A stretch of DNA of 46,503 nt from Pseudomonadota bacterium (GTDB taxonomy: Bacteria; Pseudomonadota; Gammaproteobacteria; Steroidobacterales; Steroidobacteraceae): assembly GCA_025357635.1 (NCBI GenBank), contig JANXOV010000026.1, forward strand, positions 1-46,503. The letters are read 5' to 3'. Under the pieces are notes generated by a model, which saw nothing but the letters and a program-made list of their open reading frames with translations, had not been told where the DNA came from and made no database searches. Positions 1 to 46,503 of the stretch are shown piece by piece (within the stretch, counting starts at the first letter, position 1; each line of letters starts with the position of its first letter). The position numbers and the translations under genes were made by a program.

Positions 1-38
1 GATCGGCCGACCGGGCCGGCCGCTGAACGGGGGGGGAC

Positions 39-470
39 ATGCAGATCAGCTCATGGTTGCTGCTGGGAGTGCTGTGCACGGGACCCGCCCTGGCTGAAGA
101 GTGGATCGACGTGATCCACAGCAGTGCCGGCACCGTCTGGCACGCCGACAAGGCGTCGATCCTGCCCGCCAAGGCCGGTGTGCAGGCATGGTTCCGGTTC
201 AGCGCGGACCACAACCTGCTGCCGAGCAGTGGCGCGGACTACCGCTCCGGCCGGACCCAGCGGCTGTTCGACTGCCCGGGCGGCCGCTCCGCCGAGGTCG
301 CCTACGACTGGTACGTCGACGCGCGCTGGACGGGTGCGGTCGCGTTCACCGAGCGTGGCGATCCGTCAAACCCGAAGTGGTCGCTGCCGCGCCCGGGCAG
401 CATCGAGAACGCACTGCTGGTGTTCATCTGCGATTTCGCGGCTCGCGCAGGCATAACGGCGACGCCCTAA
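39..470 (+). CDS. Secreted surface-adhesin-E-like protein
   Basis: Encodes 143 residues beginning with a short signal peptide (hydrophobic LLLGVLC stretch, likely cleavage after ALA near residue 19), so the product is exported. The rest is one small domain: Trp-rich start, two Cys (in DCPGG and FICDF) that could form a disulfide, and the closing pattern W-x-x-P-x-PGSIENALLVFIC. This resembles the adhesin-E family, whose members are small periplasmic or surface proteins of mostly unknown role. A G-run just before the ATG can serve as ribosome binding site. The assignment is by pattern memory; a function in adhesion is not shown here. Confidence 0.7.
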   Translation: MQISSWLLLGVLCTGPALAEEWIDVIHSSAGTVWHADKASILPAKAGVQAWFRFSADHNLLPSSGADYRSGRTQRLFDCPGGRSAEVAYDWYVDARWTGAVAFTERGDPSNPKWSLPRPGSIENALLVFICDFAARAGITATP

Positions 471-508
471 CCTGATCTGATCGTGGCCCGGCCACCTGGG
501 GAGGATGC

Positions 509-718
509 TTGGACGACTACATGACCGCCGACGACTGGGCGGCGCTGGCGCGCCTGCAGGAACGCGCCAAGCGCGGACTTGCCGCCGCGACGATCTCGGC
601 TGCGCAGGCGGACAAGCTCGTGCGCCGCGGCTACGTGGCGGACAACGGCCACGGTGTCGTGGTGACGCCGGCGGGACGCACCGCCATTACCAACTGGGAA
701 CGCAGCCGCCGCAGCTGA
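509..718 (+). CDS. Small hypothetical protein, 69 aa
   Basis: Starts with TTG, preceded at good distance by GGGGAGG (498-504); an in-frame ATG at 521 is the alternative. The product is soluble and helical, with two charged segments (WAALARLQERAKRGL and AQADKLVRRGYV) and a C-terminal part reading VVVTPAGRTAITNW. This gives it the look of a small winged-helix or DNA-binding-like domain ('TPAGR' is common at the end of winged helices), but it is too short to name. It lies 38 bases after the adhesin-like gene on the same strand and may share its transcript. I do not recognise a family. Confidence 0.55.
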   Translation: MDDYMTADDWAALARLQERAKRGLAAATISAAQADKLVRRGYVADNGHGVVVTPAGRTAITNWERSRRS

Positions 719-727
719 GCGGCCGGC

Positions 728-1309
728 TCACGCGCCGCCAGCCTGCGCCTGCGCGTAACGCCGGTCCGGGACCAGCCACGCTAGCGCGACCAGCGCGTAC
801 AGCGCCTCGGCGCCGGCCGCCGACACGAACGCGGTGCCCATCGCCAGCGCGTACACCAGCGGCGACAGCTTGCCCTTCCAGTCGTCGCCCACCGCGCGGC
901 GCAGGGGCGAATCGCGGCCCTGCGAGCGGATGATGGCCCGCTGCAGCACGAAGAACGCGATCCCCGCCATCAGCAGCACCAGCCCATACAATCCCGCCGG
1001 CACCGCCGCGTGCCGGTTCGCGCCCATCCAGCCGGTCGTGAACGGGACCAGCGACAGCCAGAACAGCAGGTGCAGGTTGGCCCACATGATGCCGCTGGTG
1101 ACGCGCTGCACGCTGTGCAGCAGGTGGTGATGGTTGTTCCAGTAGATGCCGAGGTAGATGAAGCTCAGCAGGTAGCTCAGCAGCACCGGCAGCAGCGGCC
1201 GCAGCGACAGCGGTGAGCCGCCCTCGGGAATCTTCAGCTCCAGCACCATGATCGTGATCAGGATCGCGATCACGCCATCGCTGAACGCTTCCAGCCGTCC
1301 CTTGCCCAT
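728..1309 (-). CDS. TMEM175-family (DUF1211) potassium channel-like membrane protein
   Basis: From the ATG at 1309 the product is 193 aa; that start is chosen because GGGAGG lies 7 bases upstream, whereas the longer open frame to 1366 has no such site. It begins MGKGRLEAFSDGVIAI, the FSDG signature of helix 1 in TMEM175-like proteins, which are K+-selective channels formed by oligomers of six-helix units. Further hydrophobic helices are visible (LLPVLLSYLLSFIYLGIYW, LHLLFWLSLVPF, LYGLVLLMAGIAFFVL, and one near the C-terminus). The cluster WNNHHHLLHSV after helix 3 is also typical. It sits in the inner membrane; neighbours give no further hint of its role. Confidence 0.85.
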   Translation of the reverse strand: MGKGRLEAFSDGVIAILITIMVLELKIPEGGSPLSLRPLLPVLLSYLLSFIYLGIYWNNHHHLLHSVQRVTSGIMWANLHLLFWLSLVPFTTGWMGANRHAAVPAGLYGLVLLMAGIAFFVLQRAIIRSQGRDSPLRRAVGDDWKGKLSPLVYALAMGTAFVSAAGAEALYALVALAWLVPDRRYAQAQAGGA

Positions 1310-1565
1310 CGAACGTCCTCCCTGAGCTGCCCGCGGCGAGCTCGTCTGCAGGCTGAACTTTGCCACGGATGGCGCGCCTGCGGCGCCCGGTCAGGAGATC
1401 CGCCTGCGCCGTTGATCGATGCCGGTGGCGGCGGCCATCGCCACCCGGGGCGAGCTCGCCCGTCACGTCGCCACGGGTCTGCACGGCGGGCTCGCGCCCA
1501 GGCCGGCCGCGTCGCGGGGTTGGCCGCGCAGGGGCAGTCCAGGCGGCCCGGTCGGCATATCGGCG

Positions 1566-1597
1566 GAGCGGGCGCCCGGGCCCGCCGGCGCCCGCTC
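1566..1597 (-). terminator. GC-rich hairpin at the end of the 2-oxoacid oxidoreductase operon
   Basis: A perfect 11-bp stem (GAGCGGGCGCC at 1566-1576 with GGCGCCCGCTC at 1587-1597) and a 10-base loop overlaps the stop codon of the beta-subunit gene. No T-run follows on the minus strand, so this is not a textbook intrinsic terminator. It may stabilise the 3' end of the mRNA or slow polymerase. The remaining bases back to the next gene show nothing recognisable. Confidence 0.4.
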
Positions 1598-2654
1598 AGC
1601 GATAGCGGGCCATCAGCTTGGCGAGTGTCGCCGCACCTGGGTTGAGGCGCTCATACGGCATGCGGTTCAGCGGTGTGGCCGCCGTTCGGTTCACCGCGTG
1701 CAGCTCGTGCTCGGGCGCGTCCTGCGCGTGGATCAGCCCGGTCACGTACTCACCCTCGTGCAGCTTCGCGTCGATGTAGGCGTAGGCGTTGGCGCGGTTG
1801 CGCGTGTCGAAGGCAGGCTCCAGCTTCCTGAGCCTGACCTGGCTGCCGTCGTGCAGCGGCACCAGCAGCGATTCGCCGGCCGGATAGTCGACGGCGATCG
1901 CCTCGGCGCGCGGTACGTAGTCGGCCTCGACGGCGGCGTGGTAGTGCTCGCGGGTATAGGCGTAGCTCTTTGTCGAGCCCTCGTGGTCGTTGAAGGTCAC
2001 GCACGGCGAGAGCACGTCGATCAGCGCGAATCCCGGGTGCCTGAGGCCCGCCTGGATCAGCGGCACCAGCTGGCGCTTGTCGCCCGAGAAACCGCGCCCG
2101 ACGAAGGAGGCGCCGAGCGTGAGCGCGAGCTGCACCGGATCGATCGGCGGCTGGCTGTTGACTTCGCCCTTCTTCGCCTTGGTACCCACATCGGCCGAGG
2201 CGGAGAACTGCCCTTTGGTCAGGCCGTACACGCCGTTGTTCTCGATGATGTACACCATGTTCAGGTTGCGACGGATCGCATGGATGAACTGCCCGAGGCC
2301 GATCGACAACGTGTCGCCATCGCCCGAGACGCCGATGTAGTGCAGCTTGCGGTTGGCCGCGTTGGCGCCCGTGGCCACCGAGGGCATGCGGCCGTGCACC
2401 GAATTGAAGCCATGCGCGCCGCTGACGAAATACGCCGTGGTCTTGGACGAACAGCCGATGCCCGAGAGCTTCACCAGGTTCTGCGGCTGGAGCGCGTTGG
2501 CCCAGCAGGCCTCGACGATCGAGGCGGTGATCGAGTCGTGCCCGCAGCCGGCGCACAGCGTCGAGTTAGAGCCCTCGTAGTCGCGGCGCGTGAGGCCGAG
2601 CGCGTTGCGCGGCAGTTCCGGATGGGCAACCTTGGGTTTTGCCATGAAGGTCAT
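1596..2654 (-). CDS. 2-oxoacid:acceptor oxidoreductase, beta subunit (thiamine-diphosphate binding)
   Basis: 352 aa, TPP-binding subunit of a KorB/PorB-type enzyme that oxidatively decarboxylates a 2-oxoacid to an acyl-CoA and passes electrons to ferredoxin. Visible are the cysteine motif CAGCGH near residue 35, GIGCSSKT near 66, and the TPP motif GDGDTLSIG followed by IIENNGVYGLTKGQ. GAGGAG lies 6 bases before the ATG. It follows the alpha-subunit gene by 10 bases and is the last gene of a three-gene operon. The exact substrate (2-oxoglutarate, pyruvate or a branched-chain oxoacid) cannot be read from the sequence; the architecture most resembles 2-oxoglutarate/2-oxoacid enzymes of the KorAB group. 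Confidence 0.93.
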   Translation of the reverse strand: MTFMAKPKVAHPELPRNALGLTRRDYEGSNSTLCAGCGHDSITASIVEACWANALQPQNLVKLSGIGCSSKTTAYFVSGAHGFNSVHGRMPSVATGANAANRKLHYIGVSGDGDTLSIGLGQFIHAIRRNLNMVYIIENNGVYGLTKGQFSASADVGTKAKKGEVNSQPPIDPVQLALTLGASFVGRGFSGDKRQLVPLIQAGLRHPGFALIDVLSPCVTFNDHEGSTKSYAYTREHYHAAVEADYVPRAEAIAVDYPAGESLLVPLHDGSQVRLRKLEPAFDTRNRANAYAYIDAKLHEGEYVTGLIHAQDAPEHELHAVNRTAATPLNRMPYERLNPGAATLAKLMARYR

Positions 2655-2664
2655 TGCAGGCTCC

Positions 2665-4524
2665 TCAGCGCACCAGTTGTGCCGCGGGGCGCGCGCGATC
2701 CTGCACCGCCGCCATCACGCCATCGACCACGTAAGCGGCGGCCAGCGGCATGCCGTTGTAATGCAGGATCGAGCGCATGCGGCCTTTCTCGACGCCGGTC
2801 TCGAGCAGCAGCAGCGCGCGCAACTGCGCATCACGGTTCTGCTCAACAATGAAACTGGTCTTGTGCGCGTTCAGGAAAGTCTCGACTTCCTCGCCGAAGG
2901 GAAAGCCGCGCACCCGCATGTAGTCCACGGCCACACCCTGCGCACGCAGGCGATCGATCGCTTCGCGCACCGGCGCATCGCCGCTGCCGACCGTGACGAT
3001 CGCGAGCTCATTGGTACCATTTCCCTCGCCTTCGATCGGTGCGCTGTTCTCGATGATCGCCTTGGGCACCAGCCTTGAGGCGGTGATCCACTTCTTACGC
3101 AGGCGGTCGAGCACAATCTGGTAGTCGCGCGAATCCTCAGTGTAGGCGCCGTACTGCGTGTGCCCCGAGCCGCGCGCAAACCAGGCGCCCTTGGCGCTGA
3201 CGCCCGGAAGCGTGCGCTGCGGAATGCCATCGTCGTCGTGGTCGTAGTAACGCCAGAACTTGTCGATCTTCGAGAGCTGCTCGGCGTCGAGCAGCTTGCC
3301 GCGATCGGGCTGGTAGTTCTCGTCCCATTTGAGATCGGGACACATCCAGTCGTTCATGCCGATGTCGAGGTCGGAGAGCACCAGCACCGGTGTCTGCAGG
3401 CGATCGGCCAAGTCGAAGGCCGTGGCCGCGAAATAGAAGCACTCCTCCGGATTGGCCGGATACAGGCACACGTGCCGCGTATCGCCGTGCGAGGCATAAG
3501 CCGCCGAGCGCAGGTCACTCTGTTGCGTGCGCGTCGGCATGCCGGTCGAGGGGCCGACACGCTGCACGTCGAATACCACCGCGGGCGTTTCGGTGTAGTA
3601 GCCGAGGCCGAGGAATTCCTGCATCAACGAAATGCCAGGGCCCGATGTGGCGGTGAACGCGCGCGCGCCGTTCCAGTTGGCGCCGATCACCATGCCGATC
3701 GAGGCGAGCTCGTCCTCGGCCTGGATCATCACGTAGTTCTTGCGCCCGTCGGGCGTGGCACGCAACCGCTCGGCGAAACTCTTGTAGGCATCCATCAGCG
3801 AGGTGGAAGGCGTGATCGGATACCAGGCGCCCACCGTGGCGCCGGCATACACACAGCCCAGGCCGGCAGCGGTGTTGCCATCGATGATGATGTGGCCCTT
3901 GGTGGCGTCGAGCTTGGCGACGCGCAGCGGCAGCGGGCAGTCGAACGCCTTGCGCGCGTAGTCGTAGCCGAGCTGGATCGCCTTCATGTTGCTCTCGACC
4001 AGCTGCGGCTTCTTCGCGTAGGTCTCGGCCAGCAGACCGCGGATCACATCCAGATCGAGATCGCACAGCGCCGCCAGCACGCCGGCGTAGCAGATGTTCT
4101 TCATCAGGATGCGGGTGCGCACGCCCTGGAAGTTCTCGTTGCACAGGCGCGCCAGCGGCACGCCCAGCACGGTGACATCATCGCGCCGCAGCAGCGCGGG
4201 TCGCGGCCAGGTGCAGTCGTAGACGAAATAGCCGCCCGAGACCACTTCCTGCAGGTCGCGCGCGTAGCTCTCGGGGTTGAGCGCCACCATGATGTCGACC
4301 TGGCCGGCGCGCGCGCGATAACCGGCGCGCGTCACGCGGATCTCGTACCAGGTAGGCGCGCCCTGGATGTTCGAGGGAAAATAATTCTTGCCGACCACCG
4401 GCACGCCGCTGCGGAACACGGCCTTCATCAGCAGGCCGTTGGCGCTCGCGGAACCGGTACCGTTGACGGTACCGATCTTGATGACGAAATCGTTTACGCG
4501 CTCTGGCGCTGCTTTGGGCGGCAT
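2665..4524 (-). CDS. 2-oxoacid:acceptor oxidoreductase, fused gamma-alpha subunit
   Basis: 619 aa. Residues about 10-190 form the gamma domain (IKIGTVNGTGSASANGLL at its start); the alpha part follows with the conserved YPITPSTSLMD near residue 230, which helps bind pyrophosphate in the TPP site. It also has TSGPGISLMQEFLG and the MPTRTQQSDL stretch typical of the family, and a C-terminal transketolase-like domain (VGSGDAPVREAIDRL). Fusion of gamma and alpha is normal for the KorA type. Its start overlaps the 3' end of the upstream flavoprotein gene by 31 bases, pointing to translational coupling. With the downstream beta subunit it makes an acyl-CoA-forming, ferredoxin-reducing (or, in reverse, carboxylating) enzyme of the cytoplasm. 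Confidence 0.93.
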   Translation of the reverse strand: MPPKAAPERVNDFVIKIGTVNGTGSASANGLLMKAVFRSGVPVVGKNYFPSNIQGAPTWYEIRVTRAGYRARAGQVDIMVALNPESYARDLQEVVSGGYFVYDCTWPRPALLRRDDVTVLGVPLARLCNENFQGVRTRILMKNICYAGVLAALCDLDLDVIRGLLAETYAKKPQLVESNMKAIQLGYDYARKAFDCPLPLRVAKLDATKGHIIIDGNTAAGLGCVYAGATVGAWYPITPSTSLMDAYKSFAERLRATPDGRKNYVMIQAEDELASIGMVIGANWNGARAFTATSGPGISLMQEFLGLGYYTETPAVVFDVQRVGPSTGMPTRTQQSDLRSAAYASHGDTRHVCLYPANPEECFYFAATAFDLADRLQTPVLVLSDLDIGMNDWMCPDLKWDENYQPDRGKLLDAEQLSKIDKFWRYYDHDDDGIPQRTLPGVSAKGAWFARGSGHTQYGAYTEDSRDYQIVLDRLRKKWITASRLVPKAIIENSAPIEGEGNGTNELAIVTVGSGDAPVREAIDRLRAQGVAVDYMRVRGFPFGEEVETFLNAHKTSFIVEQNRDAQLRALLLLETGVEKGRMRSILHYNGMPLAAAYVVDGVMAAVQDRARPAAQLVR

Positions 4525-6302
4525 GCGGTTTCACCATCTCCGGCGTGGGGCCAATGAATCGTGGACTTCTGCATATCCCAGGCCGCCGTCGGGCAACGCT
4601 CGGCGCACAGTCCACAGTGCACGCAGAGGTTTTCATCCTTGACCATCACACGGCCGGTCTGCGGCAGCGCACCCGACACGACCAGCGGCTGCGCGGTGAC
4701 GCGCGCCGGCGCCCGCAGGCGTGTGCGCAGGTCGGCCTCTTCGCCACCATGGGTGATGGTCAGGCAATCGGTCGGACAGACATCGATGCAGGCATCGCAT
4801 TCGATGCACAGTTTGGCCGTGAAAACCGTCTGCATGTCGCAGTTCAGACAACGCTGCACTTCAAGCGCGGCCTGCTCGGCGGTAAAGCCCAACTCCACCT
4901 CGACGTTCACCTTCTTGAAGCGCTCCACCAATCCCACATGCGGCACCAGCCGCCGTTCGGCGGCGTTGTATTCGTTCTTGTACGACCACTCATGCATGCC
5001 CATTTTGCGGCTGCTCAAGGTGAGGCCGCGCGGCATGCGCGCCGCCACGGATTCACCCTGACAGAACTTGTGAATCGAGATCGCGGCCTGATGACCGTGT
5101 TCCACTGACCAGATGATGTTCTTCGGTCCGAAGGCCGCATCGCCGCCGAAAAAAACTTCCGGACGCGTCGACTGGAAGGTCGTCTTGTCGACCACCGGCA
5201 CGTTCCAGCGATCCAGGTTGATGCCGATGTCGCGCTCGATCCAGGGAAAGGCGTTTTCCTGGCCGATGGCGAGGATGACGTCGTCGCAGGGATAAAACTC
5301 ATCGCCCAGCACGCGCGTCGCGGTGATCTCGCCGCCGCTGATATCGTACTCGAGCGCCTCGAACATCATGCCGGCAAGCTTGCCGTCCTTCGTGACGAAG
5401 GATTTGGGGGCGCGATTCACCACAATCTGCACGGTCTCATGTTCGGCGTCTTCGAGTTCCCAGGCCGAGGCCTTGAAGAACTTCCGCGGTTTGCGCGCCA
5501 TGACCTTCACGTCCTTGGCGCCCAGACGCATCGAGGTGCGGCAGCAATCCATGGCGGTGTTGCCGACACCGATGATGAGCACGCGCTCGCCGATCTTGTC
5601 GATGTGATCGAAGGCCACGGATTCAAGCCATGCAATGCCGATGTGGATGCGATCGGAGTCGCGCCGCCCGGGAAGTTCGAGTTCCTTGCCCTTGGGTGCG
5701 CCTGAGCCGACGAACACGGCGTCGAACTCCTTCGCATCGAGGAGCTGCTTCATGCTCCTGATGGGCGAGTTCAATCGCAGGTCCGCGCCCATGGAAACGA
5801 TGTAGCCGATCTCTTCATTGAGCACATTCGCAGGCAGACGAAAGGCGGGGATATTGGTGCGCATCAGGCCGCCGGCAACGGCAAACTGCTCGAATATCGT
5901 GACCTCGTAGCCCAGCGGCAGCAGATCGTTGGCCACGGTGAGCGAAGCCGGGCCCGCACCGATGCAGGCGACGCGTTTGCCGTTTTTTTGTTCGGGCGCA
6001 CGCGGCAGCAATGCGCTGATGTCATCGCGGTGATCCGCCGCGACCCGCTTCAGCCGGCAGATCGCGACGGGTTTGTCCTCGATGCGCCCTCGGCGGCAGG
6101 CCGGTTCGCAGGGCCGGTCGCAGACGCGGCCGAGGATGCCCGGAAAGACATTGGAGGCGCGGTTCACCATGTAGGCATCGGTGAACTCTCCCTGGGCGAT
6201 GAGCCGGATGTACTCGGGGACGTCCGTGTGGGCGGGGCACGCCCACTGGCAGTCCACGACCTTGTGAAAATAGTCAGGTTCCGCAGTATCGGTCGGCTCC
6301 AT
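4494..6302 (-). CDS. GltD-like FAD/NAD(P) oxidoreductase with fused ferredoxin domain
   Basis: 602 aa. The N-terminus has the cysteine patterns CQWACPAHTDVPEY and CDRPCEPACRRG that hold 4Fe-4S clusters in glutamate-synthase small subunits. A Rossmann FAD site follows (CIGAGPASLTVAND near residue 110), then a second nucleotide site (IIGVGNTAMDCCR near 250) and the GGDAAFGPKNI motif. The C-terminal 110 residues add bacterial ferredoxin motifs: CIECDACIDVCP and CVHCGLCAERCP. First gene of the operon with the 2-oxoacid oxidoreductase. I infer that it moves electrons between NAD(P)H and the ferredoxin-level acceptor of that enzyme. AGAGGA lies just upstream of the ATG. Confidence 0.9.
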   Translation of the reverse strand: MEPTDTAEPDYFHKVVDCQWACPAHTDVPEYIRLIAQGEFTDAYMVNRASNVFPGILGRVCDRPCEPACRRGRIEDKPVAICRLKRVAADHRDDISALLPRAPEQKNGKRVACIGAGPASLTVANDLLPLGYEVTIFEQFAVAGGLMRTNIPAFRLPANVLNEEIGYIVSMGADLRLNSPIRSMKQLLDAKEFDAVFVGSGAPKGKELELPGRRDSDRIHIGIAWLESVAFDHIDKIGERVLIIGVGNTAMDCCRTSMRLGAKDVKVMARKPRKFFKASAWELEDAEHETVQIVVNRAPKSFVTKDGKLAGMMFEALEYDISGGEITATRVLGDEFYPCDDVILAIGQENAFPWIERDIGINLDRWNVPVVDKTTFQSTRPEVFFGGDAAFGPKNIIWSVEHGHQAAISIHKFCQGESVAARMPRGLTLSSRKMGMHEWSYKNEYNAAERRLVPHVGLVERFKKVNVEVELGFTAEQAALEVQRCLNCDMQTVFTAKLCIECDACIDVCPTDCLTITHGGEEADLRTRLRAPARVTAQPLVVSGALPQTGRVMVKDENLCVHCGLCAERCPTAAWDMQKSTIHWPHAGDGETACRPKQRQSA

Positions 6303-6341
6303 GTTTCCTCTAATTGCAGCGCACCGCCAAAGACGCGGCGA

Positions 6342-6369
6342 AGTATAGCGACAGCGGTAGCATTGTCAC
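6342..6369 (-). promoter_or_regulatory. Sigma70-type promoter of the oxidoreductase operon
   Basis: On the minus strand GTGACA (6369-6364) and TATACT (6347-6342) are separated by 16 bases, each one mismatch from consensus. The -10 box lies 39 bases before the ATG at 6302, leaving a short leader with a good ribosome binding site. No operator-like repeat is evident around it. Confidence 0.6.
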
Positions 6370-6402
6370 CCCGAGCAGACAAAATAATGCAGCGCAGTAG
6401 CC

Positions 6403-7428
6403 CTAGTGTAGCGGCGCAGAGCCCGCGTACTGTAGATCCGACAGCGATTCCAGGAAGTCGATCAAGTCTTGTTTCTCGCCGACCGCGAGATGGAACGTGC
6501 GCAGGCGCGGGTCGAGTGTTTCGCCCGGCGCCCGGTCGCGTTCGATGTGCTCGTAGTGATCGAGCACCGAGCGAAGATCGACGAACCGGCCATCATGCAT
6601 GTATGGCGCCGTGAGCGCGACATTGCGCAGCCCCGGCACCTTGAAGCGTCCCTGCGTGCCGGTGTCGGCAAAAATCGGCGCCGGTGGCGGCTTGCCGGCA
6701 ATGGCCGCAGGGCCGGCCAGATTCAGCCCGAAATGGCATTGCGCGCATGCCAGGCGCGGCCCGAAGAACAGCGCCATGCCACGCTTGGCGGCCCCCGTCA
6801 GTGCCGACTGATCATCGTCAAAAATATAGCGGTCAAAGACCGATCGGGCGAACACCAGCGTGCGTTCGTAACAGGCGATCGCCTGGATCAAATGCCCGAG
6901 CGATATCGGGTTGGCGGACCCCGGAAACGCCTGAGCGAATCCCGCCCGCACGGCCGGATCGGCCGCCAGTTCGCGCAGCAGCGCCGCTTCGCGCCCGCGC
7001 AAGCCGATTTCCACCGGATGCTGATTGAACAGCGGTCTGCGCATCTGCGCCTCGAGGGAATCAAACCCTGCGTTCGTCCATCCGAAACTCACGGCGTAAG
7101 CGACATTGACCAAGCTCATGGCGTTGTGGTTCAGGCGCCGCCCGGTGGCGCCGACGGCGCGGGCGCGGCCATCGGTGAAGGCCGACTCCGGGCGGTGGCA
7201 ACTGGCGCAGGAATACTGGCCGGTGACGGACAAGCGCGTGTCGAAGAACAGGCGTTTGCCCAGAACGGCCTTGGCCTCGCTCATGGGATTGCCGGCCGGG
7301 ACCCGGGGCGGCGGAAACCCCGGCGGCAGATCCCATCGGTAGGCCGGTGGCTGTGCAGCGGTGGCAGCGCTGCCGGCCAGCACCATGGCGCAGCTCCACG
7401 CAGCGACCCGCCTCAAGCGCTGTCGCAC
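6403..7428 (-). CDS. Periplasmic di-heme cytochrome c peroxidase-like protein (MauG/MbnH family)
   Basis: I start it at GTG 7428, which yields a proper signal peptide (RQRLRR then a hydrophobic stretch ending SAATAAQ), 341 aa; ATG 7386 with GGAG upstream is possible but would shorten the signal. Two heme sites are present, CASCH near residue 80 and CAQCH near 227. Other family marks are LPPGFPPPRVPAGNPMS, KRLFFDTRLS, MSLVNVAY and APYMHDGRF. Members of this superfamily either reduce H2O2 or use high-valent hemes to modify partner proteins (MauG, MbnH). The lead sequence is closest in style to the MbnH/MXAN_0977 branch, but no MbnP partner is adjacent. It lies 22 bases after the TPR gene and probably shares its transcript. 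Confidence 0.85.
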   Translation of the reverse strand: MRQRLRRVAAWSCAMVLAGSAATAAQPPAYRWDLPPGFPPPRVPAGNPMSEAKAVLGKRLFFDTRLSVTGQYSCASCHRPESAFTDGRARAVGATGRRLNHNAMSLVNVAYAVSFGWTNAGFDSLEAQMRRPLFNQHPVEIGLRGREAALLRELAADPAVRAGFAQAFPGSANPISLGHLIQAIACYERTLVFARSVFDRYIFDDDQSALTGAAKRGMALFFGPRLACAQCHFGLNLAGPAAIAGKPPPAPIFADTGTQGRFKVPGLRNVALTAPYMHDGRFVDLRSVLDHYEHIERDRAPGETLDPRLRTFHLAVGEKQDLIDFLESLSDLQYAGSAPLH

Positions 7429-7450
7429 AGTCCGCGGGGACAGCCTCGCG

Positions 7451-8152
7451 TTACTTCCAGGTCCTGACTGCGTCGCCGGACCCGAGTGAGGCGGTTTGCC
7501 TGGCAACCGTTGCGCGTTCACCCAGCCACAGTTCGAACGCATCGATCTGCGCCGCGTCGAGGCCCTTGCCGTCCAGACGACGATCGGCGACCCATTGCTG
7601 CATGGCCACCAGGAGCTGGTCCGACAGGGGCCGTGCGTCGCGGAACAGGTCCATATAGGCCGTCTTGGCATCGTCGATGCGATTCAAACCCAGATAGGCT
7701 TCGCCGCGATACTCGACCGCCTCGAAGTACTTCGGATTCAGCGACAACGCGTGATCGTATGCCTCCAGAGACTCCGCGTAAGCGCCGAGATGGCGGTTGG
7801 CAAAACCGATGTAGTTCCAGGCTTCCACCATGTCCGGCTTGTTGGACGCCGCGTCGGTGAACTGCTCGAGCGCCTTGTTGTACGCCTTGCCGGCCTTTTC
7901 CATCGCCTTGGCCTTTTTCTCAGGTGTCGATGCCTTGGCGGCATCGGCTTCATAGTCCTTCGCTTTCTTGATGGACTTGATGCCGGCGTTGTAGGAGTTC
8001 TTGGCTTTTTCCTCCGGCGGCACCTCTCGCGGCTCGAAATTGGACACCGACGGTCCGCTGGGCATAGCACCACCGCCCGCAGCAAGACTCCACTGTCCGA
8101 CCAACAAGGATGCAATCGCAACCACGCCCGCGCGCGCTAAACTCATGGCCAT
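7451..8152 (-). CDS. Exported tetratricopeptide-repeat protein
   Basis: 233 aa with a signal peptide (hydrophobic VVAIASLLVGQWSLAAGG). A Lys/Ala-rich helical region (residues about 50-95) is followed by TPR units: the pattern AWNYIGFANRHLGAYAESL plus AYDHALSLNPKYFEA, then EYRGEAYLGLNRIDDAKTAY. Such repeats bind other proteins. GGAGGAG stands directly before the ATG; a second ATG two codons in is equally well placed. Upstream of and probably co-transcribed with the di-heme cytochrome, so it may hold or present that enzyme's partner in the periplasm; this is inference. The divergent cyclophilin gene starts 44 bases away. Confidence 0.8.
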   Translation of the reverse strand: MAMSLARAGVVAIASLLVGQWSLAAGGGAMPSGPSVSNFEPREVPPEEKAKNSYNAGIKSIKKAKDYEADAAKASTPEKKAKAMEKAGKAYNKALEQFTDAASNKPDMVEAWNYIGFANRHLGAYAESLEAYDHALSLNPKYFEAVEYRGEAYLGLNRIDDAKTAYMDLFRDARPLSDQLLVAMQQWVADRRLDGKGLDAAQIDAFELWLGERATVARQTASLGSGDAVRTWK

Positions 8153-8196
8153 GTCTCCTCCAATTCGCAGCTAGAACTCTACGGGATACTAATCTT

Positions 8197-9090
8197 ATGT
8201 ACCGCCAGTGCAAGATTTGGCCGCTCGCCGCAGCGATTTTTTTTTCGGCGCTGGCCGCCGCCGCACCGCCGCCAACCACCAGCGAGGTGATCGCCACCGC
8301 CAAGCCCGCCGACTGGCGCGCGGTGGATCCCCAGAACACCCTTTATCTGCAACTCGATGCCGGACGGGTGGTGATCGAACTGGCACCGGCGTTTGCGCCG
8401 TTGCATGTCGAGAACATCAAGCGGCTGGCGCATGAACATTATTACGATGCGCTGTCCATCGTCCGCGTTCAGGACAACTATGTGGCGCAGTGGGGCGACC
8501 CCGACAACCGCCACGCCACGCCCTCTTCCAGCCAATCGATGCCGCCGGAATTCGAGCGCCCGTTGAGCGACGAGGTGCCCTTCGCGGCATTGCCGGACGG
8601 GGATGTGTATGCACCGCAGGTTGGATTTTCAAACGGCCTGCCCACCGCGCGCGATCCGCAGCAGCGGCTGCTGTGGCTGGCGCATTGCTACGGCATGGTG
8701 GGCGTGGGCCGCGACGCGGCGCCGACCAGCGGCAGCGGCGCCGAAATCTACGTCGTCATCGGCCATTCACCGCGTCACCTGGACCGCAATGTGGCGCTGG
8801 TCGGGCGCGTGCTCAAGGGAATGCCGTTGCTGTCGGGCCTGCCGCGCGGAAGCGGCGCGATGGGTTTCTATGAAAAGCCCGAACAGCAGGTGAAGATCAA
8901 GAGCATGCGGATGCAGATCGATGTGCCCGCCGCCGATCGCGAGCATCTGCAGGTGATGCGCACCGACACGCCCACGTTCAAAGCGCTGGTGGAATCGCGG
9001 CGCAACCGTTACGACGGTTGGACCGTACATCGGGCCAACCGCGTCGAGCTGTGCAATGTGCCCTTGCCGGTGCGCGAAGCGGCGCCATAA
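8197..9090 (+). CDS. Periplasmic peptidyl-prolyl cis-trans isomerase, cyclophilin type
   Basis: 297 aa from ATG 8197, giving a signal peptide (IWPLAAAIFFSALAAAA); the open frame to 8110 would destroy it and overlap the divergent gene. The cyclophilin fold is seen from VVIELAPAFAPLHVENIKRL through HYYDALSIVRVQDNYVAQWGDP, and later MVGVGRDAAPTSGSGAEIYVVIG and RNVALVGRVLKGM. It would speed proline isomerisation during folding of exported proteins. Compared with PpiA it is longer, with an insertion of about 50 residues in the middle (roughly MPPEFERPLSDEVPF to GLPTARDPQQRLLWL), as in a proteobacterial subgroup of long cyclophilins. It ends tail-to-tail with gnd, 32 bases apart. Confidence 0.88.
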   Translation: MYRQCKIWPLAAAIFFSALAAAAPPPTTSEVIATAKPADWRAVDPQNTLYLQLDAGRVVIELAPAFAPLHVENIKRLAHEHYYDALSIVRVQDNYVAQWGDPDNRHATPSSSQSMPPEFERPLSDEVPFAALPDGDVYAPQVGFSNGLPTARDPQQRLLWLAHCYGMVGVGRDAAPTSGSGAEIYVVIGHSPRHLDRNVALVGRVLKGMPLLSGLPRGSGAMGFYEKPEQQVKIKSMRMQIDVPAADREHLQVMRTDTPTFKALVESRRNRYDGWTVHRANRVELCNVPLPVREAAP

Positions 9091-9122
9091 GAGCCCAAGA
9101 GCCGTTGCGGGCAGGCTGCTGA

Positions 9123-10040
9123 CTAGCTCTTCGGTTTTTCCTTGATGGCGTGACCGCCGAATCCCTGGCGCATCTTGGCCAGGATGCGTGCGCCGAAGTC
9201 ATCCTTGCCCTGACTGGCGAACCGCGACAACAGGGCCAGGTTCATGACCGGCGTCGGCACGCCCTGCTGGATCGCCTCCAGTACCGTCCAGCGGCCCTCG
9301 CCCGAATCCGCAACGAAAGGTTCCACCGTCGTCAGCGCCGCGTCCTGTTTGAGAAACTCGGCCGTCAGATCCAGCAGCCAGGATCGGATGACGGTGCCGT
9401 GGCGCCAGCTCTCGGCGATCTTGGCGATGTCCAGCTGCATGTCAGCGCGCGCCTGCATGAGCGCGAAGCCTTCGGCATACGCTTGCATCAGTCCGTACTC
9501 GATGCCGTTGTGAACCATCTTGACGTAGTGTCCCGCGCCCGCGGGGCCGCAATGCAGCCAGCCGTCGGTCGGCGTCGGCGCCAGAATTCTGGCGATCGGT
9601 TTCACGCGCTCGACGTCGGCTTCAGCGCCGCCGAGCATCAGACCATAGCCGATGTCCAGGCCCCAGATGCCGCCGGAAACGCCCACGTCGACGAAGCCGA
9701 CGCCGAGCGCGGCAAGTTCACGCGCGTGACGTTGCGAGTCGGCGAAATGCGCATTCGCCCCGTCGATGAGCACATCGCCGCGCGCCAGCAGAGCGCGCAG
9801 TTCGGTGATGGTCTGCTCGGTGGGTGCGCCCGAGGGCAGCATCACCCACACCAGGCGTGGCGCCGTCAGCGCCCCCGCCAGCGCCGCGAGCGACTCCACG
9901 GTCTTGATATGACCTTCTTTTGCAAGCGCGGCGCGGCCCGCAGGGTCCCGGTCAAAGCCGATGACCTCGATGCCGCCGCGCGCCAGCCGGCGCGCCATGT
10001 TCGCGCCCATGCGCCCCAATCCAATCATTCCGATCTGCAT
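9123..10040 (-). CDS. gnd: 6-phosphogluconate dehydrogenase, NAD-type short form
   Basis: 305 aa, cytoplasmic. The N-terminal Rossmann site is MQIGMIGLGRMGANMARRL, followed by the 6PGDH-family signature VDVGVSGGIWGLDIGYGLMLGG near residue 117 and the catalytic Lys/Asn region HYVKMVHNGIEYGLMQAYAEG near 172-192. The length of about 300 aa marks the short, usually NAD-linked decarboxylating form rather than the 470-aa NADP enzyme. It converts 6-phosphogluconate to ribulose-5-phosphate and CO2. AAGGAG lies 7 bases before the ATG. It is the last gene of a leftward run beginning with uppP; 11 bases separate it from the DUF2721 gene. Confidence 0.92.
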   Translation of the reverse strand: MQIGMIGLGRMGANMARRLARGGIEVIGFDRDPAGRAALAKEGHIKTVESLAALAGALTAPRLVWVMLPSGAPTEQTITELRALLARGDVLIDGANAHFADSQRHARELAALGVGFVDVGVSGGIWGLDIGYGLMLGGAEADVERVKPIARILAPTPTDGWLHCGPAGAGHYVKMVHNGIEYGLMQAYAEGFALMQARADMQLDIAKIAESWRHGTVIRSWLLDLTAEFLKQDAALTTVEPFVADSGEGRWTVLEAIQQGVPTPVMNLALLSRFASQGKDDFGARILAKMRQGFGGHAIKEKPKS

Positions 10041-10051
10041 TGCGTGCTCCT

Positions 10052-10546
10052 TCAGGAGTGCGGGTTGGTGTGGCCGGTAGTCTGAGTCTCGGCAATGATG
10101 CCGATGCGCAGCGAGTCGGTGGCGATCCGCACCTCGATCAAGAATTCCAGCAGCGCAGCCGCCATGGTGAGCATCGTGCCGATGAACATGATGGCAATGA
10201 ATCTGGACAGATCCCAGTGCAGGAATGCGTTTAGAAACAGCATGACCACCACCAGGGCGATGAGCAGGGCCGCCAGGGTGATGAGCGTGATGGCGCGGTT
10301 CATGTGGCGCGCGCGCCTCGCCAGCACGCGCAGCATGGCATGCAGGTCTTGAATGTCGCCGGTGAAGTCCTTTTTGCGGATGCGCTCCTCGATGCTGCGT
10401 GCGCGGTCCACGATGCGTGCCAGGCGGCTCGTCATGACGTTCAAAATGACGCCCACGGCGGAGATCAGGAATATCGGCGTCAAGGCAACCTGTATGAGAT
10501 GCGCGATGTCGACCGACTGCGCGATGTAGTCGCCCGAGATGCTCAT
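10052..10546 (-). CDS. DUF2721 inner-membrane protein
   Basis: 164 aa with three hydrophobic segments: LIQVALTPIFLISAVGVILNVM near residues 17-38, AITLITLAALLIALVVVMLFLNAF near 83-106, and FIAIMFIGTMLTMAAALLEFLI near 114-135. The charged loop between the first two (SRLARIVDRARSIEERIR) is the characteristic DUF2721 stretch. Function of the family is unknown. Its start overlaps the end of the copper chaperone gene by 4 bases (ATGA), so the two are translated together. Confidence 0.82.
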   Translation of the reverse strand: MSISGDYIAQSVDIAHLIQVALTPIFLISAVGVILNVMTSRLARIVDRARSIEERIRKKDFTGDIQDLHAMLRVLARRARHMNRAITLITLAALLIALVVVMLFLNAFLHWDLSRFIAIMFIGTMLTMAAALLEFLIEVRIATDSLRIGIIAETQTTGHTNPHS

Positions 10547-10983
10547 CGGTCCGTGCGCACGCGGACTTGAACGGTGAGCTCGCCGGCGGCCGCGAACAGG
10601 AGTTTCAACGCAAAGGTGTCGCCATCCAGCAGCGGCTTCTTGAGCCCGAGCAGCATGATGTGCAGCGCCCCCGGCGCGGCCTTCACGGTGCCACCGGCGG
10701 GTACGTCGATGAACGGCAACTGCCGCATTTTCATCAGACCATGCTCGTCGCGCGTTTCATGCAATTGCACGGCCCCCGCAACGGGCGAGCTCAAGCGCAG
10801 CAGGCGCTCGGGCGATGTGCCTTGATTGTTCAAGTCCAGATACACCGCGCCGACCGTCGCTCCGGGCGGCGTAGGGCGCGCCCAGACATGGCCAATGAAC
10901 AACCCGGTGTCGGCGCCGCGCGCGGCGCAGGCGATGAGCAGGAGCAACAAACCCCGAAGCAGGGGAGCTGGACGAGGCCGCAT
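10543..10983 (-). CDS. PCu(A)C-type periplasmic copper chaperone
   Basis: From ATG 10983 the protein is 146 aa with a signal peptide (MRPRPAPLLRG then LLLLLIACAARGA); a GTG at 11025 overlapping uppP is possible but would bury the signal. The Cu(I)-binding pattern is present: HETRDEHGLMKM, then about 20 residues later HIML, i.e. the H-x10-M ... H-x-M arrangement. GLFIGHVWARPTPPGATVGAVYL and GLKKPLLDGDTFALKL are also family features. Such proteins deliver copper to cytochrome oxidase CuA or related sites. It overlaps the DUF2721 gene downstream and directly follows uppP. Confidence 0.88.
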   Translation of the reverse strand: MRPRPAPLLRGLLLLLIACAARGADTGLFIGHVWARPTPPGATVGAVYLDLNNQGTSPERLLRLSSPVAGAVQLHETRDEHGLMKMRQLPFIDVPAGGTVKAAPGALHIMLLGLKKPLLDGDTFALKLLFAAAGELTVQVRVRTDR

Positions 10984-11017
10984 GGTGCGCAACAGTATAC
11001 GCGCGCCGCGCGGATTG

Positions 11018-11842
11018 TCAGTCACCTTGCCAGTGGATCCACTGGAAATGCCAGCTCGCCAGAATGAGCACGCCGAACGCGATGCGATACCAGGCGAATA
11101 CGCGGAAGTCGTGACCGCTGACGTACTTCAGCAAGGCACTGACCGCAAACGCTGCGCTGACGAACGATGCGAGGGAACCCACGCCGATCACCGCCAGATC
11201 GCCGCCCTCGAGCAGGTGACGGGCCTTGAACAGCTCGTAGCCCGTGGCCGCGAACATGGTCGGAATCGCCAGGAAAAAGGAAAACTCGGTGGCGGTCTTG
11301 CGCGACAGGCCGCGCAGTAAACCACCCATGATGGTGGCGCCTGAACGCGAGGTGCCGGGGATCATCGACAGCGCCTGCGCCACGCCCACCCACAATGCAT
11401 CGGCGGGCTTGATGGCATCGACATCGCCGATGCGCGCACGGCCGACACTGCGCTCGATGATCAGGATCGCAATGCCGCCGATGATGAACGCCAGCGCGAC
11501 CGGGACCGGCGCGAACAAATGGCGTTTGATGAAGCTTGCAAAGGTGACGCCAAGCAGCGCCGCCGGGAGGAATGCCAGCGCCAGATTGAACACGAAACGC
11601 TGCGAAGCCGGATCGCCGGCGAGCGTCCTGGCGACGCGGGATAGTCGCTCACGGAATTGCCAGCAAACCGCCAGTATGGCCGCGAGCTGTATGACGATCT
11701 CGAACAGCTTGCCCTTCTCGTCGTTCCAGTTCAGGAGACTTCCCACCACCACCAGATGCCCGGTGCTGGAGACGGGGAGAAACTCGGTCAGACCTTCGAC
11801 CACACCCAGGATCAAGGCCTTCAAAACAATGATTGGATCCAT
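11018..11842 (-). CDS. uppP: Undecaprenyl-diphosphate phosphatase
   Basis: 274 aa, polytopic inner-membrane enzyme that recycles the lipid carrier of cell-wall synthesis (C55-PP to C55-P); overproduction gives bacitracin resistance. Both catalytic motifs are intact: VVEGLTEFLPVSSTGHL near residue 15-31, and PGTSRSGATIMGGLLRGLSR near 163. ATG 11842 is chosen over the GTG two codons upstream because GAAGG lies 7 bases before it. It heads the uppP - copper chaperone - DUF2721 - gnd run and is separated from the preceding small gene by a terminator. Confidence 0.97.
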   Translation of the reverse strand: MDPIIVLKALILGVVEGLTEFLPVSSTGHLVVVGSLLNWNDEKGKLFEIVIQLAAILAVCWQFRERLSRVARTLAGDPASQRFVFNLALAFLPAALLGVTFASFIKRHLFAPVPVALAFIIGGIAILIIERSVGRARIGDVDAIKPADALWVGVAQALSMIPGTSRSGATIMGGLLRGLSRKTATEFSFFLAIPTMFAATGYELFKARHLLEGGDLAVIGVGSLASFVSAAFAVSALLKYVSGHDFRVFAWYRIAFGVLILASWHFQWIHWQGD

Positions 11843-11864
11843 TGACACGCCTTCGAAACAAGAA

Positions 11865-11894
11865 CGCCCCGGCCGCCGTCAAGCGGTCGGGGCG
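11865..11894 (-). terminator. Intrinsic terminator after the small exported protein gene
   Basis: A 12-bp stem (one G-T pair) with a 6-base loop, 15 bases past the stop codon on the minus strand, followed by TTCTTGTTT. It would end transcription of the small gene and shield uppP from it. Confidence 0.7.
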
Positions 11895-11909
11895 TCGGAA
11901 GCGGCAATC

Positions 11910-12143
11910 TTACTTCTTGTCGCCAGCGGCTGCGTCGGCGGGTGCTTTATGGTGATGCTTGTTGCCATGATGCTTCGTCGGTTTCGGCGCATCCACGGCA
12001 GCGGCAGGAGAAGCAGCGGCAGCCTTCGGGGCATCGGCGGCCTTCGGGGCATCGGCGGCCTTCGGGACATCGGCAGCCATTGCAGCGGCAGCCAAGCCAA
12101 GGCTCAACAAGGCGGTAGAAATCAAGGCACCAGTCTTTAACAT
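11910..12143 (-). CDS. Small exported Ala/Lys/Pro/His-rich repeat protein
   Basis: 77 aa. A clear signal peptide (LKTGALISTALLSLGLAAAAMAA) leaves a mature chain of about 53 residues of low complexity. It has three copies of the unit PKAADA, then an Ala/Pro stretch, then KPTKHHGNKHHHKAP with five His among Lys residues. The chain is probably unfolded and strongly basic, and the His cluster could bind metal. GGAG precedes the ATG and a terminator follows, so it is a real single-gene unit. Similar Ala/Lys/Pro-rich secreted peptides are common and unnamed in proteobacteria. I do not know its function. Confidence 0.7.
   Translation of the reverse strand: MLKTGALISTALLSLGLAAAAMAADVPKAADAPKAADAPKAAAASPAAAVDAPKPTKHHGNKHHHKAPADAAAGDKK
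12023..12076. repeat. Three 18-bp tandem repeats inside the small exported protein gene
   Basis: Unit CCTTCGGGGCATCGGCGG at 12023-12040 and 12041-12058 is exact; the third copy (12059-12076) differs at two positions. It keeps the frame and codes for the PKAADA repeats, so copy number could change by slippage without harm to the reading frame. Confidence 0.85.
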
Positions 12144-12255
12144 GGGATCTCCATCAAGTTATCCAGTAGAAAGAGTTCAAACTCACGGGAAAAAAGCTTA
12201 CTCGGTCTAAACGCGTTTTACGGCAGATGAAGATCTTTTCACGATGAAGAAAAGT

Positions 12256-12822
12256 TCATGCGCGCAGCTGGCGCAGCTGACGGATCAGGTACCAGACGAT
12301 GGCCAGATTGCACGCGACAACCAAAGCCGTGCCCATGCCCGGCCGGTGCGCCATTTCCCATATTTCCAGCGGTATCAATGAGCTGGTGACGATCACCGTG
12401 AGCCACTCCGCCCAGCGCTTGCCCATCCACAATCCGATGCCTTCAGCGGTGAAAACCGCGGCATAGGCCAGGGTGACGAACCCCAAGGCATTGATCCGCC
12501 CCGGGCTCAGGCCGCTGACGAACACCAGTGCGCGGCGCACCCAGTCCTGCTCCAAGCCCGACGGCATGCTCGCCGCCCAGCTATACAGGCGGGCGATCAC
12601 GGACGCATCGCGAAGCCGCAAGACGCCATAGGCCGTCGCAAGAGCCAACAACACCTTGGTGAGCTTGAAGAGCGCGATTGCACGCAAAACGCCAAAGCGC
12701 GGCCTGGTCGCTGCCCCGCGCGAGGTCCCGCCCGCCGGCCTGCGCGGCTTCTTGCCCCTCGCCCTCCCCACGCGTTTTTTAGGCTCGACCGGCGGGTGGT
12801 TGAAAACCGAGGGTCGCGTCAA
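12256..12822 (-). CDS. DUF2127 membrane protein
   Basis: 188 aa from a TTG codon. Residues 1-40 are very basic (KKRVGRARGKKPRRPAGG). The rest has four hydrophobic segments: LRAIALFKLTKVLLALATAYGVL near 45-67, INALGFVTLAYAAVFTAEGIGLWM, WLTVIVTSSLIPLEIWEM and MGTALVVACNLAIVWYLIRQL. The start of the membrane part and GLWMGKRWAEWLTVIVTSSLIPLEIWE are typical of DUF2127. Its function is unknown. Its 5' end overlaps the upstream gene by 44 bases, so the true start may lie further in, although no better codon with a binding site was seen before the first helix. Confidence 0.8.
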   Translation of the reverse strand: MTRPSVFNHPPVEPKKRVGRARGKKPRRPAGGTSRGAATRPRFGVLRAIALFKLTKVLLALATAYGVLRLRDASVIARLYSWAASMPSGLEQDWVRRALVFVSGLSPGRINALGFVTLAYAAVFTAEGIGLWMGKRWAEWLTVIVTSSLIPLEIWEMAHRPGMGTALVVACNLAIVWYLIRQLRQLRA

Positions 12823-13189
12823 GCAGCGCGGGGATGTCGAACACGGCGCGCTCCTCGTCGATCAACAGCGGTGCGACGCCCGCAGCGGCGACCAGCGAGG
12901 CTGGCACTTGTATGCGCTCGCGATCGCGCACGACGGTCCAGGTTTCCAATCGCTTGTCCTTGAACGCCATGTTCAACGCGCCCCAGCGCAGCAACGCCGC
13001 CCTTGCAAGCGGCGTGTCACCGCCCCATTGTTTCTGCGCCAGTGTCATGGCGCTGGTGGGCTGAATATCGGCGTGCGGGAGCGTCATCAAATCCTGAATG
13101 TATTTGACCATTTCTTCCGGCGGCACATGCAATCTCAAATAGCGCTCCAACCCGTCGACGGCGAGCGGGGAAGTGTCCGGTTCATTCAT
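12779..13189 (-). CDS. Hypothetical cytoplasmic protein
   Basis: 136 aa from ATG 13189, chosen because GAGG lies 9 bases upstream; a longer frame to 13315 would run into the divergent ygiD gene. No signal peptide or membrane segment. The protein has an acidic N-terminus, a helical stretch (VDGLERYLRLHVPPEEMVKYIQDL) and a mixed C-terminal part ending with ALLDATLGFQPPAGRA. I do not recognise the family. Overlap with the DUF2127 gene suggests they are expressed together. Confidence 0.65.
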   Translation of the reverse strand: MNEPDTSPLAVDGLERYLRLHVPPEEMVKYIQDLMTLPHADIQPTSAMTLAQKQWGGDTPLARAALLRWGALNMAFKDKRLETWTVVRDRERIQVPASLVAAAGVAPLLIDEERAVFDIPALLDATLGFQPPAGRA

Positions 13190-13267
13190 GGCGATTGACC
13201 TCTCTACAGGCAAGGATACCTTGTTGGGGGCTGGCGGCAGAGATTTCCAGCCGAAGAGGAAGTTTTT

Positions 13268-14053
13268 ATGAATTTGAGCGTAAACACCCGCATGCCTGCG
13301 ATCTTTGCCGGCCATGGCTCACCCATGAACGCCTTGTCGGACAATCGTTACACCCAGGCATTGCGGGCGCAGGCGGCACTCATGCCGCGTCCGGCCGGCA
13401 TCTTGTGTGTCTCGGCACACTGGTACACGGACTGTACGTCCATCACGGCCATGGCCAGGCCGAGGACGATTCACGATTTCAGCGGCTTTCCACAAGCATT
13501 GTTCGATGTTCAGTACCCTGCCCCCGGGGACCCGCAGCTGGCGCAGAAAGTGCAATCGCTGTTGCTGCCGATGGCGGTGCCGGCGGATTTCTCCTGGGGA
13601 CTGGACCACGGCGCCTGGCAGTTGCTGGTGCACCTGTATCCGCAGGCCGACATTCCGGTGGTTCAATTGGCCATCGACGCGACGCAAAATGCGCGATTTC
13701 ACTACGAACTCGGCCGGCGCCTGGCGCCTTTGCGAGATCAGGGAGTACTGCTCCTGGGAAGCGGCAACATCGTTCACAACCTGCGCGAAATGCGGCGCGG
13801 CGAGGACGCGCCGCCGTTTGACTGGGCCGCGCGCTTCGCAGCGTCCGTGCGCAAGGCCGTGCTCGCACACGACCATGAAAGCCTGATCGACTACGGCGCG
13901 TTCGGCAACGATGCGCGCCTCGCGGTGCCCACGCCGGAGCATTATCTGCCGTTGCTGTATGTGCTGGGCGCACAGGCCCCGACCGAGCACGCACGGGTGT
14001 TCGTGGAAGGAATCGAACACGGATCGCTGGATATGATGAGCTTCAGCCTTTAG
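13268..14053 (+). CDS. ygiD: YgiD-type extradiol (4,5-DOPA) dioxygenase
   Basis: 261 aa, cytoplasmic LigB-fold enzyme. The four expected metal ligands are present: FAGHGSPMNAL (near residue 16), CVSAHWYTD (near 51), LGSGNIVHNLREM (near 168-172) and EHYLPLLYVLGA (near 226). Family members cleave catechol rings in an extradiol manner; E. coli YgiD acts on L-DOPA. GAGGAAG lies a few bases before the ATG. It stands alone, divergent from the unknown gene to its left and tail-to-tail with the GGDEF-EAL gene. Its natural substrate here is unknown. Confidence 0.9.
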   Translation: MNLSVNTRMPAIFAGHGSPMNALSDNRYTQALRAQAALMPRPAGILCVSAHWYTDCTSITAMARPRTIHDFSGFPQALFDVQYPAPGDPQLAQKVQSLLLPMAVPADFSWGLDHGAWQLLVHLYPQADIPVVQLAIDATQNARFHYELGRRLAPLRDQGVLLLGSGNIVHNLREMRRGEDAPPFDWAARFAASVRKAVLAHDHESLIDYGAFGNDARLAVPTPEHYLPLLYVLGAQAPTEHARVFVEGIEHGSLDMMSFSL

Positions 14054-14065
14054 CGGCCCCCGTCG

Positions 14066-16315
14066 TCAACCCTTCCACGACGCCGACAGCAGGGGCGGAA
14101 AGGCCTCGCGCGATACCGGCCGGCTGAAATAGTAGCCCTGCGCCTCATCGCATTCGAGCCGGTGCAGGAAATGCATTTGCTCCACGCTCTCCACGCCCTC
14201 GGCCACCACGCGCAAGCCGAGGTTGTGCCCAAGCGCGACGATGGCCTTGGCGATCGCCGCGTCATCCTTGTCCTTCAGCAGATCCTGCACGAAGGAACGG
14301 TCGACTTTGAGCCGATCGACCGGAAATCGCTTCAGATAGCTGAGACTCGAGTACCCGGTGCCGAAATCGTCCACCGAAATTTGCACGCCGAGTTTCTTGA
14401 TGGCATGCAGCATCTCCAGCATGTGATCCGCGCCGTGCATGATCAGGCTTTCCGTGATCTCGATCTCCAGATATTGCGGGTCCATGCCTGATTTTTCCAG
14501 CGCGTCGGAAATAGCCCGCACCAGTCCGTCGTGCCAGAACTGCCGCGCCGAGACGTTCACGGATACGCCGATGGGCGCAAGCCCGGCATCCTGCCAGGCT
14601 TTGTTCTGCGCGCACGCGGTCTGGAGCACCCACGTGCCGATGGGCACGATCAGCCCCGTCTCCTCGGCCAGCGGAATGAAACTCCCCGGCATGATCATTT
14701 CCTGCGGCGAAATCTGCCAGCGGATCAGGGCTTCCGCACCCACGCACCTGCCGCTCAGCAGGTCGATGCGCGGCTGATAATGCAACAGAAACTGGTCGCG
14801 TTCGATGGCGCGGCGCAGCTTGCTTTCCAACTCAAGGCGCTGGGTCATCTGCGCGTTGAATTCGCGCGTGAAGAACTGGAAGTTGTTGCGGCCCTTGTCC
14901 TTGGCGCGGTACATGGCGGAGTCGGCATGCTTGAGCAGCGACTGCGCGTCGATACCATCGTCAGGATACAACGCCACACCGATGCTGCAGGTGACCTTGA
15001 ATTCCCCATGCGGCGTCGACCAGGGTTCCGTCACCAGGCGCAGAATGCGCTCCAGCACAGCGCGCACCTGGGTCGCGTCTTGGTGATCGGTCAGCAGCAG
15101 CACGAACTCGTCCCCGCCCAGCCGGGCGAGCGTGTCGACGTCGCGCACGCAGGACTTGATACGTTGCGCCATGCATTTGAGCAGTTCATCGCCCACGTGG
15201 TGCCCGAGACTGTCGTTGATGAACTTGAACCGGTCCAGGTCGATGTACGCCACCGCCAGCTTCTTCTTGTAATTGGAACAGGTCAAAATCGCCTGCTCGA
15301 CGCGATCGTTCAGCAGTGAGCGGTTCGCAAGACCCGTCAGGGTGTCGTAATTGGCCTGCTGCTCGATGCGCGCCTGATACAACTTGCGTTCGGTGATGTC
15401 CTCGACGGTGCCTTCATAGCCGCTGGGTTTGCCGGCTTCATCCAGCGCGATTCGCGCATTCTCAGAGATCCAGATGGCATCGCCGTTCTTGCGGTACACC
15501 TGGCTTTGAAAATCATTGATGGAGCCGCGCGCACGGATCATCTGAAGCAGCTGCTCCTGACGCTGCACATCGACGTAGCGTCGCGCGCTCGACTGGCCCA
15601 TGACGGACTTGAATTCATCGACGGATTCGTAGCCGTAGATGCATGCCAGCGCAGGATTGACCTCCAGGTAGCGGCCGTCCTTCGCGATGCGGAAAATTCC
15701 TTCAATCGCATTGTCGAACAGACCCCGATAACGGCGCTCCGCTTCGCGCAGCGCGCGGTCGGCTTCCTTGCGGGCCGTGATGTCGTGGATCAGCCCCTCA
15801 TAGGCGATTGCATTTCCGTCCGCCCCTGCCACGCCGATGCCGCGCTCCCACACCCAGCGGACGCTGCCATCGGCATGCACGATCCGGTATTCCAGGTCGA
15901 ACGGCGTGGTGCAGTCGGTGAGTGATTCGATCGCAGATCTGGCCGATTCGCGATCCTGCGGGTGAATGACCTGTTCGAAAGACACGCTGCGGCTGAGCGT
16001 GAAATCACCGGCCGAATATCCCGTCAGCGGCAGACAGCCGTCGCTGACGAAGTCCATGGTCCACTGCTCGTCATTGCGGCAGCGGTACACCATGCCCTGG
16101 ATATTGCCGACCAGGGTCTTGAGCATGCGCGCGTACTCTTGCTCGCGCGACAGACGATGATCGGCATCGAGCAGTTTCTCCAGAGCCTCCAGATCATTCA
16201 ACGGCAGACTCAATGCGGCAAAGCGGCCGGTATGGCTCGTGCCGCGCGCAGCCACGGCTTGCTCATCATCGGTGATCGAGGTGGACGAAAGCGGCGGGGT
16301 CTTGAATTTATTCAT
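14066..16315 (-). CDS. PAS-PAS-GGDEF-EAL cyclic-di-GMP signalling protein
   Basis: 749 aa, without membrane segments. Two PAS domains (about 65-185 and 190-315, each followed by a PAC tail such as YEGLIHDITARKEADRALREAERRY and YEGTVEDITERKLY) precede a GGDEF domain (about 325-485, motif RLGGDEFVLLL). An EAL domain follows (about 500-745, GAEALIRW and DDFGTGYSSLSYLKRFP). Both catalytic signatures look intact, so the protein could both make and break c-di-GMP; in many tandem proteins the phosphodiesterase dominates. The PAS domains probably sense a small ligand or redox state in the cytoplasm. Confidence 0.95.
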   Translation of the reverse strand: MNKFKTPPLSSTSITDDEQAVAARGTSHTGRFAALSLPLNDLEALEKLLDADHRLSREQEYARMLKTLVGNIQGMVYRCRNDEQWTMDFVSDGCLPLTGYSAGDFTLSRSVSFEQVIHPQDRESARSAIESLTDCTTPFDLEYRIVHADGSVRWVWERGIGVAGADGNAIAYEGLIHDITARKEADRALREAERRYRGLFDNAIEGIFRIAKDGRYLEVNPALACIYGYESVDEFKSVMGQSSARRYVDVQRQEQLLQMIRARGSINDFQSQVYRKNGDAIWISENARIALDEAGKPSGYEGTVEDITERKLYQARIEQQANYDTLTGLANRSLLNDRVEQAILTCSNYKKKLAVAYIDLDRFKFINDSLGHHVGDELLKCMAQRIKSCVRDVDTLARLGGDEFVLLLTDHQDATQVRAVLERILRLVTEPWSTPHGEFKVTCSIGVALYPDDGIDAQSLLKHADSAMYRAKDKGRNNFQFFTREFNAQMTQRLELESKLRRAIERDQFLLHYQPRIDLLSGRCVGAEALIRWQISPQEMIMPGSFIPLAEETGLIVPIGTWVLQTACAQNKAWQDAGLAPIGVSVNVSARQFWHDGLVRAISDALEKSGMDPQYLEIEITESLIMHGADHMLEMLHAIKKLGVQISVDDFGTGYSSLSYLKRFPVDRLKVDRSFVQDLLKDKDDAAIAKAIVALGHNLGLRVVAEGVESVEQMHFLHRLECDEAQGYYFSRPVSREAFPPLLSASWKG

Positions 16316-16448
16316 TCAACACTCGCACGCAGTCATCCCCTGGCGGGAGAAGGTTCATTCCTCCTAAAGTCGGCGGGCGCCGCGTTAACTTAACCAATCC
16401 GCGAGCGGCAGAACTGTATCGAATGTGACGCAGGTCTCAGCGCGGCCG

Positions 16449-17708
16449 TCAGGGTGCGGCCGCATCGATGACGGGCGCATCGCCGACACCGCGAGCGACG
16501 AGAACGGTCACCGCCAGATCCGCCGTCACATTGCCGACCGTTCGGAACAGGTCCGGAATGACTTCGATGGCCAGCAGCAGCGGCAGGATATCGGTGGGCA
16601 CGCCCATGGCGTAGGAAATCGGCACCGTCGTCGTGAAAAAGGTGATCTGGCTGGGCAGACCGACGATGGCGAAGTTCGTGATGACGGCCACGCCCACACC
16701 GGCAAGCACTTGTGCAAGGCCGATCTGTACGCCGTGTACATGCGCCACGAACAAGACCACGCTCAGGTTCACGATGGGGCTGGTCAGACGAAACAGCGAG
16801 ACGGCCATGGGCAGCGTCACGGCGGTCACCTGCGGCGGCAGCCGCAGATCGGTCTTCGCAACGTCGATCATGGCCGACAGGCAGGCCAATGAGGATCGCG
16901 TGCTGAAGGCGAGGACCTGCACCGGCAGCACCGCCCTGGCGAAGCGCAGCAGCGGAATCCCCGCGCCGAACCGCACCAGCGGCAGGCAGGCCAGCCCCAC
17001 GAACAATCCGGCCCAGCAGACGATGGCCAGGTAATGGCCGAGCGCGCCGGCCGCGGCGAATCCGCCCTGCCGTCCCAGCTCTGCCGCGAGCGCAAAAACG
17101 CCCAGCGGCGCCACCCACAGCACCCAGCGTACGATGACCAGCATCACTTCAACCACGCCTTGAAAGAACCGCAGCAGCGCCTCGCGCAGCTCAGTGGCGA
17201 TGCGGGCGGTGGCGAATCCGAACAGCAGCGCGAAAATCACGATCTGCAGCACCTGACCCTTGGCCGCGGCATCGAACGGATTGGGCGAAATCAGCCCGAG
17301 CAGCCAGTCGCGAAACGGCGGCGCGGGAGTGATGGCGGTCACCGTCTGCCGCGCGCCGGCGCGCAGGGCGGCGGCGGCGCCCGGATCGACCGGAAAGAGG
17401 TGCAGCAGGAACGGCGTCATGATCGCCCCCGCAAGAGCCGAGGCGCAGAGCAGCAGCACGAACCACCCCATGCTGCGGGCCGCGATGCGGCCGCCGCTGG
17501 CGTTCTGCCGCACCGTGCCAACGCCGGTCACGAGCAGCGCAAACACCAGCGGCAGCACGGTCATACGCAAGGCGCTCAGCCACAGACCGCCGAGCGGTTC
17601 GACGGCGAACAGGACCTGCGCAAAAATCGAGCCGGGAGAACCGGCGATGAGGGCGCCGGCGCAAAAGCCGGCAATCAACCCCAGCAGGATCCGCGCCCCG
17701 AGGGACAT
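16449..17708 (-). CDS. SLC1-type dicarboxylate/amino acid:cation symporter
   Basis: 419 aa, inner membrane. N-terminal helices (ILLGLIAGFCAGALIAG, then LGGLWLSALRMTVLPLVFALLVTGV) match the GltP/DctA family. It also has the hairpin region STRSSLACLSAMIDVAK (serine-rich HP1), LPMAVSLFRLTSPIVNLSVVLF and a C-terminal HP2-like stretch with VGLPSQITFFTTTVP. It imports a carboxylate or amino acid with Na+ or H+. It begins 2 bases after the stop of the Rieske oxygenase gene, the last gene of the receptor operon. It could therefore carry that pathway's substrate or product across the inner membrane. Confidence 0.92.
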   Translation of the reverse strand: MSLGARILLGLIAGFCAGALIAGSPGSIFAQVLFAVEPLGGLWLSALRMTVLPLVFALLVTGVGTVRQNASGGRIAARSMGWFVLLLCASALAGAIMTPFLLHLFPVDPGAAAALRAGARQTVTAITPAPPFRDWLLGLISPNPFDAAAKGQVLQIVIFALLFGFATARIATELREALLRFFQGVVEVMLVIVRWVLWVAPLGVFALAAELGRQGGFAAAGALGHYLAIVCWAGLFVGLACLPLVRFGAGIPLLRFARAVLPVQVLAFSTRSSLACLSAMIDVAKTDLRLPPQVTAVTLPMAVSLFRLTSPIVNLSVVLFVAHVHGVQIGLAQVLAGVGVAVITNFAIVGLPSQITFFTTTVPISYAMGVPTDILPLLLAIEVIPDLFRTVGNVTADLAVTVLVARGVGDAPVIDAAAP

Positions 17709-17710
17709 GC

Positions 17711-18871
17711 TCAGTCGCCGATCTCGGCGCGCAGCCAGTCGTGGAACTGGCGCACCACATACTCCTCGGGCATGAGCACGCCGCTTTCATGCGGCGCGGC
17801 GCGCAGCCCCGCCTGATTCAGCTCGCACACCTCGGCGTCCTCGCGCATCACGGCGCCGGAGAAGTCCACGACTTTGGATACATCGAAACCGGGGTCCGCC
17901 AGCGTCTCGGGCGAGAACAGAAACTCCACCCGCATTTCCGTGCTTTCGGGTCCCAGCGGCATCAGGCGCACCAAACGAACGTAGTCCGGGTGGCAGACGA
18001 TGAACATCGAGGGAAGTCCGGTCACATACACATGCGCGGCCAGCCGGTCGGCCTCGCTCAGGCCGGCAAACGGCTTTCCTACCAACGCGCCATCGCTTGA
18101 CCAGGTGCCCGCGCCGCGGCGCAAACCGCCCCTGTACTTGGGATCATCGTCGGCCGCGTGCTCGCGCCATTGCGGATCGTCGCGTTCCTCCATCAGCGCA
18201 CGGCCGAATATCGGCACCAGTTGCGACAGCGACGGATGCACGACCGGGCAGTGCAGGCATTCGTTGTAGTTTTCCCAGAAGATCTTCCAGTTGCAGCGCA
18301 TGACCGTGGTGAACGCATGCCCGATGCGCAGATCCTCCAGCGGCCAGGAGTCGAGCCGGCTCAGCGGCACATCGAAGCCGGCCGTAAATTCAGGCGGCCG
18401 CTCGGCAAGACAGGCGAAAATGAAGCCACGCCACACCTTGAGGTTCACCGGATACAGCGGGTAGTCGCTGACATCGAACCCACGCGCGACGGATTTTGAT
18501 GTGGTGCGCAGCAGTGTGCCGTCGAGGGAGTAAGTCCAGGCATGGTAGGGACAAGTGATCGCCCCGCCGCGCAAGGTCCCCGACTCCTGCGTGCACAGCA
18601 GTGCGCCGCGGTGCCGGCAGGTATTGTGAAAGGCGCGCAACGTGCCCGAGTCATCGCGCACCAGCAGAATCTTCTGGTCGCCGATGGCCACGCTCTTGAA
18701 AGAGCGCGGCGCCAGCATCTCGTTCGACCGTCCCACGTACACCCAGTGGCGCTGCCAGATCTTCTTCAGTTCCAGCGCGTGATGGGCCGGGTCGAAGTAA
18801 TACCGCGCCGGCAGACCCGGCACTGATTCCTTCAGCCCATTGAACTGGATTTCGGGTTGCGGAGTCGCCAT
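17711..18871 (-). CDS. Rieske-type aromatic-ring-hydroxylating oxygenase, alpha subunit
   Basis: 386 aa, cytoplasmic. The Rieske 2Fe-2S site is complete (CRHRGALLC with CPYHAW about 18 residues later, near residues 86-109). The mononuclear iron region shows NYNECLHCPVVHPSL, with two His, near residues 203-220. Such oxygenases hydroxylate, demethylate or otherwise oxidise aromatic or quaternary-amine substrates and need a separate reductase, which is not in the window. Part of the leftward operon between the MBL-fold hydrolase (32 bases upstream) and the symporter. Confidence 0.92.
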   Translation of the reverse strand: MATPQPEIQFNGLKESVPGLPARYYFDPAHHALELKKIWQRHWVYVGRSNEMLAPRSFKSVAIGDQKILLVRDDSGTLRAFHNTCRHRGALLCTQESGTLRGGAITCPYHAWTYSLDGTLLRTTSKSVARGFDVSDYPLYPVNLKVWRGFIFACLAERPPEFTAGFDVPLSRLDSWPLEDLRIGHAFTTVMRCNWKIFWENYNECLHCPVVHPSLSQLVPIFGRALMEERDDPQWREHAADDDPKYRGGLRRGAGTWSSDGALVGKPFAGLSEADRLAAHVYVTGLPSMFIVCHPDYVRLVRLMPLGPESTEMRVEFLFSPETLADPGFDVSKVVDFSGAVMREDAEVCELNQAGLRAAPHESGVLMPEEYVVRQFHDWLRAEIGD

Positions 18872-18903
18872 CGGGATATTGTACCCGCGGCCGCCGCAGA
18901 ACC

Positions 18904-19821
18904 CTATTTCACGTGGTTTTCGACGCTGTACTTGAGAAAGAAATCCGCCTGCTTGTGGTCCGGATACTGCGCGGTCATCGCCTGCATCGCCTCCTGCCGG
19001 GACTTGGCGTTCGTCACGATCCGGGTGTAGTCATCGATGTAGCGGACCATGTCATCGAACAGGCTCATGTCCGAAGGATCCCCGTGACCGGGATACACTG
19101 TCGGATTCAGACCCGCATATCGTGATTTGATTCGCAGCAGTTCGGCCCGCCAGGCCGCCACCCGATCCAACGTGATGTCATCACCCATCCACAGATGCAC
19201 TTTGTTGTAGCCGAAGTCGGCGAGAAACAGCGCATTCAGATCTTTGCTGTAGACGGTGGCCATATGCCTGGCTTCTGTGGGCACATAGTCGGTCGTTATC
19301 TCCAGCGTGCCGCCGCCCTTCATGGTCAGCTTGTTGCCGGCCAGCACGCCGATGGTGTGCTGGTAATCAAAGCCTGACGGGTTGGCCGCCGTTCGCGGCC
19401 GCAGCGCAGGCTCCAGGGCAGGCTCGGCTCCCGTCTCGCCGCCGCTGTCCATGTAGATCGCATAGTCCTTGACGTCGCGCTTGATCGCCTCGTTGGCGAC
19501 CACGATCTTCGCTCGGGGGAATTCCTGGTGAAACCACGCCATTCCGGTGAAATGATCGGTGTGGCCATGGCTGATCAGGATATGAGTCAGCGGCAGGCCT
19601 TTGGCCTTGATGATTTCGGCCAATTTTTTCGCTTCGTAGGTCTTGCGTTGCACGTCCATGACCACCAGCGACTTGCCGTTGGAGAAAATGAACGAGTTCA
19701 CGGAAGCGAATCCGCCCTTGTAGACCTCAACCTGCAGTGCGGCGGCGCGCGCGGGGTGGGCCGCGGTGCGCGCCAGCAGCAGACTCGCGGCCAGCAGCAC
19801 CCCGATCGATCGCACTGTCAT
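18904..19821 (-). CDS. Periplasmic metallo-beta-lactamase-fold hydrolase
   Basis: 305 aa from ATG 19821, which has GGAGG 5 bases upstream and gives a signal peptide (RSIGVLLAASLLLARTAAHPARAAA). The metal motif SHGHTDHFTGM (HxHxDH) is near residue 95. Further likely ligands are TEARHMATVY, FLADFGYNK and YPGHGDPSDM. It is therefore an exported Zn hydrolase of the SoxH/glyoxalase-like group that could open an ester, lactone, lactam or sulfate bond. It begins 13 bases after the amidohydrolase stop. Confidence 0.88.
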   Translation of the reverse strand: MTVRSIGVLLAASLLLARTAAHPARAAALQVEVYKGGFASVNSFIFSNGKSLVVMDVQRKTYEAKKLAEIIKAKGLPLTHILISHGHTDHFTGMAWFHQEFPRAKIVVANEAIKRDVKDYAIYMDSGGETGAEPALEPALRPRTAANPSGFDYQHTIGVLAGNKLTMKGGGTLEITTDYVPTEARHMATVYSKDLNALFLADFGYNKVHLWMGDDITLDRVAAWRAELLRIKSRYAGLNPTVYPGHGDPSDMSLFDDMVRYIDDYTRIVTNAKSRQEAMQAMTAQYPDHKQADFFLKYSVENHVK

Positions 19822-19834
19822 TGGCGCCTCCGCA

Positions 19835-21574
19835 TCACTTACCGTCTTGAAGCGGCGGCAAATCGCTGTCGAACACCTTCTCCCCACCGATGAAGGTCAT
19901 CCTGACCTTGGTGTCGTGCACACGCGTCACCGGCACCTCGTAGGGGTTCTGATCCACGACGATCACGTCGGCCAGCATGCCGACCGCGATCTGTCCCACT
20001 TTGTGGTTCATACGCTCCTGCCGTGCGGCGTTGACGGTGAACAGATCCATGGCCTGCGGCAATGTGATGGCCTCCGCCTTGCCAAAGGAGTTCTTGCTGC
20101 CGCCCGGCAGCTCGCGGGTCACCAGCGTCTCGATGCCGATCCAAGGATTGACTGAGGGGACGACCGCCCAGTCGGAGCCCGGTACCACCGCGGCGCCCGC
20201 CTCGATCATTTCTCGAACGGGCCACACGCGTCGGATGACCGGATCGCCCACCGCTTCGGTGATGCTGTCATTGATGGGACTGGGCGCCCACAAATAGGGC
20301 GAGACTTCGAAGGTGGCGCCGATGGGCCGCGCACGTACGATGTCCTGCGGCGATACGAAGGTGCAATGCCCGACGTTGTGCAGCAGACCGCTGAAGCCGT
20401 TTGCCTTGCGCGCCGCGGCGATCGCATCAAGCCCCGCCCGCACGGCGGCGTCCCCGGCGGCGTGAAACTTCACGGTCAATCCCATCTGATCGAAGCGCGT
20501 AACCGCCGCGTTCAAAACGTCCTGCTTCACCAGCAACAATCCCATCCGGCTGGCCTCATCCTGGCGGCCGGCGACCTTGCCGGTATAGGGCTGGAGCATG
20601 GCGGCCGTGTGACTGTCGGTCGGCACGCCGTCGAGAAAGATCTTGACGCAATCGGGCGCCACCCGCTCACGGGCGTATTGATTGCGCGCGTCGATGATGG
20701 CTTCGGCCTCCTCGCTGCCCGGCGCCCAGGCGAGGCAGAGCGTGACCCGCTGTTTCAGAACGCCCGCGTCCGCGAGCGCCGCGTAGGTGCGCATCTCGGG
20801 CTCGGCTCCGGCGGCGAACCCCACCGAGGCCTCGGTGTAGGAGGTGATCCCATACGAGAGCATGGTCCGCAGCGACCAGGAAAGTGCAGCCCTTATGGTT
20901 TTGTCGCTGGGTTTGGGGATGAGCTGGGCCACCCGGTTGATTGCCGCATCCTCCCGCAAAAGGCCGGTGGGATTTCCTGAGGCATCACGCTCGATGATGC
21001 CGCCGGCGGGATTCGGCGTGTCCTTGGTGATTCCGGCGAGCGCCAGCGCGCGCGAATTGGCCCAGGAGCTGTGGCCGCTGGTATCGGCCAGGAGCACCGG
21101 GTTGTTCGGTGCAGCACGATCCAGCATCTGCCGGGTCGGAGATTTTCCCAGGGCCGGCGCATCCCATTGCCCGCCGGTCACCCATTCGTCCTTATCGGCC
21201 TTGGCGGCACAGGCGGCGACCTGCTTTAACGTGACGGCGCTGTTCGAGCCCTGCGGTGTTTTGCAGGCCCGCTCGGCCATCCCGCCGAACAGCGGATGCA
21301 CGTGCACGTCATGCAATCCGGGAAGGACGGTGGCGCCTTTCAAATCCACGAACTGGGTCGCGCTGCCGCGCAGCGCGCTGATGGCCTGCGTGTCGCCGAC
21401 GGCCATGATGACGCCGCCGCGCACGGCCAGCGCACTGGCATATCCTGCGGGCAGACGGACGCGACCGTTGACGAGTACGAGATCCGGGGCACCGTCCGGC
21501 GCCGGCGAGCACACCGCCGGCGCGCCGGTCAGGACCGATGCGCCCAGGAGCATCGCGATGCGCAGACCTTTCAT
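19835..21574 (-). CDS. Exported YtcJ-like amidohydrolase (first copy)
   Basis: 579 aa. ATG 21574 is used because AGGGG, overlapping the TAG of the receptor gene, sits 4 bases before it; a GTG one codon earlier is also possible. A signal peptide (LRIAMLLGASVLTGAPAVC) is followed by the urease-like amidohydrolase fold. The metal site HDVHVHPLFGG is near residue 85; other family marks are FLDGVPTDSHTAAML, VKFHAAGDAAVRAGLDAI and PGSDWAVVPSVNPW. YtcJ-type enzymes hydrolyse amide, formamide or imide bonds. Its stop lies 13 bases before the MBL gene and its start 4 bases after the receptor, so they are one transcript. Confidence 0.9.
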   Translation of the reverse strand: MKGLRIAMLLGASVLTGAPAVCSPAPDGAPDLVLVNGRVRLPAGYASALAVRGGVIMAVGDTQAISALRGSATQFVDLKGATVLPGLHDVHVHPLFGGMAERACKTPQGSNSAVTLKQVAACAAKADKDEWVTGGQWDAPALGKSPTRQMLDRAAPNNPVLLADTSGHSSWANSRALALAGITKDTPNPAGGIIERDASGNPTGLLREDAAINRVAQLIPKPSDKTIRAALSWSLRTMLSYGITSYTEASVGFAAGAEPEMRTYAALADAGVLKQRVTLCLAWAPGSEEAEAIIDARNQYARERVAPDCVKIFLDGVPTDSHTAAMLQPYTGKVAGRQDEASRMGLLLVKQDVLNAAVTRFDQMGLTVKFHAAGDAAVRAGLDAIAAARKANGFSGLLHNVGHCTFVSPQDIVRARPIGATFEVSPYLWAPSPINDSITEAVGDPVIRRVWPVREMIEAGAAVVPGSDWAVVPSVNPWIGIETLVTRELPGGSKNSFGKAEAITLPQAMDLFTVNAARQERMNHKVGQIAVGMLADVIVVDQNPYEVPVTRVHDTKVRMTFIGGEKVFDSDLPPLQDGK

Positions 21575-21581
21575 CACGCCC

Positions 21582-23930
21582 CTAGTACCGGTAGAGCGCC
21601 GTCACGCCGATGGTGCGCGGTCTCCAGGTGTAGACCTGAAACAACGGCGAGGCGCCGGGCACACCGTCCAGCTGCTGCGAGAGCTTGGGCTTGGTGTCGA
21701 ACAGGTTCTGCGCAAACAATGATACATCGAGCGCGCCGAACTTCACGCCGGCGCGCGCCGAGGTGTAGGCATTGGACAGCACGTTGAACACCGTGTTCGG
21801 ATTGCCGCCGTTGGCCGGGTTCTGCCCGGGGGTCACGTCGGTCAGCGCCGCACCATACTGATAATCGATGCGCGCGTAGCCTTCATGCGATGCCACCGGG
21901 AAGTTCAACTGAGTGAACAGCGCCAGCGTCCACGGCGAGCCGCCCAGTCGGTCGCCCTCTGAAACGATCGAAAGCGCCGTGCCCGACGCCGCCGCGGTCG
22001 GGGTCGCGAAGGTGGTGCTGGTGTACTTGGCATCGGTGTAGGCAAACGTGCCGCCGAAGGAGAACGCATCGGTGAGGCGGAACTCCCCCTGCAGGTCGAA
22101 GCCCGTGCTGCGCAGCTCGCCCAGATTGGCCGTGAACTGGAAGCCGCAGTTATTCAGCGCCACGTTCTGCTGAATGTTCTTCCACTTGATGATGTAAGCG
22201 CTTGCATTCAGCAGGATCCGCCGGTCGTTGAACTGATTTTTCGATCCGACCTCGTAGCTCCACAGGCTGTCGGAACTGTACTGATCCGGAACATCCGACA
22301 AGCCATAGTTGGTCAGATCATTGATGCAGGTGGTGGCCACCTTGGGATTGGTGCCGCCGATGCGAAAGCCCTTGGCGATGGTGAGGTAGAGCAGATTGTT
22401 CGCATCTGGGCGGTACTCCAGGCCAAAACGCGGCGTGACCGGATGCTCGGTGATCTTGCCGGTGCTCCCCACCGGCGGCCCGAACAGCACGAAGCCACCG
22501 TATTGCGCGTTGCCCTCGTATTCGGTCTTCGACACGCGCACGCCGGCGATCACCTTGAACTTGTCGGTTACCTTGTAGTCCGCCTGCGCGAACAGCGCGG
22601 TCTGCTTGTCGACAGAGCTGAACGGATCCTGCCGGTAGATGTAGCCGCCGGCATAACCCGGACTCCCCGCGGGAACCCCAAAGAAATCCAGCAGATCCGG
22701 GTCATACACGTTCTCTACGGTGTTTTCCTTGGCACGCTGATAGAACAGGCCGACGGTCCAGTTCAGCTTCGCGGCCGTATCGCTGGATTGAATGCGGATT
22801 TCCTGCGTGAAATTCTGCTGGTCATCCTTCCATTCGGTGGGAGCCGGGCCCCCGGCCAGAGTGAAGAAGGGTGTGCCCAGAAAGATTGAACGGTCGAACT
22901 TGGTGTAGTCGGACGTCGCCGCCTGCTTGCGATCGAAGAACGAGGTGTTGGACACCAGTGTCACTGGCCCCAGGTCCCAGTCCAATTTGATCGCCCCGAG
23001 CGTGAACTTGTCGGAGTTGGGACTGGCGATGTAGTTGCCGGTGCGAAACGGCTCGTTGAACAGGCCGTTGGCCGGGTCCTGGCCCGGAGTGATGGACCAG
23101 AAGGCGGAAATGTCATCCACTTCGCGCTTCTGGTAGTACACGGACGGCGTGACCGACAGCTTGTCGGTGACGGCCCATTTCACCGCCAGCCGCGCGGTCA
23201 CCGTCTTGTTGGAATTCGCGCGCTTGTCGGCAAGACTGCCCGTCTGCCAATCGTAACGGTCGATATAGCCGCCTTCGCGTCGCCCCGAGACGCTTGCGCG
23301 GAAAGCCAGCTTGTCCTCGATCAACGGCGTGCCACCGGCCACGCCCAGTTCGTACAACGGATCGCCGCTCTTGGTGCCGGCAGCCTCGGCGCGGGCATAC
23401 ACGCTGCTGCGCGTCAGGTTCGGCTCCGGTGAGATGAAGCGCAGCGTGCCGCCCTCGGAGCCGGCGCCGAACAGCGTGCCCTGCGGGCCGCGCAGCACTT
23501 CAACGCGCTCGACATCGAACAACGCCGGGTAGGCGTTGAAGGTGCCGAATGACAAATGCCGGCTTTGGATGGGCGTATCGTCGATGTACAGACCGGTGGT
23601 GGCGGCGCCGGCGCTGGAGTCGATGCCGCGGATGGAAATGTTGGAGGACTCGAAATTGTTGTTCACCGCGCCGCGCACGTAGGAGACGCTGGGTGTCAGA
23701 CGCGCCACGTCGTCGATGCTGCGCGTGCCTTGCGCATCCATGGCCGCCTGGCTCAACACCAGGACGCTGATGGGCACGTCCTGCAGGCGCTCGGTGCGGC
23801 GCTGCGCCGTGACGACGATCTCTTCCAATCCAGCGGCCCCGGCCGCAGGCTCACTCGGATCGGCGGCGAACAACGGCGCCGGAGCGCTCAACAGGCCCAA
23901 CAACAGAACTCGACGAAGCAGCATGGACAT
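21582..23930 (-). CDS. TonB-dependent outer-membrane receptor (first copy)
   Basis: 782 aa, with signal peptide (LLRRVLLLGLLSAPAPLFAA). A TonB-box-like LEEIVVTAQRR near residue 35 leads into the plug domain (RIDDVARLTP-like segment, RGIDSSAGAATTGLYIDDTP, RVEVLRGPQGTLFGAGSEGGTLRFIS). A 22-strand barrel follows, ending in a terminal aromatic residue (LYRY). There is no N-terminal STN domain, so it is a plain transporter. It is the first gene of a five-gene leftward operon and presumably brings in the compound that the following enzymes process. AAGGGG precedes the ATG. Confidence 0.94.
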   Translation of the reverse strand: MSMLLRRVLLLGLLSAPAPLFAADPSEPAAGAAGLEEIVVTAQRRTERLQDVPISVLVLSQAAMDAQGTRSIDDVARLTPSVSYVRGAVNNNFESSNISIRGIDSSAGAATTGLYIDDTPIQSRHLSFGTFNAYPALFDVERVEVLRGPQGTLFGAGSEGGTLRFISPEPNLTRSSVYARAEAAGTKSGDPLYELGVAGGTPLIEDKLAFRASVSGRREGGYIDRYDWQTGSLADKRANSNKTVTARLAVKWAVTDKLSVTPSVYYQKREVDDISAFWSITPGQDPANGLFNEPFRTGNYIASPNSDKFTLGAIKLDWDLGPVTLVSNTSFFDRKQAATSDYTKFDRSIFLGTPFFTLAGGPAPTEWKDDQQNFTQEIRIQSSDTAAKLNWTVGLFYQRAKENTVENVYDPDLLDFFGVPAGSPGYAGGYIYRQDPFSSVDKQTALFAQADYKVTDKFKVIAGVRVSKTEYEGNAQYGGFVLFGPPVGSTGKITEHPVTPRFGLEYRPDANNLLYLTIAKGFRIGGTNPKVATTCINDLTNYGLSDVPDQYSSDSLWSYEVGSKNQFNDRRILLNASAYIIKWKNIQQNVALNNCGFQFTANLGELRSTGFDLQGEFRLTDAFSFGGTFAYTDAKYTSTTFATPTAAASGTALSIVSEGDRLGGSPWTLALFTQLNFPVASHEGYARIDYQYGAALTDVTPGQNPANGGNPNTVFNVLSNAYTSARAGVKFGALDVSLFAQNLFDTKPKLSQQLDGVPGASPLFQVYTWRPRTIGVTALYRY

Positions 23931-24019
23931 TGGTGACCCCTTGAATTGATTTTTCCTGCCGCGTCATCCCGACCCAAGGCGCGCGGCTCTACACCTGACT
24001 ACGCATGAGCGGCGCGAAC

Positions 24020-24035
24020 CCGCCAAAAATGGCGG
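24020..24035. promoter_or_regulatory. Inverted repeat between the divergent receptor and amidohydrolase genes
   Basis: CCGCCA-AAAA-TGGCGG, a perfect 6-bp dyad with a 4-base centre, lies in the 160-base divergent region between the first TonB receptor and the second amidohydrolase. It could be an operator shared by both transcripts. No other structure stands out in this region. Confidence 0.35.
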
Positions 24036-24091
24036 TGCAGGCAGCACTGCGCGTATAGCAAACGATCACCCGTGCTGAAAGAGGGATGCCG

Positions 24092-25810
24092 ATGAAAATG
24101 ATTGCCATTGCACTTGGGGCTACCGCCCTGGGCGCGTGTCTCGCGGCTGCAGCGGAGCCTCAACCGGCCGACCTGCTCCTGACTCACGGCGCCATCTATA
24201 CCGTCAACCCCGCCAAACCGTGGGCCCAGGCCGTAGCCATCGCTCACGGCAAGATCGTCTACGTTGGCGATACCGCCGGCGCCAAAGCCTTCACGGGCGC
24301 AGCGACCCAGGTGGTGGATCTGAAAGGCCGGTTCGCGATGCCCGGCATCGTCGATGCGCATGTGCACCCGATCATGGGCGGCATCAAGACGCTGTACGAA
24401 TGCAATTTCCCCTTCACGGCGACCCCGGCGCAAGTCGCGGCCGCTCTAGCGGCCTGCACCAAGAAGACGCCGCCCGGCGCCTGGATCCGCGGCGGTCAAT
24501 GGGGCAGCAGCTTCTTCGTGCAGAACAAGTTGGACTCCCCGAAAGGGTTTCTCGATGCGGTCACCACCTTGCATCCGATTTTCCTGAACGATGACTCCGG
24601 CCATAACGGCTGGGTCAACAGTGCGGCGCTCGCCGCCGCCAAGCTGACCAAGGCAAGTCCCAATCCGGTCGGCGGCACGATTCAACGCGGCGCCGACGGC
24701 GAACCCAATGGCGTGCTGATGGAAACCGCCGCGCGCATTTTCGACACGCTCATTCCAGCCTGGACCGACGAGCAATTCGTCGCGGCGGCGAAGGAATCCA
24801 CACGTCTGGCAAATGCCTACGGCATCACCTCCATCAAGGATGCCGGCGCGCCGTTTCATCCGACGGGAAAGGCTTTCAGCACGCTCGACAAGGCCGGCGG
24901 ACTGACGCTCGATGTCGCCCTCTGCGCCTCAACCCCGTACGGCGCACGCAGCGTGCCGCTGGACTATGCGGCCATCGAACGGCAGCGCGATCAATTCCGT
25001 ACGGCGCATGTGCACACAGAATTCGTCAAGCTGTTCCTGGACGGCGTGCCCACCGAGGCACGAACCGCCGCCATGCTGGCGCCATACGTTGCGGACGCGG
25101 GCCACGGCAAAGACTTCAAGGGCGAATTGCACATCAATCCGACGCTGCTTGCCCGCGACGTCACCGAACTGGACAAACGCGGCTTCACCATCAAGATGCA
25201 TGCGGCCGGGGATGCCTCGGTGCGCGCCGGCCTGGATGCCGTGGCTGCGGCGCGCAAGGCCAACGGCGACAGCCATCTGCACCATGAACTCGCGCACGCG
25301 GGCTATGTGGCGACAGAGGACATCGCGCGTTTCGCGCAATTGGACGTGATTCCGGATTTCTCGCGCATCATCTGGTTTCCCTCGCCCATCATCGGGTCGG
25401 TGGTCAAAGCCGTCGGGCCGCGCGGCGAGCACTACTGGCCGACGCGCTCGCTGCTCGACGCCGGCGCCATGATCGCGACGGGCTCGGACTGGCCGGCGGC
25501 GGTGCCTGACCAGAACCCGTGGATGGGCATCGAGGCGCTGGTCACGCGCAAGGATCCGCGCGGCGTGACGCCGGGACAGCTGTGGCCCGAACAAGCGGTG
25601 AAGCTTGACGAGGCATTGAAGATTTACACGCTCAACGGCGCACGCGCGCTCAAGCTGGAGCATCAGACCGGTTCAATCGAGCCTGGCAAGTCGGCACAGA
25701 TCATCGTTCTGGATCGCAACTTGTTCAAGATCCCGGCCGACGACATCGGCGACACGCGGGTTCAAATGACCTACTTCGAAGGCAGGCTCGTCTACAGCGC
25801 GCATCAATGA
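24092..25810 (+). CDS. Exported YtcJ-like amidohydrolase (second copy)
   Basis: 572 aa. ATG 24092 is chosen because GAGGG is 6 bases upstream; the earlier ATG at 24086 touches that site. The signal peptide MKMIAIALGATALGACLAAAAE contains LGAC, so it could be a lipoprotein. The catalytic fold parallels the first copy: DAHVHPIMGG near residue 88, LDGVPTEARTAAMLAP, IKMHAAGDASVRAGLDAVAAARKANG, TGSDWPAAVPDQNPWMG. It is clearly a paralogue of the gene at 19835-21574, with different loops. It ends tail-to-tail with the second receptor, overlapping it by 7 bases. Confidence 0.9.
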   Translation: MKMIAIALGATALGACLAAAAEPQPADLLLTHGAIYTVNPAKPWAQAVAIAHGKIVYVGDTAGAKAFTGAATQVVDLKGRFAMPGIVDAHVHPIMGGIKTLYECNFPFTATPAQVAAALAACTKKTPPGAWIRGGQWGSSFFVQNKLDSPKGFLDAVTTLHPIFLNDDSGHNGWVNSAALAAAKLTKASPNPVGGTIQRGADGEPNGVLMETAARIFDTLIPAWTDEQFVAAAKESTRLANAYGITSIKDAGAPFHPTGKAFSTLDKAGGLTLDVALCASTPYGARSVPLDYAAIERQRDQFRTAHVHTEFVKLFLDGVPTEARTAAMLAPYVADAGHGKDFKGELHINPTLLARDVTELDKRGFTIKMHAAGDASVRAGLDAVAAARKANGDSHLHHELAHAGYVATEDIARFAQLDVIPDFSRIIWFPSPIIGSVVKAVGPRGEHYWPTRSLLDAGAMIATGSDWPAAVPDQNPWMGIEALVTRKDPRGVTPGQLWPEQAVKLDEALKIYTLNGARALKLEHQTGSIEPGKSAQIIVLDRNLFKIPADDIGDTRVQMTYFEGRLVYSAHQ

Positions 25811-28443
25811 TGATACGTGGCGGTCAGGCCGATGGTGCGCGGCCGCCACGTGATCACATACAGCAGCGGCGTGCCGTCCTGACCCAGACCCACGTCCTGA
25901 TTCACGGTCAGCCGCGGACGGGTGTCGAACAGATTCTGCACGAACAGCGAAACATCCAGCCCACCCCGCTTGATGCCCAGCCGCAACGAGGTCAGGCTCT
26001 GCGCCGGCACGCCGGCGAACCAGTCCGGATTTCCGCCATTGAGCGCGTTCATGGTCGGAACCGTGTCGCTCTGCCGCGCGCTGTATTGAAAATCGGCACG
26101 TCCGTAGGCATCGACAGAGGCCAGTGGATGGCGCGCTTCGGCGAACAACGTCAACGACCAGGGTGAGCCGGCCAGATGATCTGCGTCCTGCACCAGCGAC
26201 AAGGCGCTCGGTGCAAGGCGCACGGTCTGCGTATAGCGCGCGTCCGTCAATGCAAAGCTCCCGCCGACCGCGAGGGATTCACCGAGACTGATCTGCGTCT
26301 GCAAATCGATCCCCTTGCTCTGCGCGCGACCCAGATTGCTGATGAACTGAAATCCGCAAGCCGTCAGCGGCACGGTCTGCTGGATGTCGTTCCATTGGAT
26401 GAAATAGGCGCTCGCATTGAGCAGCACGCGCCGTCCCGCAAACGCATTCTTGCTGCCGACCTCGTAGCTCCACACGCTGTCGGCGCCGTACTGGGGCGGC
26501 ACTTGTGTCAGACCAATCGATCCAAGCGCGCTGTCCGCCCCACCGTAGCAGAACTGCCCGACGGCCGGATTCGCACCGCCTATGCGATAGCCCTTCGCCA
26601 GCGTCGAATAAAACAGCGTGTCCGCATCGAACTGAAACGCCACGCCGATTTTCGGCGTGATCGGATGCTCGTTCAGCCGGCCCGCGCTCGACACCGGCGC
26701 ACCGACCACGGGGCCTGCAAAGAACGCCTCGCCGTCGAAGCGGGCGCGGGTGTAGCGCACACCCAGGGTCGCCTTGAAGCGCTCGCCGATTTTCACGTCC
26801 GCCTGAGCGAACACGGCCAATTGAGTGTCGATGGACCTGAAGGGCTCCTGATAGTAGATGTATCCGCCCCGGTACTGCGGCAGCCCAAGCTGCGCCACCA
26901 ACGACGGATCGAACACGTTCTCGATCGTGTTCTCGCGGGCGCGTTGATAGAAAACACCGGCCGTCCAGTTCACGCGCGCATCCGCTGCGGCGGATTCCAG
27001 GCGCACTTCCTGAGTCCAGTTCCGCTGCACATCAGCCCAGGCGGTGGGCGCGACAATGCCGGGCGGTGGATAGGGATTGCCGAGCAATACCGCGCGGTTG
27101 TATTCGGCATAGTCGGTGACGGCGGATTCGTCACGCTTGAAATAGGAGGTGTTGGAGGTCAGGCGCACTGCGCCCATGTCCCAGTTCACTTTCAGCGCCG
27201 CCAGCGCGAACGCATCCGTGCTCGGGTTGGCGATGGCATTGCCATTGCGCAGGGTTTGTTCGAATTGCCCTTGTGTCGGGTCACCCATACCAGGCACCTG
27301 CGCCCAATAGGCTGACGTATCACGCACGCGCCGGCGTTGATAGAAGAATGACGGCACCACCGATACCGATTCGCTCAGCGCCCATTTCAACGCCAGGCGC
27401 GCAGTGTGCGTGGTCGCCGTGTTGGAATCCGCATCCACCACTTGCCGGCGATGCCAATCGATGCGATCCACGAACCCGCCTTCACGGCGCACGGAGACGC
27501 TGGCGCGCAACCCCACGCGATCATTGACCAGCGGGCCGCCCGCCGCCGCGCCCAGTTCAAACGACGGATCGCCCTAACGGGTGCTGGCGATTTCCGAGCG
27601 CACATAGGTGGAAGACTCGTGCAGCTCCGGCTCCGGGGTGATGAAGCGCACCGTGCCGCCTTCCGATCCTGAGCCGAACAACGTGCCTTGCGGACCGCGC
27701 AGCACCTCCACCCGATCGATGTCGAACAAGGCTGGATACGTAGTGAACGTGCCGAATGACAGATGCCGGGATTGGATGGGCGTGTCGTCGATGTAAACAC
27801 CGGTGGTCGCCGCGCCGGCGCTGGAGCCGATGCCGCGGATGGAAATCTCAGAGGATTCGGAATTGTAGTTGCGGCCACGCCCAAAGGTGACGCCGGGCGT
27901 CAGCCGGGCGATGTCATCCATGCTGCGCGTACCTTGGATTTCCATGACGGCGCGGCTGTAGGCGCGCACGCTGATCGGCACATCCTGCAGCCGTTCGACT
28001 CGGCGCTGTGAGGTCACGATGATTTCCTCCAGCGCGCCGGGCGTCTCGGCGTAGACCGGAGCAGCTGCCGCGGGCAGACGGCCCGGGGCCTGCGGCAGAA
28101 CCGGCGCCACCACGCGCGCGCGGATGATCACAACGTCGGCGGTTTGTTCGATCGCCTCGAGAGGCGTTCCGCGCAACAGGCGGATCAGTGCTTCGCGTGG
28201 CGCGAGACGCTCGACGAGCGCCGGACTGACACGTCCCGCGACCAGATCTGAATCGAAGAGTATTTGCAGACTGCTGATCTTGGCCAGTGCACGCAGCGCC
28301 TCGCCCAGGCTTTGAGTGGCGATGGACAACGCCACCGGCTCATCCATTCCTTTCGCAAAGCCGGGCCCGCCGGTCAACAGCATCAGGCTCCAGAGCACGG
28401 CTGCCAAATTTGCGCATCGTATGCGGATTAAACCCGTCGGCAT
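25804..28443 (-). pseudogene. STN-domain TonB-dependent receptor interrupted by an in-frame TAG
   Basis: The frame runs from ATG 28443 to 25804 with one internal stop, TAG at 27576-27574 (codon 290). Before it: signal peptide, an STN domain (VALSIATQSLGEALRALAKIS to VVIIRARVV, residues about 35-115) that signals to FecR-type proteins, a TonB box (LEEIIVTSQRR) and the plug. After it, in the same frame, 589 codons form the rest of the receptor up to the terminal YHH. At the same place the paralogous receptor reads T-K-S-G-D-P; here it is T-R-stop-G-D-P. A single TCG-to-TAG change explains it. Either the gene is recently dead, the stop is read through, or the base is an error. Confidence 0.9.
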
Positions 28444-28487
28444 CCGCCTACTGTACTACGCCGCAGAATGCTCCTGCCGCGACTGCA

Positions 28488-29186
28488 CTACAGCGTACGC
28501 AAATCCTCGCTCTCGCGCCGCAGGTCCTGCAGGTATTGCCGCAGTTCGGCAGTGCGTTGCGGCAGCAGCGCGCGGCCCGCCGGTGACAAGACCCTCGCCG
28601 GGACTTTGTCCAGATTGTCAACGAGCATCTTCACCACCGACGGGCCCGTCGGCTCCGCGCCGTTGGGGTCGGCCAGCGCCAGGATTCGCGCCACGCCGAT
28701 GGCGCCCAGCCAGTCCAATGCATCAGCGTCATGCAGATACAAAGACTCCGCGCCGATCGGATCACGATCGAACATATGCGTGCGTATGGCAGCGCGCACG
28801 GCATCGACCTTGGCCAGCGGGAAGCCGGTGCCCTTCAGGATCGTGTCGACGAGCCGCGCCGCCACATCGGCATGATCCTGTTTTTCATCCTCCCAGGGCT
28901 TGAATGCCGCCATGTCGTGCAAATACGCGGCCGCGAACAAGACATCGTCATCCAGCGCGATGTGATCCGCGGCGGCCATCTGCTGCGCCAGTGCATAGTC
29001 ACGCTGGCTGTGCGAATACCCCCAGGCAGGATTCTTGAAGTGTGCGGCGGCGAACTCCTGCACAGTGACGCGCCATTGGCCGGGGCCGGCGGGCGCTGCG
29101 GCATGGGCCTGCGGCACGCCAAGGAGTATTGCAGCGAAAAGACAGGCGTGCCGCAGCAGCGGCGCATCGAGATGCATCGTCAACAT
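28488..29186 (-). CDS. Exported HD-domain phosphohydrolase-like protein
   Basis: 232 aa with an N-terminal signal-like segment (LRHACLFAAILLGVPQAHAA). The HD superfamily pattern is visible: SHSQRDYALA, then AAAYLHDMAAF with the HD pair near residue 90, HADVAARLVDTIL, RTHMFDRDP, and YLHDADALDWLGAIGVARIL. HD domains hold metal and hydrolyse phosphoesters in the cytoplasm as a rule, so an exported version is somewhat unusual. It is upstream of, and on the same strand as, the STN receptor (44 bases), and divergent from the FecI gene. Function unknown. Confidence 0.8.
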   Translation of the reverse strand: MLTMHLDAPLLRHACLFAAILLGVPQAHAAAPAGPGQWRVTVQEFAAAHFKNPAWGYSHSQRDYALAQQMAAADHIALDDDVLFAAAYLHDMAAFKPWEDEKQDHADVAARLVDTILKGTGFPLAKVDAVRAAIRTHMFDRDPIGAESLYLHDADALDWLGAIGVARILALADPNGAEPTGPSVVKMLVDNLDKVPARVLSPAGRALLPQRTAELRQYLQDLRRESEDLRTL

Positions 29187-29292
29187 GGAGATCCCCCTGG
29201 GTGGCCAATTGCAATTCAGGTTACCTTATCTACGCCTCGGCCCGGCAATGCCGCCAACGGCGGTGGCGGAAGCGGCTGCCTCGAGCGTATAA

Positions 29293-29886
29293 ATGATCAG
29301 GACTCACCCAGAACCCACCGGATTGAAAGACACCGACTCGCCACCGCAGGCAGAATCTCTCGCCGATCCGACCGAGGATGCGCAGCGGGCATTCTTGACC
29401 TTGCTGTTCAACAAGTATCGCGGCGCATTGCTGCGTCATGTGGGCCGCTTTGCCACCTCGCGCGAAGACGCGGCGGACATCGTGCAAGACACCTACCTGC
29501 GCGTGATGAACCGGGTCAGCGTCTCCCGCTTCGATGCCGAGGCGCGTTCTTATCTGTTCCAGACCGCCACTAATCTTGCCCGCGATCATTTCAGGCGTCA
29601 GCGTTTCCGCGCCCACGAGACGCTGGAGGAGGCGCCGGAAGAAAGCCTGTTCACGGGCGAACCTTCGCCTGAGCAGATGCTCGCGGCCAGTCAGGTAACC
29701 ACCGCGCTACGGGCCGCGATAATCGACATGCCCGCGCAAACCCGTGCGGTGTTCGTGCTTGCGCGCACGCGTGAGATTGCCTATGAAGACATCGCGCTAC
29801 AACTGGGAATCAGCCGGCGCAGGGTGGAACGACGCATGGCCGAGGCGATGGCGTTTCTGGTGAGCCAGCTGCGAGGTGCTCTGTGA
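29293..29886 (+). CDS. ECF sigma factor, FecI type
   Basis: 197 aa. Region 2 is seen in LFNKYRGALLRHVGRFATSREDAADIVQDTYLRVMNR with the RSYLFQTATNLARDHFRRQR helix after it. Region 4 is seen in LRAAIIDMPAQTRAVFVLARTREIAYEDIALQLGISRRRVERRMAEAMAFL. FecI-type sigma factors are freed by a FecR partner when an outer-membrane receptor with an STN domain binds its ligand. The fecR-like gene overlaps it by 4 bases. No strong ribosome binding site is seen before the ATG. Confidence 0.93.
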   Translation: MIRTHPEPTGLKDTDSPPQAESLADPTEDAQRAFLTLLFNKYRGALLRHVGRFATSREDAADIVQDTYLRVMNRVSVSRFDAEARSYLFQTATNLARDHFRRQRFRAHETLEEAPEESLFTGEPSPEQMLAASQVTTALRAAIIDMPAQTRAVFVLARTREIAYEDIALQLGISRRRVERRMAEAMAFLVSQLRGAL

Positions 29887-30815
29887 GCCTCTGGCCGCTG
29901 CGCCAGCATTGGCCGGCGAGTGCCGCGCAATGGTTCGCCGCGCGGCGCGGTGCGACTGACTCGCGCCGGGAACAGGCGTTTCAGCAATGGCTGAGGGGAA
30001 ATCCCGCCAACGCGGAAGCGTATGCATTGTGTGAAATCGCCTGGGCGGTTTCCGGCGATGCCGCGCGCCAGGCGCAGTCGGCGCAGAGGGTGGATGCACG
30101 CACGCTCAACCGGAGGTTGCCCTTCGCGGCCGCCGCGGCAATCGCCCTGATCGCGGCCGGTGCCGGCTTCTGGTACTGGCCGACGCCCTGGCAAGACTGG
30201 CGCACGACGGTGGGAGAGCAGCGCGCCCTGGTTCTGGAGGATGGCTCGCGCGTCATGCTCAATACCCGCACGCACATCCAGGTGCGCCTCACGCGGCAGC
30301 ATCGGGACGTCCGGCTGATCGATGGCGAAGCGTATTTCGAGGTTGCGAAAGACGCCGCTCGCCCGTTCACCGTACACACTGCATTGGGTTCGGCACGCGC
30401 CATCGGCACACGGTTCAACGTCTACCTGGAGCATTCGCATCTTGCGGTGACGACGGCAGAGGGGCGTGTACTGGTCAATGGCGCGGCAGGAAGTGGTGTC
30501 TTCGTCGACGCGGGCAATCAAGCGCAGATCGACCCGCAATCATCGCGCGCTTCGGTTTCACGGGCGAATGTGTCATCCGTTTTGAACTGGCGCTCACAGC
30601 AAATCGAAGCCGATGACATGCCGCTGGCACGTGTGCTGCAGGAATTCAGCCGCTACACCGGTCTGCCTGTGCGCGCGGGCACCGATGCCATCGGTGCGCT
30701 GCGTGTTTGCGCCGTGCTGCGAACCGGTGACCTGGATGCGCTGCGAGCGACGCTCAACGGCGCGTTCGGCCTGACCATCAGGCAGCGCGGAAACGAATAC
30801 GTCGTACTGCCGTAG
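29883..30815 (+). CDS. FecR-type anti-sigma factor / signal transducer
   Basis: 310 aa from GTG 29883, overlapping the sigma gene stop (GTGA). Domains: cytoplasmic DUF4880 part (WFAARRGATDSRREQAFQQWLRG), one membrane helix (FAAAAAIALIAAGAGFWYWP near residues 81-100), FecR domain (GEQRALVLEDGSRVMLN to VTTAEGRVLVN), and a C-terminal STN-binding-like domain (PLARVLQEFSRYTGLPV). It would pass a signal from a periplasmic STN domain to the sigma factor. The obvious partner is the interrupted receptor 1.4 kb away. Its last 222 bases overlap, on the other strand, the DUF4397 gene. Confidence 0.93.
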   Translation: MSLWPLRQHWPASAAQWFAARRGATDSRREQAFQQWLRGNPANAEAYALCEIAWAVSGDAARQAQSAQRVDARTLNRRLPFAAAAAIALIAAGAGFWYWPTPWQDWRTTVGEQRALVLEDGSRVMLNTRTHIQVRLTRQHRDVRLIDGEAYFEVAKDAARPFTVHTALGSARAIGTRFNVYLEHSHLAVTTAEGRVLVNGAAGSGVFVDAGNQAQIDPQSSRASVSRANVSSVLNWRSQQIEADDMPLARVLQEFSRYTGLPVRAGTDAIGALRVCAVLRTGDLDALRATLNGAFGLTIRQRGNEYVVLP

Positions 30816-32162
30816 ATAAAGTGCGGCGGACAGCGGCACACCGCCGCCTGCCGCATCGCGCGCAGCCACCGTGTAGATTCCGTTGTTGGCAACCGTCACC
30901 GTCACCGGTCCGATGGCCGCGGTCTTGGAACCCGTGGGCGTCACGCTCACTTCGTAATCACCCGCGGCCAGATCGACATAGCCGGTGTCCGCCTTGAATG
31001 CGGCATTGGTGAACGCCGGGGTTGCGCTCGCCAGAGCCGTGCCGGGTGCCAGAACATACAAGTCGACGCCGCCGGCGCTGGGCGAGGCATGCACAATGCG
31101 CACGCGCGCCTGCGTGGCCACACGCCGCGGATCGTCGGTCAGGATCAGCGGTTCGATCGATGCCAGCAGACCCACGGCATAGATCGAGTACACGGCGCCC
31201 GCGGCCAGGGTCGCATCGGCGTTGATGGCGATCACGCCATTGTTGCCAACCGGCGTGACTTTGAGATTGTAGGTCGCGCCCGGCACGTCGAGAAACGGCG
31301 TCGCATTTGGAAATGCCAGCGACGGCACCAGCGGCGCGCCGAAATTGTCGTTGGCAATCACCTGCACCGCCGGCGCATCGGGCGATGCATGGATCACCCG
31401 CACGCGCGCCGGCGTGGCTTTGTCGAGCAAGCGCAGCGCACTTCCGGTTGCAGGCACGGCCAGCAGTGAGATGGGTGAAGCGCCCGGTCCGGTGTTCTGC
31501 AACGCCACCACGAGCAGATCGCTGCCGCCGGCCAGCGACACCGTTCCGGAGTCATAAACGACCGGCGTACTGGCGCCCGATGGCGTCACGCGGATCTGAT
31601 AATCGCCTGCCGGAACAGTCGCCGCTGCGAGCGATTCCTTGAACGCAACGCTGCCCACGGGCGTGCTCGAGGCCAGATCGGCTCCGGGTGCCGTGACGTA
31701 TACGGCAACCGCCGGCGCCGCGGGTGCCGCATGCACCACCTGCAACCGCACATTCGCGCTCGACACGGCAGATGACTCACGAGTGACCACGAGCGGTTCG
31801 ATCGCAGCCACAGTATTCACCGCAAGGACCGCATACGCGCCGCCGGCAGCGAGCGTGATCTCCGTAGGCCCGATGACCGCAGGGCGTGACGTGCCCGGCA
31901 ATCGTCCGCGCACGGTGACATTGAGCGCACCAGGCTTTGCCGCGACCGCGGTGGTCGCCTGGCCGTAGTCCAGATTGGTGACGGCAGGGCTGCCGTTCAG
32001 ATCGATATCCACAGCCGGCGCGTCTGGGGATGCGTGCACCACGCGCACGGATGCATCAGCCGGCGGGGCAATGGTGTCGTTGCTGCCGCCGCAGGCTGCC
32101 AGCAGCACAGCGGCGAACGCGCCTGCCGCTGACAGACAAAGTCTCTTGGTTGATGGACTCAT
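30594..32162 (-). CDS. DUF4397 repeat lipoprotein with a run-on C-terminus
   Basis: 522 aa from ATG 32162 (GGAG 6 bases before). A lipoprotein signal ends at LLAAC. Four repeats follow, each opening with a version of VRVVHASPDAPAVD-I: near residues 38, 138, 250 and 355. The last one closes at about TVAARDAAGGGVPLSAALYL, where family members normally stop soon after. Here about 75 further codons are simply the antisense of the fecR 3' end and look non-coding. I infer that the original stop and the spacer were lost. DUF4397 domains are immunoglobulin-like surface or periplasmic modules of unknown function. It follows the anti-sigma gene by 105 bases and may be a target of that sigma factor. Confidence 0.85.
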   Translation of the reverse strand: MSPSTKRLCLSAAGAFAAVLLAACGGSNDTIAPPADASVRVVHASPDAPAVDIDLNGSPAVTNLDYGQATTAVAAKPGALNVTVRGRLPGTSRPAVIGPTEITLAAGGAYAVLAVNTVAAIEPLVVTRESSAVSSANVRLQVVHAAPAAPAVAVYVTAPGADLASSTPVGSVAFKESLAAATVPAGDYQIRVTPSGASTPVVYDSGTVSLAGGSDLLVVALQNTGPGASPISLLAVPATGSALRLLDKATPARVRVIHASPDAPAVQVIANDNFGAPLVPSLAFPNATPFLDVPGATYNLKVTPVGNNGVIAINADATLAAGAVYSIYAVGLLASIEPLILTDDPRRVATQARVRIVHASPSAGGVDLYVLAPGTALASATPAFTNAAFKADTGYVDLAAGDYEVSVTPTGSKTAAIGPVTVTVANNGIYTVAARDAAGGGVPLSAALYLRQYDVFVSALPDGQAERAVERRSQRIQVTGSQHGANTQRTDGIGARAHRQTGVAAEFLQHTCQRHVIGFDLL

Positions 32163-32267
32163 CGTGTTCTCCAAAGGGTCGGTGATCCGGCTGCTCGCCG
32201 TGGAGGGCGATATTGCCCCTGTCAACCGTTCGGAGAAAATCTTCGGCTGGATTCAACTATTTTTTTG

Positions 32268-33221
32268 TCAGCCGCTGTTGGCCAGGGCGGCGATGCGCGA
32301 TCGATCCGACACCATCACGCCGCCGGGCCGCTCGATGGTGACCGCAAACATCAACGCAACTCCGACCTTGAGGTTGGCCTTGATCGCAACGACTTCAGCG
32401 CCACTGTCACTCTTGATATCAAAAACGCCGCCGTCTATCGGGTAGCGCTCATCACGCCGTGCATCGAAAATCCATAACTGATACTGCTCGGCATTCGGAT
32501 TGTTGCGCCGCAGGCCGACGAAACGCATGTAGCCTCGCTGCGTGCGCGGGTCCCACACCACATCGCCCGACACGGTGCGCCCAGCCGGATCGTTGCCGGC
32601 GCGCCAGGAACGATGCAGAACGAAGGGATTGGCGGCCAGTAGCTGCTCGCGCGCTGCCGCCGGATCAACCAGTTCCCCCGCCGGCGCCGAGGCGCGGAGC
32701 GGCGGCAGGCGCACGGCGGAACCTGGCGCCCCGGCGGTTACGCTCGCCGGCGTCGCGGACGGATCCGCAGCCGGCGATGACGGCGGCGCAGCCGACGGAT
32801 CCGATGGCTGCAGGTGCGCAACCGTGGTCGTCTGTGGAAGATTAATCCATACGATCAACGCCACGGCCAGACTGGCCGCAGCAGCCCACCAGCCGAGGTC
32901 CTGGCGCCGCTGGGCCCTCGAAGCGCGCGCCGGCAAGAGTGCATCGGCATTTGCATTGGTTTCAGTACGCCGGTGCGGCCCGAAAAATCCTGCCGCGTCG
33001 GTCGCCAATCGAATCCGCAGCCGCTCCGGCAGCGGATCCGGAGGCGCCATCGCCGCCAATTGCAGTGCCGCGGCCGCGCACTCCAGTTCCAGCAGGTCAA
33101 AACCCGGGTAGCGCTCGCGCAGATCCCGGTACTCGTCGGATTCATCCGCGGCAAGAGCGCCCATCAAGTGCTCCACAGCCAGATCCGACAGGCGCGCCAG
33201 CTCCAGATCGATGATGCTCAT
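32268..33221 (-). CDS. Anti-sigma-K factor (RskA-like)
   Basis: 317 aa. An N-terminal cytoplasmic part of about 110 residues would hold the sigma factor; no zinc-binding HxxxCxxC motif is present. One membrane helix (WWAAAASLAVALIVWINL near 113-130) comes next, then a Pro/Ala-rich linker of about 70 residues. The C-terminal RskA domain has QRGYMRFVGLRRNNPNAEQYQLWIFD, YPIDGGVFDI and VTIERPGGVMVSD. Its ATG overlaps the sigma factor stop by 4 bases. In SigK/RskA systems regulated proteolysis of the membrane protein frees the sigma factor. Confidence 0.92.
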   Translation of the reverse strand: MSIIDLELARLSDLAVEHLMGALAADESDEYRDLRERYPGFDLLELECAAAALQLAAMAPPDPLPERLRIRLATDAAGFFGPHRRTETNANADALLPARASRAQRRQDLGWWAAAASLAVALIVWINLPQTTTVAHLQPSDPSAAPPSSPAADPSATPASVTAGAPGSAVRLPPLRASAPAGELVDPAAAREQLLAANPFVLHRSWRAGNDPAGRTVSGDVVWDPRTQRGYMRFVGLRRNNPNAEQYQLWIFDARRDERYPIDGGVFDIKSDSGAEVVAIKANLKVGVALMFAVTIERPGGVMVSDRSRIAALANSG

Positions 33222-33841
33222 TGAGCCCCCCTGGCGGTGAGGGAAGTGCGGCGGCGCAGCGCCAGCAACGAGCGTACGCGCAGTACGCCACGCCGTATCA
33301 TGGTCTTGATCGTGCCTAGCGGCAGCCCCACCCGCGTTGCAATTTCCCCGTGTGACAGACCGTGTACCAGTGACAGAGCGATCACCTGCTGCTGCGGAGC
33401 CGGCAGCGCCAGAAGAACGTTGCGCGCCTCCTCCACTTCGGTATCCCGCTCCGCTCGCGAACTGGCAGCGGCCTCGATTTCCAGTTCCTCATCCAACGGC
33501 GTTTCGGCGGCAAGTCGCGAACGCTGCGCCCGCATCCGGTCGATCAGGCGGCGTCGCGCCAACACGGTGATGAACACCTTTTCAGATCCCAGCGAGGCAT
33601 CGAAGCGCGATGCATGCCGCCAAACGTCGAGAAAAATTTCCTGCACCGCGTCCTCCGCGTCCTCGGGTGTCGGCGATAGCCGCCGCGCAATGGACCATAC
33701 GAGCGGTCCATAGCGGCGGATGCAGCGGTTCACGGCATTGCGGTCGCCGCTTGCGACGATGGGCAACAGGGGACCGTCGCCGCCGGCGAAGGAGGCGTGC
33801 ATTGAGCCGGCGGAGGCCGGACTAAGGTCGTGGTCAGGCAT
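33218..33841 (-). CDS. ECF sigma factor, SigK-like
   Basis: 207 aa from ATG 33841; a second ATG at 33802 is possible, and neither has a strong binding site. Region 2 reads YGPLVWSIARRLSPTPEDAEDAVQEIFLDVWRHASRFD, then VFITVLARRRLIDRMRAQ. Region 4 reads LALPAPQQQVIALSLVHGLSHGEIATRVGLPLGTIKTMIRRGVLRVR. It is paired with the RskA-like gene downstream and lies 76 bases after the degenerate kinase gene on the same strand. Confidence 0.93.
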   Translation of the reverse strand: MPDHDLSPASAGSMHASFAGGDGPLLPIVASGDRNAVNRCIRRYGPLVWSIARRLSPTPEDAEDAVQEIFLDVWRHASRFDASLGSEKVFITVLARRRLIDRMRAQRSRLAAETPLDEELEIEAAASSRAERDTEVEEARNVLLALPAPQQQVIALSLVHGLSHGEIATRVGLPLGTIKTMIRRGVLRVRSLLALRRRTSLTARGAQ

Positions 33842-33917
33842 CGATGGTCGGAAAGCCAATGGATCTCGCTGTCGCAATAGCACTTTACAACAATTCGACG
33901 TCAATCTGTTTTTGGAT

Positions 33918-35954
33918 TCAGACCTTGAACGGCACGGACACCTCCACGCACGTACCTCTGGGCGTGCGCTCACGCCGCAGCGTACCGCCGATCAGGCGCG
34001 CGCGATACTCTGCCATGCGCAAACCCTGCTCGGCCTCGGCCGCACCGGGCGCAGCGACCCACCCGTCACCGCTGATCGACAACAGGAACCGGTCGCCTGC
34101 ACCGTACAAATCGATCTGGATTCTGCGGCAATTGCCGGAGCGCGCCGCGCAATCCAACACATCCTGCGCAATTCTGTACAGATGATCCGCCTCGGTCGCT
34201 GCAATGAACTGCCCGTTGTCATGTTGGAATTTCACTTTCACTGCAAAACGCCGGGTGGTCTCCTTCGCCAGTTGACCGATGGCGATTTCCAGGGAACCGC
34301 GCGCCACGTGCAAGGGTGACAGACTGACGGCCAGCCTGCGCGCAAGATCGATGCTGCGATTGACCTGCGCGATGACGCCGTCGACGTTGCAATCAGGCGC
34401 ACCCGGACTCTGCCCGCAGACGCCGTTGAGGCGCGAAACCGATCCCTTGATGCCGTCGAGTTCCAACCCGAGTCCGTCGCGAATATCGTTCGCAAGCCTC
34501 TCCCGCTCATGCACTGCAATCTCCAACACCTCACGCTCGAGCCGGCGTCGCTCGGTGATGTCGCAGATCGTGAGCACGATGCCGCCGATCGCCTCGTTGC
34601 CAAGCTGATCACTGCCCAACACGTGCAAAGTCCGCGGCGCGCCGTCCGCCGCGGCAACCACCAGCTCGATTTCTGCGCGCACCGCATGCTGCTGGCGGAC
34701 TTCCCCAAGAAAATCGCGTAAACGCGCTTCGTGTTCAGCACCCAGCAGCCGTGCCGCAGGCTGGGATTGCAGATTTTCCGCCGTCTTGCCAAGCAACGCC
34801 TCCGCGGCCGGACTGACGAAACTCAACTGTCCGCACGCGTCGGCAACGGCGATCAGATCCGCAGAGCGGCGGATGAGTTCGGTCAGGTGACTCCGGGCTT
34901 CGCGCCGCACAATCGTGTCGTGCATGCGATGAATCTCGGTGCGGACGCCCTGCTGCCGGGTCGCCACCAACATCGCCCCGACCAGGACGAAGGCCAGGAG
35001 CGATATTCCCTCGTCGTCGCGCAATTCGATGCCGTATCCGCACAGCATTCCGATGGCGAGCAGCACGGACAGAATAGGCAGAAAGCTGTATCGATTGTTC
35101 TCCACAAGCGTGATTTCGGCGGGCCTGTGATGAAACCTTTCCAGAACGGCGGCCGTTCCCAGCAGGGCGTAATACAAACCGTAGCCGCCAAGATCGGACC
35201 AGACATTGTACAAATACTTGTGATCCCCATCGACGCCTATCCAGTCCAGGTCGGTGGTAAATGAGGCGACCGTCGCGGCGATCAACAACAACAGCGCCCG
35301 CTCAGCCTTCCACTCGGAGACTTGCATCACCAGCAGCGACACCAGGATGAGCAGGACGCCGTCGCCAACCGCCAGTCCGAGCAGGCTGATGAAGTTGGCG
35401 TCGCGGTCCGGATTGATCCGCAGTTGAGGTTCGAGCAAGAACAGCCAGAGTACGGCGCCGAGCCCCAGCGCCAGCGTGATCACGTCCAGCCAGACTTGAC
35501 GCCGCCGGAACGATCCTCCCAGATCGCGGTAGAACATCGCAAATGCGGCGGCGGCGAGCGGGTAGTACACCATGTAAGGCAGGTCATTCCAGCCGCTATC
35601 GTGGCGCGTCGGATCAGCATCCAGATACGCCCACCAACAATTCGCCAGCACATCGCTGAAGGTCGCCCAAAAAACGAACTGCCAGCCAGTGCGCCGAAAG
35701 CCCGGCTTCAACTCTCGAATCACCGGAAAGATCAATGACAGCGCCAGGACTAGCGAAAGCAGCGGGTGCCAGGCGCCAATCCATTCAACGACCGTCGCAC
35801 CGCCCCAACCCGCGGCGAGCCAGAGTGCAATGATCAGCGCATAAAGCCACAATGCGCCGACCATCAGCCATGACACGACCCGCGTCGGTGCTGGCACCGA
35901 ACCTGCGCGCGAGTTTCCGGATTGGAGCGGCAGATCTGCCGGGATCGCCGCCAT
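33918..35954 (-). CDS. Degenerate sensor histidine kinase paralogue (probable pseudokinase)
   Basis: 678 aa from ATG 35954, whose A is the last base of the upstream TGA. Eight or so membrane helices fill residues 30-300, followed by a PAS domain (LIRRSADLIAVADACGQLSFVSPAAEALLG) and a HisKA_3/HATPase region. Compared with its neighbour, the phospho-accepting His is Arg (NDIRDGLGLEL, R492, codon CGC). The N-box EALNNAARHSN has become QDVLDCAARSGN, and the G1 box DDGTGL has become GDGWVA. The reading frame is otherwise clean over its whole length, which argues for selection on a non-catalytic role. Confidence 0.9.
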   Translation of the reverse strand: MAAIPADLPLQSGNSRAGSVPAPTRVVSWLMVGALWLYALIIALWLAAGWGGATVVEWIGAWHPLLSLVLALSLIFPVIRELKPGFRRTGWQFVFWATFSDVLANCWWAYLDADPTRHDSGWNDLPYMVYYPLAAAAFAMFYRDLGGSFRRRQVWLDVITLALGLGAVLWLFLLEPQLRINPDRDANFISLLGLAVGDGVLLILVSLLVMQVSEWKAERALLLLIAATVASFTTDLDWIGVDGDHKYLYNVWSDLGGYGLYYALLGTAAVLERFHHRPAEITLVENNRYSFLPILSVLLAIGMLCGYGIELRDDEGISLLAFVLVGAMLVATRQQGVRTEIHRMHDTIVRREARSHLTELIRRSADLIAVADACGQLSFVSPAAEALLGKTAENLQSQPAARLLGAEHEARLRDFLGEVRQQHAVRAEIELVVAAADGAPRTLHVLGSDQLGNEAIGGIVLTICDITERRRLEREVLEIAVHERERLANDIRDGLGLELDGIKGSVSRLNGVCGQSPGAPDCNVDGVIAQVNRSIDLARRLAVSLSPLHVARGSLEIAIGQLAKETTRRFAVKVKFQHDNGQFIAATEADHLYRIAQDVLDCAARSGNCRRIQIDLYGAGDRFLLSISGDGWVAAPGAAEAEQGLRMAEYRARLIGGTLRRERTPRGTCVEVSVPFKV

Positions 35955-37996
35955 CAGCACACATCCGTGGCCGGCGAAAGGTGATCTTGCGCCCGCGTCC
36001 CAGCCTGAGACTGAACGGGAATGGACACGGCGACGCGCGCGCCGCCGGACGCGGATCTTCCGAGTTGCAGCGTCCCACCCATCATGCGTGCGCGATGCGC
36101 GATCATCCGCAAGCCTAAACCGGCCGTCGGCTCGGCACCGCCGCGCAGACCGGTTCCGTCGTCGCAAATGACCAGGTTCAACCGCCCCTCATCGCTGCTG
36201 AGCTCGATGTCGACGCTGCCACAGTTGCTGTGACGCGCCGCATTGTTCAAAGCCTCCTGCACGATGCGATACAAGTGCTCGGTTGCACTCGCGCTGACTA
36301 CCGCGTGCCCGGGGTGGCGGCGAAAATTGATACGAAACTTAAATAGCGCGCCAACACGTGCGGCAAGCTCTCCAAGCACGGCGTCCAACGATCCGTGCCC
36401 GATTTGTAGAGGAGACAGACCGTTGGCAAGCTTGCGCGCAAGTTCAATCGTATTCTCGACGTGGTCCTTGATCGTTTGCACCGAATGCTGCAACGTTCCG
36501 CTCTGGCTCTCGCGTTGAACATTCAGGCTCTTCAGCAGCAGCGCGATGCCGGTCAGTTCCTGCCCCAGTCCATCATGAATATCGCTGGAGAGCCGCTCGC
36601 GCTCGCGCGCGGCAATGTCCAGCACCTCGCGCTCCAGACGGCGCTGATCGGTCACGTCTCGGACCGTCAATGCGATCCCGCCGATTGCAGGGTTGGCAAG
36701 CTGATCGCTGCCAACCACCCGCACGATGCGGTTCGTGCCATCGGCGCAATCAACGAGCGTCTCCATCTCGATGTGCGCCAGTCGGTGCTCGGCAATCTCA
36801 TTCAGCAACGCGTGCAATCTGCCCTCATTTTTCGCGCCCAAAAGCCGCGCCGCCGGTTCAGCCTTCAACGTGTCCGGCGCCACGCCCAGAATCGCAAGTG
36901 ACGCAGGGCTCACGAAAGTCAAACGTTGTTGGGGATCCGCCACAGCGATGAGATCCGACGACCGACGCACCAACTCCGACAACCGCAGTTCGGCATCCTG
37001 CATCGCAAGCGCCCGCTGCAAACTGCTCAGTTCGTAGCGCACGCCCTGCTGACGCAGGGCGATCACCATCGCCCCGACCACCACGAAGGCAATCAAGAAT
37101 GCGCCTCTGACGCCGTGAAGATCCGCCCTTTCACCGAACAACAAAGCGATGGCAAGCAGGATCGACAGGATGGGAAGAAAACTCAATCGGCCACCGGCAT
37201 CGGCTTGCTCTCGCGGCGGCCCGATCGGGCGTTTCCGCTCGAAGTAGATGGCCACCGCCAGCAACGAATAAGGCACGCAGGTGCCGAAGATATTGAACCA
37301 GGGTCCGAACACGAATTCGTCGCGGTTCTCGGCATTGATCCAGCCCAGGTCGATTACGAATGCAATGCAGATGCCCGCTATCAACATCAGCAGCGCCCGC
37401 TCGGCGCGCCAGTTGCAGATCCGGGTCGCAACCAGCATGGCGGCCACCATGAGCACGCCATTGCCGGCGGCGTAGCTGAGGGGAATGCAGATGACCTGCG
37501 ATCCATCGGCGACTTCCGGAAGCCGCGCCCGCAGAAAGAAAAGCCATAATGTGGCGCCAATTCCCAAGCTCAGTGTGACGATGTCCAGCCAGACCGACCA
37601 CTTGCGAAACGTACCACCCAAATCCTTATAGAACAGCACGGCGGCGGCGGTGGCGATCGGATAAAAGCCAAGCTGAATCGAGTCGGCAAAATTGGCATTC
37701 ACCGGGATCGAAGCCCGCTTCAGATAGATCCATGTCAGATTGGCGAGCAGATCGAACATCAATGCGCCCATCACCAGCTGCCACGCCAGGCGCCGGAAAC
37801 CGGGCACGTGAGATTTCAGCAATGCCCTCAGAAGCAGCAGCGCAATGCATTGCGTGGCGATGGGCGACCAGAGAATGAGGACCGGGCTCAGCGCGGGCGG
37901 GATCCAACTCAAGGCCACGGCCAGCCCGGCCAATGCGGTGAACGTCCAGATTCCGGCCACCGGAATCCAGCCGGTTTCGTGCCGGATGGCGGTCAT
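35954..37996 (-). CDS. Membrane sensor histidine kinase, HisKA_3 (NarL-partner) type
   Basis: 680 aa. Residues about 10-320 carry around eight membrane helices in a 7TM-like sensor region. A PAS domain follows (LVRRSSDLIAVADPQQRLTFVSPASLAILG, ending VTDQRRLEREV), then the dimerisation domain SSDIHDGLGQEL with catalytic H474. The ATPase domain has the N-box QEALNNAARHSN, the G1 box DDGTGL and the G2 box GLGLRMIAHRARMMGG, so the enzyme should be active. This class pairs with NarL/LuxR-type response regulators; none is present in the window. GTG one codon upstream is an alternative start. First gene of the leftward regulatory block. Confidence 0.93.
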   Translation of the reverse strand: MTAIRHETGWIPVAGIWTFTALAGLAVALSWIPPALSPVLILWSPIATQCIALLLLRALLKSHVPGFRRLAWQLVMGALMFDLLANLTWIYLKRASIPVNANFADSIQLGFYPIATAAAVLFYKDLGGTFRKWSVWLDIVTLSLGIGATLWLFFLRARLPEVADGSQVICIPLSYAAGNGVLMVAAMLVATRICNWRAERALLMLIAGICIAFVIDLGWINAENRDEFVFGPWFNIFGTCVPYSLLAVAIYFERKRPIGPPREQADAGGRLSFLPILSILLAIALLFGERADLHGVRGAFLIAFVVVGAMVIALRQQGVRYELSSLQRALAMQDAELRLSELVRRSSDLIAVADPQQRLTFVSPASLAILGVAPDTLKAEPAARLLGAKNEGRLHALLNEIAEHRLAHIEMETLVDCADGTNRIVRVVGSDQLANPAIGGIALTVRDVTDQRRLEREVLDIAARERERLSSDIHDGLGQELTGIALLLKSLNVQRESQSGTLQHSVQTIKDHVENTIELARKLANGLSPLQIGHGSLDAVLGELAARVGALFKFRINFRRHPGHAVVSASATEHLYRIVQEALNNAARHSNCGSVDIELSSDEGRLNLVICDDGTGLRGGAEPTAGLGLRMIAHRARMMGGTLQLGRSASGGARVAVSIPVQSQAGTRAQDHLSPATDVC

Positions 37997-38150
37997 CACC
38001 GCGCGGCAACACTGTTACATAATGTCATCGGCCCAGTACCGCCCGCAAGCAATAGCACTCACCTGATGTCTTCGGTGATCCCCCGGCAACGCCGGCCAAA
38101 GTGTAGCACGTCCAGGCGACGCGGGCGATTCGTGGGGGTTGGACGCTGCG

Positions 38151-38777
38151 CTACGGCCCCAGCGATGCAAGATAGTCGGCGACATCTCGCATCTTGTCGA
38201 CGCTGAGCGAAGTCGTGATGCCGTGCATCACCGCGACATCGCGCAAGTTGGTGTGAAATGCGCGCAGCTGTTTGAGCAAATACTGCGAAGACTGGCCGGC
38301 GAGCCGTGGGTAGGCGCCGATGCCGGCGCCGCTGGGACCGTGACAGGTCGAACAGGCAGGAACGCCGTCCGTCGCAACGCCTTGCGCATAAATGTCGCGG
38401 CCGCGGGCCATGGCACCCGAATCGGACATCGTGCCCGGCGCGGGTCGCTGCGCGCTGTAATACTGGGCAAGGCCCACGATCAGATCATCATCCAGCGGCG
38501 CCGCCATGCCCCACATATAGGCCAGCGCGTCAGCATCGCCCCGGGTGTGGGATTTGAAATTCTTCATTTGGGCCGTGATGTAGTCCGCGTTCTGCCCGGC
38601 CAATCTCGGAAACTTCGGCGTGATGCTCCGCCCCTGCGGTCCATGGCAGGTGGCGCAGGTGGTGACCGCGACCGTTCGCGCCGCGCTGCGAATCTCCGCG
38701 CTGACATCATCCGCCCGGACGCCGTTTGCGCCCAGTGCTGCACCTAGTAGTACGATCGAGTGAAGAACGCTTTTCAT
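38151..38777 (-). CDS. Di-heme cytochrome c4-type electron carrier
   Basis: 208 aa from ATG 38777, which gives a signal peptide (KSVLHSIVLLGAALGANGVRA). Two c-type domains are present: CATCHGPQGRS...PRLAGQNADY and CSTCHGPSGAGIGAYPRLAGQSSQY, each with a later Met suited as axial ligand (AYMWGMAAPL, AVMHGITTSL). Periplasmic carriers of this kind feed terminal oxidases. It lies 56 bases downstream of the cytochrome-porin gene on the same strand, so the two likely exchange electrons. Confidence 0.92.
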   Translation of the reverse strand: MKSVLHSIVLLGAALGANGVRADDVSAEIRSAARTVAVTTCATCHGPQGRSITPKFPRLAGQNADYITAQMKNFKSHTRGDADALAYMWGMAAPLDDDLIVGLAQYYSAQRPAPGTMSDSGAMARGRDIYAQGVATDGVPACSTCHGPSGAGIGAYPRLAGQSSQYLLKQLRAFHTNLRDVAVMHGITTSLSVDKMRDVADYLASLGP

Positions 38778-38833
38778 GACAAAGATTCCTGTTGGTCTGG
38801 AGTGTCCACGCGGGTCGTTTTTGCAGTCGCTCA

Positions 38834-40252
38834 TCAATATGCGAACCACACCAGCGCATACACCGTATTGTTATCCGATGCATTTCGCCCAAAACCGTCG
38901 TAGTCGTTCTTGCTGCCGTTGAACTTGCTGAACCCTGTGTACTGCAGCGACAACTTGGTATTGAGCCAGGGGACGTAATTGATCTCCGCCTGCCAGCCCT
39001 TGGTGTCCGGCAGACCATTCGCACTGGTCACGACGCCGGGCGCTGCGCCGGCCGCGTACAGGCCGACATCTGTACTGCCGGTCGTGGAGAAAAAGCCCAC
39101 GGTTCCGCCAATCTTGCGACGGTAGTAATACGTTCCCCAGACACGCCAAGTGGTCAGATCATTGCGATCAGAGGCGGTGTCCCCCGCAGCGAAGCTCGCA
39201 TCCAGACGCATGGTTTCATGAATGCGAGTGCCCGCCAGGGTGAACAAATGCTGCTCGGCGGTGTACTGATACTGAAAGTCCTGGGCGAAATCCTTGAACT
39301 GATTGGTGACTCCGCTTTGCAGCGTAGGCGCGGCCGGATCACCGCCCCCCGGCAGCAATTTGAAATTCGCGCCATAGACACCAGCCTCCAATGAATTGCG
39401 ACCCCATTGATGCTCATACGCCAGCCGGAAATACGGGGCGGTGCCCTTGACGACATTGGAGATGCTGCCATCGAGCGGGCCGGCCGCCCCGGTGATGGGA
39501 TTCGCCGCACCCTGTTTGGCGGAACGATAGACACCGATTTCTCCGTACAGCGACTCCTTCCACATCGCATACACGCTGATGCCGGCAACGTCCTGGCCCA
39601 GCGTGCCGTCGATCTGCGCGGCGGCAATGGGCGAGACGTTGGAGTTGCTCCCCGCAAACGGGAAGCCAAATGCAGGCGTACTGTTCCAAAGATCCTGAAC
39701 GGTCGGATTGTTGTTGAGCGTGATGCCGTAAATCAGGCTTTCATCGCGCGGCAGCACGATGTTGTTGGCGTACCGCAAATCGGTATTGTCGATGCCGAAG
39801 GTGCCGCTGTCATTGCCGTAGGTCATTTGAATGAACGCGCCGACGTTCGGCGCAATCTTGCCGGCGTAAAATAAACTGATCTGCTGGGGGAACGCCACGG
39901 TTCCATTTTGTGCATGACCGTTGATGCCCGCGCTGTCCGGGATCTGCTTGCTTAGCCAGGACTCCGAGACCTGAACCATCAGCGAGATGGGCGGCAGGCC
40001 GGTGAGCGCGAGCATTTCCTCACGCGCCGCCGTGATGCCGCGCACCGGCTTCAGGTTATCCAGCGTGTAGCCGTTGGCCTTGAAAATACGGCCGAAGTGA
40101 TTCAGCTCGGGAAAGATCGTATGGCAGGCCTCGCAGGCCATGCCGGTTTGCCGGGCGAAGCTGGGCACCGCCCGGGCTTCCGGACCGCAAAGCGCGAATG
40201 CGCCCAATAGAAACAACGCGGGTACGCCCGTTCGCAAATTCATCCGTTTCAT
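38834..40252 (-). CDS. Fused cytochrome c - outer-membrane porin
   Basis: 472 aa. After the signal peptide (ALFLLGAFALCGPEARA) comes a tiny cytochrome domain with one heme site, FARQTGMACEACHTIFPELNHFGRIFKANGY, CEACH at residues 40-44. About 400 residues with alternating beta-strand character follow and end in an aromatic residue (LVWFAY), the mark of an outer-membrane barrel. This is the layout of the cytochrome-porin superfamily that includes the iron oxidase Cyc2, where the heme plugs the pore and carries electrons across the outer membrane. Whether this member oxidises Fe(II) or handles another donor or acceptor cannot be told. Its neighbour, a di-heme cytochrome, would be the periplasmic partner. 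Confidence 0.82.
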   Translation of the reverse strand: MKRMNLRTGVPALFLLGAFALCGPEARAVPSFARQTGMACEACHTIFPELNHFGRIFKANGYTLDNLKPVRGITAAREEMLALTGLPPISLMVQVSESWLSKQIPDSAGINGHAQNGTVAFPQQISLFYAGKIAPNVGAFIQMTYGNDSGTFGIDNTDLRYANNIVLPRDESLIYGITLNNNPTVQDLWNSTPAFGFPFAGSNSNVSPIAAAQIDGTLGQDVAGISVYAMWKESLYGEIGVYRSAKQGAANPITGAAGPLDGSISNVVKGTAPYFRLAYEHQWGRNSLEAGVYGANFKLLPGGGDPAAPTLQSGVTNQFKDFAQDFQYQYTAEQHLFTLAGTRIHETMRLDASFAAGDTASDRNDLTTWRVWGTYYYRRKIGGTVGFFSTTGSTDVGLYAAGAAPGVVTSANGLPDTKGWQAEINYVPWLNTKLSLQYTGFSKFNGSKNDYDGFGRNASDNNTVYALVWFAY

Positions 40253-40361
40253 TGCCTGCGCTCTCTTGTTCTTGTCGGGGTCTTCAACTTAACCCGGGCA
40301 GAGCGGATTTTCTTTGCGAGATACGCGTAGAAGATTGCGGAGAGTCTCTGCAAATCACTTA

Positions 40362-40378
40362 GAATCGGAATCGATTCG
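40362..40378. promoter_or_regulatory. Palindrome in the divergent region before the cytochrome-porin
   Basis: GAATCG is repeated and merges into the perfect 10-bp palindrome GAATCGATTC (40368-40377), in the 164 bases between the divergent cytochrome-porin and DUF1345 genes. It may be a regulator site; evidence is only its symmetry and place. Confidence 0.25.
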
Positions 40379-40416
40379 ACATTTTTTAACTTCAGGAATA
40401 CAGGACACGACGCCCG

Positions 40417-41064
40417 ATGAACAGGTTCGCCATCGGCCACATTCGTCTCATCGTTTCGGTGGGCGTGGGAATCGCCGTCTTCATCGGCTCACCGCACCAT
40501 TGGCCACTGGTGTCCCGTGCCCTGCTCAGCTGGAACTGCGGCGTCATGCTGTTCCTGCTTCTGATTTACCAGTGGATGAAAAGCCTGTCGGCGCAGCAGA
40601 TCTGCTCTCGCTTCATCGAGGAGGACGAAAGCGCGCCGGTGATTCTGGCCGTCGTGATTGTGGCGGCGCTGCTCAGCCTGGTCGCCATCGTGGCGCTGCT
40701 CTCAACCATCAAGGAAGTATCCGCCGATGCGCGTCCGGCGCACGTCGCGCTTGCCGCGTTCACCGTGATCAACTCCTGGGTGCTGGTGCCCACCATGTTC
40801 GCGCTGCACTACGCGGACATGTTCTACAGCGCAAAGGCGGATGATCGGCCGCTGGCCTTCCCGCGATGCGACATGCCGGTATTCTGGGATTTCGCCTACT
40901 TCTCATTCACCATCGCAGCGGCCTGCCAGACCGCCGACGTGACCACGCAGCACACCTCGATCCGCAAGATCGTGACCGCTCACACGGTGATTTCATTCTT
41001 CTTCAATGCGTCGATTCTCGGATTTGCCATCAATGTCACGGCCGGGTTATTCGCGAGCCAGTGA
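40417..41064 (+). CDS. DUF1345 inner-membrane protein
   Basis: 215 aa with five hydrophobic segments: LIVSVGVGIAVFIG, CGVMLFLLLIYQWM, VILAVVIVAALLSLVAIVALL, HVALAAFTVINSWVLVPTMFALHY and VISFFFNASILGFAINVTAGLF. The conserved parts of the family are visible in ALHYADMFY and CDMPVFWDFAYFSFTIAAACQTADV. Its role is unknown. Divergent from the cytochrome-porin and tail-to-tail with the M1 peptidase, overlapping it by 18 bases. Confidence 0.88.
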   Translation: MNRFAIGHIRLIVSVGVGIAVFIGSPHHWPLVSRALLSWNCGVMLFLLLIYQWMKSLSAQQICSRFIEEDESAPVILAVVIVAALLSLVAIVALLSTIKEVSADARPAHVALAAFTVINSWVLVPTMFALHYADMFYSAKADDRPLAFPRCDMPVFWDFAYFSFTIAAACQTADVTTQHTSIRKIVTAHTVISFFFNASILGFAINVTAGLFASQ

Positions 41065-43719
41065 CTGTGAGGCGAAATGCTCGCGAAGCGCCGCGCACTG
41101 ATCGATCGTCTCCAGCGACTGCGCCAGAATCCGCTCGCCGCCGATGATCGATTTGATCCGCGGCGCGAACCAGGCGCGCAATTCCTCGGACTCCGCACGG
41201 CTGCAACGGCCGGCCGCGGCCAGCGAAATGATCTCGCTCTGCGCCTGATCCGGCACGCGCCCCGCCATGGCGTCATAGTGCGTCTGCAGCCACCGCCAGG
41301 TTGGCCCGATGTTTTCCGACTCCCCAGCATGGCTGAAATATAAGTAGGGCATCTCCCCCACCGCCACCGCCGAGGTCAAACCGTAGTTGCGCAGCTTCTC
41401 GCCCAGCGCCGGATCGTGTGTGGATCCCAGTGCAGCCAGCAGCTCATATCTTTCCGCGGTCTGGCGATTGGTCTGCAGTTCGCGCAGTACGGCGTTGAAG
41501 GCAGGCTCCCCCGCATCCTGCACTGCCACCCGCAACGCCGCCGAGCGCAGATCCGGATCGATACGCGCCAGATCCACCACACCGCTGCCATCCAGCCCGA
41601 GTGCGATTGCGGCCTTGTCATTCAAGCTGCGCCGTACGCTTTTGTCGTGCGCAACTTGCGCGAGGAAGCGGATCAGTCGCGAACGCAGCTGGGTGACCGT
41701 ATCCGAATCGGCCGGCCGCTTATCCAACCCCAGAGCCGACAGGCGCGGCGCATAGAGTCTTGCCGCGAACGCATCCAGGGCGGGCCGCGTCGCGTCCGTC
41801 GCCAGATAGCGCCGGATCCAGTCGAACTGACCGAACAATGCGCCAGCCACCTGCGGCAGATCGGACGTTGAAGTCGAGGGCATGGTGTCGAGCAACGCGC
41901 CCGGCGTCAGCGTGCCTTGATTGAACGCGCTCGATACGTCATCCGCATAGATGATCTGCTCGGCCGGAGAAAGAGCGGAAACGCGCTTGCGCAGCGCCGC
42001 CGCGTCGGCGTCTGGCATGGTGAATCGATAATACCCGGCGGCATCGGCGTTGGGCAGATACGAATCGGCACAACCGCCCGCAACCTTGAAGCTACGCTCG
42101 CGCCGGTCAAGCAGAAAGCACTGCCTCGCAGACCGGCCTCCACGATCGAAGCGCACGCATACGGGCAGCGTCCATTGGCGCGCTTCCTGTGCATTCACTC
42201 CGAAAGGCAGATAGCGCGACTGGCTCAGGGACAATGTCGCCCTCGTGTTCTCACAATGCAGCGCCGCATGCACCAGCGGTATGCCCGGCTGATCCAGAAA
42301 GCTGCGCATCGCCTCTTTCAGCGTGGCACCCTTGCCACTCACCTTGGCGATGGTATCGATCAAGGCATTCGAATCGCCGCTGCCGAATGCATGCCGGGCG
42401 AGATAGTCCCGCATTGCCGCGCGGTAGGTGGTTTCGCCCAGCCACTGTTCGAACATACGCAGCACCGCCGCGCCCTTCTGATACGTGATGCCGTCAAACG
42501 CCGTCTCGATGTCGCCGTTGCTGAGGATGGGCTGACGGATCTGGCGTGCCGACAGCAGGCTGTCGCTTTGCATCGCATCGAGCGTTCCTTCCAGCCGCGC
42601 CAGATCGCCCCGATACTCCGGCTTCAGATCCACCGTGGCCTTGCCCTGCGCCCAGGTCGCAAACGATTCGTTCAGCCAGATGTCGTCCCACCACGGCACC
42701 GTGACCAGATCCCCGAACCATTGATGCGCAATTTCATGGGCATTGACATCGAAAATCGTGCGGTAGGTTCTAGCCGATGACTTGTCATCGGTTCGCAGCA
42801 GCGCATCCCGATACACGATCAAGCCGGCGTTTTCCATTGCGCCGGCGCTGAAATCAGGGGCGCCCAGCAGATCCAGCTTTCCGAACGGGTAGGGCTGCTG
42901 CGTGTACAACTCAAAGTACTTCACGACCGCGGGAGTCTGCTCGAGTACCCAGCGAAACTGCGGACCGGTGCCGCGCGGTCCGATGGCCCGCAACTGCACA
43001 GGCTCCTTGCGCACCGCATTGGCAGGAATGACCGGACCGGCGACCACATCCCAAGGCCCCACTGCGTAGGCCACGAGGTAGGTGGGCAACGGCCTGGTCC
43101 TGGCGAACTTCAGCGTCTTCCATTTGCCGTCGGCAGACAGCTGCTCGCTGATCTGCAGCGTATTGGCGACGCCCACCAAGTCCTTGGGCACCTGCAGAGT
43201 GATATCGAAGGGCGTCTTGAATCGCGGTTCGTCAAAGCACGGAAACGCATACCGTGCTGCGGTCGGCTCCATCTGCGTCACCGCGTAAGGATCGTGACCG
43301 ACCTGGACCTTGTACAAGCCCTGCAGCTTCGCGTTGAACGCCGCGTTGTATTCGATGGCGAGTTCAGCATCCTGCGCGGCGATGACGCCGCCGATCGCCA
43401 CCTCGGCAACGCCCGATGGGTCGCGTTGCGTGAGCGTCGCCTCATGCGTCTTGCCCGATGCGTCGATGAGAACCATCTTGCTGATCTGTATCTCGCTCGC
43501 ATGCAGCCACAGATGATCGGTCGGCTTGGTCAGCCGCAAACGGATGCGTACTTCACCACTAAAACGGTCCGCGTGCGGATCGATTTTCAGGTGCAGCGCG
43601 TAGGCCAGCGGCCTTACGTCATCGGGTAGTTTGCCCGTGGGAGGCGCCTCCGCCCGCGCATTCTGAAGAAGAGCTGCAGCAGAAAGCAGGAGGCCAAGAA
43701 CGACATTTTTGTTGCGCAT
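41047..43719 (-). CDS. Exported M1-family aminopeptidase
   Basis: 890 aa from ATG 43719 (ATG 43728 is also possible), giving a signal peptide (VVLGLLLSAAALLQNARA). The N-terminal beta domain is followed by the exopeptidase motif GAMENAGLIVYRD and the zinc site HEIAHQWFGDLVTVPWWDDIWLNES (HExxH-x18-E complete). A long helical ERAP1-like C-terminal domain closes it. It removes N-terminal residues from peptides, here in the periplasm. Its sequence style is closer to eukaryotic-type puromycin-sensitive or Ape2 enzymes than to E. coli PepN. It stands alone between convergent and divergent neighbours. Confidence 0.94.
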   Translation of the reverse strand: MRNKNVVLGLLLSAAALLQNARAEAPPTGKLPDDVRPLAYALHLKIDPHADRFSGEVRIRLRLTKPTDHLWLHASEIQISKMVLIDASGKTHEATLTQRDPSGVAEVAIGGVIAAQDAELAIEYNAAFNAKLQGLYKVQVGHDPYAVTQMEPTAARYAFPCFDEPRFKTPFDITLQVPKDLVGVANTLQISEQLSADGKWKTLKFARTRPLPTYLVAYAVGPWDVVAGPVIPANAVRKEPVQLRAIGPRGTGPQFRWVLEQTPAVVKYFELYTQQPYPFGKLDLLGAPDFSAGAMENAGLIVYRDALLRTDDKSSARTYRTIFDVNAHEIAHQWFGDLVTVPWWDDIWLNESFATWAQGKATVDLKPEYRGDLARLEGTLDAMQSDSLLSARQIRQPILSNGDIETAFDGITYQKGAAVLRMFEQWLGETTYRAAMRDYLARHAFGSGDSNALIDTIAKVSGKGATLKEAMRSFLDQPGIPLVHAALHCENTRATLSLSQSRYLPFGVNAQEARQWTLPVCVRFDRGGRSARQCFLLDRRERSFKVAGGCADSYLPNADAAGYYRFTMPDADAAALRKRVSALSPAEQIIYADDVSSAFNQGTLTPGALLDTMPSTSTSDLPQVAGALFGQFDWIRRYLATDATRPALDAFAARLYAPRLSALGLDKRPADSDTVTQLRSRLIRFLAQVAHDKSVRRSLNDKAAIALGLDGSGVVDLARIDPDLRSAALRVAVQDAGEPAFNAVLRELQTNRQTAERYELLAALGSTHDPALGEKLRNYGLTSAVAVGEMPYLYFSHAGESENIGPTWRWLQTHYDAMAGRVPDQAQSEIISLAAAGRCSRAESEELRAWFAPRIKSIIGGERILAQSLETIDQCAALREHFASQSLARE

Positions 43720-43840
43720 TGCATCCATTCCGCGATTTTGAATCGCCGATGGTAAGCATTCGAGGTCGCCCATTGCAATCAATGCCGACGCGGAGTTGAT
43801 TTGCTAGGAACGACCGGCACTGGCACACTGCCCGCCCAGC

Positions 43841-43879
43841 GCGCCCGTAGCTCAGCTGGATAGAGCATCTGGCTTCGAA
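43841..43879 (+). pseudogene. 5' half of a tRNA-Arg, cut in the anticodon loop
   Basis: The sequence starts as a normal tRNA: 7-base acceptor strand GCGCCCG, D arm GCTC...GAGC, and 5' anticodon stem plus loop ending CTTCGAA. It then stops matching: the required 3' anticodon strand CCAG(A) is absent, and so are the T arm and acceptor end. The first 27 bases equal those of the intact tRNA at 45457-45533. The break marks the insertion point of the element to its right. Confidence 0.85.
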
Positions 43880-43902
43880 TCTCCGATATGCGATGTTGCA
43901 TT

Positions 43903-43980
43903 CCGTTGCAAACTGTCGCAAACCCCTTAATTTATGGCCTTTTGGCAATTCTCGCTATAGATTGCGACAGAACGCAACGG
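43903..43980. repeat. Imperfect long inverted repeat upstream of the integrase
   Basis: CCGTTGCAAACTGTCGCAA (43903-43921) is mirrored at 43962-43980 as CCGTTGCGTTCTGTCGCAA read on the minus strand, 16 of 19 bases equal, with a 40-base AT-rich centre. The short block GTTGCA also recurs just before the left arm. The place, between the attachment point and the integrase start, suits recombinase arm sites or an autoregulatory operator. Confidence 0.6.
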
Positions 43981-44016
43981 GGGCTTTTATTTGTAATTTA
44001 TTTGTAGAGCGGCGTT

Positions 44017-45441
44017 ATGGCCAGATGGACGCAGGATCGCGACGTTCCAAAACTGAAGTATGAACCAGCGCTGGATCCGAAGGGACGCGGCTGGCATTAC
44101 CTGTGGGAAGGCGGTGGGTTTGGTATGCAGGTCTTTCAGACGGGAAGGCGCAAATGGATTCAATGCGGCTCACGCAAAAATGCGAGGACCGCCCGCTGGA
44201 CGTCGTATTTCCGTGCCCTGGGTGATGTGGAACGGATCAAGCTGGCTGACGCCCGCGCACAAGGCGAACGTATCCGAGTTGAGTCGCGCGAGCTCCGTGA
44301 TGATCAGGCGTTGGCTGCCGAGCAGCTGGCGAAGCAGGAAATCGCCGCCCTGGCCAATACCTCACTGCGCGACGCATTGACTTATTACCTCGACAATCGC
44401 AATTGCGCGCCAGTCAGCAAGTCTCAATTGTCGTCCACCCTGACCCGTCATCTCTCGGACTGGATGAAGACTCCTGTACTGGCCATCGATGCGCCGATGC
44501 TCCAGGAGCGATATCACCGCGTTCTGGCTAAGTGCAAAGCTCGCTCCGCGGTCTATGCTGCGCGGACCCGTAAGTTCGGCCCAGAGCAGCGTTTACTTCT
44601 AGCGCCAGAAGGGTATTTCAGCGGCATCAAGGTCTCCCACGACGTCGTGGAGGGATTTGGTAGGGTTTATCGCTATTGGGTCATCAAACACCAGGCTCGC
44701 CTGCAACGAGGTGGCGTGCTGGTGCCCGCCTGCCCGACCGCGGCCCTCGTGGACGACCTCATTCCCCAACCGCAGCGGGTCAAAGGTCTCCCCGCCTCCA
44801 TGCTTCGCGAGCTCGCCGGCAGTTTCCCGACGTACCCGGACAACGAATTGCACCCGCTGCTGTTGAGGTTTCTGCTGGCCACCGGCATTCGCGTGGGAAT
44901 CGCGGTGAACTGCAAGATCGAGTTCATCCAGAAGGACCGCATCGTGATCCCAGCCAGCACCGAGAGGAGCAAGGTGAGGTGGCGCAAGCGGCACTTGGAG
45001 CACATGGCCTTCGTCATACCAATTACTCCTGAGATCGAGGCCATTTTCGATGAGATTGAACGTGTCGCCCCGTATTACGGCGATGCGGAGACGTGGCTCT
45101 TTCCCTCCATGACATCCAAGTCAGGGCATATGGAGGAAGAACGGGCCGTTACCCTTCGGCTTCGCAAGCATTCCGGCGTGCGGTTCAACCTTCACCAGCT
45201 CCGTCACAACGTTGCCAGCGCGGCTGAGGAGCTGGGGTTCCCCAAGTCGGATATCGCAGAACTACTCGGGCACACCCAATCGACGGTGACGGACCGGTAC
45301 ATCGATGAGCGCGTGAGACGGCATCGCACGATGCTGACCGCCATCAACCAGCATTTGGGCGGGTTGGTCGCGGATGGGCTTCTGGTTGAAGCTCCCTCGG
45401 TTGCCAACGATCCCAGGGCTGATCGTCAGGCGGCCGCGTAG
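44017..45441 (+). CDS. Tyrosine-type site-specific recombinase (integrase)
   Basis: 474 aa. The catalytic residues are present: Arg in LATGIRVGIAV (near residue 293), HQLRH (H-x-x-R, near 393-397), LLGH, and the nucleophile in STVTDRYIDE (near 428). The N-terminal half, with about 110 residues of arm-binding or DUF-like sequence followed by a core-binding helix bundle, is not closely like P4 integrase. It lies directly beside the tRNA break on one side and a tRNA-Arg on the other (15 bases past its stop), as expected for an enzyme that inserts the element into a tRNA gene. Confidence 0.92.
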   Translation: MARWTQDRDVPKLKYEPALDPKGRGWHYLWEGGGFGMQVFQTGRRKWIQCGSRKNARTARWTSYFRALGDVERIKLADARAQGERIRVESRELRDDQALAAEQLAKQEIAALANTSLRDALTYYLDNRNCAPVSKSQLSSTLTRHLSDWMKTPVLAIDAPMLQERYHRVLAKCKARSAVYAARTRKFGPEQRLLLAPEGYFSGIKVSHDVVEGFGRVYRYWVIKHQARLQRGGVLVPACPTAALVDDLIPQPQRVKGLPASMLRELAGSFPTYPDNELHPLLLRFLLATGIRVGIAVNCKIEFIQKDRIVIPASTERSKVRWRKRHLEHMAFVIPITPEIEAIFDEIERVAPYYGDAETWLFPSMTSKSGHMEEERAVTLRLRKHSGVRFNLHQLRHNVASAAEELGFPKSDIAELLGHTQSTVTDRYIDERVRRHRTMLTAINQHLGGLVADGLLVEAPSVANDPRADRQAAA

Positions 45442-45456
45442 CATGATTTTGAAAAT

Positions 45457-45533
45457 TGGTGCGCCCGGAGAGATTCGAACTCCCGACCACTGCGTTCGAA
45501 GCGCAGTGCTCTATCCAGCTGAGCTACGGGCGC
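45457..45533 (-). tRNA. tRNA-Arg, anticodon TCG
   Basis: All arms fold: acceptor GCGCCCG/CGGGCGC, D stem GCTC/GAGC, anticodon stem CTGCG/CGCAG with loop CTTCGAA (anticodon TCG), variable loop of five, T stem GGGAG/CTCTC with one G-T pair and loop TTCGAAT. Discriminator A and CCA are encoded. It reads towards the end of the integrase gene and is in the opposite direction to the broken tRNA at 43841. It decodes CGA (and possibly CGG) codons if expressed. Confidence 0.95.
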
Positions 45534-45746
45534 TCGGCAACGCAGTTTGCCAGTGCGGGGTGTCGGGGGCAAATGCGTTGAGTGGCATCGTCGCTATTTT
45601 TCCCGTTTCCCGTCCTGAGGGAGACACATCCAAGGTCAGGAGGTGATTGTGGCATCGCACTTCTACGTCGGTTCAGTGTCCATTTCCGCGCCCAATTCGG
45701 GTTCATCGTGATGACATCGGCTGTCGTTTCCGAGGTATTGCAGGAT

Positions 45747-45765
45747 AGTCAATCGGTGATTGACT
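45747..45765. promoter_or_regulatory. Perfect inverted repeat before the mobC-like gene
   Basis: AGTCAATC-GGT-GATTGACT, 8-bp arms with a 3-base centre, ends 16 bases before the ATG. It may be an operator for the ribbon-helix-helix product of the next gene or part of an origin of transfer. The rest of the 248-base gap after the tRNA shows no gene that I can support. Confidence 0.45.
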
Positions 45766-45781
45766 GACTCAAAGCGGACCC

Positions 45782-46366
45782 ATGAACAAGGGCGTGCACG
45801 TGATGAGTTGGATCACACCGGAGGTGAAGCGCCGCTTCACCGATTTGGCGCGCGCGCAAGGAATGTCAGAGTCGGCGTACTTGCGTCAGGTGATCCATTC
45901 GCTGGTTCGAGCGAATGATGGCCTGTCCGAGGACGCGCTGATTCCTGCTGCCACGTTGCCGAAAGACCTGCGCATCGCCATTCGTTTGCGGCCTGACGAT
46001 CACCGGCTGTTGCGTGATCGAGCTTGCGCTCGATCCATGCACACAAGTGCTTACGTGGCGGCGCTCGTTCGATCCCACCTGCACCACCTGACACCCATCC
46101 CCAACGCCGAACTGGATGCATTAAAAGCGGCCACCGCGGAACTTTCGGCCATCGGTCGCAACCTTAACCAGATTGCCCATGCGGTGAATCGAGGCAGCAT
46201 GTCGAGTGGCCCGAGCATCGGCGACCTTCGCGGTTTGCTCCAGGCGCTCACCGTGCATCGTGACCGCATCAAGGGCCTGATCCTGCGGAACGCCGAAAGT
46301 TGGGAGGTGGGCTATGAGCAAACGGATAAGACTGTCGGACGAGCGGCCGATCCTGGACATCGCTAG
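45782..46366 (+). CDS. MobC-like relaxosome protein
   Basis: 194 aa. The N-terminus (WITPEVKRRFTDLARAQGMSESAYLRQVI) and a second similar unit (IRLRPDDHRLLRDRACARSMHTSAYVAALV) look like two ribbon-helix-helix DNA-binding segments. They are followed by the MobC signature ELSAIGRNLNQIAHAVNRG near residue 122-140 and LRGLLQALTVHRDRIKGLI. Such proteins open the origin of transfer and help the relaxase nick it. The C-terminal end overlaps the relaxase start by about 50 bases. The frame ends near the IS boundary, so its last residues may have been altered by that insertion. Confidence 0.82.
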   Translation: MNKGVHVMSWITPEVKRRFTDLARAQGMSESAYLRQVIHSLVRANDGLSEDALIPAATLPKDLRIAIRLRPDDHRLLRDRACARSMHTSAYVAALVRSHLHHLTPIPNAELDALKAATAELSAIGRNLNQIAHAVNRGSMSSGPSIGDLRGLLQALTVHRDRIKGLILRNAESWEVGYEQTDKTVGRAADPGHR

Positions 46367-46385
46367 TGTAGTGTCGCTTAAATAG
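46314..46385 (+). pseudogene. Relaxase N-terminus, broken by an insertion sequence
   Basis: ATG with GGGAGGTGGG upstream opens a frame of 23 codons, MSKRIRLSDERPILDIAS followed by VVSLK and a stop. Relaxases encoded after MobC often begin with a charged stretch and 'PILDIASYG' or similar; here the reading changes just after IAS, where the IS end begins. The rest of the gene should follow the IS outside the window. Confidence 0.5.
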
Positions 46386-46503
46386 CTATGCATTCAAGCG
46401 ACCTTCTTCCCGCGAGGCAAAGTCGAGCCGGGTTTGATCTGCTCGAGCTTCGCTCGGGCGCGGGCAATCTTTTGGACGATGCCCTGGACCGTGGCCGTCC
46501 AGA
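46366..46503. mobile_element. Insertion sequence end, possibly IS630-like
   Basis: Starts after a TA dinucleotide (46364-46365, with another TA at 46369). Near the end, GTCGCTT (46373-46379) is mirrored by AAGCGAC (46396-46402). It carries the 3' end of a transposase gene on the minus strand. TA targeting and the protein tail fit IS630-like elements; the family is not certain. It continues past the window. Confidence 0.5.
46394..46503 (-). CDS. Transposase C-terminus (partial)
   Basis: Thirty-five codons are visible, beginning WTATVQGIVQKIARARAKLEQ and ending PRGKKVA before TGA at 46396-46394. The frame is open to the window edge. The WTAT...I..KI.RAR pattern recalls IS630-family transposase tails, whose DDE catalytic residues would be outside the window. 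Supported mainly by the open frame and its place next to an IS-like end. Confidence 0.5.
   Translation of the reverse strand, partial: WTATVQGIVQKIARARAKLEQIKPGSTLPRGKKVA

Follow-up and report, generated by a model that had tools for sequence, protein, structure and literature searches.

The window, a stretch of 46,503 nucleotides, makes up an entire contig (C173) in an assembly of 182 contigs with a completeness rating of 100%. Features at its right end are listed in Table 1. In order, these are a metallopeptidase gene (M1 peptidase), the 5' half of a tRNA-Arg gene, a 137 bp spacer, an integrase gene, a gap of 15 bp, an intact tRNA-Arg(TCG) gene in inverted orientation, a gene encoding a MobC/NikA-like protein, and a possible relaxase start. 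The metallopeptidase gene is transcribed away from the broken tRNA. The contig breaks within a repeated sequence. Contigs C180 and C181 finish with this end as well, which is what an insertion sequence would produce. Hence, only 2.6 kb of what we take to be an integrated element can be seen, and the remainder would lie beyond the contig end. Note that GC content is 59-60% in this part and 60-70% in the rest of the window. The segment is therefore not clearly set apart by base composition, which is not diagnostic here.

Table 1. Features at the right end of the window
Feature	Position	Strand	Basis
Region upstream of the broken tRNA; by eye, a host-type tRNA promoter (TTGCTA-17-CACACT)	43791..43840	+	Likeness to the intact tRNA's upstream region
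Broken tRNA-Arg, 5' half, 39 nt, ending with the anticodon loop CTTCGAA; taken as the integrase-proximal att junction	43841..43879	+	Sequence reading, inverted-repeat comparison
Putative element end between junction and integrase gene, 137 bp	43880..44016	+	Presumed role
Tyrosine recombinase (integrase), 474 aa	44017..45441	+	PF00589 2.8e-12; PHROG integrase 2e-22
Intact tRNA-Arg(TCG), CCA encoded, between integrase gene and mobC	45457..45533	-	ARAGORN, Rfam
Region upstream of the carried tRNA; by eye, TTGCCC-17-CAAACT	45542..45574	-	Likeness to the upstream region of the broken gene
MobC/NikA-like relaxosome accessory protein	45782..46366	+	Pfam NikA-like 1.7e-12, MobC 2e-5
Possible relaxase start, about 18 codons, cut by insertion sequence	46314..46367	+	Position only; piece too short for a profile match
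End of repeated element, probably an insertion sequence; contig breaks there	46362..46503		C180 and C181 close with the same end, 99% identity

A preliminary description of this DNA had proposed that a tRNA-Arg gene is cut at the anticodon loop, that it is not rebuilt, and that an intact copy with the same anticodon lies inverted beyond the integrase gene. Our analysis bears out all three points. Identity of the broken half to arginine tRNAs extends to the final base of the 7-base anticodon loop, CTTCGAA. Neither ARAGORN nor Rfam calls a tRNA at this position. Past the break, 2 of the next 5 bases can pair with the 5' side of the anticodon stem, compared with 5 of 5 in the intact gene. The target would overlap a host tRNA gene, whose 5' half lies at one junction, next to the integrase gene. 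No 3' half is present there, so the usual restoration of the tRNA is not seen at this junction; the far junction lies off the contig. As also described previously, the two tRNA copies are identical over their first 27 bases and differ in the anticodon stem. Briefly, they form an inverted repeat with 90% identity over 39 nt, with all of the first 27 bases matching, 1 of the 5 anticodon stem bases, and all 7 loop bases. Chance does not explain a likeness with this pattern. The putative element end between the break and the integrase gene contains a 19-nt inverted repeat (43903-43921 and 43962-43980), which could provide integrase or regulatory sites.

Other parts of the preliminary description fared less well. 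The sequence TTCGAATCTC had been equated with the T-loop region of the intact tRNA. While the identity exists, 6 of the 10 bases are the anticodon loop itself, and only TCTC is extra. Such a match beyond the loop is expected about once in 256 by chance, and it was noticed post hoc. Since the TTCGAA of TTCGAATCTC belongs to the anticodon loop, the remaining TCTC (or TCTCCG) is weak evidence for a crossover between the anticodon loop and the T-loop. We rejected this crossover: agreement beyond the loop is four ungapped bases, or TCTCCG with a two-base slip; what follows the break does not continue as a tRNA and holds no tRNA 3' end; and, in distant relatives of the integrase described below, 8 of 9 tRNA 3' pieces begin at the anticodon arm or close to it. 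The missing 3' half had been expected at the element's far end. The whole assembly was searched twice, allowing up to 3 mismatches, and no half that fits the broken copy was found. As the element continues past the contig end, this absence neither supports nor refutes the model. Similarly, we found no empty site. In 58 other relatives, the closest counterparts of the neighbouring M1 peptidase reach 39% identity at most.

The intact tRNA-Arg(TCG) is the single tRNA that ARAGORN finds in the whole window. It scores 70.7 bits with Rfam, where the cut-off is 29, and its fold (z of -2.55) is better than that of 197 of 200 shuffled sequences, the other 3 being as good. Its 3' end is 15 bp from the integrase stop codon. 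If the segment is a single element, the tRNA is encoded by that element, is of the disrupted isotype, and has the same anticodon loop. We assigned anticodons to 45 tRNAs in the assembly: 44 in 34 stretches of sequence plus the carried one. The arginine anticodons among them are ACG, CCG, TCT, CCT, and one TCG, which is the carried copy. Thus, the view that the element may supply a replacement tRNA is upheld insofar as the apparent element contains a tRNA with that anticodon, the only TCG copy found. Note that tRNA-Asn, tRNA-Ile(GAT), and tRNA-Ala(TGC) are absent from the 45. The assembly therefore misses tRNA genes, so a second TCG copy is possible. In standard decoding, tRNA-Arg(ACG) and tRNA-Arg(CCG) together could read the CGN codons. 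As the host has both, the carried tRNA may be dispensable; loss of the TCG isoacceptor is perhaps tolerated, and the carried copy would be simply helpful.

In relatives, tRNA-Arg(TCG) genes were sought with a pattern that leaves the anticodon stem free and permits two mismatches elsewhere. Among the matches listed, 5' halves are similar and stems differ (TCAGG, CCTGG, CTGCG, and others), with CTGCG in at least 3 relatives (L046-L048), which have another T-arm. Since stems vary among the relatives' host genes, the changed stem of the carried tRNA needs no special cause and is, by itself, no sign of design. Records similar to the carried tRNA, at 60-90% identity, number 331 for phages and 123 for plasmids, some of the 'plasmid' records being chromosome-sized. 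Its core occurs in one other genome contig, within a gene of a Hyphomicrobiales MAG that has a different acceptor stem; there was no match to the integrase on that contig. A shorter core is present in two viral contigs with tRNA arrays. The donor was not identified by these core searches of genome and viral contigs. On the viral contig stretches L108 and L109, 43 and 31 tRNAs are predicted, among them a tRNA-Arg(TCG) whose anticodon stem is the same.

The regions upstream of the two tRNA genes are alike. Over 33 nt (43799-43831 and 45542-45574) they are 73% complementary. The local alignment score of the upstream 80-mers, 15, was reached by 1 of 2000 shuffled sequences and by 4 of 5000 random 80-mers from the window. 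A scan with consensus promoters found no sigma-70 site upstream of either tRNA. Common descent of the two regions was considered and dropped on the basis of a control: the carried tRNA's upstream region ranks first, at 15.0, among 39 regions upstream of similar tRNA-Arg genes, and that of a relative's own tRNA-Arg scores 14.5. With a relative scoring so close, our claim is limited to this: as judged from sequence likeness, the carried tRNA-Arg(TCG) has an apparently host-like upstream region.

The reading frame of the integrase is intact, and R292, H393, R396, H419, and Y428 are in place as the catalytic set. Together with the PF00589 and PHROG matches, this identifies a tyrosine-family enzyme. 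The match to an N-terminal arm-binding domain is weak. The peptide patterns used revealed no close relative in 84,980 genome species or in viral contigs. Similarly, in 217 genomes of the family nothing but the protein itself matched at an E-value of 1e-20, and 369 genomes of the class gave no further match at 1e-10. A tblastn comparison with plasmids and phages returned 11 records, all below 60% identity and none covering 80% of the protein. Of 396 genomes from the order, 42 gave a match at an E-value of 0.001; these include the genome of the window, and the rest are distant. Hence, recurrence of the integrase and tRNA as a pair is not established.

Distant relatives do indicate how such integrases use tRNA genes. 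We took 29 loci (L069-L097), of which 26 have integrases that passed protein comparison (L082, L085, and L090 were excluded), and scanned them with the 45 tRNAs found in the window's own assembly, retaining the best three matches per locus. On that basis, a tRNA piece lies upstream of the integrase gene in 12 of the 26, with its middle 112-287 bp from the integrase start, and 14 have no such piece. A weak motif match at L077 is left out of this count. Of the 12 pieces, again among the best three matches per locus, 9 are 3' pieces oriented opposite to the integrase; 8 of these start at tRNA position 24-36, at or near the anticodon arm, and the other (L080) at position 45. One of the 8, at L096, adjoins an intact tRNA-Arg at 371 bp. 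Two more, by the same measure, are intact tRNAs in the orientation of the integrase (L089 and L095). The last (L074) is a broken 5' half in the orientation of the integrase, like the half in the window, the middle of which is 157 bp from the integrase gene. Within 500 bp downstream of the integrase, the best three matches per locus include one 16-nt match (L091), and a motif scan gave none. Some flanks are short: L092 has no upstream sequence, and L081 and L076 lack most of the downstream sequence. As these relatives are distant, the pattern shows a habit of the broad integrase class. With tRNA pieces upstream in 12 of 26, the junction in the window lies where such integrases place it. The break in the window differs from this class in that the restoring half is absent.

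The broken 5' half at L074 belongs to a tRNA-Thr(TGT) gene in genome G760, of the same order (L074:357-395, also L105:6694-6732); the integrase relative starts about 180 bp downstream. The half retains the anticodon arm, with two wobble pairs, and has neither the T-arm nor the 3' strand of the acceptor stem. It lies downstream of the biotin ligase and pantothenate kinase genes, which we take to be the usual place of tRNA-Thr(TGT) in Gammaproteobacteria. There is no intact tRNA within 12 kb around this integrase, and no tRNA-Thr(TGT) in the portion of G760 examined (about 0.93 of about 2.4 Mb). This is a possible second unrestored tRNA, at what looks like its native chromosomal place.

The remaining genes point to the kind of element involved. 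The MobC-like protein matches 74 plasmid records, at below 60% identity, and 72 of these matches cover 80% or more of the protein. The reading frame stops at the insertion sequence border, so the last codons may be altered. On two plasmids, the relaxase gene that follows mobC overlaps it by 8 and 4 nt; here, the overlap with the possible relaxase start would be 53 nt. The scan for phage families covered the integrase and the MobC-like protein. Thus, an integrase and a MobC-like gene are present, a relaxase is represented by a possible start, and the rest would be off the contig. With its MobC/NikA-like gene and possible relaxase start, the element looks more like a mobilisable island than like a phage. 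Since this identity draws on a single MobC-like gene plus 18 codons that may begin a relaxase, we make the claim with moderate confidence.

Our preferred reading, to which we give a probability of roughly 65%, is that an element inserted at the anticodon loop does not rebuild the tRNA and compensates by means of its carried tRNA-Arg(TCG). A mobilisable integrative element would use its tyrosine recombinase to integrate at the anticodon loop of the host tRNA-Arg(TCG) gene. Attachment site and target would have the loop of about 7 nt alone in common and, with so short a core, the tRNA would not be rebuilt at the junction beside the integrase gene. The break would be the element's attL, and the right half of the host gene would lie past the contig end. 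The complete tRNA-Arg(TCG), just downstream of the integrase gene, would be expressed and would supply the lost isoacceptor in trans. Such a reading is supported by the break at the last base of the loop, with the integrase gene 137 bp on, by a junction placed as in the integrase relatives, by an intact tRNA between the integrase gene and mobC that is the sole TCG copy found, and by an anatomy matching that of phages with tRNA-dependent lysogeny. It is weakened by the unseen far junction and lack of an empty site, by the missing tRNA genes, by the presence of the ACG and CCG isoacceptors, and by the lack of a close integrase relative. The 14 of 26 integrase relatives with no tRNA piece, the absence of an intact tRNA around the L074 integrase, and the indistinct GC content also count against it.

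Logically, the same features could have arisen in other ways. The broken tRNA may be a relic of an earlier integration, since lost, with the segment from integrase to mobC arriving later or by rearrangement, and no compensation involved. That the far tRNA half is missing from the assembly would fit, as would the possible relaxase start interrupted by the repeated element, which indicates that the element is at least partly decayed. Set against this decay are a half still identical to intact arginine tRNAs at 27 of 27 bases, an integrase with intact frame and catalytic residues, and a distance from integrase to junction like that in relatives; we consider a relic unlikely. The carried tRNA might instead serve the codon usage or defence of the element, or be a captured former attL, so that the match in isotype is incidental. 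Mobile elements often carry tRNAs, as the phage and plasmid matches above illustrate, and a captured attL might show just such a 15 bp gap between integrase stop and tRNA 3' end. Conversely, the isoacceptor that is cut is the one that is carried, in the only copy found, and we regard an incidental match as quite improbable.

An ordinary island that restores its target, with the intact tRNA as its attachment site, is a further alternative. The broken half would then result from a later inversion between TTCGAA sites, which are palindromic, or from misassembly at the shared 27 nt. The two copies are inverted and have TTCGAA in common, and repeats of this sort invite inversion and misassembly. 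A repeat of 27 nt is, however, short for assemblers. In addition, a tRNA piece lies upstream of the integrase gene in 12 of the 26 relatives, whereas the best three matches per locus and the motif scan together gave the single 16-nt match within 500 bp downstream. Furthermore, what lies 5' of the intact tRNA is a MobC-like gene and not recognisable chromosome. We consider this alternative very improbable indeed.

A tRNA carried to replace a disrupted one has precedents. Dependence of lysogeny on a phage-encoded tRNA has been shown experimentally in mycobacteriophages (Guerrero-Bustamante & Hatfull 2024, PMC10865867). There, the tRNA is not rebuilt from cores of 8-17 bp and the phage carries the same isotype, plasmids require the carried tRNA for integration, and phage Gaia has a tRNA-Leu downstream of its integrase gene. 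The authors also raise the prevalence of such systems outside actinobacteriophages and cite a Lactobacillus prophage. Like the actinobacteriophages Fionnbharth, LeBron, and Gaia, as described there (PMC10865867), the locus in the window has a tyrosine integrase, a putative target overlapping the anticodon, a presumably short core, a tRNA not rebuilt at the visible junction, and a carried tRNA of the same isotype, which is downstream of the integrase gene, as in Gaia. Unlike those phages, in the same account, it has a MobC-like neighbour, no recognised phage gene, a tRNA of type Arg(TCG), and an integrase with distant relatives only; the need for the tRNA is perhaps partial. In Sinorhizobium meliloti, according to another report (PMC11476347), a prophage that inactivated tRNA-Leu(UAG) came with a diverged copy of it, and some genomic islands carry tRNAs. 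The present case is similar in that a tRNA appears to have been inactivated and a diverged copy brought. The S. meliloti elements are phage-related, and the portions available (PMC11476347) mention no mobilisation genes, whereas a MobC-like gene is present here. According to a later paper by the same group, no such case was found in another prophage group (PMC12429752).

Canonical islands that target tRNA genes, as set out for Islander (PMC4383910), likewise combine a tyrosine integrase with an anticodon-centred target. Such islands rebuild the tRNA from a fragment in attP; the junction here does not. Methods for finding islands, in the same account (PMC4383910), assume that an island rebuilds its tRNA target, a rule that elements of the kind proposed would break, and so they would be missed. 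Such elements would also put a foreign copy in place of a core translation gene. The principle of a carried replacement tRNA is thus already known, mainly from temperate phages; what may be new here is its use by a mobilisable, plasmid-like island. A search of the open PMC literature with a few phrases found no published island of this type that uses a carried replacement tRNA. If the system works on mobilisable islands, it would link gene transfer to tRNA replacement and provide an addiction-like lock. We offer a wider proposal tentatively: tRNA-dependent integration might also serve mobilisable islands; an island that destroys the host's copy of an isoacceptor and carries the sole replacement might be hard to lose; the changed stem (4 of 5 bases on the 5' strand) might spare the replacement from the element's own integrase; and the tRNA-Thr of G760 might be another case.

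Three further stretches in the window's own genome are worth recording. A second MobC-like and relaxase gene pair (L156, C129:98108-101508) lies about 2.4 kb from a tRNA-Met gene. We considered this pair as a model of an integrase beside a tRNA and dropped it, because the open reading frame adjoining the tRNA lacks a Pfam match; next to the pair, we identified no integrase. Separately, a 31-nt match at C71:165-195 may be the other end of the repeated element that closes the window. Finally, a C-terminal fragment of a relaxase is encoded near a contig end (L157, C167:12259-12456) and might belong to the same element as the integrase and the carried tRNA.
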